Source: Halosimplex halophilum (GTDB lineage Archaea; Halobacteriota; Halobacteria; Halobacteriales; Haloarculaceae). From it: a stretch of 64,000 nt of DNA. The stretch lies in assembly GCF_004698125.1 (NCBI RefSeq), contig NZ_ML214297.1, forward strand, positions 496,001 to 560,000, written 5' to 3'. Within the stretch, counting starts at the first letter, position 1, and each line of letters opens with the position of its first letter. Below the pieces are notes generated by a model, which was not told where the DNA came from, searched no databases, and was given only the letters and a program-made list of their open reading frames with translations. The translations under genes and the position numbers were made by a program. Below, piece after piece: positions 1 to 64,000 of this stretch.

Positions 1-123
1 GTGGGTGACGATCCCGGCCGACTCCTGGCCGCGGTGCTGGAGGGCGTAGAGCGAATAGTAGAGGGGGCGGGCGACGTCACGGCCGGCGGTGGAGATGCCG
101 ACAACGCCGCACTTCTCGTGCAT
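1..123 (-). CDS. purF: Amidophosphoribosyltransferase, N-terminal fragment
   Basis: The window edge cuts this gene, leaving the first 41 codons. The protein begins [10 protein letters not shown] and carries [12 protein letters not shown], the N-terminal nucleophile glutaminase signature of PurF. That enzyme makes phosphoribosylamine from PRPP and glutamine, the first step of purine synthesis. Cys5 is the expected nucleophile, exposed once the first residues are removed. The gene lies 3 bases downstream of L37e on the same strand, so the two probably share a transcript with LSm. The remainder lies beyond base 1. Confidence 0.93.
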
Positions 124-126
124 CCC

Positions 127-300
127 TTACTCGCCCGCTTTGTCCTGCCAGGCGTAGTCCCGTCGCTTGGCCGACTCGCCGAACCCGCAGGACGCACAGA
201 CCTTGTTCTTGACGTGGTACGATTTCTCGCCGCAGCGGCGACACTTGACGTGTGTCGTCGTGTTCTTCTTTCCCTGACTCGGGGTTCCTGCGCCAGTCAT
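127..300 (-). CDS. rpl37e: 50S ribosomal protein L37e
   Basis: A 57-residue zinc-ribbon protein of the large ribosomal subunit. Cysteines 20, 23, 35 and 38 form two CxxC pairs (CRRC and CASC) in a Lys/Arg-rich chain, as in archaeal and eukaryotic L37e. Its ATG overlaps the stop of the upstream LSm gene by 4 bases (ATGA), which fixes the start and implies translational coupling. A longer frame extends upstream but only as antisense-type sequence. Confidence 0.96.
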
Positions 301-482
301 GGGTTGATGGAGACGACGTTGTCGCCGCGTATAATCGTTGTGTCTTGGCCGTCCTCGAGGACCAGGTTCATGTGCTGGTCGTACCCCGAGAGGTCGCCGA
401 CGTACTCCTCGCCGCCCTTCAGACGAACCGTGACCTCCTCGCCGAGCGACGCCTCCAGCACGTCCAGCGGTCGTCCACTCAT
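297..482 (-). CDS. LSm (Sm-like) RNA-binding protein
   Basis: A 61-residue protein with both Sm motifs: Sm1 around residues 15-42, including [20 protein letters not shown], and Sm2 near residues 50-58 ([10 protein letters not shown]). Archaeal LSm proteins form heptameric rings that bind U-rich RNA and take part in RNA processing. The LSm-L37e pair, with its 4-base overlap, is typical of haloarchaea. The length is near the family minimum because of a short N terminus and no C-terminal tail. Confidence 0.95.
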
Positions 483-573
483 ACCCTGACTGCCTGCCGT
501 CGCGTGCATAAACGTACCGCTTGCCCAATCGCCCGACGACCGGCCCGCTCCCCGCTGGTGGTCCGACCCCGTA

Positions 574-1641
574 TCAGATGTCGACGCCGAACGGCGCGTG
601 CGACTCGGCGGTGACACCGACGGCCCCCAGCAGGTCGGCCATCGCGTCGAGGTCGTCGGCGTCGATCACCTCGACCGGCGTGTGCATGTAGCGGTTGGGC
701 AGACCGAGGCTCAGCGCCGGCGTCCCGCCGCGGGCGGTGTAGAAGGCGTCGGCGTCGGTGCCGGTCCGCGAGCCGGTCGCCTGGAGCTGGACATCGATCC
801 CCCGCTCGTCGGCCACCTCGCGCACAGTCCCGACCAGCGCCGGGTGGTTCGCGCTCCCGCGGGCGACCACGGGGCCCTCGCCGAGTTCGACGCCGGTCGA
901 CTTCTTCCCCGGCACGCCCGGCGAGTCCGTCGCGTGGGTCACGTCGCAGGCGACCACCGCGTCGGGGTCCAGGTCGAACCCGACCATCTCCGCGCCCTGC
1001 AGCCCGACCTCCTCCTGGACGGTGCTGACGGCGTAGACCGTCGCGTCGGCGCCCGCCTCGACCGCCCGGCGCAGCCCCTCGGCGGCCGCCCAGATCCCCA
1101 CGCGGTTGTCCATCCCGCGGGCGGTCAGCCGGCCGTCTTCGAGCTCCCGGACGCGCTGTGCGAAGGTGACCGGGTCGCCCACCTCGACGAGCGCCTCGGC
1201 GTCCTCGCTCTCGTCGACGCCGATGTCGACGTGCTGCTCGGCGATGTCCGGCGCCTCGTCGTCGTCCGCGTCGCGCAGGTGGATCGCCGTCTGCCCGACG
1301 ACGCCCGCGACGGGCCCGTCGTCGGTGTGGACGGTGACGTGCTGGCCCTGCGTGACCGTCTTGTCCGAGCCGCCGACGCGGCCGATGGTCAGGAAGCCGT
1401 CGTCGGTGACCTCGCGGACGACGAACCCTATCTCGTCGCCGTGGCCCGCGAAGGCGATCGACGCGTCGGTGTCCGCCTCGCCCTCGTGGACGGCGACCGC
1501 GTTGCCGTACTCGTCGACGCGCACGTCGTCGGCGAACCCTTCGACGTAGTCGACCCAGACCCGCTGGCCCGGCACCTCGTAGCCGGACGGGCTCGCCGTC
1601 GAGAGCAGATCCTCCAGAAACGCCCTGTGTTCGCGCTCCAT
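574..1641 (-). CDS. M42-family metal-dependent aminopeptidase
   Basis: A 355-residue cytosolic peptidase of the M42 family (glutamyl aminopeptidase/TET-like/'endoglucanase M' type). Expected co-catalytic metal ligands are visible: H67 and D69 in AGHGDE, D178 in MDNRVG, catalytic E210 and E211 in QEEVG, D233 in ACDVTH, and H319 in NRYMHTP. The family removes N-terminal residues from peptides left by the proteasome, often as dodecameric shells. The ATG at 1641 opens the conserved N terminus directly. It is probably a single-gene unit. Exact substrate preference cannot be read from the sequence. Confidence 0.93.
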   Translation of the reverse strand: MEREHRAFLEDLLSTASPSGYEVPGQRVWVDYVEGFADDVRVDEYGNAVAVHEGEADTDASIAFAGHGDEIGFVVREVTDDGFLTIGRVGGSDKTVTQGQHVTVHTDDGPVAGVVGQTAIHLRDADDDEAPDIAEQHVDIGVDESEDAEALVEVGDPVTFAQRVRELEDGRLTARGMDNRVGIWAAAEGLRRAVEAGADATVYAVSTVQEEVGLQGAEMVGFDLDPDAVVACDVTHATDSPGVPGKKSTGVELGEGPVVARGSANHPALVGTVREVADERGIDVQLQATGSRTGTDADAFYTARGGTPALSLGLPNRYMHTPVEVIDADDLDAMADLLGAVGVTAESHAPFGVDI

Positions 1642-1723
1642 GCCCCTCCGTTCGGGCGAACGGTCTTGAATCGTGCGTCTGGCGGCCGGCGGTGCGCGCG
1701 CGGGCGGCGGTGACCCGTCCGCT

Positions 1724-2830
1724 TCACCAGGAGGTGATCTCGGCGTCCCGCAGCGGGCGGTCCAGCGGGATCGACACCTGTCCTCCCGTGTAGTGCGAGA
1801 GGTAGAACCCGACGATGATCTCCAGCGACCGGGTCGCCTCGCGGCCGGTCGAGCGGTTCTCGGCGGTCCCGTCCAGCAGTTCCTCGACGTGGCGGGCGGC
1901 GTTCGGGAACGCCCGCTGGTAGTCGTCGTCCCACGTCCAGGCCCCCTCGATGCCGTACTCGGCGAGGTCCTCCTCGACGTGGTCGCCGTCTTCGAGCCGC
2001 CAGTAGCGCCACTCGCCGTCGTCGTTGTTCAGGTAGAGTTTCCCCTCCGTGCCGACGAACTGCATCGTCATCGAGGAGTCCGCCCGCGGGATCGTGCAGT
2101 CGACGGTCGCGAACGTACCGTCGTCCAGTACGACGAACCCGCCGCCGCCGGCGTCGTCGACCGCTTCCTCCGCTTCCAGCGTGTCGACGGCCTCGTTCTC
2201 GCCGGTGATGTACCCCGAGACGCGCTCTGCCCGGGCGTCGAGAAACGAGACGAGCATGTCCAGCAGGTGCGTCGAGTTCCGGAGCAGCTCCATCCGGAAC
2301 TGCATCGACACGGCGTGTACGTCCCCGAGCAGGTCGTCCTCGCGCACGAGTTCGCGCAGCCGCTCCTGTTTCTCGGTGAACCGGAACGAGTGATTGACGA
2401 GCAGCTCGGTGTCGGTCTCCTCGCAGACCTCGACCATCTCCTCGGCGCCCGTGACGGAGGCGGCGATAGGCTTCTCGCACCAGACCACGTCCGGGTCGGC
2501 GGGCGACCGGGCCGCATCGACGACGTGGTCGCGGTGGAGGAAGGAGGGCGTACACACGGAGACGGCGTCGAGATCCTCGGCGTCGAGCATGGCCTCGTGG
2601 CCGACGTAGCGGCGCCCGGGCGGGATCTCCCAGGCGTCGCCGAAGCGGTCGAGCTTGTCCTCGTCCACGTCGGCGACCGCGACGAGTTCGACGTCATCGG
2701 TCGCCGCGTAGCCGCCGGCGTGGCTGGCCGTGAACTTCTTCTCGCCGATGTCGTCCTCGTCGTGCATCCCGAGGATGCCGAGCCCGGCGATGCCGCCGGC
2801 CCCGACGATGCCCGCGCGGTAGGGTGCCAT
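1724..2830 (-). CDS. Gfo/Idh/MocA family NAD(P)-dependent oxidoreductase
   Basis: A 368-residue protein with an N-terminal Rossmann dinucleotide site (GIVGAGGIAG, residues 7-16) and the family motif CEKPIA near residue 120, whose lysine is catalytic. The C-terminal half is the alpha/beta substrate domain. Members oxidise or reduce sugars, inositols or related polyols, but the substrate cannot be assigned here. An enolase-superfamily sugar-acid dehydratase lies about 3.4 kb away on the same strand. A shared sugar pathway is possible but unsupported by operon structure. Confidence 0.9.
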   Translation of the reverse strand: MAPYRAGIVGAGGIAGLGILGMHDEDDIGEKKFTASHAGGYAATDDVELVAVADVDEDKLDRFGDAWEIPPGRRYVGHEAMLDAEDLDAVSVCTPSFLHRDHVVDAARSPADPDVVWCEKPIAASVTGAEEMVEVCEETDTELLVNHSFRFTEKQERLRELVREDDLLGDVHAVSMQFRMELLRNSTHLLDMLVSFLDARAERVSGYITGENEAVDTLEAEEAVDDAGGGGFVVLDDGTFATVDCTIPRADSSMTMQFVGTEGKLYLNNDDGEWRYWRLEDGDHVEEDLAEYGIEGAWTWDDDYQRAFPNAARHVEELLDGTAENRSTGREATRSLEIIVGFYLSHYTGGQVSIPLDRPLRDAEITSW

Positions 2831-2887
2831 GTCGCCCGCATGGCGCGGAGGGGTCTTGGTGTTTGCCCGCCGCTCCGTCGCCGCGGC

Positions 2888-2968
2888 CTCTTCCCGGGCG
2901 GTTCGTCGCCGTGGCTGCTTCCCGGCGACCCGTCCCCGCGGTCGTCCTCCGGCGATCCGTCAGCCCGA
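2888..2968. repeat. Degenerate 27-bp tandem repeat, three units
   Basis: Three successive 27-bp units start at 2888, 2915 and 2942. Each has a cTTCC(c/t)(c/g)GGCG core followed by a CCGTC-like block. They fill the gap between the Gfo/Idh gene start and the stop of the next gene upstream, with the last unit running into that gene's final codons. The period is a multiple of three although the stretch is mostly non-coding. Confidence 0.6.
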
Positions 2969-3412
2969 ACCGTCGCGGTCGGTCAGGTCGGACAGGGCGG
3001 TCGCGCCAGCCAGGTCCGCGACCGTGCAGTACCAGGCGCCGCGCAGCCCCGAGAGGTCGTTCTCGACCGGCTCGGCGAGCGGTTCGAGTTCCCCGAGTTC
3101 GAAGACGACGGCGGCGTCGGTGTCGACGAACGGGTCGATGGTCGCCCGCCAGTCGCGCTCGGAGAGGGGGCCGTGTTCGCCCCGGCGTTGCTCGACCCGG
3201 TCGGTCACCCGGGCGACGTGCGTGACCGCAGAGACGGGTGCCGTGCGGTAGAACGCCACGTACTCGAACGGCTCGTCGGTCCGGTCGTACGACGCCGGGG
3301 ACGGGTAGAACCCCTCGCGGCAGCGCTCGAACGTCGCCGGCCGCGTCGCCACGACGCAGACGCGATCCTCGGGATCTGCCCCGGCCAGCGCCGAGTCGGC
3401 GCCGTCGGTCAT
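2960..3412 (-). CDS. Conserved hypothetical protein encoded downstream of photolyase
   Basis: A 150-residue soluble acidic protein that I do not recognise. It starts MTDGADSAL and contains VCVVATRPATFERCREGFYPSP near residues 18-39, then YVAFYRT (51-57). It shows no membrane segment or metal motif. The ATG overlaps the photolyase stop by 4 bases (ATGA), so the two are co-transcribed and translationally coupled. That suggests a role alongside photolyase, though the link is inferred from position only. The longer in-frame upstream extension is antisense to photolyase codons and was discarded. Confidence 0.75.
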   Translation of the reverse strand: MTDGADSALAGADPEDRVCVVATRPATFERCREGFYPSPASYDRTDEPFEYVAFYRTAPVSAVTHVARVTDRVEQRRGEHGPLSERDWRATIDPFVDTDAAVVFELGELEPLAEPVENDLSGLRGAWYCTVADLAGATALSDLTDRDGSG

Positions 3413-4794
3413 CGCTTCCCCAGCGCCCGCTCGTAGACCCGCTGGGCCCGCTCGTAGGCCGCCGTCCGGTCGACGATCGGGTCGGGGTAGTCGGGCGCCA
3501 GCCGCTCGCGCTCGTCGGGCGAGAGGGTCGGCCAGTCGACCACCTTCCCGGCCGGCACGTCCCGCAGTTCCGGGACGTAGGCCTTCACGAACCGCGCGTC
3601 GTCGTCGTACTTGCTCGCCTGCGCGACGGGGTCGAAGATACGCACGTCCACGGAGTCGGTGCCCGTCGAGGCGATCCACTGCCAGTTGCCCGCGTTCGAG
3701 GCGGGGTCGTGGTCGACCAGCTGCTCGGCGAAGTGGCGCCGCCCCCGCCGCCAGTCGACCAGCAGGTGTTTCGTCAGGAACGAGGCGACGACCTGGCGCG
3801 GCCGATTGTGGATATACCCCTCCTCGCGGAGCTGGCGCATCCCCGCGTCGACCAGCGGATACCCCGTCTCGCCGTGCTTCCACGCCTCGAAATCCTCGCG
3901 GTCGTTCCGCCACTCGATCCCGTTCGGGAACGGCTCGTAGTTCGCCGTCGGCAGGTCGGGGTTGTAGTACAGCAGGTGGTAGTTCTGCTCGCGCCAGGAC
4001 AGCTCGTAGCGGTACTTCTCCGCGTTTCGCCGTTCGTCCCCCGAGACGGCGTCGTGGACTTCTGTCGCGTCCCGCCACACCTCGCGGATCCCGATCATCC
4101 CGGCGGCGACGTACGGGGACAGCCGGGAAACCGCTTGCGCCGGCGCCTCGACGGCGAGCGAGAGGTCGTCGCGGGTGTCGCCGTAACTCCGGATCCCCCC
4201 GTCGAGGAAGTCGTCGTACCCCTCGCGTGCGGCCCCGTACCCCGCCTCCGGGAGGTCGATGTCCGCGTCGGGGACGGGGACCGTCTCGCGGCCGCCCACG
4301 TCGGCCAGGTCGTCCGGTTCGGGCGCCGGCGCCGGCGCGGGTTTGGATACCTGCTCCCAGTCGTCGTGGAACTGGCTGTGGGTCGGGTACCGCTCGTCGA
4401 GCCGGGCGGGGTCGACGAGCACGAGGTCGGGTTCGCTGGCGGTGTCGACCCCCGGTTCGGCACAGGCCGCCTCGACGGCCTCCTGCCGGTCACGACGCTC
4501 GGGGCGGTAGTGCTCGTTGTAGACGAGACCGTCAGCGTCGAACTCGGCGGCCAGCTCGGGCAGGACCTCGCCCGGTCTCCCGGTCCGGATCAGGAGGTCG
4601 CTCCCCCGTTCGCGGTAGGCCTCGCGCAGTCGGTCGACGCCGCGCAGGAAGAACGCGCGCTGGCGGTCGCCCAGGCGGTCGAGGAGGTCGGTGTCACGGA
4701 CGAATACGGGGACGACCGGGCCGTCCGCCGCGGCGGTCGCCAGCCCGCGGTTGTCCCGGACGCGGGGATCCCGCCGGTGCCAGAACAGGCGCAT
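3409..4794 (-). CDS. phr: Deoxyribodipyrimidine photolyase (cryptochrome/photolyase family)
   Basis: A 461-residue flavoprotein that repairs UV-induced pyrimidine dimers using light. The N-terminal antenna-binding Rossmann domain begins MRLFWHRRDPRVRDN. The C-terminal FAD-binding domain carries the family signature GNWQWIASTGTDS, preceded by GMRQLREEGYIHNR and by a histidine-containing VASFLTKHLLVDWRRG stretch. The length matches class I photolyases. The ATG at 4794 is the first start and fits the conserved N terminus. The overlapping downstream gene at 2960-3412 forms an operon with it. Confidence 0.95.
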   Translation of the reverse strand: MRLFWHRRDPRVRDNRGLATAAADGPVVPVFVRDTDLLDRLGDRQRAFFLRGVDRLREAYRERGSDLLIRTGRPGEVLPELAAEFDADGLVYNEHYRPERRDRQEAVEAACAEPGVDTASEPDLVLVDPARLDERYPTHSQFHDDWEQVSKPAPAPAPEPDDLADVGGRETVPVPDADIDLPEAGYGAAREGYDDFLDGGIRSYGDTRDDLSLAVEAPAQAVSRLSPYVAAGMIGIREVWRDATEVHDAVSGDERRNAEKYRYELSWREQNYHLLYYNPDLPTANYEPFPNGIEWRNDREDFEAWKHGETGYPLVDAGMRQLREEGYIHNRPRQVVASFLTKHLLVDWRRGRRHFAEQLVDHDPASNAGNWQWIASTGTDSVDVRIFDPVAQASKYDDDARFVKAYVPELRDVPAGKVVDWPTLSPDERERLAPDYPDPIVDRTAAYERAQRVYERALGKR

Positions 4795-4921
4795 GGCGAC
4801 GCTCGGGGCGACGGCGGCTTAGTGGCTTCGGCGGGGCAGGCGGGGACACGGCCGCCGGATGCGGAGCCGGTCGATGCCGGGACGGGGAAAGCATTTGTCG
4901 GTCCGGCCGGACGCTCCGAGC

Positions 4922-5425
4922 GTGCTCCGCGCGCTCGCGAAGGGCGGTGCGGTCGCCGTGCCGCTCGTGGTCGTCGGGTTCGTCCTGGTCGGGTTCTGGC
5001 CGACGACCGTCCAGCCGGTCGACGACACCCTGGCGATCGACCACGCGCCCGACGACTACGGCCCCGCCCACTACTACCCGGAGAACGACACGGTCCGCTT
5101 CTGGGTGTCGGGCAGCGGCAGCGAGCGGGCGTTCGAACCGTTCGGGGAGTACGCCTGCTGGTACGGCAAGGACGCGGCGACCGACCGGCTCCGGGGGACT
5201 CTCGACACCCGGTTCACCACCGGCGACAGCGGCGTCCGGTTTACGGGCGGTTTCGACCGGGTCGTCGTCCGCGACGTACCGCTGACCGGCCCCACCCGCC
5301 GGGCGCTCCGCCACAGCCTGCCCGAGCGTGTGAACGTCTCCGTCGAGATGTTCGACCGGACGACGGAGTGTTCGTTCCCCGTCGAGATCAGACGGCCGAC
5401 CGGCGATCGACCACAGCCGGGCTAG
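4922..5425 (+). CDS. Membrane-anchored or secreted hypothetical protein
   Basis: About 167 residues from GTG 4922, with an in-frame ATG at 4859 as the alternative. I prefer the GTG because an AT-richer box, gcatttgtc, sits about 28 bases upstream, as in leaderless haloarchaeal genes. One hydrophobic helix (residues about 6-27, GGAVAVPLVVVGFVLVGF) is followed by an exposed domain with two Cys residues and no recognised motif. Function is unknown. The gene is transcribed divergently from photolyase. Confidence 0.6.
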   Translation: MLRALAKGGAVAVPLVVVGFVLVGFWPTTVQPVDDTLAIDHAPDDYGPAHYYPENDTVRFWVSGSGSERAFEPFGEYACWYGKDAATDRLRGTLDTRFTTGDSGVRFTGGFDRVVVRDVPLTGPTRRALRHSLPERVNVSVEMFDRTTECSFPVEIRRPTGDRPQPG

Positions 5426-5439
5426 CGACCCGCCGGATT

Positions 5440-5504
5440 ACTCGTAGACGTGGACGCTGCCGGTCGCGTTGGCCTCGATGTAGTCCCAGTCGTCGACGCC
5501 GAGG
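5440..5504 (-). pseudogene. Displaced 3' end of the sugar-acid dehydratase gene
   Basis: These 65 bases repeat the last ~21 codons and stop of the dehydratase gene (6223-6290). All 65 positions match apart from one 3-base deletion in the tail (TGG-proximal Glu/Tyr codons), and the stop is TAA here instead of TGA. Only the gene tail is present, so this is a 5'-truncated remnant. With the intact copy it forms direct repeats 783 bp apart that bracket the vapBC genes. Confidence 0.8.
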
Positions 5505-5607
5505 GCGAAATTCCCCCGACACGAAACGACGGCACTCCACGGCGCGTCACGTCCTGGGTTCGTTCGGCGGAGGAACTGTTTTGACCCTGCAACTGTCAAC
5601 TCGGAGT

Positions 5608-5775
5608 ATGGGTAGCTCCATCAATTCGTCGTACCCGTCCGACCCGCCCGACGACCGGGAGTCCGGCGAGGGGCACGAAGAACGGCCGGAACTGGGCGAC
5701 TTGCTGTCCGGGCGTCTGTCGGACGTCGATATCGACTCGGTCGCCGCAGTCCGCGAGGAACGAGAGCGGGGATGA
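5608..5775 (+). CDS. Putative VapB-like antitoxin
   Basis: A 55-residue, strongly charged small protein (MGSSINSSYPSDPPDD at the start; LGDLLSGRLSDVD centrally). Its stop overlaps the PIN-domain toxin start by 4 bases (ATGA), the standard antitoxin-toxin arrangement. No AbrB, RHH or Phd DNA-binding fold is obvious, so the antitoxin call rests on size, order and coupling. A T-rich box, aactgttttga, about 30 bases upstream fits a leaderless promoter. Confidence 0.65.
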   Translation: MGSSINSSYPSDPPDDRESGEGHEERPELGDLLSGRLSDVDIDSVAAVREERERG

Positions 5776-6170
5776 CCGTTCTCGTCGATTCGAACGTCTT
5801 CGTCGCCAGCGTGACGGACGAGCCGTCCCGGGGTGACGTTGCGACGGAACTACTCAATCAGGACTTCGAGTTCTGCACGTCGATTCTGAACCTGATGGAG
5901 ATCCGGTCGGTGCTGACGAAGAAAAAGCGGACTGAACAGGAGGAGGTCGAAGCCGTGCTGGAGGACATCTACGAGGAGGTCGACATCTACGCACCGGAGA
6001 TCAGCGACCAGATCACCGCGTACGGTATGCAACGGGAGTCACTTCTCTATACGATGGACTGTGTCCTGCTCGCGCTCGCCGAGGACATCGACGCTACGCT
6101 CGTCACGTTCGACGGGGAGTTGCTCGACAACGGGGCGGTTAGTCCCGGCGAACTACTGGACCAGGTCTGA
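5772..6170 (+). CDS. vapC: PIN-domain ribonuclease toxin, VapC family
   Basis: A 132-residue PIN domain starting MTVLVDSNVFVAS. The acidic metal site is complete: D6, E43 (NLMEIRS), D96 (YTMDCVLLALA) and D114 (VTFDGEL). Such toxins cleave specific RNAs and are neutralised by the upstream antitoxin. It is translationally coupled to that gene. Base composition is less GC-rich than in the flanking genes, and the pair sits between direct repeats of the dehydratase 3' end. Both points suggest recent acquisition. Confidence 0.88.
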   Translation: MTVLVDSNVFVASVTDEPSRGDVATELLNQDFEFCTSILNLMEIRSVLTKKKRTEQEEVEAVLEDIYEEVDIYAPEISDQITAYGMQRESLLYTMDCVLLALAEDIDATLVTFDGELLDNGAVSPGELLDQV

Positions 6171-6220
6171 GCCGCTCCGTCACCAGTAGCACCGCCGTTT
6201 CGTCAGTGGGTGCGAACCTA

Positions 6221-7396
6221 TCACTCGTAGACGTGGACGCTGCCGGTCGCGTTGGCCTCGATGTAGTCCCAGTCGTACTCGACGCCGAGGCCGGGGCCGT
6301 CGGGGACGGGGACAGTCCCCTCGTCGTCGACCGATTCGAGCTGGTCCTCGTAGTCGCCGGCGTAGACCGGCGGGGTGGTGTTGGGCGCGTCGGGGTGGAC
6401 CAGCGCCATCTCGTAGTAGTTGGAGTTGCGGACGGCGGCCATGCAGTGTCGCTGCGCCGGGCCGGGCGCGTGGAACTCCACGTCCAGCCCGTGGCCCTCG
6501 GCGACGCGGGCGCGCTTGATGGCGCCGGTGATCCCGCCGTCGTACTCGGGGTCGGCGCGGACGAAGTCGGTCGCCTCGGCGTCGATGAAGTCGGTAAAGG
6601 GCTCCAGCCCGCGGACGTGCTCGGTCTGGAGGATCGGGGTGTCGAGCTGCTGGCGGAGCTTGCGGTGGGCGTGCTGGGAGATCCCGCCGTCGCGGTAGGG
6701 GTCCTCGTACCAGAAGAAGTCCTGTTCGTCGAGCGCGCGGCCGAGCTTAACGGCGTCGGCCAGCGTCTCAAGCTCGCAGGCGGGGTCGTGCATCAGGTCC
6801 ATCTCGTCGCCGACGCGCTCGCCGACGGCGTGGACGGCGTCGAGTTCCCGCTCCAGGTCCCGGGAGCCGTCGCTGCCGCCCCAGCCGTGGATCTTGAAGC
6901 CGGGGTAGCCCATGTCGCGACACTCGGCGGCGAAGTCGGCGAAGTCCTCCGGGGTTTCGAGGCCGCCGTTCTCGTCGCCGTGGTACGTCGAGGCGTAGGC
7001 AGGGAGCCGTTCGCGGTAGGTGCCGAGCAGCTCGTGGATCGGCGCGTCGTGGTACTTGCCGGCGAAGTCCCACAGCGCGATGTCGACCGGGCCGATCCCC
7101 ATGCGGTCGTACTTGCGGAGCGCCCGCTTGATCTCCGACCAGTGTTTCTCCCGTTCGAGAGGGTTCTTGCCGACCAGGTAGTCGGCGAAGGTGTTGATCT
7201 GGGCGGCGCCGGGGGAGTTGCCGCCGACGTACTCGCCGGTGATCCCCTCGTCGGTGTGGACGGTGACGGCGAACAGTTTGCGCTCGACGCTGCCGCCGGG
7301 CTCGTAGACGAGGTTGAACCCGTGCTGGTCGGTCCCCATCTCGGGGATCTCGTAGGCGAACTCGACGCTCTCGATCTTGGTGATCGTCGGAGCCAT
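6221..7396 (-). CDS. Enolase-superfamily sugar-acid dehydratase (MR/MLE type)
   Basis: A 391-residue enzyme that abstracts the alpha-proton of a carboxylate sugar, probably dehydrating an aldonate or uronate. The barrel catalytic set is visible: K168-I-H170 (GFKIHGWG), Mg ligands D204 (LMHDP), E231 (FWYEDP) and E259 (LQTEHV), and H309 (VEFHAPG), with D282 nearby. A Lys-x-His motif instead of Lys-x-Lys restricts the subgroup, but I cannot name the substrate. ATG 7396 opens the conserved MAPTITKIES start; the upstream in-frame extension is antisense noise. Its 3' end is duplicated at 5440-5504. Confidence 0.9.
   Translation of the reverse strand: MAPTITKIESVEFAYEIPEMGTDQHGFNLVYEPGGSVERKLFAVTVHTDEGITGEYVGGNSPGAAQINTFADYLVGKNPLEREKHWSEIKRALRKYDRMGIGPVDIALWDFAGKYHDAPIHELLGTYRERLPAYASTYHGDENGGLETPEDFADFAAECRDMGYPGFKIHGWGGSDGSRDLERELDAVHAVGERVGDEMDLMHDPACELETLADAVKLGRALDEQDFFWYEDPYRDGGISQHAHRKLRQQLDTPILQTEHVRGLEPFTDFIDAEATDFVRADPEYDGGITGAIKRARVAEGHGLDVEFHAPGPAQRHCMAAVRNSNYYEMALVHPDAPNTTPPVYAGDYEDQLESVDDEGTVPVPDGPGLGVEYDWDYIEANATGSVHVYE
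6223..6290. repeat. Direct repeat: intact copy of the dehydratase 3' end
   Basis: This is the partner of 5440-5504. It covers the final codons of the dehydratase gene and matches the displaced copy base for base except for three extra bases near 6277. Together they look like the two ends of an element that entered the 3' end of this gene and regenerated it. No integrase gene lies between them. Confidence 0.75.
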
Positions 7397-7538
7397 ACCT
7401 CCGCCTCGGCGGCCTCCGCAAAGAAGTGCCGGGTGTCGGCTGGACGCGCCGGGGGCAGGGGGGCGGCCGACCGCTGGGTCGACCGGGGGCGCAGTCGCCG
7501 GGGAAACCCCTTTCCGGTCGGTCGTCGAATCGTCACCC

Positions 7539-7850
7539 ATGGCGAAGTTCACCCTTCTGGAAGTCCACCTCGACGGCGCCGAGTTCACCGCGAACGCACC
7601 GTACAGCGAGGCCGAACCCGACGAGGGCGCCGACGGGTTCGGCGCCCTCCCGTTCGGCGAGGACGAGACCGACGAGGCGACGGCGACCGACGAGGGCGGG
7701 ACCAACCCCTTCGGGATCGTCCTCACCTTCGCCGGGATGATCCTCGCCGTCGTCGCGCTCCGGCGGATCCTCGGGGGGTCGGGCGAACCGGTCCTCGAGA
7801 CGGGCGGCTCCGAGGAAGCCGAGAGCGGCGGGCTGCGAGCGCGGCTCTGA
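7539..7850 (+). CDS. Small single-pass membrane protein
   Basis: A 103-residue protein that begins MAKFTLLEVH, has an acidic exposed region (residues 22-55), one membrane helix (about 58-76, PFGIVLTFAGMILAVVALR) and a short charged tail. It belongs to no family I can name. It may be conserved in haloarchaea, as the N terminus is well ordered and codon use matches the neighbours. It is divergent from the dehydratase gene and 52 bases upstream of the metallopeptidase-like gene, possibly sharing its transcript. Confidence 0.7.
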   Translation: MAKFTLLEVHLDGAEFTANAPYSEAEPDEGADGFGALPFGEDETDEATATDEGGTNPFGIVLTFAGMILAVVALRRILGGSGEPVLETGGSEEAESGGLRARL

Positions 7851-7902
7851 CCCCTGCCGGGGCGGGGAGAAGGCCTATCCCGTCGGATACCGTGGGTCAG
7901 GT

Positions 7903-8853
7903 ATGGGACTGTACGAGAGCGTCCGGGCGGTCACGGCGGCCTCGGGCGACGGTCCGGTCGACTGGACCGCCGTCGCCGACGCCGCGAAGTCGTCGACCGA
8001 TCCGGGGTCGATCGCGCTCACCCGCGAGGAGGAGGAGGCCTACGCAGCGGACGTGCGCGACGCTCGCGACCGCGTGCGGTCGGTCGGCGAGGTGGCGTTC
8101 GACCTGCCGGAGGTCGTCGAGATCCAGAACCGCCACCACTGGATCGACGCCAACGTCGCCACGTTCGAGCGGGTGATGCGCCCGCTGGAGGAGCAGGTGA
8201 CGATGTTCCCGGGCGCCAGCCGGGTCGTCAACACCGGGACGATGAGCGTCGCGCTGGCCTTCCTCGGCAACAACGTCCTCGGCCAGTACGACCCCCTGTT
8301 GCTCGCCGAGGGCGACGACCACGCGCTGTATTTCGTCCACCCGAACATCGAGACGGTGGCCGAGGCCCTGGAGGTCGACTTCGACCGCTTCCGCCGGTGG
8401 ATCGCCTTCCACGAGGTGGCCCACGCCGCCGAGTTCGGCGCCGCGCCCTGGCTGTCGGACCACCTCGAATCGACGATGGAGGGCGCCGTCGCGGCGCTCG
8501 GCGAGGGCACGCTCGACCGCGATGCCCTGCAGGATCTGGACACCACGATGACCGCCGTCGAGGGCTACGCCGAACTCGTCATGGACCGGGCGTTCGACGA
8601 CGAGTACGCCGACCTCCGCGAGAAGGTCGAGGCCCGCCGTCGCGGCCGCGGACCGGTCGCCCGCGTGATCCGCCGGCTGCTCGGCCTCGGCATGAAACGG
8701 CGCCAGTACGAGCGCGGCAAGGCCTTCTTCGACGCCGTCGCCGACGAGCGCGGCGTCGCCGGCGCCGCCGCCGTCTGGGAGTCCCCGGAGACCCTGCCCA
8801 CCGACGCCGAACTCGACGACCCGGCGCTGTGGCTCGCGCGCGTCGACCCGTAA
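7903..8853 (+). CDS. Zinc-dependent metallopeptidase-like protein (coenzyme F420 biosynthesis-associated family)
   Basis: A 316-residue protein with an HExxH zinc motif at H170-E171-V-A-H174 (AFHEVAHAAEF), followed by a downstream segment ending in a basic GLGMKRRQYERGKAFF block. This matches the putative zinicin-like hydrolases annotated as 'coenzyme F420 biosynthesis associated', found in actinobacteria and haloarchaea. The enzymatic role is not established, and proteolysis is inferred only from the motif. Start ATG 7903 follows a short leader. Confidence 0.85.
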   Translation: MGLYESVRAVTAASGDGPVDWTAVADAAKSSTDPGSIALTREEEEAYAADVRDARDRVRSVGEVAFDLPEVVEIQNRHHWIDANVATFERVMRPLEEQVTMFPGASRVVNTGTMSVALAFLGNNVLGQYDPLLLAEGDDHALYFVHPNIETVAEALEVDFDRFRRWIAFHEVAHAAEFGAAPWLSDHLESTMEGAVAALGEGTLDRDALQDLDTTMTAVEGYAELVMDRAFDDEYADLREKVEARRRGRGPVARVIRRLLGLGMKRRQYERGKAFFDAVADERGVAGAAAVWESPETLPTDAELDDPALWLARVDP

Positions 8854-8886
8854 CGCAGAGATCCGGTTCTCCCGCCGTCGGGGCCC

Positions 8887-9264
8887 TCAGCGCCGCCCGT
8901 AGTCGTCCGAGCGCGACCGGGCACGTGACCCGTCTCCGCCGTCCGAGCGGTCGCCGCCGGAACCGTTGCCACCGGAACCGTCGTCGCCCGAGCCGTCGCT
9001 CCCGTCGCCGCCGTCGGCGAAGGGGTTCTCCCGCTCGATCCGCCGCCGCTGGCGGTCCGCCGGCGCGGGACCGGTCGGGACGACGAACTTCGCGAGGGGG
9101 TAGCCGACGAGCATCCCGAGGACGACCGCGCCCGCGGTCTGGACCGCCGTCGTCTCGATCTGCAGCGTGATGAGTCCGCCCGACAGCCCGACCAGCAGCG
9201 TCGTCCCGTAGACGACCTTCCGGTTGAACGCCGAGCGCTCCTCCTCGGGGATGGGGCCGACCAT
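8887..9264 (-). CDS. Small two-helix membrane protein with Gly/Asp/Ser-rich tail
   Basis: A 125-residue protein with two predicted membrane helices (about 18-34 and 43-62) and a long disordered tail (about 82-125) of Gly, Asp and Ser with a basic end. The ATG at 9264 fits the start of the hydrophobic domain; an in-frame extension upstream overlaps the neighbouring gene and was rejected. It is probably the last gene of a three-gene unit with 9302-9748 and 9748-10299. No function is recognised. Confidence 0.72.
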   Translation of the reverse strand: MVGPIPEEERSAFNRKVVYGTTLLVGLSGGLITLQIETTAVQTAGAVVLGMLVGYPLAKFVVPTGPAPADRQRRRIERENPFADGGDGSDGSGDDGSGGNGSGGDRSDGGDGSRARSRSDDYGRR

Positions 9265-9301
9265 CAGCGCTCGCCTCCCGAGCGGGGGCTCGTCCGGCCC
9301 A

Positions 9302-9748
9302 TCAGAGGGCCCTCGCGGTGCTGACGTGCATCGAGACGAACTGCCACCGGTCGCCGTTCCCGTCGGCCGCGGTGGCCCCGTCTTCACCCGCCCCGTCGGC
9401 GCCGTCGGCCGACGAGCCGTCCGCCCCGCGCAGTTCGAGCGTTCCCGTCCAGCGGGTGTCGAACTCGTAGCGGATCCGCCGCTCGGTGTCGGTCCAGGCC
9501 AGCGAGACGCGGTCGCCGAACCAGGCGTGGCGGTCGCGCTCGGTGACCCGCAGGTCGCGGCTCCCGACGCTCCAGTCGGTCGTCCGCTCGGTCTGTTCGC
9601 GCAGCCCCTCGGCGACGGCGTCGCCGCCGACCAGCCGCTCGGAGATGCCGACCTTGACGGCGCCGTCGACCGGGGCGAAGAAGGGGGCCAGCGGCTCCCC
9701 CTCGCGGAGCGCGTCGTAGTAGGCCTCGACCCGGTCGGCGGCGCCCAT
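9302..9748 (-). CDS. SnoaL/NTF2-like fold protein
   Basis: About 148 residues beginning MGAADRVEAYYDALREGEPLAPFF, the helical opening of NTF2-like proteins. The rest is beta-rich (RDRHAWFGDRVSLAW and FDTRWTGTLELRG), with a low-complexity Gly/Asp/Ala insertion at about 110-130 and a final strand that contains QFVSMHVS. NTF2-like proteins bind small ligands or act as isomerases or hydrolases, and the specific role is unknown. Its start overlaps the preceding gene's stop (TGATG), so the two are coupled; a GTG one codon earlier is possible. Confidence 0.78.
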   Translation of the reverse strand: MGAADRVEAYYDALREGEPLAPFFAPVDGAVKVGISERLVGGDAVAEGLREQTERTTDWSVGSRDLRVTERDRHAWFGDRVSLAWTDTERRIRYEFDTRWTGTLELRGADGSSADGADGAGEDGATAADGNGDRWQFVSMHVSTARAL

Positions 9749-10299
9749 CACTGGAACCCTCTGTCGACGTTCTCGTCGATCAGGTCGTCCAGCTCGGAGT
9801 CGAGCAGCTGTTCGGCCTCCTCGAAGGTGTCCGCGAGGTCGTCGACCCGGTCGGGGCGGCCGTACTGGTCGTACTCCATCGGGCCGTAGGCCGGCGAGTC
9901 CAGCGTGTCCATCACGTCCTCGAACAGGGCGTCGGGCGTCGTCGGCGCGTCGGCGTGGGCCTGCACGACCTCCTCCAGCTCGGAGGCCGCCGCCTCGGCC
10001 TCGTCCTCGTCGTCGACGGGCTGGCGGACGCCGAACATCCCGCCCTCGCCGGGCTCCGCCGGGAACAGCGGGTCCAGGTCGTCGTCGATCTTGCGCGCGA
10101 CCTCGGCGCCGACCCCCTGGACCTCGTAGGGGTTCCTCGCGTAGGTCTTGACGTGGAACACCCCCACGGCGGGGTGGCCGAAGTACAGATCCTCCCCGAT
10201 GCCGTTCGCGCGGTCGCCGCCGGCCGCGCGCCAGCCGGCGGGGTCGGCGTCGCTCTCCACGACGTCTTCCAGGATGTCCTGCCAGTCGCGGACGCGCAT
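9748..10299 (-). CDS. Conserved haloarchaeal protein, acidic C terminus
   Basis: A 183-residue acidic protein starting MRVRDWQDILEDVVES. It contains GEDLYFGHPAVGVFHVKTYA (about 37-56) and PYEVQGVGAEVARKID (58-73), followed by a Glu/Asp-rich helical region. I know of similar uncharacterised haloarchaeal proteins but no function. The longer frame upstream of ATG 10299 reads as arginine-rich noise, so I start here. It is the first gene of the unit ending at 8887 and is divergent from the DUF4129 operon. Confidence 0.75.
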   Translation of the reverse strand: MRVRDWQDILEDVVESDADPAGWRAAGGDRANGIGEDLYFGHPAVGVFHVKTYARNPYEVQGVGAEVARKIDDDLDPLFPAEPGEGGMFGVRQPVDDEDEAEAAASELEEVVQAHADAPTTPDALFEDVMDTLDSPAYGPMEYDQYGRPDRVDDLADTFEEAEQLLDSELDDLIDENVDRGFQ

Positions 10300-10494
10300 G
10301 TCGGTCGCGGGTAGGCGCCCCCCGTGAATGAAGGCATCGGTCGCGGCCACTTCTCCGGCCGCAGTCCCCCGACCCGGCCGGGACGCCGACGCCGCGACTC
10401 CGGCGACCGGACGATTGATTATCCGCCCCACCTGACAGGTGTACAACTGCCCGGCGACCGCGGCGGCGCGGCGCCGGTCGAGGGGGCTACCACG

Positions 10495-12666
10495 GTGTCA
10501 GAGACCGAACCGACGGGCGAGGCCGGCGGCGCAGCCGCGGGTGTCGACCGCCGCCAGGCCGCGCTCGTCGCGCTCTGTCTGCTCGGGCTCGTTGTCGCCG
10601 CGTTCGTCGCCCCGGTCGCGCCCGACGCGGGCGTCTTCGGGACCGGCGACGGTACCGGACCCGGCGGCGAGGCCAGCGACGGCGGTGGCGGCGACGATGG
10701 GTCCGGCGGGCGGGCCGGTGACGGTGGCGAGGGCGGCGCGGGCGGAGGCGGGGCCGGGGGCGAAGGGGACGGTGTCGGCGGCAGTGACGGCGGCGGCGGT
10801 CGCGTCATCTCCGAGGACGGCGAGCCGATCCCGGTCCCCGGCGACGACGCACCCCCCACGGAACAGGGCTGCGGCGTCGTGGTCGAGAACGAACCGGTGC
10901 CGGGCGGGGTCGTCCGCGTCAGCGTCTACGACGACCTGGAACCCGCCGAGGGGGTCCCGGTCTGGTTCGGCGACCGCCTGGTCGGGCGGACCGACCCGGC
11001 CGGCCGCGTCGAGGGTCAAGCCCCCTACACCCGCGAACTGAACGTCACCGTCCGGGTGCCGGGCGAGGACTGCGAGTTCTTCCGGCGGCCCTACGACACC
11101 GGCGGGGACGCCGGCGACGTAGCCGCCGGGAGTGTCGGCCTGTCGGACCTCCGTGTCCCGTCGCTCGCCAGCGGGCAGACCGCCGCCGCCCGAACACAGG
11201 AGAGCGACGGGAACGACACCGCCGCCTACGAGGTCGACGGGGCCGTCGAACTCTCGGTGGTCGGCGACCCCTACCCCGGGACGGACGTGACCCTCCTCGC
11301 GGCAGTGGAGGACGTGCCGATGCGCCGGGCGACCGTCAGTGTCGACGGCGAACGCGTCGGCCGGACGACCGCGAACGGGCGGTACGAGCTCGCGGTCCCG
11401 ACCGACGCCGAGTCGGTGTCGGTGACCGTCGAGCGCGGCGACTTCTCGGGGTCGCGGACCATCGAGGTGTGGCTGCTCGACGCCGCCGTCCGCCCGCAGG
11501 AGGGGCTGCCCGTGCCCGGCGAGCCGGCGCTTGTGAGCGCCGCCGCGGGGCCAGAACCAGCGCAGGACGCCCGGGTCGCCCTCGACGGGGCGCGACTGGG
11601 GCGCACCGACGAGAACGGGACGGTCGGGTTCGCGCTGCCGGCGGACCCCAGGGGCACGGTCACGGTCCGGACCGACCGACAGTCCGCGACGGTGCCGCTG
11701 TGGACCGCCTACGCGTCGACGATACTGGCGAGCGCGCTCCTGGTGGTCGGCGGCGTCGTCGGGACCGGCGTCGCCGCGGGCCGGCGCGGTCGCGGCGCGG
11801 CCAAGCGCGTGGCGACGTGGTGGGTCGCGCTGGCCGTCCTGTTCGTCGGCCTCGCCGTCGACGAGGGGCGCGGGCTGCTCGCCGCGGCGGGGCTCGTCGC
11901 CCTCGTCGCGGCGGTCCGTCACCGGCGGACCGTCGGAGCCGGCGGGCGGACGCTCGCCGAACGGTCGAGCGGGCTCGTCGCCTGGGTCCGCCGGGCCGCG
12001 CTCGCGGTCGCCGACGGCGTGGCGGCCGGCCTCGACCGGCTCGCGGCGCTGCTGGGCCGGATCGCGGACCGCGTCGCCGCCCTCCCGCTGTCGGCCCGTG
12101 GGCTGGCCGCCCGGCTGTGGGACTGGCTCCGGGCGCTCCCCGGGCGGGTTCGGCGGTATCTCGCCGCCCGCCTCACGCTCCGGCGCGTCGCAGCCGCGGT
12201 GCTCGCGACCGGGCTGCTCGCGGGGCTCACCTACCGGTTCGGCGCCCTCGGCCTGCTCGCCGGGCTGGTCGCGCTCTGGGTCGCCGCCGTCGCCTATCGG
12301 CGGTGGACTCGCGAGGCGTCCGACGCCGACGCCGGGGACGGGACGGACGGTCGCTCGGCGGTTGCGACCGGCCGGACCGCGACGGGGAGCGACGGCGACG
12401 ACCGGAGGGATCGGTCGATCCGTGCGCTCTGGCGGCGGTTCGCCCGGCGGGTCCTGCCGGAGCGGTGGCGCCAGTCGACGCCGGGGGAGGTGTCGCGGGC
12501 GGCCGTCGAACGCGGGTGGCCCGAGCGGCCGGTCCGGGCGCTGACCGACGCGTTCCGCCAGGTCGAGTACGGCGACCGGAGCGCCGAGGACCGGAGCGAG
12601 CGGGCCCGCGAGGCCTTCGAGAGCATCGAACGTGAGCGGGAGCAGAAGGAGGGCGAGGAGTCGTGA
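10495..12666 (+). CDS. DUF4129-type multidomain membrane protein
   Basis: About 723 residues from GTG 10495. In order it has one N-terminal helix (about 22-42), a Gly/Asp linker (about 50-100), and three Ig-like modules each ending in a turn such as GDRLVGRTDPAGR, GERVGRTTANGR or GARLGRTDENG. Membrane helices follow at about 405-430, 440-476 and 565-602, then a C-terminal charged domain (about 640-723) containing WPERPVRALTDAFRQVEYG, which resembles DUF4129. In bacteria and archaea such proteins accompany MoxR ATPases, DUF58 proteins and transglutaminase-like proteins. No transglutaminase domain is seen here. It overlaps the next gene by 4 bases. Confidence 0.8.
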   Translation: MSETEPTGEAGGAAAGVDRRQAALVALCLLGLVVAAFVAPVAPDAGVFGTGDGTGPGGEASDGGGGDDGSGGRAGDGGEGGAGGGGAGGEGDGVGGSDGGGGRVISEDGEPIPVPGDDAPPTEQGCGVVVENEPVPGGVVRVSVYDDLEPAEGVPVWFGDRLVGRTDPAGRVEGQAPYTRELNVTVRVPGEDCEFFRRPYDTGGDAGDVAAGSVGLSDLRVPSLASGQTAAARTQESDGNDTAAYEVDGAVELSVVGDPYPGTDVTLLAAVEDVPMRRATVSVDGERVGRTTANGRYELAVPTDAESVSVTVERGDFSGSRTIEVWLLDAAVRPQEGLPVPGEPALVSAAAGPEPAQDARVALDGARLGRTDENGTVGFALPADPRGTVTVRTDRQSATVPLWTAYASTILASALLVVGGVVGTGVAAGRRGRGAAKRVATWWVALAVLFVGLAVDEGRGLLAAAGLVALVAAVRHRRTVGAGGRTLAERSSGLVAWVRRAALAVADGVAAGLDRLAALLGRIADRVAALPLSARGLAARLWDWLRALPGRVRRYLAARLTLRRVAAAVLATGLLAGLTYRFGALGLLAGLVALWVAAVAYRRWTREASDADAGDGTDGRSAVATGRTATGSDGDDRRDRSIRALWRRFARRVLPERWRQSTPGEVSRAAVERGWPERPVRALTDAFRQVEYGDRSAEDRSERAREAFESIEREREQKEGEES

Positions 12667-13556
12667 ACCGCTGGCTGGCGGCGCTGGTCGCCGCGCTGGG
12701 GACCGTCGCCATCGGCGCCGCGCTCCTGCTGGCGGTCGCGCTCACGCCGGTAACGGCCTCCGAGGCGGGGGGCGGTGCGCTGGCCGTCGCGCTGGTCGGG
12801 CTGGCGCTCGCGGCCGTCAAGCTCTACCGGTCGGCCGCGGACGCCGAGGCGGTGGCGCCGGCGCCCTGGACCGAAGAGGGCGAACTGGTCGCGGGGACGC
12901 CGGAGGAGACGGCCGACCCGGCGGACGTGACCGGCGCCGAACTCGCGGAACTCGTCGGCGAGGCGCGCGAACGGGCCCGCGACGCCGAGACGGTCGAGGA
13001 GGGGTTCGCGGTCGTGCGCCGACCGCTCCGGGAGGCGCTGACCCGCGTCCTCGCGGCCGGCGGGGCCGACCCCGACCAGATAGAGGGGGCGCTCGCGACC
13101 GGCGCCTGGACGGACGACCGCGTCGCCGCGGCGGTCGTCGACGAGCGGGTCGACCCCCCGCGGCTGTCGCTCCGGGGGCGACTGCGCGCCTGGCTGTTCC
13201 CCGAGCGGGTCGTCAGGCGGGGGACCGCCCGCGCGGTCGCGGCCATCGACGAGGCGGCCGAGCGCGAACTCCCGCCCGTCGTCGGAGCGGACGCCCCGCG
13301 GACGGCCCCGACGCTGGCGCCCGCCATCGGGAGTCTCCAGCGCGCCGCCGACGGGACGCTCCAGCGCGCCGACGCGGCCGCGGGACGGCCACAGCGGGAG
13401 GGCGGAGGCGCGACCGACCGCGCCGAAGACGCCGGTGGAGACGAGTCCGGCGCCGGCAGCGGCGGCGCGCCCGACGACGCGGACGGGACCCTCGACGAGG
13501 CGGACGACGCGGACGAGACGGCGGACCCGGTCGGGGAGGTGTGGGACGGTGCGTAG
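12663..13556 (+). CDS. Membrane protein of the DUF58/DUF4129 cluster
   Basis: A 297-residue protein starting at GTG 12663, which overlaps the preceding TGA (GTGA). Two N-terminal helices (about 5-28 and 38-55) are followed by a cytosolic domain (about 85-225) with alternating charged helices and a disordered Asp/Gly/Ala tail after residue 230. It matches the small DUF7269-like protein usually found between the DUF4129 and DUF58 genes in haloarchaea. The exact role is unknown, and a structural or regulatory part in the MoxR-associated envelope system is inferred from position. Confidence 0.78.
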   Translation: MNRWLAALVAALGTVAIGAALLLAVALTPVTASEAGGGALAVALVGLALAAVKLYRSAADAEAVAPAPWTEEGELVAGTPEETADPADVTGAELAELVGEARERARDAETVEEGFAVVRRPLREALTRVLAAGGADPDQIEGALATGAWTDDRVAAAVVDERVDPPRLSLRGRLRAWLFPERVVRRGTARAVAAIDEAAERELPPVVGADAPRTAPTLAPAIGSLQRAADGTLQRADAAAGRPQREGGGATDRAEDAGGDESGAGSGGAPDDADGTLDEADDADETADPVGEVWDGA

Positions 13557-14853
13557 GCGGCGGGTCCGCTGGCGCGGGGCGGTCGCGGCGGCGCTCGTGC
13601 TCGCCGTCGCGGGCGTCTGGAACCGCAGCGCGGCGCTCGTCCTCGCGGCGGCCATCCCGCTGGTCTTCGTCGCCTACGGGTCGCTCTCGACGGTCGACTC
13701 CCCGGAGGACCTGGCCGTCAGCCGGACCGTCGACCCGACGCCGGCGCCGCCGGGGCGGCCGGTGACCGTCACGCTCACCGCGACCAACGAGGGCGACCGG
13801 ACGCTGTCGGACCTGCGGCTGGTCGACGGGGTGCCCGACGACCTGCAGGTCGTCGACGGCTCGCCGCGGGCGGGGACCACGCTCGACCCCGGGGAGACAG
13901 CGACGGTCGAATACACCGTGGTCGCCCGCCGCGGCGAGTACGACTTCGCCTCGCCGCGGGCACGCCTGCGGTCGGTCGGCGCGGGGATGGTCGCGACGAC
14001 CGAACCGGTCCCGGCGGGCGACGACCGGCTGGTCTGTCGGCTGGACGCCGACGCGCCGCCGCTGGCCGACCGGGGCGACGACTTCGTCGGCCGGCTCACC
14101 GCCGACCGGCCAGGCCGGGGCGTGCAGTTCCACGCCACCCGGGAGTACCGCCACGGCGACGCCGCCGACCGCATCGACTGGCGGGGCTACGCCCGGCGGG
14201 GCGAACTCGCCACCGTCGAGTACGAGCGACCCGTGTCGACGACGGTCGTGGTCGTCCTCGACGCCCGCGAGCGCAACCGGGTCGCCCCGGGGCCCGGTCG
14301 CCCCACCGCCGTCGAGCGCTCGGCCTACGCCGCCGTCCGGACCGTCACGGCGCTCATGCGCGCCGGCCACGACGTGGGTCTGGCGGTCGTCGGCCGCAAC
14401 GCCAGGGGCCCGGGCGGGCTGGACTGGGTCGAGCCCGGCGCGGGGTCGGACCACCGGTCGCGGCTGACAGCGGGCGTCGAGCGCGCCGTCGAGTACGCCG
14501 TCGACACGCCGGTCGACGCGACCTACCAGTTCCGGAAGGCCGCCGAGCTCTCGGACCCGCGGGCGCAGCTGCTGCTCGTCTCGCCGCTGCTGGACGGCCG
14601 CCCGGTCGAGGCCGTCGAGGCGTGGGCCTCGCTCGACCGGGCGCGGACCGTCCTCTCGCCGGACGTGGTGTCGGCGACGACGGTCGGCGGGCGGCTCGAC
14701 GCCGTCCGGCGGCGGACGCGGCTGGCGCGCTGTCAGTCGACCGGGGCCCGGACCGTCGACTGGCGGCGCGGCACGCCGCTGGCGCTCGCGCTGGAGTACG
14801 CCCTGGCGGTCGAGGCCAGGCGGTCGGCGGGGACCGCGGGAGGTGGCGCCTGA
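13549..14853 (+). CDS. DUF58 domain-containing protein
   Basis: About 434 residues from GTG 13549, which overlaps the preceding stop by 8 bases. Two N-terminal helices (about 9-45) anchor an exposed domain (about 50-150) that resembles a conserved-repeat/CARDB-like fold. The DUF58 core then contains EYRHGDAADRIDWRGYARRGE (about 203-223) and a VWA-like beginning VVVVLDARERN. DUF58 proteins are partners of MoxR AAA ATPases, which are thought to act as chaperones on VWA-like proteins. The MoxR gene lies about 2.2 kb downstream. Start and order match conserved haloarchaeal clusters. Confidence 0.88.
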   Translation: MRRRRVRWRGAVAAALVLAVAGVWNRSAALVLAAAIPLVFVAYGSLSTVDSPEDLAVSRTVDPTPAPPGRPVTVTLTATNEGDRTLSDLRLVDGVPDDLQVVDGSPRAGTTLDPGETATVEYTVVARRGEYDFASPRARLRSVGAGMVATTEPVPAGDDRLVCRLDADAPPLADRGDDFVGRLTADRPGRGVQFHATREYRHGDAADRIDWRGYARRGELATVEYERPVSTTVVVVLDARERNRVAPGPGRPTAVERSAYAAVRTVTALMRAGHDVGLAVVGRNARGPGGLDWVEPGAGSDHRSRLTAGVERAVEYAVDTPVDATYQFRKAAELSDPRAQLLLVSPLLDGRPVEAVEAWASLDRARTVLSPDVVSATTVGGRLDAVRRRTRLARCQSTGARTVDWRRGTPLALALEYALAVEARRSAGTAGGGA

Positions 14854-16274
14854 TGCCGTTCGGGCCGCGCCTGGACCGGCCCTCGGCGGTCGGCGACGAG
14901 GGCCGCCCCCGCGCGACGAGCCTCGGGATCGCCGCCGTGACCGTCGTCGGCCTCGCCCTGGCGACGGGGTTCGTCGTCGGGCAGCCGACGTTCCTCACGG
15001 GGCTGGGACTCGTCGCCGGCCTCGCGACCGCCGGCGTCGCGCTCCTCGACCGGGAGGCCCTCGGCGAGAAGGTCGTCGGACACCTGCTCTTTCTCCCCGG
15101 CGCGGCGCTGCTCGGGGTGCTCGTGGTCGCCACGCCGGGGAACCCATACCTCGTCGGGGGCTACGCGCTCGCGCTGCTGGGGACGGCGGCCGCCTGGGCG
15201 GACGTGGCCGACGACGACGCGCTGGAGGGCGCGCTCTCGCAGGGCATCCTCTCGTACGTCTTCGGCCTGGTCTGGCTGTTCGGGACCGCGATCGCCGTCG
15301 CCGCGGGGTATCTCGCCTGGCGGCTCGTCGACAGCACCGTCGCCGCCGAGGACCCCACCGTCGCCGCGATCGGCTTCCTGTTCGTGCTCGGCGCCGTCCT
15401 CGGTGCCGTCCGCCTCTCGCTGGAGGGGATCCCCGTCGTCCAGCTGACGCCCCGGGGCCGGCGCGACGCGGTCCGGGCGCGGCTCGGGCGGACAAGGCGG
15501 TGGCTCGCGGCCGCGGCCGCCGCGGCCGTCGGGGCCGGGCTCCTCTCGCTGGTGTTCACCACTACCGACTCCCCGGCGCTGGCGCTCGTCCCCGGCGCGA
15601 CCGCCGTCGTGGCGGCGCTCACGTCGGCGTTCGTCGTCGGCCCGCTGCTGGTCGTCGGCGCCCTCGCGCTCCTGGCCGCGGGCGCCGCGGTCGCCGCCCG
15701 GCAGGTGACCCAGCGCTACGGCGAGCGCAAGACCCGGACCGTCGCGGCCGGCGTCGCCGGCGGCGGCTACCTCGTCGTCCTCCTGTTCGGCGTCGTCCCG
15801 CAGGCCGTCGGGATCCTCGCGTTCAGCCCCTTCATCTTTCTCGCCGGGGTGTTGCTCGCGCCCCTGGCGGTGTTCCTCGCGGTCGGCGCCGCGCTCGTCG
15901 CCGTCCGGATCGACCTGTCCCCCGAGCGGGCCGGCGGCCCCGCGCTCGCGGCCGCCGGGCTCGTCGTCGCGGCCGTCGGCGCCGACTCGGCGGGCCTGCC
16001 CGCGCCGCTGGTGTTCGCCACCGTCGCCGGCGCGCTCGTGGTCTGGGACGCGGGGTCCTTCGGCCTCGGACTGACCGCCGAACTCGGCCACCGGCCCGAG
16101 ACCAGGCGGCTCGAACTCTACCACGGGGTCTTCGCCGCCGGGATCGGCGCGGCCGCCGTCCTCGGCGCGACGGGACTGTACGCCGTCCGGACGAGCGCCG
16201 GCGGCGGCCACACGCTCGCCATGACCGCCGCCGTCGTCGGGACGCTGCTGCTCGGCGCGCTGTTGCGCGGGTAG
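14853..16274 (+). CDS. Polytopic membrane protein ending the DUF58 operon
   Basis: A 473-residue, strongly hydrophobic protein with roughly 12 predicted membrane helices spread over the full length and short polar loops. The ATG overlaps the DUF58 stop (TGATG). It corresponds in position and character to the DUF7519-like proteins that close this haloarchaeal cluster. There are no transporter or enzyme signatures. It may form the membrane platform of the module, which is inference only. Confidence 0.78.
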   Translation: MPFGPRLDRPSAVGDEGRPRATSLGIAAVTVVGLALATGFVVGQPTFLTGLGLVAGLATAGVALLDREALGEKVVGHLLFLPGAALLGVLVVATPGNPYLVGGYALALLGTAAAWADVADDDALEGALSQGILSYVFGLVWLFGTAIAVAAGYLAWRLVDSTVAAEDPTVAAIGFLFVLGAVLGAVRLSLEGIPVVQLTPRGRRDAVRARLGRTRRWLAAAAAAAVGAGLLSLVFTTTDSPALALVPGATAVVAALTSAFVVGPLLVVGALALLAAGAAVAARQVTQRYGERKTRTVAAGVAGGGYLVVLLFGVVPQAVGILAFSPFIFLAGVLLAPLAVFLAVGAALVAVRIDLSPERAGGPALAAAGLVVAAVGADSAGLPAPLVFATVAGALVVWDAGSFGLGLTAELGHRPETRRLELYHGVFAAGIGAAAVLGATGLYAVRTSAGGGHTLAMTAAVVGTLLLGALLRG

Positions 16275-16313
16275 ACCGAACGTCGGACGCCGGTCCGGGA
16301 ACCCACGCGGCGG

Positions 16314-16808
16314 CTACAGCTCGTCGATAGTGATCGTCGGGTCCGAGACGCGCTCGCTGGTGACGACCGAGTCGGAGAGACCGTACGCCAGGTTGACGTG
16401 CCAGTGTTCGTGAACTCCGTCCGCCCGTCTCTCGGGAGTGCGGTCCGGACCCTCGTCCCGCCGAGTGGCCGTCACGGTCACGGCGATGTCCTCCAGCCCC
16501 AGCTCCTGGTCGGTGGCGAGGAAGTCGGCGTCCACGTCGGGGTCGTCGTACACCTGCTGGGGGAACTCCGCCTCCGCGAGCGTCCCCGCGACGTGGATGC
16601 GAAACGCGGATTCGATACAGGAGTGGACGGCCGGTATCTCGACCGTCTCCCCGTCCGCACCGGCCAGCATCCCGAACTCCCAGTGGTACTCGGCGAACCG
16701 TTCGCGAAGCCGTTCGCCGAAGTCCGCTACCTTTTCGTACTCCGGCGGTTCGGGGTCCTCGCCGGGAAGCTCGATCTCGATATCCGCGTCGGGTTGGTCG
16801 TCCGTCAT
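16314..16808 (-). CDS. Conserved hypothetical protein, inverted between the DUF58 operon and moxR
   Basis: A 164-residue acidic soluble protein (MTDDQPDADIEIELPGEDPE at the start) with an aromatic core, RFAEYHWEFGML (about 37-48), and a C-terminal HEHWHVNLAYGLSD segment (about 136-149). There is no recognised domain. It runs opposite to the genes on either side and splits what is usually a compact MoxR-DUF58 cluster, so it may be a later insertion. The complete frame and normal codon pattern suggest it is functional. Confidence 0.65.
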   Translation of the reverse strand: MTDDQPDADIEIELPGEDPEPPEYEKVADFGERLRERFAEYHWEFGMLAGADGETVEIPAVHSCIESAFRIHVAGTLAEAEFPQQVYDDPDVDADFLATDQELGLEDIAVTVTATRRDEGPDRTPERRADGVHEHWHVNLAYGLSDSVVTSERVSDPTITIDEL

Positions 16809-17050
16809 TTCGAATACCCGATCCGGCGTAACTCACAAAAGGGTTTCCTACACCGGAACTTCGGCCGCTCGCTCCGGGTCGCTGCGGACCTCTGTTTCTC
16901 AGGCTCCGGCCGCTTTCGAAGTCCGCGAGAGGACCGTGTTCGTCTCTCGTCACGACCGGTTCGAGCGGCTCCCGGCCGACCCGACGGCGGCGAACTCGGA
17001 GACGGACCGGCGAAGGGTAGCTTCTTGTCGGTGGGGTCACAGGCGTCGGT

Positions 17051-18217
17051 ATGGCCGACCAGGAGCTGACCGTCGAGGAGGCGACGGAGGTCTGTCTCGA
17101 CGTGGTCGAGCGCGTCGAGGAGGCCGTCGTCGTCGAGCGGTCGGTGCTGTTCGAGACGCTCTCGGCAGTCATCGCCAGGGGCCACGTCCTCGTCGAGGAC
17201 GTGCCGGGCACGGGCAAGACGGTGCTGGCCCGCGTCCTCGCGGAGTCGCTCGGGCTCGGGTTCACCCGCCTGCAGTTCACGCCCGACCTCCTCCCGGCGG
17301 ACGTGACGGGCTCGAACGTCTACAACGAGCACGAACGGGAGTTCGAGTTCGCCGAGGGGCCGGTGTTCACCAACGTCGTCCTGGCCGACGAGATCAACCG
17401 CGCGCCGCCGAAGACCCAGGCCGCCCTGCTGGAATCGATGGAGGAGGGGCAGGTCAGCGTCGACGGGACGACCCATCCGTTGCCGGAGCCGTTCGTCGTG
17501 ATCGCCACGCAGAACCCCGTCGAGCAGGAGGGGACGTTCCGGCTGCCCGAGGCCCAGCGCGACCGCTTCGCGGTGAAGACCTCGATGGGCTACCCCGACG
17601 TGGACGGCGAGATGGACCTGCTGGACAAGCGGGCCGGCAGGCGCTCGCTCGCACCCAGCGTCGACCCCGTGGTCGACCCGGACACCGTCCTCGCGCTGCA
17701 GGACCTCGCCGAGGACGTGCGCGTCGACGACAAGGTGCGGCGTTACATCATCGATATCGCACGGGAGACGCGCGAAGACGGCCGGACCGACATCGGCGTC
17801 TCCCCCCGGGGCATCCAGCGCGTCTTCGAGGCGGTGCGGGCGGGGGCCGTCGTCGCGGGTCGGGACTACGCGACACCGGACGACGTGAAGCGGCTCGCCC
17901 GGGCGACGATGGCCCACCGGCTCGTGCTGACGACCGAGGCGACCGTCGAGGGCGTCGACCCGGAACAGGTGGTCGCCGACGCGCTCTCGGCGGTCGACGT
18001 GCCCGCCGTCTCGCCCGACGCGCCCGACCCCGGCGGGGACGAACCCGGGGCGGCTTCCGACAGCGACCCCGGCGAGCCCGACCGCCCGCGGGTCGACGGC
18101 GGGGGCGACGACCGCGACACCGCGACCGACGGCCCTGACGCCCGGAGCGACGACCGCGACCGACGGAGCCAGGAATCCGGCGACCGGAGGGACCCGGAAC
18201 CCGGCGATCCCCTCTGA
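17051..18217 (+). CDS. MoxR-family AAA+ ATPase
   Basis: A 388-residue ATPase with Walker A at residues 52-57 (PGTGKT), Walker B LADEIN (111-116, D113/E114), sensor-1-like IATQNP and the MoxR motif EAQRDRFAVK. After about residue 315 the tail is a disordered Asp/Gly/Arg stretch. MoxR proteins act as chaperone-like partners of VWA/DUF58 proteins. This one lies on the same strand as the DUF58 operon ending at 16274 but is separated from it by an inverted gene. The ATG at 17051 opens the conserved N terminus. Confidence 0.93.
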   Translation: MADQELTVEEATEVCLDVVERVEEAVVVERSVLFETLSAVIARGHVLVEDVPGTGKTVLARVLAESLGLGFTRLQFTPDLLPADVTGSNVYNEHEREFEFAEGPVFTNVVLADEINRAPPKTQAALLESMEEGQVSVDGTTHPLPEPFVVIATQNPVEQEGTFRLPEAQRDRFAVKTSMGYPDVDGEMDLLDKRAGRRSLAPSVDPVVDPDTVLALQDLAEDVRVDDKVRRYIIDIARETREDGRTDIGVSPRGIQRVFEAVRAGAVVAGRDYATPDDVKRLARATMAHRLVLTTEATVEGVDPEQVVADALSAVDVPAVSPDAPDPGGDEPGAASDSDPGEPDRPRVDGGGDDRDTATDGPDARSDDRDRRSQESGDRRDPEPGDPL

Positions 18218-18256
18218 TCGACAGCGTTTTTCCCGCGGCCCGCCCGTGATCGGAGC

Positions 18257-21001
18257 GTGACTATCCGCGGCGTCGTCGTCGACGTGAGCGACCCGAAGAC
18301 CGTCTCGACGCAGTACGGCGAGAGCGAACTCGTCGAGGTGGGCCTCAGACCCGACCGTGGCCGGGGTGAACCGACGACCGTCACGCTGTGGGACAAGTGG
18401 ACCGAGACGGCGACGTACCTCGAAGCCGGGATGGAACTCGCCGTCACGAACCCCGAACAGCGGGAGTACCGCGGCGAGCAGCAGTTCTCGACGACCGGCG
18501 ACTCGATGGTCGTCGTCGAACCGGACTTCCTCGTGGACGTGACCGACGTGCGCTCGTGGGTGCAGTGCCCGCGGATGTACTACCTCAACAAGATCGGCGG
18601 CACGCCCAACGCCTACCCCGTCGTCAAGGGGACCATCGTCCACGAGGTGTTCGGCGACCTCCTCCGGGGCCGGGATCTGGACGAATCCATCGACGAGCGG
18701 GTCGAGGAGGCTGGACTCGAACTCGGGATGCTCGGCCGGACCGCCGACGAGGTGCGCGAGGAGGTGCGCCAGCACGCCTCGGCCATCGAGGGGTGGCTCC
18801 AGCAGGGGACGCTCACCGACGAGGACGAGTGGCGCTCGGAGATGACGCTGGTCAGCGAGACCTACGGGCTGAAGGGGCGGGCCGACGCCGTCCGCCGCGG
18901 GATGCCCGTCGAGCTGAAGACGGGCAAGAACACCAAGCGCGACCCCCGCTTCCACGACAAGGTGCAGGCGACCTGCTACGCGCTCATCCTCGGCGAGCGC
19001 CGCGGGGAGCCGCCCGACACGGGCACCCTCCTCTACACCAAGAACGCGGCCGTCGAGCGGACCGAGGAGAGCGGCGACCTCTCGCCGGCCAAGGAGTTCT
19101 CCATCGGCTCTGGCTTCCTGAAGTTCGTCCTCCGGACCCGGAACGCGCTGGCGGCGATGGAGTACGGCGTCGACGTGCCGACCGGCTACGAGGCCGACGC
19201 CAAGTGCGAGTACTGCTTCGAGCAGGACACCTGCATGGCCGTCTCCGGCCGGCTGGACCAGGAGTCGAAGGCCGGCCAGGTCGGCTCGCCGATCCCCGAG
19301 GAAGAGCGCGAGTACTTCGACCGCGTCTACGAATCGATCGAGCGCGAACGGCGCGCGGTCCACCGCGAGTACGCGAAGCTCTGGGAGCAGAGCCCCGAGG
19401 AGCGGGCCGACGACGACCGGGCGCTGGTGGACCTCGAACCCACGGAACGGACCGAACTCGACGGCGGCCGGTGGGAGCTTCGCGCCCGGGGGACCGGCGC
19501 CGTCTCGAAGATCCGCGAGGGCGACCTGGTGCTGGCCAGCGACGGCGACCCGATCCGCGGCGAGGCCGAACTCGCCCGCGTGGAGCGGCTGGGCGGGGGT
19601 GTCGACGACCCCGAGTCCGACGAGAAGGGGCCCGAGGTCGTCGTCACGGCCGACGAACCCGTCGAACTGCGCCGTATCGACGTGTACCCCTCCGAACTCT
19701 CCACGGACCGGATGCTCACCGCGCTGCACGACGCCGTCCTCACGCAGTCGCCCGACGAGAAGGACGTGCTGTTCGGCCGCCGCGAGCCCGACTTTTCGGC
19801 CGTCGAGGAGACGTTCGTCCCGAACAACGACGCACAGGACGAGGCCGTCGAACTGGCCGTCGGTTGCGAGGACTGCGCGCTTGTCCACGGACCGCCCGGG
19901 ACCGGCAAGACGTATACGCTGGCATACATCGTGCAAGCGCTGGTCGACCGCGGCGAACGGGTCCTGCTCTCGGCCTTTACGAACCGCGCGGTCGACAACG
20001 CGCTCGAAGCGCTCGTCGAGCAGGGCTTCGACGAGTTCGTCCGGGTCGGCACCGAGAGCGGCGTCCGCGAGGACATGCAGGAGTACCGGCTAGAGCGGGC
20101 CGGCGACCCCGACGAGCGGGTAGCCGAGTTGCGGGACGCGAACGTCGTCGCGGCGACGACGGCCACCTGCGGGTCGCGGATCATGCGCGAGCAGGAGTTC
20201 GACGTTGCCGTTGTCGACGAGGCGGGCCAGCTCACCGAACCCGGGACGCTCGCCGCGACGAACCTCGCCGAGCGGTTCGTGCTCGTGGGCGACCACCAGC
20301 AACTACCCCCCGTGGTACAGGCCGACGAGCCCGACCTCGACGACCTGCCGACGGGCGACGACGGGGAGCCCGCTCCGGGCGCTGCGCTCTCCCGGTCGCT
20401 GTTCCAGCGGCTCATCGAGCGCTATCCGGACGCCTCGGTCATGCTCGACCGGCAGTACCGCATGGCCCAGCGCATCCAGGCGTTCGCCTCCCGGGAGTTC
20501 TACGACGGCCAGCTCCGACCGGCGACCGGCGAGGTCGCCGGCCAGCACCTCGGCCAGCTCGACGGCGTCGACGTGGCGGCGCTGCCCGAGCACCTCCGCG
20601 GCCAGGTGGCGTTCGTCGACCCCGACGGGAGCGCGCGGGGCAACACGAACCCGACGGAGGCCGACGCGGTCGCCGAGACCGTCGCGGCCTACCGCGAGGC
20701 GGGCGTCCCGGCCGGGGAGATCGGCGTCATCGCGCCGTTCCGCGCGCAGGTCGCCGAGATCGGCAAGCGGCTCCCCGACGCGGTCGCCGTCGACACCGTC
20801 GACCGCTTCCAGGGCTCCAGCAAGGAGGTCGTCGTCATCTCGTTCGTCGCCACGGGGTCGCTCGACTCCCCGATCTTCGAGGACTACCGCCGCGTCAACG
20901 TCGCGCTCACGCGAGCGAAGAAGGCGCTCGTCCTCGTCGGCGACGCCGACGCGCTCGCCACCGACGACACCTACGGCCGCATGGTCGAGTGGGCCCGCTG
21001 A
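18257..21001 (+). CDS. Dna2-like nuclease-helicase fusion
   Basis: A 914-residue fusion starting at GTG 18257. The N-terminal ~95 residues look OB-fold-like. A Cas4/RecB-type nuclease follows, with H129, D210 and E219-x-K221, and with four cysteines (104, 317, 320 and 326) placed to bind an Fe-S cluster. The C-terminal half is a superfamily 1 helicase with Walker A GPPGTGKT at 545-552, D654-E655 in DEAG, and late motifs VDTVDRFQGSSKE and NVALTRAKKAL. The order matches eukaryotic Dna2, which processes Okazaki flaps and resects DNA ends. It is very likely a DNA replication or repair enzyme. Confidence 0.9.
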   Translation: MTIRGVVVDVSDPKTVSTQYGESELVEVGLRPDRGRGEPTTVTLWDKWTETATYLEAGMELAVTNPEQREYRGEQQFSTTGDSMVVVEPDFLVDVTDVRSWVQCPRMYYLNKIGGTPNAYPVVKGTIVHEVFGDLLRGRDLDESIDERVEEAGLELGMLGRTADEVREEVRQHASAIEGWLQQGTLTDEDEWRSEMTLVSETYGLKGRADAVRRGMPVELKTGKNTKRDPRFHDKVQATCYALILGERRGEPPDTGTLLYTKNAAVERTEESGDLSPAKEFSIGSGFLKFVLRTRNALAAMEYGVDVPTGYEADAKCEYCFEQDTCMAVSGRLDQESKAGQVGSPIPEEEREYFDRVYESIERERRAVHREYAKLWEQSPEERADDDRALVDLEPTERTELDGGRWELRARGTGAVSKIREGDLVLASDGDPIRGEAELARVERLGGGVDDPESDEKGPEVVVTADEPVELRRIDVYPSELSTDRMLTALHDAVLTQSPDEKDVLFGRREPDFSAVEETFVPNNDAQDEAVELAVGCEDCALVHGPPGTGKTYTLAYIVQALVDRGERVLLSAFTNRAVDNALEALVEQGFDEFVRVGTESGVREDMQEYRLERAGDPDERVAELRDANVVAATTATCGSRIMREQEFDVAVVDEAGQLTEPGTLAATNLAERFVLVGDHQQLPPVVQADEPDLDDLPTGDDGEPAPGAALSRSLFQRLIERYPDASVMLDRQYRMAQRIQAFASREFYDGQLRPATGEVAGQHLGQLDGVDVAALPEHLRGQVAFVDPDGSARGNTNPTEADAVAETVAAYREAGVPAGEIGVIAPFRAQVAEIGKRLPDAVAVDTVDRFQGSSKEVVVISFVATGSLDSPIFEDYRRVNVALTRAKKALVLVGDADALATDDTYGRMVEWAR

Positions 21002-21045
21002 CCACGCCGACCCGATCTCCCGCTCCGACCCCGTCACTCGCCGCG

Positions 21046-21183
21046 TTCCACTTTCGCCCCGTGGCTATCACTTTTGACTAGTGAATCGCCGCTCCACTTT
21101 CACCGTGTGGCGAGGTTTTATCCCTAGTTCCGTACCGTTTCAGTTTCACTCCGTGGCGTGGATTTTAGTAGTGGTATCGACGC
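21046..21183. repeat. Three 46-bp degenerate tandem repeats
   Basis: Units start at exactly 21046, 21092 and 21138. The first 20 positions are the best conserved, close to (t/c)TcCAcTTTC(a/g)CnccGTGGC, with an inverted CCAC/GTGG pair in the first two units. A second block of T-rich sequence, TTTTnnnctag-like, recurs near position 26-36 of each. They occupy the gap between the Dna2-like gene and the PAP2 gene and stop about 23 bases before the PAP2 promoter box. Confidence 0.75.
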
Positions 21184-21205
21184 CGAGAGATGTCGCCGGG
21201 GTGGG

Positions 21206-21215
21206 AAAGTATAAG
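21206..21215 (+). promoter_or_regulatory. TATA-like promoter box of the PAP2 phosphatase gene
   Basis: The box AAAGTATAAG is the only AT-rich block near the gene and lies 25-34 bases before ATG 21240, the spacing expected for a leaderless haloarchaeal transcript. Confidence 0.6.
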
Positions 21216-21239
21216 CGGGCGGCGGACACGGAGGCGGGT

Positions 21240-22088
21240 ATGTTTCGGCTGGTCGCGGCGAGCGAGGCGATCCGCGGGGCGGTCCCGGCGGAGCTGGTGC
21301 CGGTGTTCGGGCTCGTCACGGTCCTCGGCGGGTCGAAGTTCCTGATGGTGGCGCTGTCGCTGGCGTACTGGAACGACGGGTCCCGGCGCCGGGAGCTGCT
21401 GACGGTGGTCGGCGTCGCGTTCGTCGCGGTGTCGGTGACGCTGGCGCTGAAGTACGGGTTCGGCCTGCCGAGGCCGCCGGCGGCCGCCCGACGGGTCGCG
21501 GTCGACCCCAGCCCCGTCGGCTTCCCGAGCGGACACGCCATCGCGGCGACGACCGTCTACGGGGGCCTGCTGGTCGCGCTCGACCGCTACCGCGACCCGA
21601 AGTTCCTCGCGGGGGCGGGCGCGCTGGTGGCGCTCGTCGGCCTCTCGCGGGTCGTCATCGGCGTCCACTACCTCGGCGACGTGCTCGCGGGCTTCGCCGT
21701 GGGACTGGTGATGGTCGGCGTGGTCGCCGTCGCCCTCGACCGCGGCCCGACCCCGGTGTTCGGCCTCGCGGTCGTCTGCTCGGTCCCGGCGGTGCTCCTG
21801 GCTGCGGCCCCGGGCGACGCGGCGCTCGCGATGGGCGGCAGCGTCGGCGGCCTGGCGGGCGCGGCGTGGCGGACCGGCGCCGAGCGGTTCCGCTCGCTGG
21901 TCGAGCGCGTCGCGGTCACCGCCGGTGGCGTCGCGTACCTCGTGGCGACCATCGCCGTCGTCCAGACGGTGGAACCGCTCTTCCTCCCCGCGGCGGCCGC
22001 CAACGCCGCGCTGACGTTCGGGATCGTCGCGCTCCCCTCGCTGGTCGGCCGGTTCGACGCGTTCGCGGGGGCGAGCGCGACCGACTGA
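21240..22088 (+). CDS. PAP2-superfamily membrane phosphatase
   Basis: A 282-residue integral membrane protein carrying all three PAP2 motifs: KYGFGLPRP (71-79), PSGH (96-99) and SRVVIGVHYLGD (136-147), with the catalytic histidines at 99 and 143. Such enzymes remove phosphate from lipid phosphates or polyprenyl diphosphates at the membrane surface. There are additional hydrophobic helices in the C-terminal half. ATG 21240 was chosen because a TATA-like box lies 25-34 bases upstream; the in-frame extension before it covers the tandem repeats and is not protein-like. Confidence 0.92.
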   Translation: MFRLVAASEAIRGAVPAELVPVFGLVTVLGGSKFLMVALSLAYWNDGSRRRELLTVVGVAFVAVSVTLALKYGFGLPRPPAAARRVAVDPSPVGFPSGHAIAATTVYGGLLVALDRYRDPKFLAGAGALVALVGLSRVVIGVHYLGDVLAGFAVGLVMVGVVAVALDRGPTPVFGLAVVCSVPAVLLAAAPGDAALAMGGSVGGLAGAAWRTGAERFRSLVERVAVTAGGVAYLVATIAVVQTVEPLFLPAAAANAALTFGIVALPSLVGRFDAFAGASATD

Positions 22089-22163
22089 GCTGGCTGACGG
22101 CGCCGAGGCGAGAGAGGGTACCGGACCGGCAAGTTCTCGGGGGCGGCGGTGTTACTGGCGAGC

Positions 22164-23387
22164 GTGCCAGTCGAACTCCCACTGGGCGAGGGGACCGTCT
22201 CCGTCTCGCTCCCCGACTGCGACGTGACCGTCTGCCGGCCGCCCGGCGGCGAGGCGGTCGACCCGCGCGATGCGGCCGAGGCGGCGGTCGCCGACCCGCA
22301 CGGGCCGCGGCTCGCCCGCCGCGTCGACCCCGACGACACGGTCGGGATCGTCGTTACGGACGTGACCCGCGCGACCCCGGACGACGTGCTGCTGGACGTG
22401 TTGCTCGACGAACTCCGTTCGGCGGGCGTCGCCCGCGAGCAGGTGACCGTGATCATCGGGCTGGGACTGCACCGCCCGATGAGTGACGCGGAGATCGAGC
22501 GCGCGCTGGGCGACCACGCCGACCTCGCCGTCAACCACGACCCCGACGCGACGGTCGAGGTCGGCGAGGTGGACGGAACTCCTATCGAGATCAACGAGAC
22601 GCTGACGCGGGTCGACACCGTCCTCGCGACGGGGATGGTCGAGCCCCACCAGTACGCCGGCTTCTCCGGCGGCGCGAAGACCGTCGTGGTCGGCGCCGGC
22701 GGCGAGTCGCAGATCGGCTACTCCCACGGCCCCGAACTGCTCGCGCGCGACGGCGTCCGCCTCGGGCGCGTCGACGACAACCCCTTCCGCGCGTTCGTCG
22801 ACGAGGCCGGCGACCTGGCGGGCGTCGCGTTCTCCCTGAACGTCACCCACGGCCCGAGCGGCATCCTCGGCGCCGCCGCGGGCGATCCCCGGCCAGTGGT
22901 CCGCGACCTCGCCGACACGGCCCGGGAAGCCCTCGCGACGCCCGTCGAGGACGGCTACGACGCCGTCGTCGCCGGCGTCGGCGCGCCGAAGGACGCCAAC
23001 CTCTACCAGACGACGCGGGCCGCCACCTACGTCGTGCTGGGGGCGCACAACCCACTCCGGGACGGCGGCCGGGTCGTGATCCCGGCGGCGCTCCCCGAGG
23101 GCGCCGGCGAGGGGACGGGCGAGCAGCGGTTCTACGACTGGCTCTCCTCGGCGGAGAGCGCTGAGGCGCTCTACGACGAGATGCGCGAGGGGTACGAACC
23201 CGGCGCCCAGCGCGCGTTCGTCGTCGCTCGCACTCTCCGGGACCAGGACATCTACGTCACGAACAGCGAGGCGCCCGAGGTAGTCGAGGAGTGTCTGATG
23301 CACGCACGCGATTCGGTGGCCGACGCCGTCGAACCCGGCAGCGACGTGCTGGTCGTCCCCGACGCGCTCGACACGCTGCTGGTCTGA
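22164..23387 (+). CDS. larA: Nickel-dependent lactate racemase family protein (LarA-like)
   Basis: About 407 residues from GTG 22164; GTG 22149 is an alternative five codons earlier. Family landmarks are present: D66-V-T-R69 (TDVTRATPDD), H103 in GLHRPMSD, H162 in EPHQYAGFSGG, and K172 in GGAKTVV. LarA racemises lactate or other 2-hydroxyacids with a covalently bound nickel-pincer nucleotide made by LarB, LarC and LarE. A larB gene lies at 35692-36462 in this window. Haloarchaeal members may act on substrates other than lactate. Confidence 0.88.
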   Translation: MPVELPLGEGTVSVSLPDCDVTVCRPPGGEAVDPRDAAEAAVADPHGPRLARRVDPDDTVGIVVTDVTRATPDDVLLDVLLDELRSAGVAREQVTVIIGLGLHRPMSDAEIERALGDHADLAVNHDPDATVEVGEVDGTPIEINETLTRVDTVLATGMVEPHQYAGFSGGAKTVVVGAGGESQIGYSHGPELLARDGVRLGRVDDNPFRAFVDEAGDLAGVAFSLNVTHGPSGILGAAAGDPRPVVRDLADTAREALATPVEDGYDAVVAGVGAPKDANLYQTTRAATYVVLGAHNPLRDGGRVVIPAALPEGAGEGTGEQRFYDWLSSAESAEALYDEMREGYEPGAQRAFVVARTLRDQDIYVTNSEAPEVVEECLMHARDSVADAVEPGSDVLVVPDALDTLLV

Positions 23388-23436
23388 ACGGCGGAGCGGC
23401 GCGATGCAGTAGCGCCGCCATCAGGTCCGTTCCCGC

Positions 23437-26181
23437 TCAGTTCGCACCGAGCCCGGTATCGGCGGCGTCCTCACCGATCTCGTCCATGACGCGCTCGTGG
23501 AAGCGCTGGAGCACCTCGCTCTCGTCCTCGGCGAGCACCACGTCCGAGGCCATCAGCGTCGCGAGCCCGAACGCGCGGGGCGACGGCGACCGCACGCGGT
23601 GGTGCTCGACGGCGACCTCCTCGCGCTGGACCGCCCCGAGCACGTCCTCGATGGCGTCGACGTTCAGCTTGTCCTCCAGGATCTCGCGGTAGGTCTCCTC
23701 GATCACGGCGAACCCGTCGAGGTCCTCGGCGAACCCCAGCAGCATCTCGGAGTTCATCTGCTGTTCGGCCGCCGACTTCTCGTAGCCCTTGTACCGTTTC
23801 AGGATCATCAGCGCCCGCGTCGCGTTGATGCGGAAGTACCGCTGGAGGAGGTCGGTCCCCTCCAGACTCGCTCGCAGGTCCGCGCGAACGTCGTCGGGGT
23901 GGATGTCGTCGATCACGCCCAGCACGTCCACCTTCCGGTTCAGCGGCATCGAGAGGGTGAAGCCGTTGTCGGCGACGGCGACCTGGACGTTGGCGTTGGC
24001 CTCGCGGGCGATCCGGTAGGCCAGTAGCCGGGAGAACCCGTCGTTGAACCGCCGGCCGTAGTTGGAGTGGACGTAGTAGCGGCGCTCGTACTCCTCGCGG
24101 TCGAGTTCCTCCTCGACGACCAGCCGCTCGTCGGTGCTGACGCTCTCGAAGCCGGCGTACCTGACCTGCTCCTCGAACATCCGCGCGACGGCGCGGACGC
24201 TGTTCTCGTCCAGCGGGAACTCCCGCAGCCAGTGGCGCACCGCGCCGGCGCCGCCACGGTCGAGCTTGTCCAGCAGCTCCCGCTGGAAGGCGAGGATCTC
24301 CCGGCCGAGGTCGTAGGAGAGCGGCAGCCGCTCGGAGAACCACGACGGGACGGTCGGGCGGGCGCTCGTCGGGTCGACGTACACCTTCGACCCGCGGCGG
24401 TAGCGGTACTCGAAGTTCTGCCCGCCGAGGACGAACACGTCGCCCGACTCCAGGGTGTCGAGGTACTCCTCGTCGAGCTGGCCGACCCACTCGTCGCCCG
24501 AGCGGGTGAACACGTCGCAGGTGAAGGAGTCGGGGATGGTGCCGATGTTGGTCATGTAGATGACCCGCGCGAGCCGGCCGCGCTTGCCCATCAGGTCCTC
24601 GCCGACGGGGAACTGTTCGTAGTGGTGTTCGCCGTCGGGCGGGTCGTTGGTGTCGCGCCAGACCTTCGCGTAGACGTTCTTGTCCTCCATCCCCGCGTAG
24701 TCGGCGGTGAGATAGCGCAGCAGCGACTCCCACTCCTCGTCGCTGTAGTTCCGGTAGGGGTAGGCCCGTTCGAGGATGCCCCGGATCTCCGCCTCCGGCC
24801 GGACCTCGGCGATCGCCATCCCGTAGACGTGCTGGGCGGCCACGTCCTGGGCGCGCTCGGGGACGAACACGCGGTCGACGAACCCCGCCTCGGCCTTCCT
24901 GAGCATCACCGCGCACTCGACGAGTTCGTCCCGGTCGAGCGCGACGACCCGCCCCGTGACGGTCTCGCCGAGCTGGTGGCCCGCGCGACCGACCCGCTGG
25001 AGGAGGGCGGCGACTGACTTGGGCGACCCGACCTGCACGACCAGGTCGATGTACGGCATGTCGATCCCCAGTTCCAGGCTCGTCGAGGTGGTCACCACGT
25101 CGAGGTCGCCCTCCTTGAGCTTCCCCTCGATCTCCTGGCGGCGCTCCTTCGAGAGGCTGCCGTGGTGACAGCCGGAGTTGTCCTCGTCGTAGTCGTCGTT
25201 GCGCTCCCGGAGGTTGTGCAGGACGCGCTCGGCGCCCGACCGGGTGTTCGTGAACACCAGCGTGTTGGTGTGGTCCTGGATCAGGTCGTGCAGGTCCCGG
25301 TAGAACCTGTCGTTGACCACGTCCGGCGGCGTGTTCACCAGGTCGTCCGTCGGACAGACCAGTTCCACGTCGAACTCGCGGGCGAACCGGGCGTCGACGA
25401 GTTCGTAGTCGCGGGGGTCGCCGCCGGGCGACTCCTGGCCCACGAGGAACTCCGCCATCGCGTCGAGCGGTTCGACCGTCGCCGAACAGCCGATGCGGGT
25501 CGGCGACCCGTCGGCGAGCGCCTCCAGTCGCTCCAGCGACACCGAGAGGTGCGTCCCCCGCTTGTTCTCGGCGAGGCTGTGGATCTCGTCGACGACGACG
25601 TACTCGACCGTGCGGAGTTTCTCCCGGAACTTGGGACTGTTCAGGAGGATCGCGAGCGTCTCCGGCGTCGTGTTGAGGATGTGCGGCGTCTCGTCGAGCA
25701 TCTTCTGCCGGTCGGCGTCGCTGGTGTCGCCGTGGCGGATCGCGTGGCGGATCTCGGCGTCCTCGCCGCGCTCGTCGAGTTTCTCGGTGATGCCGTCGAG
25801 CGGCACCTCCAGGTTGCGGTGGATGTCGTTGGCGAGCGACTTGAGCGGCGAGACGTACAGGCAGTAGACGGAGTTGTCCAGCCCCTCGGCGCGCTCGCGG
25901 CGGAACAGCTCGTTGATGATGCTGGTAAAGGACGCGAGCGTCTTCCCCGATCCCGTCGGCGCCGCGATGAGCGCGTTCTCGCCCTCGTGGATGAGCGGGA
26001 CGGCCTCCTTCTGTGGCGGCGTGAAGAACCCGCCGTTCTCGGGGACGAACGCGCCGAACTGCTCGACCCACCACTCGCGGACCGGCGGCTCCAGCAGGTC
26101 GAGCACGTGGCCGTCGTCGATCTCGGCGTCGGCGGCGTCGACACCCACGTCTGCCGTGTCCAGCAACTCGCGTCCTCCCAT
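23437..26181 (-). CDS. Lhr-type superfamily 2 ATP-dependent helicase
   Basis: A 914-residue helicase with Walker A APTGSGKT (74-81), DEIH box (198-201), motif III-like IGCSATVEP, and C-terminal motifs STSLELGIDM and QRVGRAGH. The winged-helix and Lhr-core C-terminal domains follow. Lhr proteins translocate on DNA and take part in repair. ATG 26181 gives MGGRELLDTAD; a GTG 12 codons upstream is less likely. The gene is convergent with larA, which ends 49 bases away. Confidence 0.93.
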   Translation of the reverse strand: MGGRELLDTADVGVDAADAEIDDGHVLDLLEPPVREWWVEQFGAFVPENGGFFTPPQKEAVPLIHEGENALIAAPTGSGKTLASFTSIINELFRRERAEGLDNSVYCLYVSPLKSLANDIHRNLEVPLDGITEKLDERGEDAEIRHAIRHGDTSDADRQKMLDETPHILNTTPETLAILLNSPKFREKLRTVEYVVVDEIHSLAENKRGTHLSVSLERLEALADGSPTRIGCSATVEPLDAMAEFLVGQESPGGDPRDYELVDARFAREFDVELVCPTDDLVNTPPDVVNDRFYRDLHDLIQDHTNTLVFTNTRSGAERVLHNLRERNDDYDEDNSGCHHGSLSKERRQEIEGKLKEGDLDVVTTSTSLELGIDMPYIDLVVQVGSPKSVAALLQRVGRAGHQLGETVTGRVVALDRDELVECAVMLRKAEAGFVDRVFVPERAQDVAAQHVYGMAIAEVRPEAEIRGILERAYPYRNYSDEEWESLLRYLTADYAGMEDKNVYAKVWRDTNDPPDGEHHYEQFPVGEDLMGKRGRLARVIYMTNIGTIPDSFTCDVFTRSGDEWVGQLDEEYLDTLESGDVFVLGGQNFEYRYRRGSKVYVDPTSARPTVPSWFSERLPLSYDLGREILAFQRELLDKLDRGGAGAVRHWLREFPLDENSVRAVARMFEEQVRYAGFESVSTDERLVVEEELDREEYERRYYVHSNYGRRFNDGFSRLLAYRIAREANANVQVAVADNGFTLSMPLNRKVDVLGVIDDIHPDDVRADLRASLEGTDLLQRYFRINATRALMILKRYKGYEKSAAEQQMNSEMLLGFAEDLDGFAVIEETYREILEDKLNVDAIEDVLGAVQREEVAVEHHRVRSPSPRAFGLATLMASDVVLAEDESEVLQRFHERVMDEIGEDAADTGLGAN

Positions 26182-26245
26182 GTGGCCTCGGCTCCCCGGT
26201 TGGGACCGCGCCGTCAAGTGGGTTTGGACCGCGGGGCGAAAGTGG

Positions 26246-26452
26246 TCACCCCTCGAAGGCGTTGTCCGTCAGGACGAGCAGCGCGCCGACGACGAGGACG
26301 GCGCCGACCGCCAGGGCGACTTCGACCGGCCCGCTCCCGAGCGCGTCGATCCGGAACCCCCAGGCCTCCCGGATGACGACGTACCCGAGCGCGACCGTCG
26401 CGAACAGGAGTCCGGCGGCCTTCGCGAGCGGAGACTCGATGCGAAATCCCAT
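26246..26452 (-). CDS. Small two-helix membrane protein
   Basis: A 68-residue protein, MGFRIESPLAKAAGLL..., with two predicted membrane helices (about 9-27 and 42-62) and a short polar tail. It has no known function. ATG 26452 is preceded by an AT-rich box, gttatatgttt, about 28 bases away (rightward), consistent with its own promoter. It runs on the same strand as the Lhr gene, 64 bases upstream of it. Confidence 0.7.
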   Translation of the reverse strand: MGFRIESPLAKAAGLLFATVALGYVVIREAWGFRIDALGSGPVEVALAVGAVLVVGALLVLTDNAFEG

Positions 26453-26544
26453 GTCGTGGAATCGTCCCGTTCGAGTTATATGTTTTTCCCGGACCGACCC
26501 GACCACACCGGGGACGGGAGCGGACGGGCCGCAACTCGGCGGGA

Positions 26545-26602
26545 CGCCGCCGGGCGAGTCGCCACCGGGCGGGTCGCCGCCGGGGAGCCGCCGCCCGGCG
26601 GA
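26545..26602. repeat. Degenerate 15-bp tandem repeat, four units
   Basis: Four units of about 15 bp based on CGCC(g/a)CCGGGCG(a/g)GT begin at 26545, 26560, 26575 and 26589, the last two being 14 bp. They lie in the divergent gap between the small membrane protein and the MBL hydrolase. Confidence 0.55.
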
Positions 26603-26653
26603 CGCATCGACAGCACGGCACGACTTTTCAGCCTCCCGCCCGACGAGTCGGAT

Positions 26654-27430
26654 ATGCGCGTCACGTTCCTGGGCACGGGCAGCGCGATGCCGACCGGCGA
26701 GCGGTTCCAGACCGGCATCCTGCTGGAGTCGGCCGGCGGGGATCTGCTCGTCGACTGCGGCAGCGGCGTCCTCCACGGCCTCCAGCGGACCGATGTCGGG
26801 TACGAGGGTATCGACGCCGTGCTGCTGACCCACCACCACCTCGACCACGTCTCGGACCTCATGGCGCTGCTGAAGGCCCGCTGGCTCGCCGGCGCGACCG
26901 ACCTGACTATCGCCGGCCCCCAGGGAACGGCCGAGCTCGTGACCGACCTGCTCGGCGTCCACGAGTACATGCGGGACCGCATGGACCTGACCTTCCGCGA
27001 GGTCGGCCCGGAGGCGTTCTCGCTCGCCGGCTTCGACGTGACCGGCTTCGAGGTCCGACACTCGATGTACTGTCTCGCCTACCGGTTCGCGGAGTCCGAG
27101 TCGTCGGCGTCGAGCGAGCGCGACCGCCCGGCGTTCGTCTTCAGCGGCGACACCGAGGCGTTCCCGGGACTCGTCGAGTTCGCCGACGGCGCGGCCGTCC
27201 TCGCGCACGACTGCTCGTTCCCCGACAGCGTCGACGTGGACAACCACCCCACTCCGAGCGAGCTGGGCCGGACCCTCGCCGAGGCCGACGGCGAGGTCGG
27301 CCGCGTGTACCTGACTCACCTCTACCCGCACACCGACGGCCGCCACGAGGAGATGCTCGACTCGGTCGCCGACCGCTACGACGGGGACGTTCGGTTCGCC
27401 TCCGACGGGCTCTCGCTCGACATCGACTGA
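26654..27430 (+). CDS. MBL-fold metallohydrolase, RNase Z-like
   Basis: A 258-residue metallo-beta-lactamase-fold protein. The metal motif HxHxDH is at H60-H-H62-L-D64-H65, a GDTEAF block supplies the bridging aspartate, and a late histidine is in LTHLYPH. The general shape resembles tRNase Z and short ribonuclease Z-like hydrolases, but a tRNA-binding exosite is not evident, so the substrate is open. ATG 26654 opens MRVTFLGTGSAMP, the usual N terminus of this fold. Confidence 0.88.
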   Translation: MRVTFLGTGSAMPTGERFQTGILLESAGGDLLVDCGSGVLHGLQRTDVGYEGIDAVLLTHHHLDHVSDLMALLKARWLAGATDLTIAGPQGTAELVTDLLGVHEYMRDRMDLTFREVGPEAFSLAGFDVTGFEVRHSMYCLAYRFAESESSASSERDRPAFVFSGDTEAFPGLVEFADGAAVLAHDCSFPDSVDVDNHPTPSELGRTLAEADGEVGRVYLTHLYPHTDGRHEEMLDSVADRYDGDVRFASDGLSLDID

Positions 27431-27454
27431 CCCGTTCGGCGGCGGCGTCAGTCG

Positions 27455-27472
27455 CCCGTCTGACGGGTCTTT
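27455..27472 (+). terminator. Probable terminator of the MBL hydrolase gene
   Basis: A compact inverted repeat, CCCGT-ctg-ACGGG, is followed by TCTTT, about 25 bases after the stop codon. Another inverted repeat, GTCCTCC-ggc-GGAGGAC, follows directly. The position between convergent genes fits transcription termination. Confidence 0.45.
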
Positions 27473-27612
27473 ACGTCCTCCGGCGGAGGACACTCGCACG
27501 GGCGCGCAGCGACGGCCTCATTCCCATCCTCCCCACCGCGCGCCCGCCCATCCACTCCAAGGCGCCCAGCGGTCGCGTGTCCGCGACCGCGTCGTTTCCC
27601 GCACCCGCCGAG

Positions 27613-27750
27613 TCACTCGTCGGCGACGAACCGCCGGTAGAGCGCGACGGCGACGAGACCGACGAACACGAAGACGAGCAACTGGCCGACGACGCTCGCG
27701 AGCGCGACACCGCCGGGCGGGCCGGCGGGGAACAGCGGGGGTGGGGACAC
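27613..27750 (-). CDS. Very small single-pass membrane protein
   Basis: About 45 residues from GTG 27750: a Pro/Gly-rich N terminus (VSPPPLFPAGPPGG), one membrane helix (about 19-37, SVVGQLLVFVFVGLVAVALY) and a charged end. An alternative GTG at 27795 adds 15 residues. I prefer the shorter form because aaaggactttt lies about 30 bases upstream of it. It follows trkA on the same strand. It has no recognised family, and it is plausible but unproven as a gene. Confidence 0.45.
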   Translation of the reverse strand: MSPPPLFPAGPPGGVALASVVGQLLVFVFVGLVAVALYRRFVADE

Positions 27751-27817
27751 GTCTCCGTAGTCTCCGCCCGCTGGAAAAGTCCTTTCGGCTGTCACGTGCG
27801 GCGCGCGGCCGTCGCGG

Positions 27818-28489
27818 TCAGGCGGCGGCCGCCTCGTCGCCGCGGAGGAACGCCCGGATCTCCGGCAGGTCGGCGGGCGCGGCCATCAGCGCCACGTCGT
27901 CGCCGGCCTCGATCTTCGTCTGTGGCAGCGGGATCTCCATCGGCTCGTCGGCGCGGCCGTGGGCGTAGATATGCGCGTCGCCCTGCAGGTCGACCTCGAC
28001 GACGCGCCGACCGATCTGTGGCGACCCCTCGGGGATGGTCACGGTCGCAACGGAGAGTTCCTCCGTGAGGTCGGCGAGGACGTTGAAGTCCCCGCCCAGC
28101 AGCGCGGTCTTGGCGCCGGCGGCGCCGAGCCGCTCGGGGTAGATGATCTCGTCGACGTCCTCGGCGTACTTCTCGTAGATCTCCTGGCGGTAGTCCTCGT
28201 CGATGCGCAGGGCGGTCCGAAGGCCGTAGTGCTTGCCGAGCATGCACGCCGAGAAGTTGGTGTTGAGATCGCCCGTCAGCGCGCCGACGGCGTCGGCGTC
28301 GGCGATGCCGGCCTCCTCCAGGGTGGACTCCTCTGCGCCGTCCCCCTCGACGACGGTGAACCCCTCCTCGCGGGCGCGCTCGACCTTGGCCGGGTCGTTG
28401 TCGACGATCACCAGGTCGTGGCCCTCGCTCCGGAGGATGCGGGCCGTCCGCATCCCGACGCGACCGAATCCGACGATGACGAACTTCAT
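27818..28489 (-). CDS. trkA: TrkA-family K+ channel/transporter regulatory protein
   Basis: A 223-residue cytosolic protein with an N-terminal RCK/TrkA-N Rossmann domain (FVIVGFGRVGMRTA, residues 3-16, with acidic D30 after the second strand) and a C-terminal TrkA-C domain (about 140-215). It binds NAD(H) or nucleotides and gates a Trk/Ktr potassium transporter. No transporter subunit is adjacent, so the partner is elsewhere. ATG 28489 gives MKFVIVGFG, the canonical start. Confidence 0.92.
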   Translation of the reverse strand: MKFVIVGFGRVGMRTARILRSEGHDLVIVDNDPAKVERAREEGFTVVEGDGAEESTLEEAGIADADAVGALTGDLNTNFSACMLGKHYGLRTALRIDEDYRQEIYEKYAEDVDEIIYPERLGAAGAKTALLGGDFNVLADLTEELSVATVTIPEGSPQIGRRVVEVDLQGDAHIYAHGRADEPMEIPLPQTKIEAGDDVALMAAPADLPEIRAFLRGDEAAAA

Positions 28490-28558
28490 GGGACTCCGTA
28501 CCACGCCCGACCACAAAACTGTACTCCCGGACGGGGCACCGATACGGCGGGCCGGCGA

Positions 28559-29593
28559 TCAGTGGTCGCGCAACGACCGCTCGTTCGTCCGCGTCTCGGT
28601 CCCCGGGTCGAAGCCGGGGCTGTCGGTCGACTCGCGACTCCCGGTCTCCCGGTCGTCGGTCTCGAAGTGCGCGACGCCGACCCCCGCGACGACCGCGAGC
28701 ACCGTGACGACGCCCGTCCAGACCACCGCGTCCGGGAACGAGGCCGCTGCCGACACGAACGAGGGGGCGTTCGCGTCGCCGCCCCCTGTCGTCGCGTACC
28801 AGGTCACCGAGACCCACGCGACCAGTAACCCGCCCAGCGCGCCGGCGGCGACGATGCCGACGAACCGGCGGGACGGGGTCGCCACGCCCCGCCGGCGGAC
28901 TGCCAGCACGCCCAGCGCCATTCCAGCGCCGATGACCACGATATCGCCGGCCAGTTGACCGGCCTGGAGGTACGCCAGGACGGTCGCCCCGGTGGACCCG
29001 AACTGCGGGAGCGACGCCGCGACCCCGACACCGTCGCCCGCGGTGATGGCGAGGTCGGCGACGGAGTTCAACAGGTATCCGGTGCCGGCCACGGTGGCCG
29101 CTCCGAGGGCGAGCGGTCCCAACTCTGTGGCCGACCGAACGGGCGCGCCGTCCCCGCGGGCTGACGCGAACGCGACGCCCGCCAGCGCGGCCACCGTGAA
29201 GACGCCGGGAACGCCGACGAGCAGCGTCACGACGGTGAGTAACCCCAGGAACGGGTTCGACCCGTTCGGGCCGTTGAGGACGACCCATCCGGCCAGGACC
29301 AGGAGCAACACCGTCGTGCAGGTGCCGGCGACGACGCCGACGTACCGCAGGTACGCTGGGCCCACCTCGCGGTGGCGGGCCTCGCGATACCCCAGCGCGC
29401 AGGCGCCGGCGAGCACGGCGACCGTTCCGAGCGCCCACAGCCCTTCCCAGAGGGCGAAACGGACGCTGGACGACCCGAGGTCGGCCAGCCACGCGGGTCC
29501 GCGGATCGGGACGACCGCGGGACCGAACTGGACGGCCAGGGCGAGGACTGTCAGGACTGCCGGGAGGAGGACCGTTCGAGCGGCGCGACGCAT
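28559..29593 (-). CDS. Polytopic membrane protein of unknown function
   Basis: A 344-residue protein with about eight hydrophobic helices (for example at 8-28, 47-68, 86-106 and 118-140) and a charged, disordered C-terminal tail after about residue 305. There are no transporter or enzyme motifs. The N terminus could be a signal anchor. A clear AT-rich promoter box lies at 29615-29626. Its neighbours, trkA and a copper-chaperone-like gene, do not indicate its role. Confidence 0.72.
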   Translation of the reverse strand: MRRAARTVLLPAVLTVLALAVQFGPAVVPIRGPAWLADLGSSSVRFALWEGLWALGTVAVLAGACALGYREARHREVGPAYLRYVGVVAGTCTTVLLLVLAGWVVLNGPNGSNPFLGLLTVVTLLVGVPGVFTVAALAGVAFASARGDGAPVRSATELGPLALGAATVAGTGYLLNSVADLAITAGDGVGVAASLPQFGSTGATVLAYLQAGQLAGDIVVIGAGMALGVLAVRRRGVATPSRRFVGIVAAGALGGLLVAWVSVTWYATTGGGDANAPSFVSAAASFPDAVVWTGVVTVLAVVAGVGVAHFETDDRETGSRESTDSPGFDPGTETRTNERSLRDH

Positions 29594-29614
29594 ATCGGTC
29601 GTTCGGCCGTCTGG

Positions 29615-29626
29615 TTATTAAATAAT
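29615..29626 (-). promoter_or_regulatory. TATA-like promoter box of the polytopic membrane protein gene
   Basis: TATTAAATAATT lies 22-33 bases upstream of ATG 29593 in otherwise GC-rich DNA. The spacing fits TFB/TBP-dependent leaderless initiation. Confidence 0.6.
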
Positions 29627-29710
29627 TTTCCGTTCACACGTTTGCCCGGCCTCGCCGGACGGATCGCCGCGTCCGTGGCACACAAGAGCGTCGCGGCACA
29701 ACGGTCGGGT

Positions 29711-29908
29711 ATGGTCCGAGAGATCACCGTGACAGGCATGAGCTGCGGCGGCTGCGAACAGTCCGTCGAGGAGGCGCTGGAGGGCGTCGCGGGCGTCGAG
29801 TCGGCCTCTGCGGATCGAGAGGCCGAGACGGCGACCGTCGAGGGCGACGCCGACACCGACGACCTCGTCGCGGCCGTCGAGGACGCCGGCTACGAGGCGT
29901 CGGCCTGA
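29711..29908 (+). CDS. Heavy-metal-associated (HMA) domain protein, copper-chaperone-like
   Basis: A 65-residue HMA domain with the metal-binding loop MSCGGC (C12 and C15) and the ferredoxin-like pattern ending VEDAGYEA. Such proteins bind Cu(I) and deliver it to P-type ATPases. No ATPase gene is adjacent. ATG 29711 directly opens MVREITVTGM; upstream in-frame codons are antisense to the neighbouring gene. Confidence 0.93.
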   Translation: MVREITVTGMSCGGCEQSVEEALEGVAGVESASADREAETATVEGDADTDDLVAAVEDAGYEASA

Positions 29909-30005
29909 CCGGCGGGCCGCCGGACTACCGGACCGCGCTCGAACCGGCGAGGCTTGCAGCGCCCGGGCAGGGGCACTTGCCCGCGGCACGGCTAGCCCGA
30001 CCACC

Positions 30006-30590
30006 ATGAGCGCCATCTCGCGCCGCGAGATGCTGGCGGCGACCGGACTCGCCGTCTCCGGCGGTCTCGCGGGGTGTCTCCTCCGACAGCAGGGCCCGGG
30101 GACCGGCCACATCTACATCGAGAACACGGACGAGACGGCCCACCGCGTCGCGCTGTGGGTCGCACAGCGGTCGGTCGACGACGCCGCAACCCCCGGCGAA
30201 ACCGGAGCCGTCGGCGCGACCGGAACTGACGGAGGAACGGGAAGCGGCGAGGGGACCGGCGACGTGGATCCGATCGTCGCGGCCTGGTACCGCGTCCCCG
30301 AAGGCGACGCGGTGGAGTTCCAGAACGTGATCGAGCCCGGCCAGGGGTACGAGGTGCGCGCGGCGCTGCCGGACGCGCCGCCCGCCGACCGGATCACCGG
30401 CGTCGTCGACCCCTGCTCCGGCGAGGCCGCGGGCGAGCGCGTCGTGAGCGTCCGCGTCCGCCCGGACGGCCTCGGGATCATCCCCTGGGGCTGCGAGGAC
30501 ACCTACACGAAGGGGGACATGGAGTACGTCGACGCCGGCGAGCGCCGGATCGAACCGGTCGAGGGGACGGTCGCGGCCCCCTCGACGTAG
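30006..30590 (+). CDS. Tat-type lipoprotein of unknown function
   Basis: A 194-residue exported protein. The N terminus, SRREMLAATG, has a twin-arginine-like pair followed by a hydrophobic stretch and the lipobox GGLAGC, with Cys24 as the probable lipid anchor. The mature part is beta-rich, with a Gly/Thr-rich loop (about 62-82) and two Cys near 138 and 162 that could form a disulfide. It has no recognised domain. The gene is convergent with rfcS. Confidence 0.8.
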   Translation: MSAISRREMLAATGLAVSGGLAGCLLRQQGPGTGHIYIENTDETAHRVALWVAQRSVDDAATPGETGAVGATGTDGGTGSGEGTGDVDPIVAAWYRVPEGDAVEFQNVIEPGQGYEVRAALPDAPPADRITGVVDPCSGEAAGERVVSVRVRPDGLGIIPWGCEDTYTKGDMEYVDAGERRIEPVEGTVAAPST

Positions 30591-30652
30591 TCGCGCGGCG
30601 ACGGCGACGCGAGGCAGTCCGGGAGTGCGGAACGACGGCGAGAGCGGGCGAG

Positions 30653-31636
30653 TCAGTCCTCCAGCGCGACCGACGCGAGCAGCGCTTCGAGCTGGATGCG
30701 CTCGTTGGCGCCGGTCGTGATCCGGTACTCGGTCTCGCCGATGCGGTCGAGCAGCCGGACCGCGGCCTCGTCCTCCAGGTCGAACTCCCACACCGAGCGG
30801 TGGAGCTGGTCGATCACGTCGCCGCCGGCGATGCCCTCCTCCGTGAGGAGGCGGTCGAGCGTCGAGCGGGCGGCCGTGAAGTCGCCCTCAAGCGCCCGGT
30901 CGACCATCTCCTTTATCTCCTCGGGCTTGGCCGTCGACGTGAGCGCGTAGACGGCCTCCTCGTCGACCACGCCGCCGGTCACGGAGGCGGCCTGCAGCGC
31001 GTTGATCGCCTTGCGCATGTCGCCGTCGGCCGCGTAGACCAGGGCGTCGAGCCCGTCCTCGGTGACCTCGATGCCCTCCTCTTCGGCGATGTGGCGCATC
31101 TCCTCGGCGACCGCCTCGTCGCTCAGCGGCGAGAAGCGGAAGACGGCACACCGGGACTGGATCGGGTCGATGATCTGGCTGGAGTAGTTACACGAGAGGA
31201 TGAACCGGACGTTGTTCGAGAACTGCTCCATCGTCCGGCGGAGCGCTGATTGCGCGTCTGAGGTAAGTGCGTCCGCCTCGTCGAGGAAGATGATCCGGTA
31301 GTCGTAGCCGCCGAAGGACGTGCGCGCGAAGTTCTTGATGCGGTCGCGGACCACGTCGATCCCCCGCTCGTCGGAGGCGTTGAGTTCGAGGAAGTTCTCC
31401 CCCCAGTCGTCGCCGTAGAGTTCCCGGGCGATGGCCGTGGCCGAGGTCGTCTTGCCGATACCGGCCGGACCCGAGAAGAGCATGTGGCTCAGGTCGTTGC
31501 GGTCGACGTAGCTCTGGAGGCGTTCGACGATGTCCTCCTGCCCGACGATCTCGTCCAGGGTCTGCGGGCGGTACTTCTCGATCCATACCTCCTCGCGCCC
31601 CGCCCGCGACCCCGTCTCCTGGTCGGCCTCGCTCAT
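30653..31636 (-). CDS. rfcS: Replication factor C small subunit
   Basis: A 327-residue clamp-loader ATPase. It has Walker A GPAGIGKT (56-63), Walker B with DEAD (119-122), and the SRC arginine-finger motif in QSRCAVFRF near residue 160. It loads the PCNA sliding clamp together with the large subunit. Unlike some archaeal RfcS genes, it contains no intein: the Walker A and SRC regions run without interruption. ATG 31636 gives MSEADQETG; the longer frame upstream is not protein-like. Confidence 0.97.
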
Positions 31637-31784
31637 GCCCGGAGGGAGGCGACGGCCGTCCGTAAACCTACCGAGTGGCACCCGCTCGACAGCGCGGGAG
31701 CGCCCCGCTGGCCGGGTGCGGCCGAAACTCCGTCGGTCCGACCGCGGACGACACGCTCAAGCCCGCGCGGACGGATCGACCGGT

Positions 31785-31985
31785 ATGCGCGTCACCGTCG
31801 CCGTCGCCGGCGAGGACACCCGCCAGATCGAGGTCGACGACGGGGCGACCTACGGCGACCTGCTGGAGCCGCTGCCCTACGGCGCCCACGAGGTGTCCGT
31901 CCTCGTCGACGGCCGCCCCGTCCCCGAGGACGCCCCCGTCGAGGCCGACGAGGTGGAGGTCCTGCGGCTCGTCAAGGGCGGGTGA
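31785..31985 (+). CDS. samp2: SAMP2-type ubiquitin-like modifier and sulfur carrier
   Basis: A 66-residue beta-grasp protein ending in Gly-Gly (LRLVKGG). It has the VLVDGRPVPED core shared with archaeal SAMP2/Urm1-like proteins. After activation by the E1-like UbaA, SAMP2 is attached to lysines of target proteins and also serves as sulfur donor for tRNA thiolation. The length equals that of known SAMP2. The E1 is not in this window. The gene is monocistronic, with a hairpin terminator downstream. Confidence 0.9.
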   Translation: MRVTVAVAGEDTRQIEVDDGATYGDLLEPLPYGAHEVSVLVDGRPVPEDAPVEADEVEVLRLVKGG

Positions 31986-32028
31986 CCGGCTGCGTCGCGG
32001 CCGGTGTCGGCGGGGGTAACCTTCCGGC

Positions 32029-32071
32029 GGGTCTCTCCCGGCGGTCCGCTCACCGCGGTCGCGGGAGACCC
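32029..32071. terminator. Hairpin between convergent samp2 and CBS-domain genes
   Basis: The left arm GGGTCTCtCCCG pairs with the right arm CGGGAGACCC with a single bulge. The enclosed sequence contains a second pair, GCGGT/ACCGC. It lies between the stops at 31985 and 32079, so it could end both transcripts. Confidence 0.5.
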
Positions 32072-32078
32072 GAGACCG

Positions 32079-32453
32079 TCACGAGAGGTGTGCCGTCACG
32101 TCGGTCGAGGAGATCATCCCGACGTAGTCGTCTTCGACGACCGGGAGGTGCTTGATCCCGTACGTGGCCATCATCGCGGCGACCTCCTCCATGTAGAGGT
32201 CGGGGGTCGCCGTCTCCACGTCGGTCGTCATCACGTCGCTCACGCGGAGGGCGGAGACGTCATCTCCCCCGGCGACGGCGTCGAGCACGTCCGTACTACT
32301 GATTATCGCTCGCGGCGTGGTCGTCACAACCAGCGCGCTGATATCCGCGTCCCGCATCCGCTGGGCGGCCTCTCTCACCGTGGCGTCCTTCGAGATCGTC
32401 TCCAGCGGCGTGGACATCACGTCTCCGACGGTTACCCTGTCGTTCGATGGCAT
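32079..32453 (-). CDS. Two-CBS-domain protein
   Basis: A 124-residue protein made of two CBS motifs, each with the typical core: VGDVMSTPLETISKD and ALVVTTT in the first, VSDVMTTDVETATPD and HLPVVEDDYVGMIS in the second. CBS pairs bind adenosyl nucleotides and sense energy or ionic state. Because it stands alone with no fused enzyme, it probably acts on a partner protein or as a general sensor. ATG 32453 gives MPSNDRVTVGDV. Confidence 0.93.
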   Translation of the reverse strand: MPSNDRVTVGDVMSTPLETISKDATVREAAQRMRDADISALVVTTTPRAIISSTDVLDAVAGGDDVSALRVSDVMTTDVETATPDLYMEEVAAMMATYGIKHLPVVEDDYVGMISSTDVTAHLS

Positions 32454-32578
32454 ACAGCACAGGACGGGAGCGACGCTCAAGTGGTTTGCCCACGGTTCGA
32501 CGGCTTACCCCGCCGGCGGGTCCACGTCGGCGACCTCGGACGCAGTCGTTTTGACCGGGGGGCGTCTATCGGCGGTCG

Positions 32579-33073
32579 ATGAGTGGCTCTCAGCCGGCGC
32601 CGGCGTTCGAGTTGCCCAACGTCGGGGCCGGTCCCGACCCCTGTTCGCTGGCGACGCTTTCGGGCACCGAGTCGTTCGTCGTCCTCCTCTTTCACCACGA
32701 CGACGAGTGCCACGACTGCCGCGCCCAGGCGAAGAAGGCCGGCGAGCGCTACGCCGCGCTGCGGGCCCGCGACGCCGTCGCCGTCTCCGTGCTCCCGCGG
32801 GACCGCGAGCGGGCCGAGGACTGGCAGGACCGCTTCGACCTCCCCCACCCGCTGCTGGTCGACCCCGACGGGACCGCCGGCGACGACTACGGCCAGCCCG
32901 TCCGGCTCCCGGTCTTCGCCGAACTCCCGATATTCGGGCGCCTGCCCGCAGTCGCCATCGTCGACGCCCGCGGCGCCGAACCCGAGGTCGCCTGGACCTA
33001 CCGCGGCCGGTCCACGTGGGACCACCCCTCGATGACGACCGTGCTCGAAGGCCTCGACAGCGTCCGGGAGTGA
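32579..33073 (+). CDS. Redoxin (AhpC/TSA-like) domain protein
   Basis: A 164-residue thioredoxin-fold protein with FELPNVGAG at the start, a reactive loop HHDDECHDCRAQA (CxxC at about residues 44-47) and a long PEP-type segment (PHPLLVDPDG). The CxxC placement suits a peroxiredoxin or disulfide reductase. The overlap with the GNAT gene (GTGA) shows translational coupling. The substrate is unknown. Confidence 0.85.
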   Translation: MSGSQPAPAFELPNVGAGPDPCSLATLSGTESFVVLLFHHDDECHDCRAQAKKAGERYAALRARDAVAVSVLPRDRERAEDWQDRFDLPHPLLVDPDGTAGDDYGQPVRLPVFAELPIFGRLPAVAIVDARGAEPEVAWTYRGRSTWDHPSMTTVLEGLDSVRE

Positions 33074-33531
33074 CTCCGGTGGTCCGGGACGTAGTGGTCC
33101 GGCCGGCGACCGCCGACGACCTGTCCGGCGTCCTCGGCGTCCTCGACGCCGGCGCACTCGAAACCGACGCCGAAGCGGTGCGGACAGGCATCCACCGCGG
33201 CGACGCGTTCGTCGCGGTCCGCGGATCGGCGTCGGGAGCGGGCGACGCCAGTGGGACCGTCCTCGGTGCGCTCGTGCTGGTCGACTGTGAGGGGCCGGCC
33301 GGCGCCGAGATCGACGCGGTGGCCGTCCGGCGGCGCCGCCGCGGCCAGGGGATCGGCCGTGCGCTGGTCGCGGCGGCCGCCGACCGCTACGACCGACTGG
33401 TCGCCGAGTTCGACGCCGGTGTGCGGCCGTTCTACGAGTCGCTGGGGTTCGAGATCGAACCCACCACGGGCGACGAACCCGACCGCTACCGGGGTGTACT
33501 GTGCGGCGCGATACCGCAAGAGGACGGTTGA
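33070..33531 (+). CDS. GNAT-family N-acetyltransferase
   Basis: A 153-residue protein from GTG 33070, overlapping the redoxin stop by 4 bases. The acetyl-CoA-binding motif A is visible as VAVRRRRRGQGIGRAL (about 87-102), with a C-terminal FYESLGFE. It transfers an acetyl group to an amine, but the target cannot be predicted. The operon with the redoxin gene suggests related physiology without specifying it. Confidence 0.88.
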   Translation: MTPVVRDVVVRPATADDLSGVLGVLDAGALETDAEAVRTGIHRGDAFVAVRGSASGAGDASGTVLGALVLVDCEGPAGAEIDAVAVRRRRRGQGIGRALVAAAADRYDRLVAEFDAGVRPFYESLGFEIEPTTGDEPDRYRGVLCGAIPQEDG

Positions 33532-33546
33532 ACGGGTTTCTGCGAC

Positions 33547-34986
33547 TCAGACCAGCGGCTCGACCAGTTCGCGACCGGCCGCGAGCAGCTCGTCGACCCG
33601 CTCCTGTGAACTCGCCTCGGCGTAGACCCGCAGTTTGGGCTCCGTGCCACTGGGACGCATCAGCAGCCAGGTGCCGTCGGCGAGGAAGGCCTTGAAGCCG
33701 TCGACGGTCGACACGTCCTCGACCGCCGAGCCGGCGAGCTCGTCGGGCAGCGCGTCCTCCAGGTCGCTGAGGACGGGTCCCTTGCGCTCGTCGGGGCAGT
33801 CGACGCTGACGCGGTCCTGGACGATGGCGCCGTGGCGCTCCAGCAGGGCGTCGACGCGGTCGTCGTAGGGTTCGGCGGCGGCGACGGCCGCCGCGAGGAC
33901 GGCGACCCCGACGCCGTCCTTGTTGCGGACGTGGGTCGTGAGGCCGAACCCGCCGCTCTCCTCGCCGCCCATCAGGGCGTCGTGGTCGGCCATGGCCTGC
34001 GCGACCCACTTGAACCCGACCGCCGTCTCGTGGACGGACTGGCCGTGGGCCTCGGCGACGCGGTCGACGATGCTGCTGGTCGAGACCGTCCGGACCACGT
34101 CGCCGCTGGTCTCCTCGTCGCTCGTCCAGACCCCCTCGTCCAGCAGCGCCTCGTAGGTCGCGGCGAAGAAGAGGTTCGGGTCGAGGACGCCCCGGTCGGG
34201 CGTGACGACGGCGATCCGGTCGGCGTCGCCGTCGTTGGCGACCCCCAGGTCCGCGTCCGACTCGGCGACCCGGTCGGCCAGGTCGCCGAGGTGGGCGGCG
34301 GTGGGTTCGGGCGAGTCGCCGCCGAACTCGGGGTCGCGCTCGCAGCGCAATCGGTCCACGTCCGCGCCGGCCCGCTCCAGCAACAGGTCGGTGACGCCGC
34401 GGCCGCTGCCGTGCATCGCGTCGTAGACGACCGAGAGGCCCGACAGGTCGGCGTCGACGGCGTCGAGCACGCGGTCGGTGTACGGGCCGACGAGGTCGGC
34501 CTCCGCGACGCTGCCCCACTCCGATTCGGGGAGCGGGTCGGGCTCGGCGAGGCGGTCGGCGAGCGCGTCGGTGACCTCGGGGAGCGCGGGCGCGCCGCCG
34601 GCGGGGAGGAACTTCACGCCGTTGTACTCCGGCGGGTTGTGCGAGGCGGTCACCATCAGGCCGCCCGCGAGGTCGCGCTGGCGGACGGTCCAGGCGACGA
34701 CCGGCGTCGGGCAGTCCCGGGGCGGGACGAGCACGTCGAAGCCGTTCGCGGCGAGGACGCGGGCGAGCTCCTCGGCGAACCCGCGGGAGGTATCGCGGGC
34801 GTCGTAGCCGACGGCGACGGTCCCGGCGCCGTCGGCGGCGTCAGGGTGCGCGTCGCCGTCTTCGCGGAGGTACGTCGCCACGGCCTGGCCGACCATGCGG
34901 ACGCGCGGCTCGGTGAACTCGTCGAGCGTCGCGCGCCAGCCGTCGGTGCCGAACTCGATCGCGTCGGCGTCTGCGTCTGCGGTCAT
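33547..34986 (-). CDS. Phosphoglucomutase/phosphomannomutase family protein
   Basis: A 479-residue alpha-D-phosphohexomutase. The catalytic phosphoserine loop is TASHNP (S115), the Mg loop is DGDADR (252-257), the sugar loop is GGEESGG (340-346) and the phosphate loop is RPSGTEP (444-450). The GEESG sugar loop is typical of glucose- or mannose-type enzymes, so interconversion of glucose/mannose 1- and 6-phosphates is likely. A second paralogue is at 38427-39740. ATG 34986 follows the low-GC promoter region. Confidence 0.92.
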   Translation of the reverse strand: MTADADADAIEFGTDGWRATLDEFTEPRVRMVGQAVATYLREDGDAHPDAADGAGTVAVGYDARDTSRGFAEELARVLAANGFDVLVPPRDCPTPVVAWTVRQRDLAGGLMVTASHNPPEYNGVKFLPAGGAPALPEVTDALADRLAEPDPLPESEWGSVAEADLVGPYTDRVLDAVDADLSGLSVVYDAMHGSGRGVTDLLLERAGADVDRLRCERDPEFGGDSPEPTAAHLGDLADRVAESDADLGVANDGDADRIAVVTPDRGVLDPNLFFAATYEALLDEGVWTSDEETSGDVVRTVSTSSIVDRVAEAHGQSVHETAVGFKWVAQAMADHDALMGGEESGGFGLTTHVRNKDGVGVAVLAAAVAAAEPYDDRVDALLERHGAIVQDRVSVDCPDERKGPVLSDLEDALPDELAGSAVEDVSTVDGFKAFLADGTWLLMRPSGTEPKLRVYAEASSQERVDELLAAGRELVEPLV

Positions 34987-35078
34987 GCCCGGAAGCAGCG
35001 CTGCCGGGCGGAAAAAGGTGTGTGAGTGGCGTGCTACCACGCTCGGCGGCGGTCGAGCGCTTTCCGCTCGACGGCGGC

Positions 35079-35402
35079 TCACCGCGCGTCGTCGGCCAGC
35101 AGGCCGACCGGCAGGTCGACTGACTCGGGCACGCCGCCCTCGGCGACGAGGCGTTCCTTCGCGGCCCGGGAGCCGTCCTTGATCTCGTACTCCCGGGACA
35201 TGGCGGCGGACTTCGAGTCGAACCCCTCGACGTGGACGAGCTCGACCGGCGTCCGGCCCCGGGTGTACTTCGCGCCCGCGCCGTCGTCGTGTTCACGGAC
35301 GCGCCGCTGCACGTCGGTCGTGTAGCCGGTGTAAAGCGTGTCGTCGGCGCACCGCAGGACGTAGACGAAGTGGTCGGGGTCGGCGGTCCGCGGGTCGGTC
35401 AT
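35079..35402 (-). CDS. GIY-YIG domain protein (UPF0213-like)
   Basis: A 107-residue protein with a minimal GIY-YIG nuclease fold: FVYVLRC (12-18) for the GIY strand, LYTGYT (23-28) for the YIG strand, R33/R34 and a following H38. Later, [17 protein letters not shown] matches the single-domain family of uncharacterised small nucleases. It may act in DNA repair, but its biological role is unknown. Its stop lies within 16 bases of the next small zinc-finger gene upstream. Confidence 0.88.
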
Positions 35403-35417
35403 CGGGCTGTGCGGGGA

Positions 35418-35567
35418 CTACACTTCGGGGGCGCGCTCTCTCGCGACTTCCGCGATGCCCGCGTTCGCCGAGCAGCTCGGACAGGCGTGAACCGCACCGG
35501 TCTCGTCGGCGAAGACGCGGGCGAACTGGTCGGAGACGTGCGCGCCGCAGTGATTACACGTTGGCAT
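35418..35567 (-). CDS. Small zinc-finger protein, MPxCxxCG type (copy 1)
   Basis: A 49-residue protein with two CxxC pairs (C4/C7 and C29/C32) around FARVFADETG. It shares its plan with the protein at 39943-40101 (MPxCxxCG..V....ARVF...G...CPxC), so the two are paralogues of a haloarchaeal DUF7563-like family. It could bind nucleic acid or protein partners. ATG 35567 is chosen because the longer frame upstream lacks the family start. Confidence 0.8.
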   Translation of the reverse strand: MPTCNHCGAHVSDQFARVFADETGAVHACPSCSANAGIAEVARERAPEV

Positions 35568-35691
35568 TCGTTTGTCCCGGCTGTCAACCGGTACCAGTCC
35601 CTTGACGCGCCCCGGATATAACGAGTGTACCAACGCTGTTTGGTGTCGTCCGTGTAACCGGGTGAGAGCCGTCTTACCGGCCGTCTCTCGG

Positions 35692-36462
35692 TCATCCGTC
35701 GCTCCGCGCGGCGTCGATGCGACGGGCGATCAGCCCCGCCTGCGCGCCGGCGGTGAACCCGGCGTCGACGTTGACGACCGAGAGGGCGGTACACGACTGG
35801 ATCATCCCCGAGAGCGCGGCCTCGCCCTCCCCGGCGTGGCCGTAGCCCGTCGAGACGGGGAGCCCGATGATCGGCACGTCGACCAGCCCGGCCAGCACGG
35901 TCGGCAGTGCGCCCTCGCGACCGGCGGCGACGACGAGCACGTCCTGTTCGCGCAGGGTCTCCAGCGAGTCCACCACGCGCGCGAGCGAGGCGACGCCCAC
36001 GTCGTCGACGCGTTCGACGGTGGCGCCCATCTCGCGGGCGATGGCGGCGGCCTCTCCCGCGGGGACGGCGTCGGAAGTCCCGGCCGTCACGACCCCGACG
36101 GCCGCGTCCAGGTCCGGTCGCTCGAACTCCGGGGTCGTCGCGACGACGACGCCCGACCGGCCGTCCGCCTCGACCGTCGCCTCGGGGTGGTCGGCACCCA
36201 GTACGTCTTCGACGGCCTCGGTGACCGCCTCGTCCGCGCGGGTCACGATCGTCCTGCCGGTCGTCTCGACGGAGGTCGAGGCCAGTGCCGCCACCTCCGC
36301 CGGCGTCTTGCCGTCCGCGAGCACCGCTTCGGGGACGCCGCTCCGGGTCGTCCGGGCGGCGTCGAACCGCCCGGCCTCGCCGGTGGCGTAGCCCGCGAGC
36401 TCCGCCTCGGCCTCGGCCGGCGAGAGCTCGCCCGCCGCGACCGCCTCGAGTAGTTCGCGCAT
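35692..36462 (-). CDS. larB: Nickel-pincer cofactor biosynthesis protein LarB
   Basis: A 256-residue protein of the NCAIR-mutase (PurE)-like LarB family. It contains GRTIVTRADE, VGVVTAGTSD (about 122-131), and the PurE-like C-terminal core VVAAGREGALPTVLAGL and PIIGLPVSTGYG. LarB carboxylates and hydrolyses nicotinate adenine dinucleotide to start synthesis of the nickel-pincer nucleotide used by LarA, present here at 22164-23387. No larC or larE is adjacent. ATG 36462 is used; ATG 36471 is 3 codons earlier. Confidence 0.88.
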   Translation of the reverse strand: MRELLEAVAAGELSPAEAEAELAGYATGEAGRFDAARTTRSGVPEAVLADGKTPAEVAALASTSVETTGRTIVTRADEAVTEAVEDVLGADHPEATVEADGRSGVVVATTPEFERPDLDAAVGVVTAGTSDAVPAGEAAAIAREMGATVERVDDVGVASLARVVDSLETLREQDVLVVAAGREGALPTVLAGLVDVPIIGLPVSTGYGHAGEGEAALSGMIQSCTALSVVNVDAGFTAGAQAGLIARRIDAARSDG

Positions 36463-36724
36463 ACCCCCCATCTGCGTTCGATCCACTTGACCGTCCCCCT
36501 CTCCGGCCGTGACCGGCGGGTTCCCCGAACACCGTCCCGCCACAGTCTCAGCCGCGCCGGAGCGCGCGCGAGCGGTCCCACACCTTCGAACGGCCCAGTT
36601 TCCGCCCGTCTCGGCCGCGGTCGCCCCAAAAGATACTTAAACCCTCGTCGTTCGGAGGGCGCGACCGCGCCGGAGCGGCGCTCAGACCCCCGACAAAGCC
36701 GGCGAGACTGCGTCTAATTGGGAA

Positions 36725-36735
36725 AGTTTATAAAC
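36725..36735 (+). promoter_or_regulatory. Strong TATA box of the DUF1931 histone-fold gene
   Basis: AGTTTATAAAC lies 25-35 bases before ATG 36760 and is preceded by GGGAA, a BRE-like sequence. It is among the most canonical archaeal promoters in this window and suggests high expression. Confidence 0.7.
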
Positions 36736-36759
36736 CATCCATTTGTTCAAGCGACTTGT

Positions 36760-36927
36760 ATGGCAGACCTCATTGTCAAGAACTCGGTCAAGGAAGCGCT
36801 CGAAGACATGAACGTCTCCCGCGACTTTTACGACGCCCTCGACGAGGAAGTCGAGGAGCTGCTCGACGAGGCGCAGCGACGCGCCGAGGCCAACGACCGG
36901 AAGACGGTCCAGCCGCGCGACCTGTAA
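36760..36927 (+). CDS. DUF1931-family single histone-fold protein
   Basis: A 55-residue protein, MADLIVKNSVKEALEDMNVS..., ending RKTVQPRDL, which resembles the RKTV..xD tail of archaeal histones. It matches the DUF1931 family, which contains one histone-like fold. The role is uncertain: it may be chromatin-associated or a small stabilising protein. The strong TATA box at 36725 argues for high expression. An upstream in-frame ATG (36718) overlaps that box and is unlikely. Confidence 0.85.
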   Translation: MADLIVKNSVKEALEDMNVSRDFYDALDEEVEELLDEAQRRAEANDRKTVQPRDL

Positions 36928-36958
36928 GGTCGACGGGAACAGCGTATTTTTATCGGCG

Positions 36959-37639
36959 TCAGGGCTCGAAGACGGTTACGTCAGTCTCCGTCCCGACGTA
37001 GACCTCGTCGGCGAAGTCGACGAACAGCCCGTGCTCCACGACGCCCGGCAGCGCCGACAGGTCCGCCGCCAGCCCGGCGGGGTCGGGCATCGCGCCGAAC
37101 TCGCAGTCGAGGATCAGGTTGCCGTTGTCCGAGACGACGGGGCCGCTCTTGCGGTCGGCCCGCCTGAGTTCCGGCCGGCCGCCGAGCCGGCGGACGGCGT
37201 CGGCGACTGGCGAGCGGGCGTCCGGTAGCACTTCGACGGGCACCGGGTCGTCGAGCACGTCGACCTCCTTGGTGGGGTCGACGACGACGAGCAGCCGGTC
37301 GGCGGCGGCGTCGACCACCTTCTCGCGGGCGTGGGCGCCGCCCCCGCCCTTCACGAGGTCGGCGCCCGCGATCTGGTCGGCGCCGTCGATCGCCAGGTCG
37401 ACGTCGCTCTCGTCGAGCGTCGTCAGCGGGATCCCCTCGTCGACGGCGATCTCCCTGGCCTGGAACGACGTGGGGACGCCCTCGATGTCGAGCCCGGCGT
37501 CGACCTCGCGGCCGAGCGCCCGGACGGCGTGGGCCGCGGTGCTGCCGCTCCCGAGTCCGACGACGGTGCCGTCTTCGACCGCTTCGGCCGCGCGCTCGCC
37601 CGCGCGGCGCTTGGCCGCCTCGCGCTCGCTCTGGTTCAT
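36959..37639 (-). CDS. rpiA: Ribose-5-phosphate isomerase A
   Basis: A 226-residue cytosolic enzyme that interconverts ribose 5-phosphate and ribulose 5-phosphate in pentose metabolism. It has the N-terminal GLGSGSTAAH phosphate loop (29-38), active-site DGADQI (89-94) and KGGGGAH (99-105), with the final FADEVYVGTE region. The length is normal. ATG 37639 gives MNQSEREAAK; the longer frame is noise. Its end converges on the DUF1931 gene. Confidence 0.95.
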   Translation of the reverse strand: MNQSEREAAKRRAGERAAEAVEDGTVVGLGSGSTAAHAVRALGREVDAGLDIEGVPTSFQAREIAVDEGIPLTTLDESDVDLAIDGADQIAGADLVKGGGGAHAREKVVDAAADRLLVVVDPTKEVDVLDDPVPVEVLPDARSPVADAVRRLGGRPELRRADRKSGPVVSDNGNLILDCEFGAMPDPAGLAADLSALPGVVEHGLFVDFADEVYVGTETDVTVFEP

Positions 37640-37731
37640 ACCCCACCCATCGCCGGGGGGCCGAAAAACGCTACCGACCGCGAACGGCCGGCGGTCGGTC
37701 CTCCCACTGCTCTCCCGGCCGGCGACGACGG

Positions 37732-37908
37732 TCAGCCGCTCCAGCCGCCGCGGAGGTCGCCACCGACCCGGTCGCGCCACGTCTCGAACTTCGCCTCGCA
37801 CTCGGGGCGCTCGGCCGTGTGGTCGACGAAGCCCGCGCCCGGCGACGCGAGTCGTTCGCCGCAGAACGGACACCGCTCGGGGTCGTTCCAGGAGTCTGTC
37901 GCTGCCAT
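37732..37908 (-). CDS. Small zinc-finger protein with CxxC, His and Cys ligands
   Basis: A 58-residue protein with likely zinc ligands C13 and C16 (RCPFCGERL), H30 (FVDHT) and C37 (RPECEAKF), making a C2HC-type finger. It has no known function. ATG 37908 is preceded (rightward) by ggtaaaactt about 30 bases away, so it is likely leaderless. A longer start 25 codons upstream would include the promoter box and is unlikely. It lies opposite another tiny zinc-finger gene across an AT-rich gap. Confidence 0.75.
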   Translation of the reverse strand: MAATDSWNDPERCPFCGERLASPGAGFVDHTAERPECEAKFETWRDRVGGDLRGGWSG

Positions 37909-38001
37909 ACCCGGATCGACCCCGTCCCCGGACATAAGTTTTACCGGGAAATAATATAGGCACACAGGTTGATAATTAAACACCCTATTATTTACGTAGT
38001 C

Positions 38002-38020
38002 TCCGAGAGATTATCTCGGA
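38002..38020. promoter_or_regulatory. Perfect inverted repeat in a divergent AT-rich region
   Basis: TCCGAGA-gatta-TCTCGGA, a 7-bp arm with a 5-bp spacer, sits midway between two divergent zinc-finger genes. It is a candidate operator for a dimeric regulator. Placement away from any stop codon makes a terminator less likely. Confidence 0.4.
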
Positions 38021-38128
38021 TCCGAGTCCCAGAACCTCGTGAACGATTCACAATACTCCCGCGAAGCGGTCACACAGTCCGCGACGTACGGCCTTATATT
38101 CTCAAGTCGGAATAATAGGAACGCTTAA

Positions 38129-38153
38129 ACCGGAGAACGATCTGGACTCCGGT
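38129..38153 (+). promoter_or_regulatory. Inverted repeat directly before the small zinc-finger start
   Basis: ACCGGAG-N11-CTCCGGT ends one base before ATG 38155, with a TATA-like gcttaaac just upstream at 38123-38130. It could fold in a short 5' leader or serve as a binding site at the transcription start. Confidence 0.4.
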
Positions 38154-38154
38154 A

Positions 38155-38283
38155 ATGGCAACGCAGCAGCACACGGCCGTCGGGGCGTATCGGTGTCCCG
38201 ACTGCGACGGCGAGATCACGTTCGAACACCAGTCCTGGGAGTGCAGCGACTGCGGCCACGCGCCGCGCCACGGCGCCGACTGA
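38155..38283 (+). CDS. Tiny rubredoxin-like zinc-ribbon protein
   Basis: A 42-residue protein (MATQQHTAVG...) with cysteines 14/17 (RCPDCDGE) and 30/33 (ECSDCGHA), a compact zinc ribbon. Haloarchaea encode many such small proteins; some affect growth or stress responses, but none can be named here. The evidence for a real gene is the intact four-cysteine pattern, the TATA-like box about 30 bases upstream and normal codon use. Confidence 0.75.
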   Translation: MATQQHTAVGAYRCPDCDGEITFEHQSWECSDCGHAPRHGAD

Positions 38284-38426
38284 CGCCCGGGACGAGCAGT
38301 ACGGCCACCCGCTCGCGCGGCGAGTCACTGGACACTGTCAGGCATCCACCCCTTTTCCGCCGACCGGCCGCCCAGCGACCGCGCCGACGGCCGAGTTTTT
38401 TGGTCCGACCCGCCGTCGCGTCGAGC

Positions 38427-39740
38427 ATGTTCGGAACCAGCGGCATCCGGGGACCGGTCGGTGAGGACGTGACCGCGGAGCTAGCCCTCTCGGTCGGGCG
38501 GGCCGTCGGCGTCGGCGCCGACCGCGTCGTCGTCGGCCGCGACGCCCGCGAGAGCGGGCGGCTCCTGACGGACGCGCTGAGTGCCGGTCTCCGCGAATCC
38601 GGCGTCGACGTCGTCGACCTCGGCCTCGCCGCGACGCCCACGGTCGCCCGGAGCGTCGCCCGCGAGGACGCCGACGCCGGCGTCGCGGTCACCGCCTCGC
38701 ACAACCCCGCGCCCGACAACGGTATCAAGCTCTGGCAGCCCTCCGGGCAGGCCTACGACGCCGACCTGCGCGCGGAGGTCGAGCGCCGACTCCGCGAGGA
38801 CGCCGCCGACCTCGCGGCGTGGGACGAACTCGGCGACCGGGTCGACCGCGACACCGCCGACGGCCGCCACGTCGACGCCCTGGTCGACGCGGTCGACGTG
38901 CCGGAACCGCTGTCGGTCGTCGTCGACGTGGGCAACGGCGCGGGGGGCGTCACCGTCGACGCGCTCCAGCGGCTCGGTTGCGAGGTCGAGACGCTCAACG
39001 CCCAGCCCGACGGGTCCTTCCCCGGTCGGCCCAGCGAACCGACCGCCGAGAACTGCGAGTCGCTCGCCGCCCTCGTGGCGGAGACGGACGCGGACCTGGG
39101 GATCGCCCACGACGGCGACGCCGACCGGATGCGCTGTGTCGCCGCCGACGGTACGTATCTCTCGGGCGACGTGACCCTCGCGCTGCTGGCCCGCGAGGCG
39201 GCGAGCCCGGGCCAGCGCGTCGCCGCGCCCGTCGACACCAGTCTGGCCGTCGACGACCACCTCGCCGAAGTCGACGTGTCCGTCGAGCGTACGCAGGTGG
39301 GCGACGTGTACGTCGCCGAACGGGCGGGCGAGGGCGGCGTCGCCTTCGGCGGCGAGCCCAGCGGCGCCTGGATCTGGCCGGGGGAGACGCTCTGCCCGGA
39401 CGGCCCGCTCGCCGCGTGCAAGGTCGCCGCGCTCGCCGCCGAGCGCCCGCTGGCCGACCGCCTCGCCGAGGTCGAGACCTACCCGATCCGCCGGGACTCC
39501 GTCGAGACCGCCGAGAAGGGCGCCGTCATGGAGCGGGTGACCGAGCGGGTCCTCGCGGAGTACGGCGACGTGACGACGCTGGACGGCGTCCGCGTCGACC
39601 TGGGCGACGCCTGGTTCCTCCTGCGGGCCAGCGGCACCCAGCCCCTGGTCCGGATCACCGCCGAGGCCCGCGACGCCGACCGCGCCGAGGCCGTCTTCGC
39701 CGAAGCGCGGGACCTGCTGGACGACGCCGTCGGGGCGTAG
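38427..39740 (+). CDS. glmM: Phosphohexomutase, probable phosphoglucosamine mutase
   Basis: A 437-residue alpha-D-phosphohexomutase starting MFGTSGIRGPVG. Catalytic S91 is in TASHNP, the Mg loop DGDADR is at 229-234, the sugar loop GGEPSG is at 308-313 and the phosphate loop RASGTQP is at 400-406. The GGEPSGAW loop differs from the GGEESGG of the paralogue at 33547-34986 and is the type annotated as GlmM in haloarchaea. It would convert glucosamine 6-phosphate to the 1-phosphate for UDP-GlcNAc and glycan synthesis. The specificity is inferred. Confidence 0.88.
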   Translation: MFGTSGIRGPVGEDVTAELALSVGRAVGVGADRVVVGRDARESGRLLTDALSAGLRESGVDVVDLGLAATPTVARSVAREDADAGVAVTASHNPAPDNGIKLWQPSGQAYDADLRAEVERRLREDAADLAAWDELGDRVDRDTADGRHVDALVDAVDVPEPLSVVVDVGNGAGGVTVDALQRLGCEVETLNAQPDGSFPGRPSEPTAENCESLAALVAETDADLGIAHDGDADRMRCVAADGTYLSGDVTLALLAREAASPGQRVAAPVDTSLAVDDHLAEVDVSVERTQVGDVYVAERAGEGGVAFGGEPSGAWIWPGETLCPDGPLAACKVAALAAERPLADRLAEVETYPIRRDSVETAEKGAVMERVTERVLAEYGDVTTLDGVRVDLGDAWFLLRASGTQPLVRITAEARDADRAEAVFAEARDLLDDAVGA

Positions 39741-39780
39741 AACCCAGCCGTCGGCGCGTGAGCCGTCGGAACGTGGGACC

Positions 39781-39813
39781 CAGCCGTCGGAACGCGGGCC
39801 CGGCCGACGGCTG
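39781..39813 (+). terminator. Hairpin downstream of glmM within short repeats
   Basis: CAGCCGTCGG pairs perfectly with CCGACGGCTG across a 13-base loop, 40 bases after the stop. The arm sequence also occurs in direct orientation at about 39744 and 39762, so the hairpin grew from a short tandem repeat. Confidence 0.45.
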
Positions 39814-39942
39814 GAGCGGTGGCTCGGCGGGAGTTCGCTCGGCGGAGAACGGAACAGGAGAAGCGTCCTGGCAGCGTCCCGGGCGGGTCCCCCCGAACCC
39901 GCCAGGCCGCCTCCCCCCGATAGTTCACGACGATTCAGGACC

Positions 39943-40101
39943 CTAGCCGCGACGGGTCGAGCGCGCCTCGCGGACGTCGGCCCCGTCGCGGATCTTGTCC
40001 TCACACTGAGGACAGACGCGCGGCGACTCGACCCCGTTGGGCGTGAACACCCGTGCGTAGTCCGCCGTCACGAAGGAACCGCAGTTCTGGCATTCCGGCA
40101 T
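39943..40101 (-). CDS. Small zinc-finger protein, MPxCxxCG type (copy 2)
   Basis: A 52-residue protein with C4/C7 (MPECQNCGS) and C30/C33 (VCPQCED) around YARVFTPNG. It is a paralogue of the gene at 35418-35567, with a basic C terminus (REARSTRRG) that the other copy lacks. An AT-rich box, ccattaagg, lies about 30 bases upstream of ATG 40101. Function is unknown; nucleic-acid binding is plausible. Confidence 0.78.
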   Translation of the reverse strand: MPECQNCGSFVTADYARVFTPNGVESPRVCPQCEDKIRDGADVREARSTRRG

Positions 40102-40402
40102 ACAGTACATCCCTTCGGGTACTGGACCTTAATGGTTGGTGATTTGGTAGTAGCACTCACACCCCGTCGAACCCGGGCGTGACGGCGTCAGCACCGATTC
40201 CCGAGGGCGGTCCTGGTGTAGAGGTCGGTCCGGACATCGAGAACGGGTTCGACTTTCTTTAGAACGGTCGGGCGGCGGTTGGGAACGGCGTTCGGTGCTT
40301 CGGTCGGAGCGGCGGCCGGGCACCACTGCGCCAGAGCGGTACGGTTATTACCGAGAGACGGCTGGAACCGGACAACCGGACGGTAGTTCCGGAGGTCTCC
40401 GA
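40102..40402. other. Non-coding divergent region
   Basis: It lies between the small zinc-finger gene (minus) and the ASST-like gene (plus). Apart from an AT-rich promoter-like block near each end (ccattaagg near 40130 and ggttattacc near 40341), I see no open frame with protein-like composition and no RNA gene. Confidence 0.5.
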
Positions 40403-41851
40403 ATGGACTGGGATTCACTCGAACTCACGCGCCCGCTGGCCGCCCGTCTCTGCGTGGTCGCCCTCGTCGCGGCACTGCTCGTGCCGTCGGGCGTCTCGGC
40501 GCTCACGCACGAACCCGTCGAACTCCAGAAGGGCGCCATCGACGAGGCCGCCAACGGCACAACCGTCATCGCCGTCCAGGGGTTCAAGGGCCGCGGACAG
40601 AACAGCTCCAAGAAGCCCGCGCGGCTCGTCGGCGTCGGTCCCGAGGGCGACCTCGAGTGGAACTACGAGCCCAAGGAGGACGTGACGTGGTTCTACGACG
40701 TGGACCCGCTGGACGACGGCACGCTGCTGGTCGTCGGCGCCCGCACCGACGGCACGACCGTCTTCAAGTACGACCCCGACACGAACAGCCGCGTCTGGAC
40801 GGAGCGGCTCGACATCCACGACACCCACGACGTGGACCTGATCAACGGCGATCAGCTGCTGATCGCCAACATGCGCAACTACAACGAGACGACCGGGACG
40901 AACAACGACCGCATCTTCGTCTACAACCGGACGACCGGCGAGACGGAGTGGGAGTACCGCTTCGAGCGCATCTACGACCGCGGGGACGGCGGCAGCTACA
41001 CCGGCGACTGGACCCACGTCAACGACGTGGACAAGATCGGCGAGGGCCGGTACATGGCCTCGCCGCGCAACATGGACGAGGTGGTCGTGATCAACCGCTC
41101 GACCAAGGAGGTCGAGCTGTCGCTCGGCGCCCCCGGCGACCACAGCGTCATCTACGAGCAGCACAACCCCAACTACATCGAGAGCGAGGACGGGACCCCG
41201 ACCGTCGTCGTCGCCGACAGCGAGAACGACCGCGTCGTCGAGTACGAGTACGCGGGCGGCGAGGGTCGCAACGCCACCTGGGAGCGCACCTGGAACCTCG
41301 GGGTCGACGGCAACCTGAACTGGCCCCGCGACGCCGACCGCCTCCCCAACGGCAACACGCTCGTCACCGACTCGCTCAACCACCGCGTCATGGAGGTCAC
41401 CCCCGAGGGCGAAGTGGTCTGGGAGTACTACGCCCCCTGGGGCACCTACGAGGCCGAGCGAATGCATCTCGGCGACGAACCCGGCGGCCCCACCATCGCC
41501 GACCAGGACGCCGAGGGCGCCTACGCCCTGAACGGTAGCGCCGCGCTCACCCCCGGCGCGACCGAACGGGCCACCTTCGCCTCGTGGCTCCGCAACACGT
41601 TCGCGGGCACGCCCATCTCGGGACAGGTCGACTCGTTCGCCGAGCGGTGGGCCCACGTCGCCCCCTGGGTCCGCCCCGTCTGGATGGACCCGTGGGCGTT
41701 CGTCGCCTTCCTCGGCGCCGCCGTCGTCACCCTCGGCTGGACCGGCGCCGAGGCGGTCTACCACCGCCGCTGGATCGGCGGCCGCCTCCGCGCCGGCTAC
41801 GAGCGCCTGCGCCCCTCGGACGGCGCCGACTCGACCCGCTCGGACGACTGA
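40403..41851 (+). CDS. Arylsulfotransferase-like beta-propeller membrane protein
   Basis: A 482-residue exported protein. An N-terminal signal anchor (about 14-34) leads to a six-bladed-type propeller with repeated motifs such as DVDPLDDGTLLVVGAR, DRLPNGNTLVTDS and TPEGEVVWEYY, as in ASST/arylsulfotransferase-family proteins. The domain carries several N-x-S/T sites. A second membrane helix is at about 433-452, with a basic C-terminal tail. True sulfotransferase activity is uncertain, because the key active-site histidines were not verified. Confidence 0.8.
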   Translation: MDWDSLELTRPLAARLCVVALVAALLVPSGVSALTHEPVELQKGAIDEAANGTTVIAVQGFKGRGQNSSKKPARLVGVGPEGDLEWNYEPKEDVTWFYDVDPLDDGTLLVVGARTDGTTVFKYDPDTNSRVWTERLDIHDTHDVDLINGDQLLIANMRNYNETTGTNNDRIFVYNRTTGETEWEYRFERIYDRGDGGSYTGDWTHVNDVDKIGEGRYMASPRNMDEVVVINRSTKEVELSLGAPGDHSVIYEQHNPNYIESEDGTPTVVVADSENDRVVEYEYAGGEGRNATWERTWNLGVDGNLNWPRDADRLPNGNTLVTDSLNHRVMEVTPEGEVVWEYYAPWGTYEAERMHLGDEPGGPTIADQDAEGAYALNGSAALTPGATERATFASWLRNTFAGTPISGQVDSFAERWAHVAPWVRPVWMDPWAFVAFLGAAVVTLGWTGAEAVYHRRWIGGRLRAGYERLRPSDGADSTRSDD

Positions 41852-41902
41852 CCGCGCCGGACCCCCGGAAAGTATTTGTCGACGCGCCGAACGTAATCCG
41901 CC

Positions 41903-43171
41903 GTGACGGAGATCGGACGGCGCTGCGCCCTCTGTGTCCTCGGAAGCGCACTGGTCGGCGGTTGCGTGACGGACTTCGGGTCCCCGGACGCCCCTCCAAC
42001 GCGGACGCGGGAGCCGCTCGAATGGACCGTCGAGGACGGCCCGGCCGACGTGACCGCCGACCCCGACGAGCGCCCGGCACCGGGCTCGTGGCCGATGGCC
42101 GGCTACGACGCCGCCGGGACCGCGGCGGCGCCGGTCGAGAACGCGCCCGAGGGGGTCCCGCTCGAACGGACGTGGTCGGAGTCGACCGGTCAGAACGGCC
42201 CGACGGCGCCGGTCGTCGCCGACGGGACGCTCCTCGTGGTGACCACCCACCACGACGCGGCGCTGTCCGCGTTCGACCCGGCGGACGGCGCCGAGCGGTG
42301 GTCCGCGACGTACGACGACGTCAGCCACGTGACGCCCGCGATCGGCGACGGGGCCGGGTTCGCCCCCTGGGAGAACGACGGGACCGGCTCGTACCTCGGC
42401 GCGGTGGGCCTCTCCGACAGCGAGCGCAGATGGCGCCGGACGCTCTCGGCCTCGGTGTCGGCGTCCCCGGTGATCGCGGGCGACACCGTCTTCACCGGCC
42501 ACGAGTTCGACCCGGCCGTCCTCGCGGTGGACGCCCGATCGGGCGAGCTCGGCGTTCGACTCGCGCTCTCGGATCCGGGTACCGCGGTCCGGTGCGTCGC
42601 GGTGGCCGACGGTCGCGCGTACGTCGGCGCGAACGGGTCGAACAGCGACTACCCGAACCTCGGGTGGGTCCTGGCGCTCGATCCGGACGCGGGAGCGGTC
42701 GAGTGGGTCTACCCGGGCGCGCCGGTCCGGGACCTCGCGGTCAGCGACGGGACCGTCTACGCGGCCACCGAGGCCGGCATCACCGCGCTCGACGCGGACG
42801 GCGGCGAAACGGTGTGGACGGCCCACAGCGAGGAAACCATCGACAGCGCGGACTCGGTCGCCGTCACCGATGACGTGGTCGTCGGGGGGACGCACGAACG
42901 GGTCGCCGCGTTCGACGCGCCCTCCGGCGATCGGCGGTGGGCCGCCCCCGTCGGCGGGCGGAACGTGCTCGCGTGCGCCGGCGACACGGTCTTCGCGGCC
43001 GGTCTCGTGGCGAACGAGGACTCGTGGGTGCTCGCGACCTTCGCGACCGACGACGGGACCGAGCGGTCGCGGCGGGCCCTCGACGCGGAGCCGACCGGCG
43101 GAACCGTCGCCGCCGGGTCCGTCTTCGTCGTGACCGAGTACGGGACGCTCCACCGCTTCGGAGCCGGCTGA
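41903..43171 (+). CDS. PQQ-like beta-propeller lipoprotein
   Basis: A 422-residue protein from GTG 41903. The lipobox SALVGGC (Cys21) marks it as exported and lipid-anchored. The mature part repeats blades of the type DPADGAERW, DARSGELGV, DPDAGAVEW, DADGGETVW and DAPSGDRRW, the pyrrolo-quinoline-like propeller pattern. It probably binds or assembles extracytoplasmic partners, as in BamB-like proteins, but no enzyme is implied. It is 51 bases downstream of the ASST-like gene on the same strand and is possibly co-transcribed. Confidence 0.85.
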   Translation: MTEIGRRCALCVLGSALVGGCVTDFGSPDAPPTRTREPLEWTVEDGPADVTADPDERPAPGSWPMAGYDAAGTAAAPVENAPEGVPLERTWSESTGQNGPTAPVVADGTLLVVTTHHDAALSAFDPADGAERWSATYDDVSHVTPAIGDGAGFAPWENDGTGSYLGAVGLSDSERRWRRTLSASVSASPVIAGDTVFTGHEFDPAVLAVDARSGELGVRLALSDPGTAVRCVAVADGRAYVGANGSNSDYPNLGWVLALDPDAGAVEWVYPGAPVRDLAVSDGTVYAATEAGITALDADGGETVWTAHSEETIDSADSVAVTDDVVVGGTHERVAAFDAPSGDRRWAAPVGGRNVLACAGDTVFAAGLVANEDSWVLATFATDDGTERSRRALDAEPTGGTVAAGSVFVVTEYGTLHRFGAG

Positions 43172-43230
43172 GGACCGGGCCCGGAGCACGGTCCGAAACC
43201 GCGGCAGAGCGGTACGCAGTGGCGCCCGCC

Positions 43231-43809
43231 TCAGAAGTCGGCGTCGACGGAGCCGTCCTCGGAGAGGTCGACCACGCCGTCGAACCGCGCGCGGAAGTCC
43301 TCCAGTTCCGCGTCGTCGTGGACGCCCTTCGCGAGATGGAACAGGCCGACGGCGTCGTGCTCGTCCAGGAGTTCGAGGATGGCGTCGACGGCCTCGGCGG
43401 CCCGCTCGGCGTCGGAGTAGTACACCATCTCCGTCACCGAGTCGAGACTGACCCGGCGCTTGCCCTCGGTCGATTCGAGGAAGGCGCGCGTCTCCTCGAC
43501 GATCCCCTCGAGGTCGTCCGGCGCGGAGACGTACTTGACGTTCTCGGACTGGCGGCGGGTGTAGCCCCGCTCGACCGACAGCGCGTCGAGGATCGTCGCC
43601 CGCTCCTCGTCGACCTCGTAGTGTTCGAGCTTCTGGCGCACCTCGCGGGCGGTGGTCCGCGTCGAGATGACCAGCATCTCGTCGGTGTCCGTGCTCAGAA
43701 ACTCCGTGTCGATGCGGTCGGTCTCGCCCGTGCTCGGATGCAGCAGGAGGATGCCCGTCCCGCCGGGTACCGTGTCCGGCGCCGACTCGATGGCGAGCTG
43801 GTAATCCAT
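43231..43809 (-). CDS. RecA/KaiC-like fold protein without a clear Walker A
   Basis: A 192-residue protein with the strand-helix order of KaiC-type proteins (TGILLLHPSTGETDRIDTEF at the start, EMLVISTRTTAREVR, RRVSLDSVTEMVYYSD, DAVGLFHLAKGVHDD). A GKT/S-type P-loop is absent, so nucleotide hydrolysis is doubtful. Similar haloarchaeal proteins of unknown function exist. ATG 43809 is preferred to an upstream in-frame ATG at 43857, whose extension is low-quality. Confidence 0.75.
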   Translation of the reverse strand: MDYQLAIESAPDTVPGGTGILLLHPSTGETDRIDTEFLSTDTDEMLVISTRTTAREVRQKLEHYEVDEERATILDALSVERGYTRRQSENVKYVSAPDDLEGIVEETRAFLESTEGKRRVSLDSVTEMVYYSDAERAAEAVDAILELLDEHDAVGLFHLAKGVHDDAELEDFRARFDGVVDLSEDGSVDADF

Positions 43810-44203
43810 GTACACGGGAGCGGCCGGAACCGCCTTAAGATTGGCCTTCCGCCCCATCGGTCTGCCGCCCGTGGTTTCCCGGTCGCTGCGTTCTCTGTGG
43901 GCGCCGGGACGAGAGACACGAGCGAAAACGGTCAGTGCCGGAGATGTTGACTGTCCAGTACGGGCGGTAGCGGTTGCGGTGAGCGGTCGCGGTGCGGTCG
44001 GCGTGCGCTGTCGAGCGTGCCCGCCGCCTGGCGGGCCGCTCGAAATAGCCGCGCGAGGTCTTCGTGAACTGTGTGAACGAAGGCTCGCCGGAGCGTGCTC
44101 CGACGGTGGATGAGCGACGCCAGGAGCGAATCGACTTGCACATCGAACCGAACGCCCCCAGCGAAGACCCGGTTCTCATGTGCGTGGCGCCGCACGTGAC
44201 GGT
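43810..44203. other. Non-coding divergent region containing a dispersed repeat
   Basis: It contains a 37-bp element (43973-44009) that recurs at 62336-62372, and a small inverted repeat, CTTCGT-N11-ACGAAG, near 44059-44081. No frame here looks like a real gene; the frames that cross it are arginine-rich antisense type. Confidence 0.5.
43973..44009. repeat. Dispersed 37-bp repeat, copy 1
   Basis: The segment beginning GTTGCGGTGAGCGGTCGCGG matches 62336-62372 at 35 of 37 positions, differing at positions 6 and 32. Weaker similarity continues on the left, with CAGTA a short way upstream in both copies. Both copies are intergenic. Confidence 0.65.
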
Positions 44204-44761
44204 ATGGACAGCGGTCGCGCGAAGGGGTTCGTCGCCCTCGCCTTCGGCCTCGGCGTCGCCGTGCTCTGGGCGGCGGTCGCGGGAGTCGTGCCCCCGAGCG
44301 GGGGCGTCGCCGCGGTGGTCTTGTTCGGGACGGCGCTGGGGGTCGCCACGGGGCCGGTCGCGCGGGCGGAGCGGCGCCTGGCATCGGGGCTCGCCGCTGG
44401 ACTGGCCGCGCTCGTCGCGGCCGTCGCCGTCGAACCGCTGGCCGGCGTTCCGCTGCCCGACATCGGCGTCCTCGGTCCGTACACCTACCTCGCGACCGAA
44501 CTCGTGTTCGGGTCGCTCGCGCTGGGGCTGCTCGTCCGCGCGGGCCGGGCGGCGCTACGGCGCGCGGCCGTGACCGTCGCCGTCGTCTACCCGCTGGCGT
44601 ACGTCTGGGACTGGTACACGCTGGCGGTCGGGGTGTTCGCCATCCCGCTGCGGACCGGCGTCGAGTTCGTCGGGATCCCGGTCGAGGAACACCTGTTCAT
44701 GCTCGTCGTCCCGGCGCTGGTGCTGGGGATCCACGAGACGCTCCACGACCGGTCGGAGTGA
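44204..44761 (+). CDS. Lycopene cyclase-like integral membrane protein
   Basis: A 185-residue protein with about five to six membrane helices. The segment YVWDWYTLAVGVFAIPLRTG followed by VGIPVEEHLFML (about 130-163) matches the archaeal/actinobacterial CrtYc/CrtYd-type lycopene cyclase domain, including the PVEE acidic motif. Such domains cyclise lycopene ends or, in haloarchaea, occur in related carotenoid enzymes. It is a single-domain protein, about half the length of the fused haloarchaeal cyclases, and its substrate is uncertain. Confidence 0.75.
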   Translation: MDSGRAKGFVALAFGLGVAVLWAAVAGVVPPSGGVAAVVLFGTALGVATGPVARAERRLASGLAAGLAALVAAVAVEPLAGVPLPDIGVLGPYTYLATELVFGSLALGLLVRAGRAALRRAAVTVAVVYPLAYVWDWYTLAVGVFAIPLRTGVEFVGIPVEEHLFMLVVPALVLGIHETLHDRSE

Positions 44762-44807
44762 CGGGGCGGACCGTCGGGGCGCTTCGACGGAGACCGAGAC
44801 CCGCCGC

Positions 44808-45179
44808 TCAGACGAGGTTGTCGTCGTCGAAGACGAACGCCGAGACGTGGGAGGCGAGCCGCCGGGCGTCGTCCTCCGTCTCGGCGTGGAGTTCGCCGGC
44901 GACGTGGCCCGTCTCGCCGCCGACCCCCTCCGTCTGGGAGTCGGGGTCGACGCGGACGGAGTAGGAGCGCAGCGAGCGGACGTGCTCGCGGAGCCGCCTG
45001 AGCGCCCGCTCGGAGAGCTGGCCGTCGAGGTGCTGGAGGTCGTAGCGGACCACGTAGCCGCGCTCGCCTTCGCGGACGGCGACGACGGGGAGCCCGCGGT
45101 CGGCGCAGCGGTCCCACAGCGACCGCCCCTCCGCCTTGGTCTCGTAGGTCGGCACGTTCGACGGCGCCAGTTGGTCCAT
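44808..45179 (-). CDS. Conserved hypothetical protein
   Basis: A 123-residue soluble protein, MDQLAPSNVPTYETKAEG..., with VVRYDLQHLDGQLSERALRRLREHVRSL centrally (about 43-70) and a C-terminal helix before FVFDDDNLV. No domain is recognised and no cysteine or metal motifs stand out. It is preceded by a short gap and then the MFS gene on the other strand. Confidence 0.65.
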   Translation of the reverse strand: MDQLAPSNVPTYETKAEGRSLWDRCADRGLPVVAVREGERGYVVRYDLQHLDGQLSERALRRLREHVRSLRSYSVRVDPDSQTEGVGGETGHVAGELHAETEDDARRLASHVSAFVFDDDNLV

Positions 45180-45303
45180 CGCCCGGAGGTAGGGCCGCGA
45201 GACGTTTCTACGTTCCGCAGGCGAATGTCGGCCCGAGTGTCAGACCGGTTACTTCAACGGCGTTCAGGGAAACGTCAAGTCCGCGCCGTCCGACGGACCG
45301 ACC

Positions 45304-46623
45304 GTGCGCGTCGACCTGTCGGACCCGCGGGCGCTGATCCGCCGCTACTACCTCTTCCAGGCGCTGGCGGCGGTCGGGTTCGTCTCCCCGGTCTTCGCGC
45401 TGTTCGTCCTCCGCGATCTGACGTACCCGCAGTACGGGACGCTGAGCGCGGTCTACTCGCTGGTGCTGGTCGGTGGCGAGATCCCGACCGGGTACGTCGG
45501 CGACCGCGCTGGCCGCCGGGACACGCTCGTCGCGAGCAAGATCGCGATGGCCGCCTCGCTGCTCGGGTTCCTCCTCGTGGATTCGTTCGCCTCCTACCTC
45601 GTCGTCTACGTGCTCTGGGGGGCCGGGGTCGCCCTGTCGTCTGGGACGGGCGGCGCCTGGCTCTACGAGGTGCTCGAATCGACCGTCGGCGAGGAACAGT
45701 TCACGACCGTCCGCGGCCGCGGCCAGTCGATCGCCCGCTGGAGTTCCGCGGTGACGACCGTCGTCGGCGCCGTCCTCTACGGGGCCGACCCCCGGGCGCC
45801 GTTCCTCGCGGCGGGCGCGCTCATGCTCGTCGGTGCGGGCGTGGTCGCCACGCTCCCCCGCACGGAGCAGTTCGAGGCCGGCGAGACGGCCGGCCCGTCG
45901 GTCCGCGACGCGCTCCCGCTGCTGCGCGACCGCCTCGCCCGCCCGCCGCTGCGGTCGTTCGTCGCCTTCGCCGCGCTCGTCTTCGGCGCCGTCGGCGCCG
46001 GCAACCAGTACGTCCAGCCGATCGCCGTCGCGGTCGTCGAGGGGGTCGACTTCGCAGCGCTCCCGGTCGTCGGCGGCGTCGTGGGGACGGTCGGGACCGC
46101 ATCGCTCCCGGTCGATGTTCCGGTGTCGGCGGCGACCGGACTGGGACCGCTGTACGCGAGTTTCGCCCTCGTCGCGGGCGTCGTCAGCTACTACGCGGGG
46201 CCGATCGAGGCGCGGTTCGGCCTCTCGCGCGTCCTCGCGGGGGCCGCGGTCGTCCTCGTCGCCGCGACGCTGGTCCCGCTCGCGGTCCCGCTGGCGGCGT
46301 TCGCGACGTTCTACCTGCTCCGTGCGGTCCACTACCTGCTCCGCCCGATGGTCGAGGGCCACGTCAACGACCGGGTCGAGAGCGTCGGACGGGCGACGGT
46401 GCTGTCGGCCGTCTCGATGGTCGTCGGCCTCGCGCGGACGCCGTTCGTCGTCCTCGCCGGCGTCGCGGCGGGCGCTCGCGGGCCGGTCGCCGCCTACGGC
46501 GCGCTCGGCGCGTTGCTGGTCGTGACGGCCGTCCCGCTCGTCCTCCTGGGCTCGCCGTTCCCCGACGAGGACGCGGCGGCCGCAGGTGACGACGAGGAAA
46601 CCGACGGCGGCGCGCCGAACTGA
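45304..46623 (+). CDS. Major facilitator superfamily transporter
   Basis: A 439-residue protein from GTG 45304 with about 12 predicted membrane helices. The loop between helices 2 and 3 contains GYVGDRAGRRDTL (about 64-76), the MFS motif A (GxxxDRxGRR). The substrate is not predictable; family members export drugs or move metabolites. It ends within one base of the 46623-46704 inverted repeat. Confidence 0.9.
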   Translation: MRVDLSDPRALIRRYYLFQALAAVGFVSPVFALFVLRDLTYPQYGTLSAVYSLVLVGGEIPTGYVGDRAGRRDTLVASKIAMAASLLGFLLVDSFASYLVVYVLWGAGVALSSGTGGAWLYEVLESTVGEEQFTTVRGRGQSIARWSSAVTTVVGAVLYGADPRAPFLAAGALMLVGAGVVATLPRTEQFEAGETAGPSVRDALPLLRDRLARPPLRSFVAFAALVFGAVGAGNQYVQPIAVAVVEGVDFAALPVVGGVVGTVGTASLPVDVPVSAATGLGPLYASFALVAGVVSYYAGPIEARFGLSRVLAGAAVVLVAATLVPLAVPLAAFATFYLLRAVHYLLRPMVEGHVNDRVESVGRATVLSAVSMVVGLARTPFVVLAGVAAGARGPVAAYGALGALLVVTAVPLVLLGSPFPDEDAAAAGDDEETDGGAPN

Positions 46624-46704
46624 TACGGATTATTGCAAGTCATTCCGGGATCGACCGCATGCAGTCGTGCGGTTGACCCGGGAAACGCTTGCAATAATCC
46701 GTAT
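46623..46704. repeat. 82-bp imperfect palindrome between convergent genes
   Basis: The terminal arms ATACGGATTATTGCAAG and CTTGCAATAATCCGTAT are perfect 17-bp inverted repeats. Inside them CCGGG/CCCGG and TCGACCGCA/TGCGGTTGA also pair, so nearly the whole element folds into one hairpin with a short loop at 46660-46667. It fills the 84-bp gap between the MFS stop and the aminotransferase stop. It may be a bidirectional terminator or a miniature inverted-repeat element. Confidence 0.75.
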
Positions 46705-46707
46705 GAA

Positions 46708-47829
46708 TCAGGCCACCGCGTCGTAGGCGTCGTCCATGACCTCCAGGGCCTCCTTCAGCGTCTCGACGTTGACGGCGTAGGAGATGCGGGCGTAGCCCTC
46801 GCCGTGCTCGCCGAAGGCGTCGCCGGGGACGACGACGACCCCGCGGTCGATCACCTCGTCGACGAACCCCTCCGGTACTTTGGGCATCGCGTAGAACGCG
46901 CCCTTCGGCGTCGGACACTCCAGCCCGATGTCCGCGAGGCCGTCGAGCAGCACGTCGCGGCGCTGTTCGAAGGCCTCGACCATCTCGTCGACGGGGTCCT
47001 GCGGGCCGGTCAGCGCGGCCTCGCCGGCGTGCTGGGCGGCGGCGGTCGCGCAGGCCTGGCCGTACTGGTGGACGCGCAGCATCCGTTCGATCCGGCGGTT
47101 CGAGCCGGTGACCCAGCCCAGCCGCCAGCCCGTCATCGAGTAGGTCTTCGAGCAAGCGCTCACGGCGACGACGTTGTCCGTCTCGGCGAACTCCAGCGGC
47201 GAGCGGTGCTCGCCCTCGAAGACGATGTGCTCGTAGACCTCGTCGGAGATGCAGAGCACGTCGTGCTCGTCGGCGATCCGGGCGAACTCGCGCATGTCCT
47301 CGGGCGACTGGACTGCGCCGGTGGGGTTGGCGGGACTGTTGACGACGAAGGCGGCGGTGTCGTCGGTGATCGCCTCCTCGACCGTTTCGGGAGCCATCGT
47401 CAGGTCGTCGCGCAGCGGGACCGGCTTCGGCTCGCCGCCGGCGATGTGCGTCAGCGCCTCGTAGGAGACGAACCCGGGGTCGGGGAAGACCACTTCCTCG
47501 CCGGGGTCGACGTGGGCCTCCAGCGCGATGTGCAGCGCCTCGCTCCCGCCGGCGGTGGCGATGACGTCATTCGGGTCCACGTCGATGCCGCGGTCCTCGG
47601 CGTAGCGGCCCGCGATGGCTTCCCGCAGCGACTCGGTGCCCTTGTTGGAGGTGTACTCGTCGGCCTCCCCCGCGCGGATGGCCTCGATGGCGCCCTCGCG
47701 GGCGTGCTCGGGCGTCGGGAAGTCCGGCTGGCCCAGGCCGAGGTTGATCGCGTCCTCGCCGGCGGCCTCGAAGACCTCGCGAATGCCGCTGATCGACACC
47801 TGCTCGACGCGTCGAGAGAACTCCGTCAT
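46708..47829 (-). CDS. Class I/II pyridoxal-phosphate aminotransferase
   Basis: A 373-residue enzyme of the aspartate/aromatic aminotransferase type I fold. The PLP lysine is K228 in SACSKTYSMTGWRLGW; NPTGAV (168-173), SDEVYEH (195-201) and a late RISYA arginine site are present. It transfers amino groups between amino acids and 2-oxoacids, probably aspartate or a similar substrate. ATG 47829 gives MTEFSRRVEQV. Confidence 0.93.
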   Translation of the reverse strand: MTEFSRRVEQVSISGIREVFEAAGEDAINLGLGQPDFPTPEHAREGAIEAIRAGEADEYTSNKGTESLREAIAGRYAEDRGIDVDPNDVIATAGGSEALHIALEAHVDPGEEVVFPDPGFVSYEALTHIAGGEPKPVPLRDDLTMAPETVEEAITDDTAAFVVNSPANPTGAVQSPEDMREFARIADEHDVLCISDEVYEHIVFEGEHRSPLEFAETDNVVAVSACSKTYSMTGWRLGWVTGSNRRIERMLRVHQYGQACATAAAQHAGEAALTGPQDPVDEMVEAFEQRRDVLLDGLADIGLECPTPKGAFYAMPKVPEGFVDEVIDRGVVVVPGDAFGEHGEGYARISYAVNVETLKEALEVMDDAYDAVA

Positions 47830-48021
47830 ACTCCCACGGCGGGCGCGCTCCCCGATAACTGTTGAGGGTCCCGCCGTCGCGGCCGCCGGTGGGCGCGCGG
47901 CCGCCGCCACCGGCGACCGGCGCACCGCGGAGAACCGATCAACCATCGAAACATTCCCACGCGGAAACCGGAATTCCGGGTATCAGCAGGTTTATCCGCG
48001 TTCTGTCGCAACGAGCGGCGT

Positions 48022-48669
48022 ATGCACACACGGCAGACACTCCCGACGCTGGCGGTCCTCGTCCTGACGGTGACGGCGGGCTGTGGGTTCATCACCGGCC
48101 AGAGCGCGCTGGCGTTCAGCGCCTCGCCGGCGACCGCGAGCGACGCCGCGCTCTCGGAGACGGGCTACGAGGAGCGGGCCGTCACGAACGCGACGGTCAC
48201 GCGCAACTTCAGCGCCGCCGGCCAGACCCGGCAGGTCGAGGTGACCAACCGGCAGGCGCGCTACGAGCGGGCGGTCGACCTCGGCCCGCTGGGCTCCCAG
48301 CGGGCGGCCGTGTTCGTCACCTTCGCCAGCCCGGAGGTGGAGGTGGCCACCCGGACGTTCAACCCCATCTCCGACATGTCCACCCGCGAGGTGCTCCGGC
48401 AGTTCGAGTCCCAGTACGAGGGCCTGAGCGTGGGCGACCACGTCGAGAACCGCAGCGTGCGCGCGCTCGGGAGCCAGCGCACCCTCGAACAGTTCGAGGG
48501 GACCGCGACGCTCTCCGGGAGCGAGGTCGACGTGTACGTCCACGCCGCGAAGTTCAGACACGAGGGCGACTACGTCGTCGCCGTCGGCATCTACCCCCAG
48601 CGACTCGACGGCGAGGCCGAGAACGTCGTCACCCTCACCGAGGGCCTCGAACACGACGGCGAGGACTGA
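48022..48669 (+). CDS. Secreted lipoprotein of the DUF6517-like family
   Basis: A 215-residue exported protein: hydrophobic signal (about 8-19) and lipobox TVTAGC with Cys21. The mature part is soluble and beta-rich, including NATVTRNFSAAG and QVEVTNRQARYERAVDL. Several N-x-S/T sites fit an extracellular location. It matches haloarchaeal DUF6517-like proteins of unknown function. A TATA-like ggtttatccg lies about 30 bases upstream. Confidence 0.8.
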   Translation: MHTRQTLPTLAVLVLTVTAGCGFITGQSALAFSASPATASDAALSETGYEERAVTNATVTRNFSAAGQTRQVEVTNRQARYERAVDLGPLGSQRAAVFVTFASPEVEVATRTFNPISDMSTREVLRQFESQYEGLSVGDHVENRSVRALGSQRTLEQFEGTATLSGSEVDVYVHAAKFRHEGDYVVAVGIYPQRLDGEAENVVTLTEGLEHDGED

Positions 48670-48773
48670 CCGACTGGCCGCCTCCCGTTTTCCCGCCCCC
48701 AGCAGTCCTGCACGAGCGACAGCGCCGTGACGGTCGCCGGGATCCGGAGCGGCCGTCCGGGCTCGCCGTGTGC

Positions 48774-49190
48774 TCACCGTCCGGACCGCCGGAGCGCGTC
48801 GAACAGGACCGTCCACGCGAGCGCCGACAGCCCCACGTCCCGGACGAGCACGTCGACGAAGAAGCCGCCCTCGACGACCGCGGCGACGGCGAGGTAGGCC
48901 GTCGTGGCCGACAGCGAGACGGCCGCGACGCCGGCGGCGAAAGCGGTCGCCCTGTCGGCGACGATCGCCGCGCCGAACCCCACCTCCAGGACGCCGTTGA
49001 CGAGCATGAACGTCACCGGCGAGACGACCAGCCACGGCGCCAGCCAGCCGGTGACGTACGCCGCCCACACGCCCGGCGCGAGCAGTTTGTGGACGCCGGC
49101 GAGCAACACCATCGCGCCGAGGCCGACGCGGGCGACCGACAGCGGTGCCGGCGTGTAGTCGGCGAGTCGAGCCGCTGTCGTCCGTGACAT
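48774..49190 (-). CDS. DoxX-like membrane protein
   Basis: A 138-residue protein with about four membrane helices and the DoxX-type opening RVGLGAMVLLAGVHKLLAPG (about 21-40). DoxX relatives associate with terminal oxidases or redox systems, but many stand-alone members have unknown function. It has no neighbouring respiratory gene. Confidence 0.82.
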   Translation of the reverse strand: MSRTTAARLADYTPAPLSVARVGLGAMVLLAGVHKLLAPGVWAAYVTGWLAPWLVVSPVTFMLVNGVLEVGFGAAIVADRATAFAAGVAAVSLSATTAYLAVAAVVEGGFFVDVLVRDVGLSALAWTVLFDALRRSGR

Positions 49191-49283
49191 ACCCGGGCGA
49201 TAGGGACGCGTCGACTAATGGGCACCGGCGGCGCCGGCGGGTTCCTGCGACCACTTTACCGCGACCGCCTTACCGCGACCACC

Positions 49284-49491
49284 CTACCGCGACAGCAACA
49301 CCATCACCGCACCGCCGCCGCCGACGCTCACTCCCGTCGGCGCCGGCGGTCTCACACAACCGCCCTACCGCGATAGCAACACCATCACCGCACCGCCGCC
49401 GCCGACGCTCACTCCCGTCGGCGCCGGCGGTCTCACACAACCGCCCTACCGCGATAGCAACACCATCACCGCACCGCCGCCGCCGACGCTC
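49284..49491. repeat. 81-bp tandem repeat spanning the thiolase 3' end
   Basis: Units start at 49284, 49365 and 49446 (period 81 bp); the third is partial and merges with the thiolase coding end. Copies 2 and 3 are identical over the shared part, and copy 1 differs by about one base (gacagc versus gatagc). Each unit carries the codons for the last ~14 residues of thiolase and a stop. A shorter 14-bp array (TACCGCGACnnCC type) precedes the first unit. It is clearly a recent duplication. Confidence 0.85.
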
Positions 49492-50609
49492 ATCCCCACA
49501 ACTCCGAGATCGTGGTCCTCCCGAACCATCGCGTGGGCGGTCGTCGTCGCCAGGATCCCGCCGCTGGCGCCGATGGGGTGGCCCAGCGCCACCGCGCCGC
49601 CGAGCGGGTTCAGCCGCTCCTCCGGGATCCCGAGCCTGTCCCGCACGTAGACCGTCTGGGCGGCGAACGCCTCGTTGACCTCGTAGTGGTCCACGTCGTC
49701 GACGGCCAGGTCGTTTCGCGCCAGTAGCTTCTCGATGGCGTCGCCGACGGCCTGGGAGAACTCCGCGGGGTCGCGGTAGGCGACGGCGTAGTCCTCGACG
49801 TGGACCATCGGCCCGAGCCCGTGTTCCTCGGCGGCCTCCGCGCTGGCGAGGACGACGCCGCCGGCCCCGTCCGCCAGCTTCGAGGCGTTGCCCGGCGTGA
49901 TGGTTCCGTCCTCGCGGAACGCCGCGGGCAGCCCCCTGAGCCGGTCCAGCGAGGTGTCGGCCCGCGGCCCCTCGTCGGTGGTGACGAGCCGGTCGTCGAC
50001 CTCGACCGGGACGAGTTCCTCGTCGAAGCGGCCCTCCTCGATCGACTCGGCCGCGCGGCGGTTGCTCCGCAGCGCGTAGCGGTCCTGGGCCTCGCGGGTG
50101 ATGTCGTGAGCCTCGGCCAGCCGCTCGGTGAGTTCGCCCATGTGGGCGTCGTAGCCCACGTCCCACAGCGCGTCGAAGATCATCGAGTCGACCAGCTCGG
50201 TGTTGCCGTGACGACGGCCCTCGCGCAGCTCCCGGAGGAGGTACGGCGCGTTCGACATCGACTCCATCCCGCCGCCGACGGCGATGTCGACCCGACCGGC
50301 CGCGATGCGGTCCGCGGCGAGCGTGATGGCGCGCAGTCCCGACCCGGACGCCTCGTTGACGGTCGTCGCCGGCGTGTCATCGGGGAGCCCCGCCCGCGTG
50401 ACCGCCTGCCGCGCGGGGACCTGTCCGACGCCCGCCTGGACGGCGTTGCCCAGCCCGACCCAGTCGATATCCCCGGCGTCGACGCCGGAGCGGTCGACCA
50501 GGTCCTCCAGCACCGTCGCGCCCAGCTCCGGCGCGCGCACGTCCGACAGCGACCCGAGCATCGCGCCGTGGGCGGTCCGCGATCCGTCGACTATCACTAC
50601 GTCTGTCAT
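49446..50609 (-). CDS. Thiolase-family protein with serines in place of catalytic cysteines
   Basis: A 387-residue thiolase-fold protein. The first catalytic position, normally C in VNxxCGSG, is S88 (VNEASGSG), and the C-terminal CIGGG position is S374 (MSVGGGG). H344 in GHPIGASG and the NEAF motif are kept. It may therefore be a haloarchaeal-type ketothiolase with an altered nucleophile or a divergent, perhaps degradative, acyl-CoA enzyme. From memory, haloarchaeal ketothiolases with a Ser-based triad have been described. Its 3' end is repeated in the adjacent 81-bp array. Confidence 0.85.
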   Translation of the reverse strand: MTDVVIVDGSRTAHGAMLGSLSDVRAPELGATVLEDLVDRSGVDAGDIDWVGLGNAVQAGVGQVPARQAVTRAGLPDDTPATTVNEASGSGLRAITLAADRIAAGRVDIAVGGGMESMSNAPYLLRELREGRRHGNTELVDSMIFDALWDVGYDAHMGELTERLAEAHDITREAQDRYALRSNRRAAESIEEGRFDEELVPVEVDDRLVTTDEGPRADTSLDRLRGLPAAFREDGTITPGNASKLADGAGGVVLASAEAAEEHGLGPMVHVEDYAVAYRDPAEFSQAVGDAIEKLLARNDLAVDDVDHYEVNEAFAAQTVYVRDRLGIPEERLNPLGGAVALGHPIGASGGILATTTAHAMVREDHDLGVVGMSVGGGGAVMVLLSR

Positions 50610-50729
50610 GTGTCAACAGTTCGCGCGGCTCCGTCATCGGTGTTTCCCCGGAGTGACCGGAACCGCCGTCAACGGGCGAGACGCTTCGAGAACAGGAGTC
50701 GCGGTCGAGAAGCGGCCGAACGCCGCCAG

Positions 50730-50885
50730 TCACTCCTCCTCGGCGGCCTCGCGCAGGTCGGACAGATGGGTCCGGACGACCCGGAGGGTCGCGTCGGCGT
50801 CGGCGTAGCCGTCGTCGTACTCGGAGAGCGCTGCGTCGGTCTTCTCGAGGAACTCCTCGACTGCCGCGTACAGGTCGTCGGACAT
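50730..50885 (-). CDS. Small acidic helical protein
   Basis: A 51-residue acidic protein (MSDDLYAAVEEFLEKTD... to REAAEEE) predicted to be two amphipathic helices. It has no known function and possibly forms coiled-coil dimers. The ATG at 50885 is the natural start, since the longer frames on this strand are not protein-like. Confidence is moderate because of the small size. Confidence 0.6.
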   Translation of the reverse strand: MSDDLYAAVEEFLEKTDAALSEYDDGYADADATLRVVRTHLSDLREAAEEE

Positions 50886-51006
50886 ATCCCCTGTTCCGGC
50901 CGGCGGGCGGATAAATACCCGAGAACCGACCACGGGACTGCCGGACCGTGGGACTCCGTCCCGAACGGGGGCAAGCGCTTTTCCGCTGGCCGGGCCCCAT
51001 CGGAGT

Positions 51007-51621
51007 ATGTCCGATCTGTTCCCCGAGCGCGTCGAGACCGAGCGGCTCGTCCTCGAAGCGGCGACGACGGAGACCGTCGACCCGCTGGACCTGTACGAAC
51101 ACGTCCGCGAGGGCGCACCGCACGTCGACGAGGTGACCGAGTACGTCACGTGGGACCCCCACGAGACGCCCAGAGAGACCGCGGAGTTCCTCGAACTCGT
51201 GACCGACGAGCGCGAGAACGACGAGGGCGCGACCTACGTGGTCCGGCCGAAACCCGGCGAGGACGGCGCCGGGGAGCTCGCCGGTCTCTCGGGCATCAGC
51301 GTCGACTGGGACCGGAAGACGGCGACGTTCGGCGTCTGGTTCCGCAAGCGCTTCTGGGGCCGGGGCTACTCCGGCGAGCGCGCGGCGGCGCTCATGGGGG
51401 TCGCGTTCGACCGGCTCGACCTCGACGCCGTCGTCGTCTGCGTCCACGCGGGCAACGAGAAGTCCCGGACAGCGGTCTCCCGGTACGTCGAGGCCCACGG
51501 CGGCCACCACGAGGGCCTGCTCCGGAACTTCGAGGTGAACCAGGACGGCTCCGTCGCCGACGTACACCGGTTCACCGTCACCGCCGCGGAGTACCGGGCG
51601 GCGACCGACGACGGCGAATAA
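51007..51621 (+). CDS. GNAT N-acetyltransferase of the RimJ/RimL type
   Basis: A 204-residue protein with the RimJ/L opening ERVETERLVLEAA, a VWFRKRFWGRGYSGERAAAL acetyl-CoA motif (about 110-129) and NEKSRTAVSRYVEAHGG (about 150-166). It acetylates an amino group on a protein, antibiotic or small molecule; the target cannot be deduced. ATG 51007 follows a short AT-poor gap. Confidence 0.9.
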   Translation: MSDLFPERVETERLVLEAATTETVDPLDLYEHVREGAPHVDEVTEYVTWDPHETPRETAEFLELVTDERENDEGATYVVRPKPGEDGAGELAGLSGISVDWDRKTATFGVWFRKRFWGRGYSGERAAALMGVAFDRLDLDAVVVCVHAGNEKSRTAVSRYVEAHGGHHEGLLRNFEVNQDGSVADVHRFTVTAAEYRAATDDGE

Positions 51622-51732
51622 TGGGCCGCGAGAGGGAGTAGTAGGCAACCGCGAGAGCGATCGCGACTCGGCGACCTCGGCGACTTCGGCGGTGCGTCAG
51701 GCATTTGTCGGCCGGGCGCCGAGAGGCGAGCG

Positions 51733-52434
51733 ATGGACCCCGAGTACCGCGACCGGGCGGTCTACCTCGACGGGACGCTCGTCCTCGCGGACACCCACTT
51801 CGGGAAGGGCGAGGCTTCGACCGTCGAGTTCCCCATCGGCGCCGGCGAGGACTGCGTCGGGCGCCTGGAGGAGTTGCTGGACCGCTTCGACCCCGAGGAG
51901 GTCGTCTTCGCGGGCGACGTGTTCCACTCGTTCGACTACGTGCCCGACTCGGCCGAGGCGGCGCTGTCGGGGGTTCGGCGGGCGGTCCGCGAGGCGGGCG
52001 CGCGCCTCGTCGTCGTCGAGGGCAACCACGACACGATGCTCGACGCGGCGTACTCGGGCGAGCTCCACGACGAGTACGAACTCGACACCGACGGCGACGA
52101 GACCGTCGTGGTGACTCACGGCCACGAGGAACCCGATACGCCCGCCGACGCCTACGTCGTCGGCCACGACCACCCGGCAATCGAGATCGAGGGGCAAAAA
52201 CGACCCTGTTTCCTCGTCGGCGACGGCGCCTACCGCCGCTCGGACGTGCTCGTCGTCCCCTCGTTCAACCGCCTCGTCGAGGGCGTCTCGGTCAACGGTC
52301 GGGTCGGGACCGCCCGGCCGGAGCTGTCCCCCGTCGTCACCGGCGTCTCGCAGTACCGACCCGTGGTGTTCGACGCGGAGAGCGAGGAGACGCTGCGGTT
52401 CCCGCCGCTCGGACAGTTCTCGCGGATGCTGTGA
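51733..52434 (+). CDS. Calcineurin-like metallophosphoesterase
   Basis: A 233-residue enzyme with the full metal motif set: D20-x-H22 (LADTHFG), D62 (FAGDVFH), N98-H99-D100 (EGNHD), H129-G-H131 and GHDH (144-147). It resembles small archaeal/bacterial phosphoesterases found near Lhr-type DNA repair helicases elsewhere, though the Lhr gene here is about 26 kb away. The substrate is unknown. A dinuclear metal hydrolysis role is likely. Confidence 0.9.
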   Translation: MDPEYRDRAVYLDGTLVLADTHFGKGEASTVEFPIGAGEDCVGRLEELLDRFDPEEVVFAGDVFHSFDYVPDSAEAALSGVRRAVREAGARLVVVEGNHDTMLDAAYSGELHDEYELDTDGDETVVVTHGHEEPDTPADAYVVGHDHPAIEIEGQKRPCFLVGDGAYRRSDVLVVPSFNRLVEGVSVNGRVGTARPELSPVVTGVSQYRPVVFDAESEETLRFPPLGQFSRML

Positions 52435-52473
52435 CCGAGCCGCCTGCTATCCCGGACGCTCGTCGGACCCGTC

Positions 52474-52959
52474 TCAATCGGTAGTTTCGGGCGTCCCGGT
52501 TGCGACCGGCGTCCCCGCGCATTGCTCGTTCGGGTCCGGGACCGAGTTCTTCCAGAATATCGTCGACTCCTCGCCGACTTCGAGGTCGTAGTGGATGTAG
52601 TTCCCGTTCGCCAGTCCCTCGGAATCGACCTGCTCCCAGCCGTCGCGGCCCTCGACGCGCGCCCTGATGAGGAACGGCGCCGGCTCGGCCGGCCACGTCC
52701 GCTCGATCCACTTCCGAGCGACGCCCGACTCGTCGTGCCCGGCCAGTTCGAGCGTGTCCCACGCAACGAGTTCGTCCGCGCGCTCGACGATGACGTGGAC
52801 GGTCCGGGCCTGTGCGGCGTCGTTGGTCACGCTCACGCAGCCGAGTATCGGATCGCTCGGGCCGGTCGAGAGACAGCCGGCGGTTCCCGACAGCGCCGCC
52901 GACCCCGCGACCGAACCGAGCACGTCGCGTCTGGAGGGCACGTTCGAGGTGACAGCCAC
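52474..52959 (-). CDS. Tat-exported lipoprotein of unknown function
   Basis: A 161-residue protein with a twin-arginine signal (PSRRDVLGSVAGSAALSG) and lipobox GTAGC (Cys29). The mature domain is beta-rich with paired cysteines near 41 and 147, which may form a disulfide. It resembles small haloarchaeal surface lipoproteins without assigned function. The gene converges with the metallophosphoesterase gene. Confidence 0.75.
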   Translation of the reverse strand: MAVTSNVPSRRDVLGSVAGSAALSGTAGCLSTGPSDPILGCVSVTNDAAQARTVHVIVERADELVAWDTLELAGHDESGVARKWIERTWPAEPAPFLIRARVEGRDGWEQVDSEGLANGNYIHYDLEVGEESTIFWKNSVPDPNEQCAGTPVATGTPETTD

Positions 52960-53041
52960 CCGACAGAAGTGTGTTGCGGTCGAGGCGCGGTGGTCCCGTC
53001 GCTGTCGGGTCGGAAAACGGGGGAGAGGTGGACTGGTCGGT

Positions 53042-54253
53042 CTACGCGAAGGTGCGCGAGACGTCCTCGTCCTCGTCCTCGGCCTGGATCTTGTCCCAGG
53101 CGTCGAGGAAGTCCTGCATGCGGACCTCGGTGCGGTCGTCGCGGATGGCGAACATCCCGGCCTCGGTGCAGACGGCCTTCACGTCGGCGCCCGACGCCTC
53201 GCCGGTCAGATCGGCCAGCTCCGCGAAGTCCAGGTCGTCGTCGAGGTTCATGCTACGGGTGTGGATCCTGAAGATCTGCTCGCGGCCCTCCACGTCGGGC
53301 TTGGGCACCTCGATCAGGCGGTCGAACCGGCCCGGGCGGAGGATGGCCCGATCCAGCATGTCGAAGCGGTTGGTCGCGGCGATGATGCGGACCTCGCCGC
53401 GCTCCTCGAAGCCGTCCATCTCGGAGAGGAGCTGCATCATCGTGCGCTGGACCTCGGCGTCGCCGGAGGTCTTCGAGTCGGTTCGCTTGGCCGCGATGGC
53501 GTCGATCTCGTCGATGAACAGCACGCTGGGCTCGTGCTGGCGGGCCAGTTCGAAGAGGTCGCGGACGAGCTTGGCGCCCTCGCCGATGAACTTGTGGACG
53601 AGCTCGGAGCCGGCCATCTTGATGAACGTCGCGTCCGTCTGGTTGGCGACGGCCTTGGCGAGCATCGTCTTGCCGGTGCCCGGCGGGCCGTGCAGGAGGA
53701 CGCCGCTCGGCGGGTCGATGCCGACCTCCTCGAACATGTCGGGGTTCTGCAGCGGCATCTCGACGGTCTCGCGGACCTCCTCGAGCTGGTCCTCGATGCC
53801 GCCGATGTCCTGGTAGGTCACGTCCGGGGACTCCTCGACCTCCATGACGCGGGCCCGCACGTCCGTCTCGTCTTCGAGGCTCTTGACGATCGACAGGGAG
53901 TTGTTGACGGCGACACGGGAGTCGGGTTCGAGGTCGTCGCGCATCTCCTCGGTGACCTCGGTGATGGCCTCCTGGTTGTTGCCGTGCTGTTTGATGATGA
54001 CGCCGTCGTCGGTCAGCTCCTGCACCGTGGCGACGAACAGCGGCGACTGCTTGAGCTTCTTGTTCTCGTGGGTCAGCCGCTCCAGCTTCTGCTGGTACTT
54101 GTTGTTCTCGGCGTTGGCGTCCAGCAGCTTGTCCCGCATCTCCTCGTTTTGCGATTCGAGCACCTCGAGGCGCTCCTCCAGGGCCTCGATCTTCTCCTGC
54201 TGGGAGGCGTCGTCGTCGTACGGCAGGTCCACCTCGTCCACGGTGTCGGTCAT
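53042..54253 (-). CDS. pan: Proteasome-activating nucleotidase
   Basis: A 403-residue AAA+ ATPase that unfolds substrates and feeds the 20S proteasome. An N-terminal coiled coil (about 17-68) precedes an OB-like domain and the AAA core with Walker A GPPGTGKT (189-196), Walker B LFIDEID (245-251) and SRH with RPGRFDR. The C-terminal HbYX-type tail reads TFA, with phenylalanine in the tyrosine position. A divergent small wHTH gene shares the upstream gap. Confidence 0.96.
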
Positions 54254-54273
54254 TACACCTCTGCTAGCGGATG

Positions 54274-54284
54274 GGATAATAAGA
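54274..54284 (-). promoter_or_regulatory. TATA-like promoter box of pan
   Basis: Read on the minus strand, CTTATTATCC lies 21-31 bases upstream of the pan ATG. It is the only AT-rich block near the gene start and fits a leaderless archaeal promoter. Confidence 0.55.
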
Positions 54285-54465
54285 GGTTTCGGGTCGGTCC
54301 GGTCACTTGCCGATCGGAGGGATATCCCGAACGTCCGGCGCTGTCCCCCGATTCTCCCGGTATCGTCGTGTGATATGTTAGCGCAGTCGGACCGGCCCCG
54401 GCTGACCGGCACCGGCCGCGCGGTTCTTGCCGATAGATTCTCGGAGGTAATTATTCGAAACGGGA

Positions 54466-54476
54466 AATATTATTAG
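54466..54476 (+). promoter_or_regulatory. TATA-like promoter box of the winged-helix gene
   Basis: AATATTATTAG sits 26-36 bases before ATG 54502, preceded by cggga. It defines the start and shows that pan and this gene are divergently transcribed. Confidence 0.55.
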
Positions 54477-54501
54477 TCTGTATCCGAAAGCGACAGTCAC
54501 G

Positions 54502-54768
54502 ATGAGCACGTCCGAGACTGCGGAGGCGGAATCGGCGGCCGAAGAGGGCTGGGACGCCGTTCGCGACCTGCCCCCGAGCGCGAAACTGGTGGCAAAGACC
54601 CTGGAGTACAACGACGCGCTGACCCAGAGTCAGCTCGCCGAGGAGACGCTGCTGCCCCCGCGGACCGTCCGCTACGCGCTGAACCGGCTCGAAGACGTCG
54701 ACGTCGTCAGCTCCCGGTTCTCCTTCGCCGACGCCCGCAAGCGCATCTACACGCTCGATATCGAGTAG
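54502..54768 (+). CDS. Winged helix-turn-helix DNA-binding protein
   Basis: An 88-residue protein with an acidic, disordered N terminus (about 1-22) and a winged helix (about 25-85): LTQSQLAEETLLPPRTVRYALNRLE is the recognition region and the wing ends YTLDIE. It resembles single-domain MarR- or TrmB-like regulators in haloarchaea. It lies back to back with pan, which could be one target, but no operator was found. Confidence 0.82.
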   Translation: MSTSETAEAESAAEEGWDAVRDLPPSAKLVAKTLEYNDALTQSQLAEETLLPPRTVRYALNRLEDVDVVSSRFSFADARKRIYTLDIE

Positions 54769-54931
54769 TCCCGCTCCCCGACCACCGCCGCCCTCCCCGC
54801 CCTTCCCCGTTTTCTCGCCGCTCCGTCGGCCGGATTCGCCGGACCGCGTGGTAGGTCGACCGTACCCGACGGGAGTACTTTCACCGCGCTCGCGACACCT
54901 CTTTAGGCCGGGGTTTCGTACCCCGCCGTAG

Positions 54932-56305
54932 ATGACGCGCGTGATACACACCGGGGACACCCACCTCGGCTACCGGCAGTACCACCGGCCGGAGCGCAAG
55001 CGGGACTATCTGGACGCGTTCCGGCAGGTGGCCGACGACGCCGCCGCCGACGACGTCGACGCGGTCGTCCACGCCGGCGACCTCTTTCACGACCGGCGCC
55101 CGACCCTCGACGACATCATGGGCACCCTCTCGGTCCTGCGGACCCTCGACGACGCCGGCGTCCCGTTCCTCGCCGTCGTCGGCAACCACGAGGCCAAACG
55201 CGAGGGCCAGTGGCTCGATCTCTTCGAGTCGCTCGGGCTCGCCACCCGGCTGGGCCCCGAGCCGGTCGAACTGGGCTCGACCGCCTTCTACGGACTCGAC
55301 TTCGTCCCGCGCTCGAAGCGGGAGGGCTTCGAACTGGACCTCGAATCGCACGACTCCGACCACGCCGCCCTGGTCACGCACGGCCTGTTCGAGCCGTTCG
55401 ACTTCGGCGAGTGGGACCCCCGCGAGCTGTTCGAGACGACCGAGGTCGAGTTCGACGCGCTCCTGCTGGGGGACAACCACCACGCCGAGACCGCACAGGT
55501 CGACGACACCTGGGTCACCTACTGCGGGTCGACCGAGCGCACCAGCGCCGCCGAGCGCGAGGAGCGGGGGTACAACGTCGTCGAGTTCGACGGCGAGGTG
55601 GACGTGCGCCGCCGCGGGCTGGACACCCGGGAGTTCGTCTTCGTCGACCTCGACCTCGGCGAGGGCGAGGGCGTCGAGCGCGTCCGCCAGCGCGTCGGCG
55701 AGTACGACCTGGAGGACGCGGTCGTCGTCGTGACCATCGACGGCGAGGGCGAGCCGGTCACGCCGGCCGCCGTCGAGGAGTTCGCCCTCGACCGCGGGGC
55801 GCTGGTCGCCCGCGTCACCGACCGCCGCGAGACGGCCGAGGAGAGCGAGCGGGAGGTGTCGTTCGCCGACCCCGACGACGCCGTCCGCGAGCGGGTCCGC
55901 GAACTCGGCCTCAGCGAGGCGGCCCGGTCGCTCGACGAGACCGTCCGCGCCAGCAAGGTCGCCGACTCCAACGTCGACGACGTGGTCGAAGACCGGGTCG
56001 CCGACCTCGTCGAGGACGGCGACCCCGCGGCCTTCGAGTCGGTCGACCCCGAGGAGCGGGAGGACGAGTCCGAACCGGCGGAAGGCGACGGCGACGGAGA
56101 ACCCGCTTCCCCAGCGGCCGACGACGAGACGGTCGCGGCGAGCGCGGCGGCCGACGGCGGCGACCCCGCAGAGGAGTCCGGCGACGCCGGCGGCGAAGCG
56201 GAAACCGAGACCGACCCGGACGCCCGGGAGGACGGGGCCCCCGCGGAAGACGGAGCCCCCGCGGAGGACGGGGACGGCCAGGCGACGTGGGGTGAATTCC
56301 AGTGA
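54932..56305 (+). CDS. mre11: Mre11 nuclease
   Basis: A 457-residue double-strand-break repair nuclease. It has D9-x-H11 (GDTHLGY), D50 in AGDLFHDR, N85-H86 (GNHE; glutamate where GNHD is commoner), plus the later histidines in LVTHG and GDNHH. After about residue 360 there is a disordered, highly acidic tail (about 95 residues) that ends in WGEFQ, a possible Rad50-binding end. Its stop overlaps the rad50 GTG start, so the two are coupled. Confidence 0.95.
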
Positions 56306-59001
56306 GGTTCGAGCGCGTCAGGCTCTCGAACTTCAAGTGCTACGACGACGCGGACGTGCGCCTCGACCGCGGCGTGACGGTCATCCACGGGCTCAACGGC
56401 AGCGGCAAGTCCTCGCTGCTGGAGGCCTGCTTCTTCGCGCTGTACGGCGCGAAGGCGCTGGACAACACCCTCGACGAGGTGGTCACCATCGGCGCCGACG
56501 ACGCGGAGGTCGAACTCTGGTTCGCCCACGGCGGCGAGTCGTACCACATCGAGCGGCGCGTCCGCGCGACCGGCGAGCAGGCCCAGACGGCCAAGTGCGT
56601 GCTCGAAGGCCCCGACGGCACCGTCGAGGGCGCCCGCGACGTGCGCGGCTACGTCGAGGAACTGTTGCGGATGGACGCCGAGGCGTTCGTCAACTGCGCG
56701 TACGTCCGGCAGGGCGAGGTGAACAAGCTCATCAACGCCTCGCCGGCCGAGCGCCAGGACATGCTCGACTCGCTGCTCCAGCTGGGCAAACTGGAGGAGT
56801 ACCGCGAGCGCGCCAGCGACGCCCGCGTCGGCGTCGACCGCGTCCGCCGGGACAAGCGCGGCTCGCTCTCCCAGCTCGACGACCAGATCGAGGCCAAGGA
56901 GGACGAGGATCTGCACGCCCGGCTCAACGACCTCCGGACGGACCTCGAATCGGTCACGTCCGACATCGAGCGCTTCGAGGACCAGCGCGAGAAGGCCATC
57001 GAGACGCGCGACCAGGCCCAGGAAGTCCTCGACAGCTACGAGGAGAAACGCGAGGAACTCGACGAGGTCGAGTCGGACATTGAGGAGCTGCGCGAGGCGA
57101 TCTCCGACACCGAGCGCGACCGGGAGGAGCTGGCCGAGGAGATCGCCGACCACCGGGAGCGTCGGGAGACCCGCCGCGAGGAACTCGGCGACCTGCTCCC
57201 CGAGACGGAACTGGCGGGGAGCGCCGACGACCCGCCCGACCCCGCGGCCGTCGACTCGCTGCTCGACGACCTCGCCGAGCGCGACGACGAGCTACAGGAG
57301 ACGCTGCAGGAGGTCACCGCCGACGTGTCCCAGCACAGCACGCAGGCGGAGAACCTCCGTGAGACGGCCGACGACCTCGGATCGCAGGCCGAGGCCAAGC
57401 GCGAGCAGGCCGACGACCTCGAATCGGAGGTGGCCGAGACGCGCGAGGAACTCGCGGACCGCCGCGAGAAGATCGACGAGCTGGGCGAACGCATCGAGTC
57501 CCTGCAGTCCGAATTCGACGACGCGCCCGTCGCGTTCGGGGAGGCCGAATCGTTCCGCGCGGAGGTCGCCGACGAGCTGAGCGAGGCCCGCGAGCGGGTC
57601 GCCAGCCTCGAATCCGACGTGTCGAACCAGCGCGACCGGATCGAGGAGGCCGAGGAACTGCTGGACGAGGGGAAGTGTCCCGAGTGCGGCCAGGACGTGG
57701 ACGGGTCCCCCCACGTCGAGTCCATCGACGACGACCGCGAGCGCCTCGCCGAACTGGAGGCCGGCCTCGAAGCGGCCCGCGAGCGCCGCGACGACCTCGA
57801 AGACCGCCTGGAGCGCGCCGAGGAGCTCGTCGAGGTCGAATCGGAGGTCCGTGAGTGCCGGACGAACCGCTCGAACGTCGAGCAGCTGGTCGACCAGCGC
57901 GAGGACGCCCTCGAAGAGAAGGTCGAACAGGCCGAGCGGCTCCGCGAGGAGACCGACGACCTCGAATCGGAGGTCGAGGAGAAACGGGCGGCCGCCGAAG
58001 AACACGAGGCCGATGCCGAGGAGTGTCGCGAGCGGGTCGGCGAGATCAACGCCGAGCGCGGCGAGATCCGCGAGCGCCGCGAGCGCCTGGAGCGGGTCGA
58101 CGAACTGCTCGACGGGATCGCCGACGCGACCGACGCCATCGAGGGGCTACGCGAGCGGCGCGAGCAGCTCGAAGAGACCAACGACGAGCGCCGCGAGCGG
58201 CTCGCCGAGAAGCGGGAACGGCGCTCGGAGCTGCAGGAGGAGTTCGACGACGACCGGATCGAGCAGGCCCGCGAGCAACACGACAACGCCGTCGACTACA
58301 TCGAGAAGGCGGACGCGAAGCTGGAGGAGCTGCGCGAGCGCCGCGACGACCTCCAGAGCGCGATCGGCGGGGTCGAGAACGAAATCGAAGAGCTCGAATC
58401 GCTACGCGAGCGCCGGGAGGAACTCGCCGAACGGGTCGAGCGGCTCGACTCGCTGTACGAGGAGGCCGAGCAGCTCCAGCGGATGTACGGCGACCTGCGC
58501 GCCGAACTCCGCCAGCGCAACGTCGAGAGCCTGGAGGCGATGCTCAACGAGATCTTCGACCTGGTCTACCAGAACGACTCCTACGCCCGCATCGAGCTCT
58601 CCGGGGAGTACGAACTCACCGTCTACCAGAAGGACGGCGAGCCGCTCGACCCCGAGCAGCTGTCGGGCGGCGAGCGCGCGCTGTTCAACCTCAGCCTCCG
58701 CTGCGCTATCTACCGGCTGCTCGCGGAGGGCATCGAGGGCGCCGCGCCGATGCCGCCGCTCATCCTCGACGAGCCAACCGTCTTCCTCGACTCGGGCCAC
58801 GTCTCCCAGCTCGTGGAACTCGTCGAGGCGATGCGGGAGTACGGCGTCGAGCAGATCCTCGTCGTCAGCCACGACGACGAACTCGTCGGCGCGGCCGACG
58901 ACCTGGTCCGCGTCGAGAAGGACTCGACGACCAACCGCTCGTCGGTTCGGCGGGAGCGGCCCGAGGACCGCCTCGCCGAGGCCGTCGAGGCCGACGACTG
59001 A
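56302..59001 (+). CDS. rad50: Rad50 ATPase (DNA double-strand-break repair)
   Basis: An 899-residue SMC-like ATPase that acts with Mre11. Walker A is GLNGSGKS (30-37); a long charged coiled coil runs from about 160 to 750 with the zinc hook CPEC at C459-C462 near the middle; the ABC signature LSGGER is at 787-792, and Walker B with DE at D823-E824. GTG 56302 overlaps the mre11 stop by 4 bases (GTGA). The total length is typical for archaea. Confidence 0.96.
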
Positions 59002-59007
59002 AGGCGG

Positions 59008-59784
59008 CTACGCGGTTTCGACCGGCCGCCCGCGGCGGACGGCGTTGACCGCCGCGCCCAGCAGGACGACGATGCTGGCGAAGTACAGCCAGGTGACGAA
59101 CACGAGGACGGCGCCGATCGCCCCGTAGGCGGCGTAGCGGCCGGCGTTCGACGCGTAGAGCCGGAACCCGACCTGGAGGAGCACCCAGCCGACGGCGGCG
59201 ACGACCGCGCCGGGGAGCACCTCCGAGACGGACACCTCGACCGGCGGGAGCACGTAGTATATCGGCAGGAAGGCGAGCGCGAGGGCGGCGACCAGGACGA
59301 GAGTCCCGAAGACGTTGACGAGCGGGATCTCCAGCGGGAGCAGCGAGAGGGCGACGCCGACGGCGACGACGAGTCCGATGGCGAGCCCGATGCCGACGAC
59401 CGTGACGAGGGCGTCGCGGATCTGGTCGAGCAGCGAGGCCTCCACGTCGTCGGTGTAGACCTCGTCGAACGCCTGGTCGAGGCCGCGGAACAGTTTCAGG
59501 GCGCTCCAGGTCAGCGTGACGAACCCGACGACGGAGGCGGCGCCGCGGCCGGTGGAGGCCGTGAGCGCCTGGGTCAGGCTCTCGGCGCCCGACGAGGAGA
59601 GCTGCTGGTCGGCCATCGCCACCACGCGGTCGACCAGGGCCTCGCCGCCGACGACCGACGCGACGACGACGGCGAGCAGCAGTATGGGGATGATCGACAC
59701 GAACGCGTAGTAGGTGATCCCGGCCGCCAGAAAGGTGAGGTTGCGGTCGCGGGCGAGGGCGACGACGGAGCGGACGGTCGACAT
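59008..59784 (-). CDS. YihY/BrkB-family membrane protein
   Basis: A 258-residue protein with about six membrane helices. It opens NLTFLAAGITYYAFVSIIPILLL, the signature of YihY/BrkB (formerly misannotated as ribonuclease BN). The function of this family is not settled; a transport or envelope role is likely. It ends 6 bases after the rad50 stop, on the opposite strand. Confidence 0.88.
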   Translation of the reverse strand: MSTVRSVVALARDRNLTFLAAGITYYAFVSIIPILLLAVVVASVVGGEALVDRVVAMADQQLSSSGAESLTQALTASTGRGAASVVGFVTLTWSALKLFRGLDQAFDEVYTDDVEASLLDQIRDALVTVVGIGLAIGLVVAVGVALSLLPLEIPLVNVFGTLVLVAALALAFLPIYYVLPPVEVSVSEVLPGAVVAAVGWVLLQVGFRLYASNAGRYAAYGAIGAVLVFVTWLYFASIVVLLGAAVNAVRRGRPVETA

Positions 59785-59950
59785 ACAGCAGGTACCGGCC
59801 GCGAGCGGTTGAAAGCGGGGCTGGCGCAGGAAAGGGTCGCGCGGCTCGCGAGGCGAACGGACGGCGAACCCCGCGTCCGGGTTCGGACGGTCGGCGGCGG
59901 ATACGTTCCATCCGTTACGTCGTCCGCCCCGTCGCCGACAGGCCGGCGAC

Positions 59951-60865
59951 TCAGGCGATCGCGATCGAGTAGTTCGCCTCGATCTCGGTGTCGCCGTCCG
60001 TGACCCGGACGTGGAGGACCGACCCGAACAGAGTCTCGGACCTCGACAGGTCCGGTTCCGGGAACGTCACGGTCTCGGTCGCGGACCGGCCGTCGGCCTC
60101 GACGGAGACGGTGACCGTCGCGGGGAACGAACAGCCGAGCGGGACGGCCTCCTCGAACCGGGCGTCGTCCGGCGTCGCGGTCGCCGAGCCCGCCTGTGTA
60201 TCTTCGGCCGGACCGAGCGACGGCGACGCGGTGAACACCGTCTCGCCCGCCCGGCGGACGGTGACCCCGGCGTCGACCGCCCTCGGTAGTTCGTTCTCGA
60301 CGTGGCAGGTGGCGGGCTCGGCCCGGCACCACCACCCGAGCGCGTGGCCGACGCCGGCCGTCAGCGTCAGCGCGCCGCCGACGCTCCCCACGAGGACGGC
60401 GCGTCTGTTCCGGCGGACCGCGCCCGCCACCCCGTCCTCGGCGGGGTTCTCGCTCGCGGGTGAGACGCCGGATCTGCGGAGCAGCCGTCCCACTGTGATG
60501 CCGAGGACGTACAGGGCGGTGCCGACGCCGAGCGTCAACGCGACTGCGGGCGGGAGAAATCGGCCAAGGTCCGGTGGTGGCATCCCGACGTACGAGAAGA
60601 ACCGCCAGGCGAACGCGTACATCGACGGGAACGCGGCCGCCCAGGCGGTGACGACGCCGCCCGACCACCGCAGTACGAGGTGGGTCAGCGCCGCGGCACC
60701 GACGAGATACGCGATCACCGTCAGTACCGCGAACCCCGGTCCCGTGCCGAGAACGGCGAGGAACAGTTCGAGCCCGACCGCGGCGGCGACGCCGACGGCG
60801 AACGCGACCGGGATCCACCGCGGACGCTCGCCGACGACGTGTGCCCACAGCCGGTCCCGGCCCAT
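59951..60865 (-). CDS. Membrane protein with extracellular beta-rich domain
   Basis: A 304-residue protein with about four N-terminal membrane helices (about 16-130), a further helix (about 155-175), and a C-terminal exposed domain (about 178-304) of Ig-like character with two Cys near 181 and 188. No family is recognised. ATG 60865 is used; the GTG two codons earlier (60871) is also possible. Confidence 0.7.
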   Translation of the reverse strand: MGRDRLWAHVVGERPRWIPVAFAVGVAAAVGLELFLAVLGTGPGFAVLTVIAYLVGAAALTHLVLRWSGGVVTAWAAAFPSMYAFAWRFFSYVGMPPPDLGRFLPPAVALTLGVGTALYVLGITVGRLLRRSGVSPASENPAEDGVAGAVRRNRRAVLVGSVGGALTLTAGVGHALGWWCRAEPATCHVENELPRAVDAGVTVRRAGETVFTASPSLGPAEDTQAGSATATPDDARFEEAVPLGCSFPATVTVSVEADGRSATETVTFPEPDLSRSETLFGSVLHVRVTDGDTEIEANYSIAIA

Positions 60866-60900
60866 ACCCACCGTCGCGAGCGCTGCGGTAAATGTCTTGG

Positions 60901-61425
60901 TCAGGGATCGGCCGCGTCCGGCCCGTCCGCGGCCGGGCCGTCGTCGCTCTCGACCGAGTCGTCGTCGCTCTCGACCGGGTCGTCACCGTCGCCGTCCACG
61001 TCCGCACCGCGCATCGCGGCCAGCGCCGTGCTCGTCCGCTCGGTCGTCTCGTAGCCGCGGACGCCCGCAGCGTCGGTCTCGGCCACCAGCCCGGCCGCAC
61101 GGAACTCCGAGAGGAGGCCGTGCAGGTCGCTCTCGCAGAGGTCGACCGCGCCCGTCAGCGTCCGCACGTCGACGGGCGAGCGGGCGTCGATCTCCACCAG
61201 GAGTCCGAGCGAGCGGTCGTCGTGGACGGCGCTCGCCACGGCCCGGACCGGTTCGGGGACGGCGCGGCTGGCCGTCTCCAGCGGCGACTCGCCGTCGACG
61301 GGCTCCAGATCCTCGTTGGCGACGTGGCGGCGCTCTCCGGTCTCGGGGTCGCGCACGAGCGAGGCGTCGTCCGACTCCTTCAGCAGCACCAGGCGGCGGC
61401 CGGACTCGTCGCGGACCGTTCGCAT
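60901..61425 (-). CDS. Putative winged-helix-like haloarchaeal protein
   Basis: A 174-residue acidic protein. The N-terminal ~40 residues are a small beta domain (SGRRLVLLKESDDASLVRDP), then a helical segment (about 60-120, LGLLVEIDARSPVDVRTLTGAVDL and LHGLLSEFRAAGLVAE) resembles a winged-helix DNA-binding fold, and the tail is Asp-rich. It matches the unnamed proteins often found near rad50 in haloarchaea. Its regulatory role is inferred. Confidence 0.7.
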   Translation of the reverse strand: MRTVRDESGRRLVLLKESDDASLVRDPETGERRHVANEDLEPVDGESPLETASRAVPEPVRAVASAVHDDRSLGLLVEIDARSPVDVRTLTGAVDLCESDLHGLLSEFRAAGLVAETDAAGVRGYETTERTSTALAAMRGADVDGDGDDPVESDDDSVESDDGPAADGPDAADP

Positions 61426-61500
61426 GGCCGGCGGTAGCGGCCTCGCGGGGTTAGCGGTTCCGGTCGCGGCGACGAGGGTCGACCCGGTGTCGCCGGCGAG

Positions 61501-61962
61501 TCAGCCCTCGTCGGCTCCGGCGTCAGTTTCGAGGTCGACGCCGGCCTCGGTCCCGCCGTCGGGTGCGGGTTCCGGCGAGTCGGCGGCCCTGGAGCGCCGG
61601 AACGCGCGGTACTCGCGGACGCCATAGCCGAACGTGACCGCGCCGAGCGCGGTCAGCGGGCCGCCGACGCTCCAGTCGCCCCAGAAGTAGACGAACATCG
61701 GACCGACGGCGATCGAGAACAGCGCCACGTCGAAGACGAGGACGAGCCGCCAGAACGTCCGGCTCACCTCGGGGTCCACGTCCGCGTCGAACGCGTCGGA
61801 CTCGTCGACCGCGCCCGCGTCCTCGCCCCCGTCCGCGCCGTCCTCGCCGGGGATCGAGACCGACGGGACGTCGACGCTCGGCACGTCCGGGCCGAGCGCG
61901 TGCTCGAAGCGCTCGTCGTCCCCCAGCAGGCCGCGCTCGTCGTCCGCCCCGTCCTCGGACAC
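61501..61962 (-). CDS. Small membrane protein with acidic tails
   Basis: About 153 residues from GTG 61962. A disordered acidic N terminus (about 1-65) precedes two membrane helices (about 70-93 and 97-113, FWRLVLVFDVALFSIAVGP and LTALGAVTFGYGV) and a second acidic tail. It has no enzyme motif. It sits in the same run of haloarchaeal hypotheticals as its neighbours. Confidence 0.68.
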   Translation of the reverse strand: MSEDGADDERGLLGDDERFEHALGPDVPSVDVPSVSIPGEDGADGGEDAGAVDESDAFDADVDPEVSRTFWRLVLVFDVALFSIAVGPMFVYFWGDWSVGGPLTALGAVTFGYGVREYRAFRRSRAADSPEPAPDGGTEAGVDLETDAGADEG

Positions 61963-62040
61963 ACCGGCGAGTTACGCGCTGGCGGACAAAAGGGTTCCCA
62001 CTCGACGGAAAACCGGGCGCCAACCGGTCGCCCGGGCCGC

Positions 62041-62247
62041 TCAGACCATCTGCCCGAGCGCGACCGCGTCGTCGGCCTCGACCCACGCGAGGGGGTTCTC
62101 CGTGTGGAAGAGGACCACGCCGCCGTCGACCTCGTAGGCGTCCGTGGCGGCGACGCCGTCGGTGTCGGCCGGCCCGACTCGCACGTCCGCGGACGGCTCG
62201 CTCTCGGCACTGTCCGCCTCGCCGCGTCGCGTCGCGTGGTCCGTCAT
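62041..62247 (-). CDS. Small conserved haloarchaeal protein
   Basis: A 68-residue acidic protein, MTDHATRRGEADSAESEPSA..., whose C-terminal half YEVDGGVVLFHTENPLAWVEADDAV is the conserved part and resembles a small beta domain. It belongs to a haloarchaeal DUF7331-like family as far as I can tell. ATG 62247 fits; the earlier in-frame start gives noise. Confidence 0.7.
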   Translation of the reverse strand: MTDHATRRGEADSAESEPSADVRVGPADTDGVAATDAYEVDGGVVLFHTENPLAWVEADDAVALGQMV

Positions 62248-62335
62248 GGCTTCACGACCGGGTTTGGTACACCGTATCAAGTATCTTCTGCCTGCACCAA
62301 CACTACCCGGCCCGCACTCAGGACAGACAGTAACT

Positions 62336-62372
62336 GTTGCAGTGAGCGGTCGCGGTGCGGTCGGCGCGCGCT
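62336..62372. repeat. Dispersed 37-bp repeat, copy 2
   Basis: It matches 43973-44009 at 35 of 37 positions. It is followed by GC-rich sequence able to pair with itself (gcgcgc/gcgcgc), unlike copy 1. Confidence 0.65.
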
Positions 62373-62410
62373 GGAGCGCGCTCTCGTGCGCGCGACGACA
62401 TCGCGCGAGG

Positions 62411-62436
62411 GATTCGCGACTCGCGTGTCGCGAATC
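62411..62436. other. Perfect 10-bp stem-loop
   Basis: GATTCGCGAC and GTCGCGAATC pair perfectly across a 6-base loop. It lies within the gene-free region and is not next to any stop codon. Confidence 0.5.
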
Positions 62437-62538
62437 GGCTGGGGAGGCTCGTGGCCGTCTGCGGTGCTGTGCGGGGCGGTCTGCGGTACTGTCCTGGTGG
62501 ACTGAACGGGCGAGGCGGGCTCGCGTTTATCTAGTCGC

Positions 62539-62593
62539 CTGAGCGGGCCACTATCCGCGCGGGCCGTGCGGAGAGCGCGGATATCCCGCTCAG
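62539..62593. other. Nested stem-loop
   Basis: Outer arms CTGAGCGGG/CCCGCTCAG (9 bp) enclose inner arms ATCCGCGC/GCGCGGAT (8 bp). The two-level structure in a gene-free region suggests structured RNA or a miniature element terminus. Confidence 0.5.
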
Positions 62594-62820
62594 CGACCGC
62601 GAGCGCGCCGAGGGCTTTCATCGCTTGCTGTCCTCTGCGGTGTTGACTCCAGGTAGCGAGCGCGGCGAGGGTTTTCAGCGCTCACCGGCGAGTGCGGCCA
62701 CTCCGAGACGACTTCCTTCCCCGACAAACCCAACAGAAACAACTACTCGATTCGCAACACGAACTGACAACTCACATCGGGTCCGAACGCTTAGGCCCGC
62801 GGGTACACTCTACTCCGAGT

Positions 62821-63105
62821 ATGCCCGCCGACCTCGAAGAGAAGACCGACCGCTACGAACGGCTGCTCGCGGAGGCGCTCGACGCCGCCGAGGTGGCGCC
62901 GCCCGAGGGGACGCCGATGGCCGACGCCGCCGCCGAGTGCGAGGAGATGGCCCGCTCGTACCTGGAGGACGGCCGCCACTTCCGCGACGAGGACGACCCC
63001 GTCAACGCCCTGGCCTCCTTTTCCTACGGCCACGCCTGGCTCGACGCCGGCGCCCGGATCGGGCTGTTCGACGTGCCCGAGGAGGGCCATCTGTTTACAG
63101 TCTAA
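62821..63105 (+). CDS. DUF357-family protein
   Basis: A 94-residue, mostly helical protein, MPADLEEKTDRYERLLAEAL..., ending YGHAWLDAGARIGLFDVPEEGHLFTV. This matches the archaeal DUF357 family, small proteins of unknown function often found near tRNA or DNA-related genes. ATG 62821 fits; the longer frame upstream overlaps non-coding sequence. Its stop overlaps the HepT stop in convergent orientation. Confidence 0.85.
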   Translation: MPADLEEKTDRYERLLAEALDAAEVAPPEGTPMADAAAECEEMARSYLEDGRHFRDEDDPVNALASFSYGHAWLDAGARIGLFDVPEEGHLFTV

Positions 63106-63551
63106 AACCGGGGTCGAGAGACCTCAGCCGATAGTGTCTCGGATCTGTGTGAGGTACGCTTCGAACCGTCGAGCTGGTTCTGGAGAGAAGTGTAGACGGC
63201 TTCGTCGTCGATGTCTGCGCCGTACTGATGTGTGAGGATGTTCCGGAGTCCGGCAGCGCGAGCCATCCGGTCGGCAGTGGCGTCGTCTAACACCGCTTCC
63301 GCTTCGAGGCGGCGGAACACGCTCCGATTCGTCTCCGGGACGGCAATGTCTCGCGACCGGAGTAGCATCTCGCCGATGTCGATACAGTCTTCGATCGCGG
63401 TCTGGAGTTCCCGTTCGACGACTGCGCGGTCCTCTCGGCTATCCCGGTACTCTTCGAACGACAGCGAATCGCGTTTTTCGGCGAGCACCTCGACCGCATC
63501 CCGGACGTACGACGCTTTCTCCACGATTCGCCGTCTCGTCGACTCGTCCAT
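63102..63551 (-). CDS. hepT: HepT-type HEPN ribonuclease toxin, apparently frameshifted near its end
   Basis: A 149-residue HEPN (DUF86) protein. The HepT motif Rx4HxY is complete at R103-N-I-L-T-H108-Q-Y110 in GLRNILTHQYG. After Leu127-Asp128 the frame changes character (GSKRTSHRS...). Inserting one base near 63166-63170 would restore FEAYLTQIRDTIG and a stop at 63124-63126, the usual HepT end. So the terminal ~20 residues are probably a frameshift product that runs into the end of the DUF357 gene. Catalytic residues precede the change, so activity may survive. Confidence 0.85.
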   Translation of the reverse strand: MDESTRRRIVEKASYVRDAVEVLAEKRDSLSFEEYRDSREDRAVVERELQTAIEDCIDIGEMLLRSRDIAVPETNRSVFRRLEAEAVLDDATADRMARAAGLRNILTHQYGADIDDEAVYTSLQNQLDGSKRTSHRSETLSAEVSRPRF

Positions 63552-63552
63552 C

Positions 63553-63972
63553 CTACACCACTCGTCTGAGATCCCCGAGTATGTCGTCGAACGAGTCGAG
63601 CGGCGCGTCGTCGGCTTCAGAGTCCGGCGTCGCGAGCAGGTCGCGAGCCCTGTCGAGCGACCCGTACACGACCACCCCATCGCGACGGATCGAGCGCCGG
63701 AGTTCTGGCGGCGAGTCGGTGATCGGAACGACGTCGATGTCGTCGGTGCCGAGCGCGGCCGACAGCGCGTCGATCAGCGACAGGCGCTCGCGAGTCCGAT
63801 CCGACGGGGAGTGTACGTCTTCGAACGCGACTCCGATGTCGATGTCACTCCGACTGTGGGCATCGCCGCGCGCGCCCGAACCGTAGAGGACTCCGACCGA
63901 CACCGGAGCCGCGTCGAGAACACGGCGAACGGCGTCCAGATCTACCCCGGAGATCTCGTCTCGCCGCTCCAT
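63553..63972 (-). CDS. mntA: MntA-type nucleotidyltransferase antitoxin
   Basis: A 139-residue minimal nucleotidyltransferase. The GSx10DxD motif is complete: G31-S32 then D43-I-D45 (YGSGARGDAHSRSDIDIG). In HepT/MntA (type VII) toxin-antitoxin systems, MntA adds AMP to a tyrosine of HepT and blocks its RNase activity; here Y110 of HepT is the expected target. It ends 1 base before the HepT start. Base composition is less GC-rich than that of adjacent genes. Confidence 0.9.
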   Translation of the reverse strand: MERRDEISGVDLDAVRRVLDAAPVSVGVLYGSGARGDAHSRSDIDIGVAFEDVHSPSDRTRERLSLIDALSAALGTDDIDVVPITDSPPELRRSIRRDGVVVYGSLDRARDLLATPDSEADDAPLDSFDDILGDLRRVV

Positions 63973-64000
63973 GCCTGACCGTTGCCAGCGGATGGTAATA

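Follow-up and report, generated by a model that had tools for sequence, protein, structure and literature searches.

In Halosimplex halophilum, a small islet consisting of a vapBC toxin–antitoxin (TA) pair was bracketed by two direct copies of the 3′ end of a sugar-acid dehydratase gene, and the corresponding site was empty in several congeners. Gene ends were likewise duplicated around related vapBC pairs at several other target genes. At the most common of these, the chorismate mutase (CM) gene, discrete and horizontally shared cassettes occurred in tandem arrays, and one cassette end was combined with different cargo. The cassette arrays at the CM end are a stronger finding than the dehydratase locus. 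On the basis of these sequences, we propose with moderate confidence that the islet is a mobile TA cassette, which would use a gene end as its attachment site, be moved in trans and be lost by recombination between the two tails.

The duplicated dehydratase end and its vapBC islet

The window (the whole stretch of 64,000 nucleotides analysed, G000:C1:496001–560000, where G000 denotes the H. halophilum genome) carries the target gene on the minus strand at 6221–7396. This gene encodes a sugar-acid dehydratase of the MR/MLE superfamily (391 codons; Pfam MR_MLE_C, 1.4e-44). Its 3′ end was present twice as a direct repeat, at ca. 5437–5507 and ca. 6220–6293, and both copies span the stop codon and the last ca. 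24 codons. A local blastn comparison of the two locus halves aligned the copies over 74 columns with 93% identity and one 3-nt gap (E = 3e-27), confirming the duplication at a start-to-start spacing of 783 bp that had been claimed from the sequence-only reading. The gene-side copy (6221–6293, minus strand) is the functional dehydratase end with the stop TGA, whereas the far copy (5438–5507, minus strand) has its own stop TAA and a 3-nt deletion. The 3-base gap of the earlier description therefore stood; the stop codons differ at the second base, not at the third as had been claimed.

Between the copies lies an islet of 712 bp (5508–6219) with a GC content of 61.4%, compared with 71.5% in the window and 69%–72% in the neighbours of the islet. 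Its gene content was vapB and vapC only, as anticipated from the letters alone, and the predicted absence of an integrase also held: no integrase or transposase was found inside the islet. No tRNA was detected anywhere in the window. The vapB-like antitoxin gene (5608–5775, plus strand, 55 codons) overlaps the toxin gene vapC (5772–6170, plus strand) at ATGA. VapC contained a PIN domain (PF01850, 2.4e-15) in which the acidic positions D6, E43, D96 and D114 were kept; these showed little or no variation among 20 homologues. The VapB-like protein of 55 codons had no Pfam match. In relatives, its C-terminus contained the conserved sequence LGDLLSGRLxDVDIDSVxAVREERER, and the 55-codon ORF upstream of vapC was also conserved in two congeners (G005 and G001) and in the CM cassettes. 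The pair is thus predicted to be a type II VapBC toxin–antitoxin system, with toxicity and neutralisation inferred from sequence; no toxicity was observed. Upstream of vapB, AACTGTTTTGACCCTG (5574–5589, plus strand) was conserved in the alignment of G000, G005 and G001, and the region is inferred to be the probable vapBC promoter region.

The locus was compared with those of seven Halosimplex congeners (G001–G007, including Halosimplex aquaticum, G001, and H. carlsbadense, G002), all of which had a dehydratase orthologue at the corresponding position. The islet with vapBC was absent from this position in five of them (G002, G003, G004, G006 and G007). When the flanks of the window were joined at the tail, they aligned without a break over 317–318 bp to G004 (92% identity), G002 (89%) and G006 (80%). 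Given a single tail and flanks continuous with those of the window, these three are clean empty sites, in which the native left neighbour (4859–5425, plus strand; 188 aa, no Pfam family) adjoins the single dehydratase tail. This is the state that the sequence-only reading had expected of relatives lacking vapBC. Together with the other target genes described below, the empty sites support its view of the repeat as the footprint of an element that enters the 3′ end of a gene and regenerates it.

The same sites contradict an old tandem duplication of the dehydratase gene that decayed to a remnant of 70 bp, with vapBC acquired between the copies. The repeat is indeed a piece of a gene lying beside that gene, but in five congeners the gene is single and vapBC is missing, with continuous flanks in three of these, and the arrangement is found again at several genes unrelated to it, in every case at the gene end. 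We consider this origin practically untenable. Such a duplication, or vapBC invariably present without the repeat, had been named beforehand as refuting the reading; neither was seen, the exception of G001 being attributable to a deletion-like join.

G005 had the same islet as the window, with vapBC and both tails, and its tail homology extended about 10 bp further inward than noted for the window. The far copies of G000 and G005 lack the identical codon (the 3-nt deletion), indicating one shared insertion event older than the split of the two genomes. In G001, vapBC lies beside the dehydratase without a far tail; across one deletion-like join (ca. 2864 to 5547 of the window), the photolyase, the 188-aa ORF and the far tail are gone. 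A tree of four neighbouring genes placed G002, G003 and G004 in a well-supported group with G000 and G005, with G001 outside. From this tree, the presence of vapBC in G000, G005 and G001 reflects either one gain with one later loss (in G002/G003/G004) or separate gains, and the two remain undecided.

The G001 arrangement could also be taken to favour homology-facilitated illegitimate import, in which donor DNA carrying vapBC and the dehydratase enters by a homologous crossover in the gene and an illegitimate join inside the recipient tail. However, the G000 dehydratase is nearer to those of the empty-site congeners than to that of G001, and the precise boundaries of CM cassettes across genera (see below) would be unexpected from one-off end joining. 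We judge such an import to be very unlikely.

Separate rearrangements in G001 and G006 (L039, L040) had nearly identical left breakpoints (ca. 2864–2872 of the window), just upstream of an oxidoreductase gene, and the photolyase was missing in both genomes.

Duplicated gene ends around vapBC in other haloarchaea

VapC relatives from the family and from named haloarchaeal genomes (64 loci) were screened for direct repeats bracketing vapBC. Repeats of at least 36 bits flanked 22 of 63 VapC-family loci. At the same threshold, they occurred at only 5 of 335 control centres in these loci and at none of 30 Usp loci; a background control covering ca. 1.2 Mb of two genomes gave 19 of 420 centres, mostly repeats between paralogues. 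The tail repeats around vapBC are not due to chance. Approximately 6 of the 22 repeat-flanked loci were not tail duplications (CRISPR arrays, tandem genes and other repeats). Among those rejected but included in the 22, the strongest repeats near vapBC were CRISPR arrays in L082, L083 and L091 and a tandem gene copy in L098. The remaining loci, with the window, G005, a second copy in G000 and G035, were nearly all tail duplications beside a cassette (L096 had no identified target). No tail repeat was detectable at about 40 of the 63 loci.

The duplicated tails belonged to genes encoding a class V aminotransferase (G000:C3, Halorientalis persicus and H. pallida), HMG-CoA reductase (G035), SecY (three Halorubrum in the screen), glutamate dehydrogenase (GDH; L094), a DUF7112 protein (Halegenticoccus) and CM, which was the commonest target with seven species in the screen. 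The search for vapBC beside the tails of different genes, proposed in advance as a check, was therefore positive at several other genes and in other genera. The upstream tail lay about 200–400 bp before vapC and the downstream tail 6–110 bp past the vapC stop (ca. 210–220 bp at SecY). Cassettes at the dehydratase, aminotransferase and HMG-CoA reductase genes were convergent with the gene, and those at the CM, SecY, GDH and DUF7112 genes were co-directional with it. In four Halorubrum loci (L107, L111, L125 and L128), VapBC lay behind secY with a tail copy of 25–29 bp and a cassette end motif as in the CM cassettes.

The second vapBC of G000 (L068 1144–2139 = G000:C3:286623–287618) lies behind the class V aminotransferase gene; its vapC carries an in-frame TGA. 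The aminotransferase tail duplication measures 142 bp at 98.6% identity, both tails contain G000-specific bases, and G005 and G001 have empty sites for this insertion. Such a locus would be consistent with insertion accompanied by a long and variable target duplication, in which the repeat is made from the target and is not carried by the cassette. In the parts of the literature available to us, this type of insertion is described for restriction–modification (RM) systems (PMC3874152, PMC3031569). It could hold for the convergent class including the window, whose duplications range from 54 to 142 bp, share no common end motif and are associated with no mobility gene. Nevertheless, the inner part of the far copy in L066 and L112 resembles a different allele and not the neighbouring tail, and nearly every duplication covers a gene end with its stop, contrary to what random target duplication predicts. 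We therefore regard target duplication as somewhat unlikely, while retaining it as a possibility.

The differences between tails are informative about their origin. In L112 (Halorientalis), the gene-side tail agreed with two congeners at every discriminating site, whereas the inner positions of the far copy carried a codon found in other genera. In the HMG-CoA reductase tails of G035 (L066), six of the seven differences were synonymous, and they were confined to the inner 29 bp. The far CM copy of Halorientalis salina (L074) was an all-synonymous allele, with the peptide unchanged and its last residues encoded by other codons. These three cases suggested that the far and gene-side tails often represent different alleles of a single gene end, and not a copy and its decayed duplicate. 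Under the proposed cassette model, allelic tails would be the expected trace of a crossover between the resident gene end and a cassette-borne gene end. A foreign origin of the gene-side tail is not claimed, because divergence was only weakly raised near the end of the HMG-CoA reductase and aminotransferase genes. The closest outside matches of the two longest tails indicated no clear donor.

Several inserts with other genes had comparable repeats. In G035:C2, the start of a DUF309 gene was duplicated (72 bp, 93%) around a PIN toxin of a different family (L287 8946–9954), and a relative of this toxin was flanked by a 75-bp repeat in L309. Also in G035:C2, a 103-bp tail of a GNAT acetyltransferase gene was duplicated (90%) around a non-TA pair, a 354-aa gene and an MscS-like channel (L296 12889–15094). 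Given the two G035 inserts, one at a gene start and one with a non-TA pair, gene-end duplication is not exclusive to TA cargo. A euryarchaeal MAG (L129 323–1086) encoded a distantly related VapC (32% identity), flanked by a 43-bp, 93% repeat that extended over the end of the convergent gene.

Cassettes and arrays at the chorismate mutase gene end

The CM VapBC cassettes were ca. 0.7 kb long, with ends common to several genera. After the stop of the gene, they started with a GACGCAACACYCTCG-like sequence, and before the far copy they ended with AGCGGCAA...TGTTACAYCAGTYGACTAC followed by CTGAAC. The AGCGGCAA...TGTTACAYCAGTYGACTAC end also closed cassettes with other cargo, namely ParE/RHH (L399) and MazEF with RHH-PIN (L398), and a different, TATGGATTTCAGCTAC-like end closed another group. 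In L398, the same 40 bp preceded two far copies (at 9456 and 11511; L385/L396) with differing cargo (MazEF and RHH-PIN). The motif CAGYYGACTAC was located directly upstream of the far copy at CM and SecY and had no other occurrence in 1.03 Mb of flanks.

In pairs of loci from different genera, the alignment covered 100% of the VapBC cassette, and CM was compared over 600 bp. The identities of the cassette, CM and far flank were 97%, 82% and 49% between Halobellus captivus and Halorubrum laminariae, 95%, 76% and 52% between L081 and G173, and 91%, 74% and 43% between Halorientalis salina and G255. Since cassettes were 91%–97% identical compared with 70%–82% for CM, and the far flanks were unrelated, the unit from the stop of the gene-side copy to the start of the far copy evidently moves without its flanks.

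A pattern search in 391 genomes, followed by reading of the matches, revealed arrays after CM. Three far copies stood in a row in L080 (Halorubrum kocurii), and two each in L399 (G431), L398 (G131), L077 and L401 (G173); every cassette of an array terminated in a 33-bp copy of the 3′ end of CM. Culturable species with CM arrays include Halorubrum halodurans and H. kocurii. By Pfam or inspection, the TA cargo at CM comprised at least six kinds (VapBC, MazEF (PemK), ParE with RHH (ParDE), PIN with RHH, PIN with an AbrB-like protein, and MNT-HEPN), and non-TA cargo included a LysE exporter, a CAAX protease and a regulator with a metallo-hydrolase. In genomes sampled regardless of vapBC, at least one far copy occurred within ca. 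1.5 kb of CM in five of eight Halorientalis and three of six Halapricum genomes. The idea that the CM loci of these two genera are mostly empty was wrong, as several hold other cassettes closed by the CM tail.

Among 26 far copies at CM, the peptide LNKVEQRESR* was kept, with mean minor-allele fractions of 0.057, 0.048 and 0.324 at the first, second and third codon positions. The CM tail peptide had no background match of at least 7/11 in 2.4 million strand-bases. Conservation of the peptide while third positions vary shows that the far copies are former working gene ends.

These features bear on whether host homologous recombination alone, without a dedicated recombinase, would suffice. A circle of vapBC and one tail, arising from a tail–tail crossover, would then integrate by a single crossover at the same gene end in another cell. 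The targets are conserved genes with homology across species, and the tail differences in L112, L066 and L074 fit a crossover between two tail alleles. On the other hand, identical stretches at CM are as short as 22–33 bp, CM flank sequence was not co-transferred, and an end motif common to two unrelated targets and found nowhere else in the flanks would be unexpected from blind homology. We consider this explanation unlikely.

Recombinase genes were found neither in the islets nor among those CM neighbours that were scanned; not every neighbour was covered, and a distant enzyme is not excluded. The CM-flanking ORFs scanned included no integron-integrase, and there was no Int2-like gene within the loci. 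VapBC of this family was present in the haloviruses PhiH1 (PhiH1_230/235) and PhiCh1 (ORF43/44), where the 3′ ends of vapC and of the tyrosine recombinase gene int2 face each other (PhiH1, L382 2384–3599; PhiCh1/pNMAG03, L381 2867–3992). The viral pairs have the VapC family in common with the window, but no gene-tail repeats have been shown for the viral copies, and the chromosomal cassettes do not contain int2. Int2 of PhiH1/PhiCh1 was rejected as a resident recombinase because no full homologue was found in the chromosomal loci, the single exception, in L092, being a partial match at a distance of 3.7 kb. Scans of IMG/VR for VapC and for CM or SecY tails as attP, made for a viral origin of the cassettes, found nothing.

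The three Halosimplex VapCs formed a clade (support 98) inside a clade of 22 members (support 98) that includes the majority of the CM-site VapCs, 11 of its members being at CM; with only 130 columns, the finer order in the tree is unsure. Although this is not proven and the direction of movement is inferred, it is economical to assume that the dehydratase gene is a secondary site to which a CM-type cassette has spread. The window cassette differs from those at CM in lacking the CM/SecY end motif, in its opposite orientation to the gene and in the length of the duplication (74 vs. 33 bp). Because of these differences, common mobilisation of the window and CM cassettes has not been demonstrated.

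Proposed mechanism and relation to known systems

We propose that the cassette (ca. 0.7 kb) consists of a promoter, vapB, vapC and a copy of the 3′ end of the host gene. Upon entry, this gene-end copy would recombine with the resident 3′ end, leaving the gene intact and the displaced end as a fragment on the far side. Since the cassette encodes no recombinase, the enzyme would have to act in trans, and it might be a viral or plasmid-encoded tyrosine recombinase or belong to the recombination system of the host. Exit by recombination between the tails would delete the cassette and restore the empty site; close relatives with empty sites are the basis on which this loss is inferred. The toxin may penalise loss of the cassette, following the usual argument for TA systems, although this addiction role is itself inferred. 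The main haloarchaeal site would be the CM gene end, which would receive TA cassettes in succession, and the Halosimplex dehydratase would be a secondary site. The reaction and its enzyme are inferences, as is the suggestion of the sequence-only reading that a helper enzyme or recombination moved the islet; neither excision nor a circle was observed.

A broader hypothesis is offered more tentatively, as plausible but far from established: Halobacteria may possess an integron-like system without a resident integrase. Cassettes, mostly TA, would be captured serially at the CM 3′ end and less often at other genes, with the gene-end copy as the recombination site and a trans-acting recombinase recognising the CAGYYGACTAC end. 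The window islet would then be one cassette at a secondary site.

By analogy, the cassettes come closest to a phenomenon described for RM systems, which insert with long target duplications of variable length (PMC3874152, PMC3031569, citing Nobusato 2000 and Furuta 2010). As far as the accessible parts of these sources allow comparison, both involve an addiction-type pair without its own mobility gene, direct duplications of ca. 20–150 bp and clean empty sites. The direct target duplication absent from empty sites is thus present here, whereas the cassettes carry a TA pair in place of RM cargo. Unlike in RM insertions, moreover, nearly every duplication falls on the end of a conserved gene, many genera have cassettes at one and the same gene end, and CM has tandem arrays with a common end motif.

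For the CM site, the nearest architecture is, again by analogy, that of the integron. Archaeal integrons and CALINs have been characterised by an integron-integrase and attC cassette arrays (Ghaly et al. 2022, PMC9668308), a paper in which Halobacteria are not mentioned. Tandem arrays of small cassettes at a fixed site, each with one repeated site and a common end, frequent TA cargo, and empty and filled states are features in common. The array feature was met at CM (L080, L399, L398, L077 and L401) but not at the window. In contrast to integrons, the repeated site at CM is a 33-bp gene-end copy with an adjacent motif and no attC-like hairpin; the 26 far-copy sites had no hairpin potential (mean folding z of −0.05 and −0.13 per strand, RNA parameters). 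The CM neighbours tested also lacked an integron-integrase.

Archaeal proviruses and plasmids use the 3′ end of a gene, usually a tRNA gene, as attB, which is restored, and carry a tyrosine or serine integrase (PMC4158269). The direct repeats from a gene 3′ end and the intact gene at the window locus correspond to such integrative elements, but the present unit measures 0.7 kb, carries nothing beyond a TA pair and lies at protein-gene ends, and no integrase of its own was found between the repeats in the window islet or the CM cassettes. TA cassettes at gene ends in haloarchaea were not described in the literature searched, although most subscription papers were outside our reach.

TA modules are highly mobile. 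To our knowledge, the movement of bare TA pairs without their own mobility gene is largely unexplained. The CM arrays would represent a gene-capture platform in a group for which integrons were not mentioned in the archaeal survey (PMC9668308). In these cassettes, the boundaries of the unit, its attachment site and the empty site can be read from the sequence, and a cassette can be traced between genera. TA mobility in archaea thereby becomes a question that can be tested at the bench.

Follow-up and report, generated by a model that had tools for sequence, protein, structure and literature searches.

In Halobacterium, the sequence TTTCACTTTCA was described upstream of the TATA box of the UV-B induced genes radA1, top6B, vng17 and vng280, and npa was counted as a near match (Boubriak et al. 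2008, PMC2556686). A regulator was proposed in the same report, its identity then being not known. UV induction of radA1, the rfa genes, nrdJ and the SF1 helicase gene dbp was described by McCready et al. 2005 (PMC1224876). Since Boubriak et al. 2008 described TTTCACTTTCA, the UV motif itself is already known. A literature search for this sequence in archaea gave nothing beyond their report, apart from one delta-proteobacteria paper, and among the matches listed no regulator of the haloarchaeal UV motif was recognised by name.

Two regulators from other archaeal systems are of relevance for comparison. In Saccharolobus, Orc1-2 is described as regulating the damage response globally and as binding ANTTTC, its own promoter included (PMC9738581). 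For the S. acidocaldarius upsE promoter, replacement of ACTTTC is reported to abolish activity (PMC5817253). In the Sulfolobus DDRE the hexamer is placed at positions -44 to -39 relative to the transcription start, and Orc1-2 is described as being without the four ORB-contacting arginines of initiators (PMC5817253, PMC9738581). In Haloferax, the published targets of the CdrS regulon include dacZ, ftsZ1 and threonine ammonia-lyase (PMC8406309).

Here we analysed a 64,000-nucleotide stretch of the Halosimplex halophilum genome (C1:496001-560000), called the window in the following, which holds a tandem array of sites similar to the UV motif. The cores of these sites show one or two differences from the Halobacterium motif; they lie on the same side of a TATA-like box as that motif, at a comparable position. 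Compared with the published 11-mer TTTCACTTTCA, the three units of the window have 2, 2 and 1 mismatches; the exact 11-mer occurs in 3 of the 24 units that we read in the genus. While the Halobacterium UV-B promoters contain one copy each as described, the Halosimplex array has three to five copies with a 46-bp step before a PAP2 gene. It also contains additional GTGG and CTAG elements, and the consensus is extended to TTTCACTTTCACYCCG. As far as the searched literature shows, the array form, the extended consensus and the class-wide spread are new.

The 46-bp array upstream of the PAP2 gene

The array lies between a dna2-like gene, whose stop codon is 42 bp ahead of it, and a PAP2 gene with its own core promoter. 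The features of the locus are:

18257..21001, + strand: Dna2-like SF1 helicase/nuclease gene (Pfam Dna2 PF08696, E 8.2e-22; AAA_11, AAA_12)
21044..21089, + strand: array unit 1, with core TTCCACTTTCGCCCCG at 21046-21061, TGGC at 21062-21065 and AT box TTTTGACTAG at 21072-21081
21090..21135, + strand: array unit 2, with core CTCCACTTTCACCGTG at 21092-21107, TGGC at 21108-21111 and AT box TTTTATCCCTAG at 21116-21127
21136..21181, + strand: array unit 3, with core TTTCAGTTTCACTCCG at 21138-21153, TGGC at 21154-21157 and AT box TTTTAG at 21163-21168
21205..21216, + strand: PAP2 core promoter, BRE/TATA-like GAAAGTATAAGC, with TATAA at 21210
21240..22088, + strand: PAP2-superfamily phosphatase gene (Pfam PF01569, E 6.5e-20)
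22149..23387, + strand: LarA-like gene 3' of PAP2 (Pfam Lar_N, E 8.4e-37), start codon unsettled

The preliminary description of the window had reported three tandem units with a step of exactly 46 bp, which we confirmed in the sequence. The spacing was retained, while the register was moved by two bases, such that the units now start at 21044, 21090 and 21136 rather than at 21046, 21092 and 21138. Scanning the window with the consensus CNYTYCASTTTCRCYNYGTGGC, which was derived from the array units themselves, returned three exact matches and one site with 3 mismatches at 41567. For up to 3 mismatches, dinucleotide shuffles gave an expectation of 0.15 matches, and four matches were attained in 0 of 100 shuffles. 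A second array was not found within the window with this pattern, in agreement with what had been noted before. The evidence for the array is formed by an ungapped repeat search and by the relatives, because the array was absent from the output of Tandem Repeats Finder at score 30. A strong tandem array of another kind was seen at 49247-49496 of the window (81-bp unit, 2.7 copies, 97% matches), adjoining a 14-bp repeat. Rfam gave no match at 20900-21400, and a known RNA family was rejected for the array.

Conservation of the array upstream of PAP2 orthologues had been suggested as a check. Between the dna2-like gene and PAP2 the array was kept in all seven Halosimplex genomes examined, H. pelagicum and H. 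aquaticum among them, with three units in five of them, four in one (G032) and five in H. aquaticum (24 units in total). All steps were 46 bp, except for 45 and 43 bp in H. aquaticum. The units follow the layout CGYTYCASTTTCRCYSYGTGGC and then an AT box, mostly of type TTTATNNCTAG or TTTTGACTAG. A-N-TTTC, with N being C or G, was kept in 23/24 units, TGGC at +16 in 21/24 and a four-base A/T box in every unit. The types of unit 1 and unit 2 recur in order across species, and variation within the units is found at positions outside the core, which is itself almost invariant. For comparison, the identity of the PAP2 protein is 85% to H. pelagicum and 69% to H. aquaticum.

A pairing of the form CCAC-N9-GTGG had been put forward for two of the three window units. 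This is correct for the window; in the seven genomes, however, the pairing is kept in only 11/24 units versus 22/24 for GTGG alone. The pairing is therefore not the conserved feature, and a CCAC/GTGG palindrome as the basis of the unit was rejected.

Between the last unit and the PAP2 ATG there are 104 to 118 bp, depending on which of the seven genomes is considered. A TATA box following the array, as noted initially, is present in each of them as TATAA at -30 or -31 from the PAP2 ATG. The PAP2 gene is the likely target of regulation by the array, possibly in one operon with the LarA-like gene. We know of no damage role for PAP2.

A strict array pattern, searched in 391 haloarchaeal genomes, had three matches, which correspond to the three Halosimplex genomes in the list. 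Among these sampled genomes no other genus contained the strict pattern, which looser arrays would escape. In two genomes of other genera (G016, G044) tblastn placed the dna2-like gene directly before PAP2, with no core match between the genes. In a third genus (G027) the genes are about 480 bp apart and there was no core match between them, only one lone TTTCAC. Absence from relatives with the same gene order, which the preliminary description had raised as a point against the array, is thus found outside the genus (G016, G044, G027) and is false for all seven Halosimplex genomes. Since these seven have the array and other genera are without the strict pattern, it appears to be old within Halosimplex and restricted to the genus.

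The core motif in haloarchaeal promoters

Taken by itself, the core is widespread. In the own genome it was found with up to 2 mismatches at 21 places, versus 5 for the reversed pattern. TTTCACTTTCACNCCG occurred in 42 of 57 family genomes (reversed control 0), and the extended consensus TTTCACTTTCACYCCG in 280 of 391 genomes of the class, covering 69 of 86 genera, with one match seen for the reversed-pattern control. As exact matching was used, the true number of sites is underestimated. From the list of family places 93 were fetched and read, with G016:C26, G027:C37 and G031:C98 left out; subtracting the two array loci gives 91 single-copy sites.

At the single-copy sites an AT-rich box peaks at 28-33 bp from the motif start. 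In the array units the box is found at 24-29 bp, i.e. about 4 bp nearer. Among the 91 single-copy sites, 30 have a TGGC beginning 17-23 bp from the motif start, compared with 4, 2 and 0 for three control stretches of equal length, and the other 61 have none in this interval. When present, it is located 7-10 bp ahead of the AT box in 28 of 30 cases. Two elements set the array apart: GTGG directly after the motif (22/24 units versus 1/91 single-copy sites) and CTAG (20/24 versus 3/91).

The reading frames downstream of the motif were grouped over 100 of 102 loci, with relaxed matches from the own genome included; the remaining two, L034 and L037, are without motif under the pattern. The groups comprise a small zinc protein (16 loci), ribonucleotide reductase (11; L107, L113 and L116 joined via blastp grouping only), replication factor A (8), Top6B (5, all Halosimplex), RadA (4), threonine ammonia-lyase (4) and others, part of them without assignment. 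RadA and Top6B are thereby target genes shared with the Halobacterium UV-B motif elsewhere in haloarchaea. One member each of RadA, replication factor A, ribonucleotide reductase, Top6B, Hef, MCM, TnpB and threonine ammonia-lyase was compared with NCBIfam. RadA, replication factor A and Top6B scored above the curated cut-off. B12-dependent ribonucleotide reductase (nrdJ), Hef and MCM scored below it, with translated stretches that were partial. A ninth, small downstream protein had no NCBIfam family. Taken by its sequence context, the core is a putative class-wide promoter element of haloarchaea. In viral_contigs 30 exact matches were found, which we guess to be about the chance level for a collection of that size, and viral spread of the core was rejected.

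Several single loci deserve mention on their own. In G000:C4 the start of a TnpB gene (L034:1558-2808), belonging to an RNA-guided nuclease family, is preceded by a near match to the UV motif; this recalls the npa transposase, described as UV-induced in Halobacterium. An MCM-like gene in G000:C2 (L037:1563-3014) has a motif with 2 mismatches upstream and contains an intein N-terminal region. A further sequence, CACACG[CT]TC, mostly in the form TGTCACACGCTC, was seen 58-104 bp from the motif start in 22 of 93 family sites. It follows the UV motif at L046, L055, L098, L101, L111, L115, L121-L123, L139, L151 and L152, and is found in ilvA leaders at L023, L148, L150 and L155. In seven of twelve folded cases (L046, L055, L098, L101, L111, L115, L151) it forms the tip of a stem of the GGGGYC...GGCCCC type. 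Comparison of 10 of these loci with Rfam gave no match (E up to 0.1). The sequence may possibly belong to a small RNA or leader element that is under damage control and has so far escaped description.

We also considered CdrS as the protein that binds the array. Its sites, like those studied here, are sites of a haloarchaeal regulator upstream of promoters, and threonine ammonia-lyase appears in both target lists. The promoters of the CdrS targets of dacZ and ftsZ1 type are, in contrast, without the CACTTTC core, and many have a sequence of the GTCAGACG type instead. In the 200 bp before the first in-frame ATG the core was found in none of 13 dacZ and 8 ftsZ1-type loci; one lone TTTCAC occurred in L293 of the ftsZ1-type set, and the choice of start looks wrong for L281 and L294. 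Eight ftsZ2-type loci were left out because ftsZ2 is not in the published CdrS target table. Despite the shared threonine ammonia-lyase target, CdrS was therefore rejected as the array binder. Sites of the GTCAGACG/CGTCAGAC type were present in 6 of 13 dacZ loci (L275-L287) and 7 of 8 ftsZ1-type loci (L290-L297), and may be a CdrS site conserved over haloarchaeal genera. In three Halosimplex genomes (L025, L068, L069) only a few bases separate the UV motif from a downstream GTCAGACG...GTCACACG, such that the motif might overlap a CdrS-like site.

Readings of the array

We consider it somewhat probable that haloarchaeal DNA-damage (UV) promoter modules aimed at PAP2 are stacked in the array, three of them here and three to five in relatives. 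Each unit would then consist of a near match to the UV motif (TTTCACTTTCACYCCG), as a rule TGGC, and a TATA-like AT box. Judged by the positions of TGGC and the AT box in comparison with single-copy sites, the unit can be regarded as a damage-promoter module with a motif-box gap shorter by about 4 bp and an added CTAG. A damage-responsive regulator would bind the ACTTTC core and, once bound, recruit or gate TBP/TFB at the units. Several units may in this way render the damage induction of PAP2 strong or graded, in addition to what its own proximal TATA box provides. What speaks against a stack is that a start from one unit falls inside the next one, which is odd for productive promoters; GTGG and CTAG are array features outside the module explanation. 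Further points against it are the mismatches to the published 11-mer, the shorter motif-box gap, the variable distance to the PAP2 ATG and the 61 single-copy sites without TGGC. An array for a multi-site regulator in front of PAP2, the more general suggestion made at the outset, has good support from the class-wide core and from the presence of the array in all seven Halosimplex genomes examined.

The main rival to the promoter stack is an enhancer-like array, in which the units only bind the regulator, the AT boxes do not serve as TATA boxes and all transcripts start at the PAP2 TATA box at 21210. It would account for the conservation of the proximal TATAA in all seven genomes and would avoid the interference expected of promoters stacked at 46 bp; the array-specific GTGG and CTAG likewise suggest a site larger than the ordinary module. 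Each unit, however, has an AT box near the module distance, mostly after TGGC as at one third of the single-copy sites. In addition, the spacing between the last unit and the TATA box varies and a step of 46 bp does not correspond to an integral number of helical turns, and we consider such an arrangement rather unlikely. Slippage from a single regulatory site, leaving units that titrate the regulator or do nothing, would fit the variable copy number of three to five and the occurrence of the array pattern in one genus only. That unit types correspond across species and that the core is nearly invariant while the rest varies is unexpected for neutral repeats, which makes this origin improbable.

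Two further readings were considered. The run of four T in each window unit and the position of the array 42 bp past the dna2-like stop codon would suit T-tract transcription terminators of that gene. Yet in relatives the run often reads TTTAT, the core and not the T run is most invariant, and elsewhere the core precedes an AT box and, at many loci, a conserved gene start; terminators are thus very unlikely. Constant spacing of tandem sites and the association between the core and one Orc gene might also be expected if an Orc initiator bound here at a replication origin (ORB array), and an initiator array was among the initial suggestions. This was not supported: within C1:496001-560000 no Orc/Cdc6 match (TIGR02928) was found at E up to 0.001, 4-kb bins revealed no clear skew change near 21 kb, and the core elsewhere resembles a promoter element preceding AT boxes. 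We regard an origin array as scarcely credible. An initiator-like protein may nevertheless be the binder in another form, given the Orc/Cdc6 paralogue whose own gene is marked by the motif.

As a naturally multiplied form of the likely site of the UV regulator, the array offers a good bait and reporter.

An Orc/Cdc6 paralogue as candidate regulator

In the own genome, a 16-bp core identical to that of unit 1 is located before an Orc/Cdc6 gene (NF001626) at L031 (G000:C2:470270). A single copy of this Orc type was detected (E up to 1e-90) in 55 of the 57 family genomes; the two genomes without a match are 57% and 60% complete. Upstream regions were read for the best 30 of the 55 loci, ordered by score, such that the set leans towards near relatives. 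The relaxed forward core CA[CG]TT[TC]C[AG]C was present 54-58 bp before the Orc start in 10 of these 30 loci, from four genera; at L187, a fifth Halosimplex Orc locus, CACTTTTGC takes its place. An inverse core, GGTGAAAGT[AG], was found just before the Orc ATG in 25 of the 30 orthologues. The combined pattern TTAAGT-N(11-18)-GGTGAAAGTRATG-NNNGANGAN occurred in 83 of 391 genomes and 21 of 86 genera, once per genome (control 0), and all 30 loci fetched with it encode an Orc of the NF001626 type according to tblastn. With 308 of 391 genomes being without an exact match, the pattern is exact in only about one fifth of the class. Judged by the TATA spacing, we infer that the inverted copy would lie just upstream of the start site, a position fit for repression. 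The GGTGA before the Orc start could also be a Shine-Dalgarno-like sequence, against which the TATA spacing argues. For seven other Orc/Cdc6 matches read in the own genome there was no core match upstream and one lone TTTCAC in L231; start codons are uncertain in this comparison, and L232 gave no start.

The parallel to Sulfolobus concerns both the site and the protein. A-N-TTTC is present in 23/24 units, a likeness that is weak alone since hexamers with one free position turn up often, and the hexamer is, as in the DDRE, located upstream of TATA-like boxes. The haloarchaeal element is longer than ANTTTC, and from the AT-box position its hexamer would be at about -54 to -49, i.e. roughly one helical turn further upstream than in Sulfolobus. 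Like Orc1-2, the haloarchaeal Orc paralogue has the motif in its own gene promoter, where its binding is putative. Three of the four ORB-contact arginines are replaced in the Orc of G000 (TRVG versus RRRR), and TRVG is also found in four orthologues (L198, L200, L208, L210). The paralogue L233 of the same genome keeps RRKR. Two points speak against a link to Orc1-2: other Orc paralogues also lack some or all of the arginines, and the nearest solved chains to the marked Orc are 2v1u and 2qby_A, initiator-type ORC1 structures.

From this comparative analysis, the conserved Orc/Cdc6 paralogue is a candidate regulator of the UV motif, which is the least certain step of our interpretation. Tentatively, and as a possibility on the unlikely side, we propose a LexA-like haloarchaeal damage regulon. 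In such a regulon the single-copy Orc would bind TTTCACTTTCACYCCG at radA, rpa, nrdJ, top6B and other genes, repress its own gene via an inverted copy (GGTGAAAGTG) ending at the start codon, and act on the Halosimplex PAP2 array. The class-wide motif together with the marked Orc gene makes the question of who reads TTTCACTTTCA experimentally tractable. If the proposal is true, Orc-based control of the damage response would be common to crenarchaea and haloarchaea, two distant archaeal lineages.
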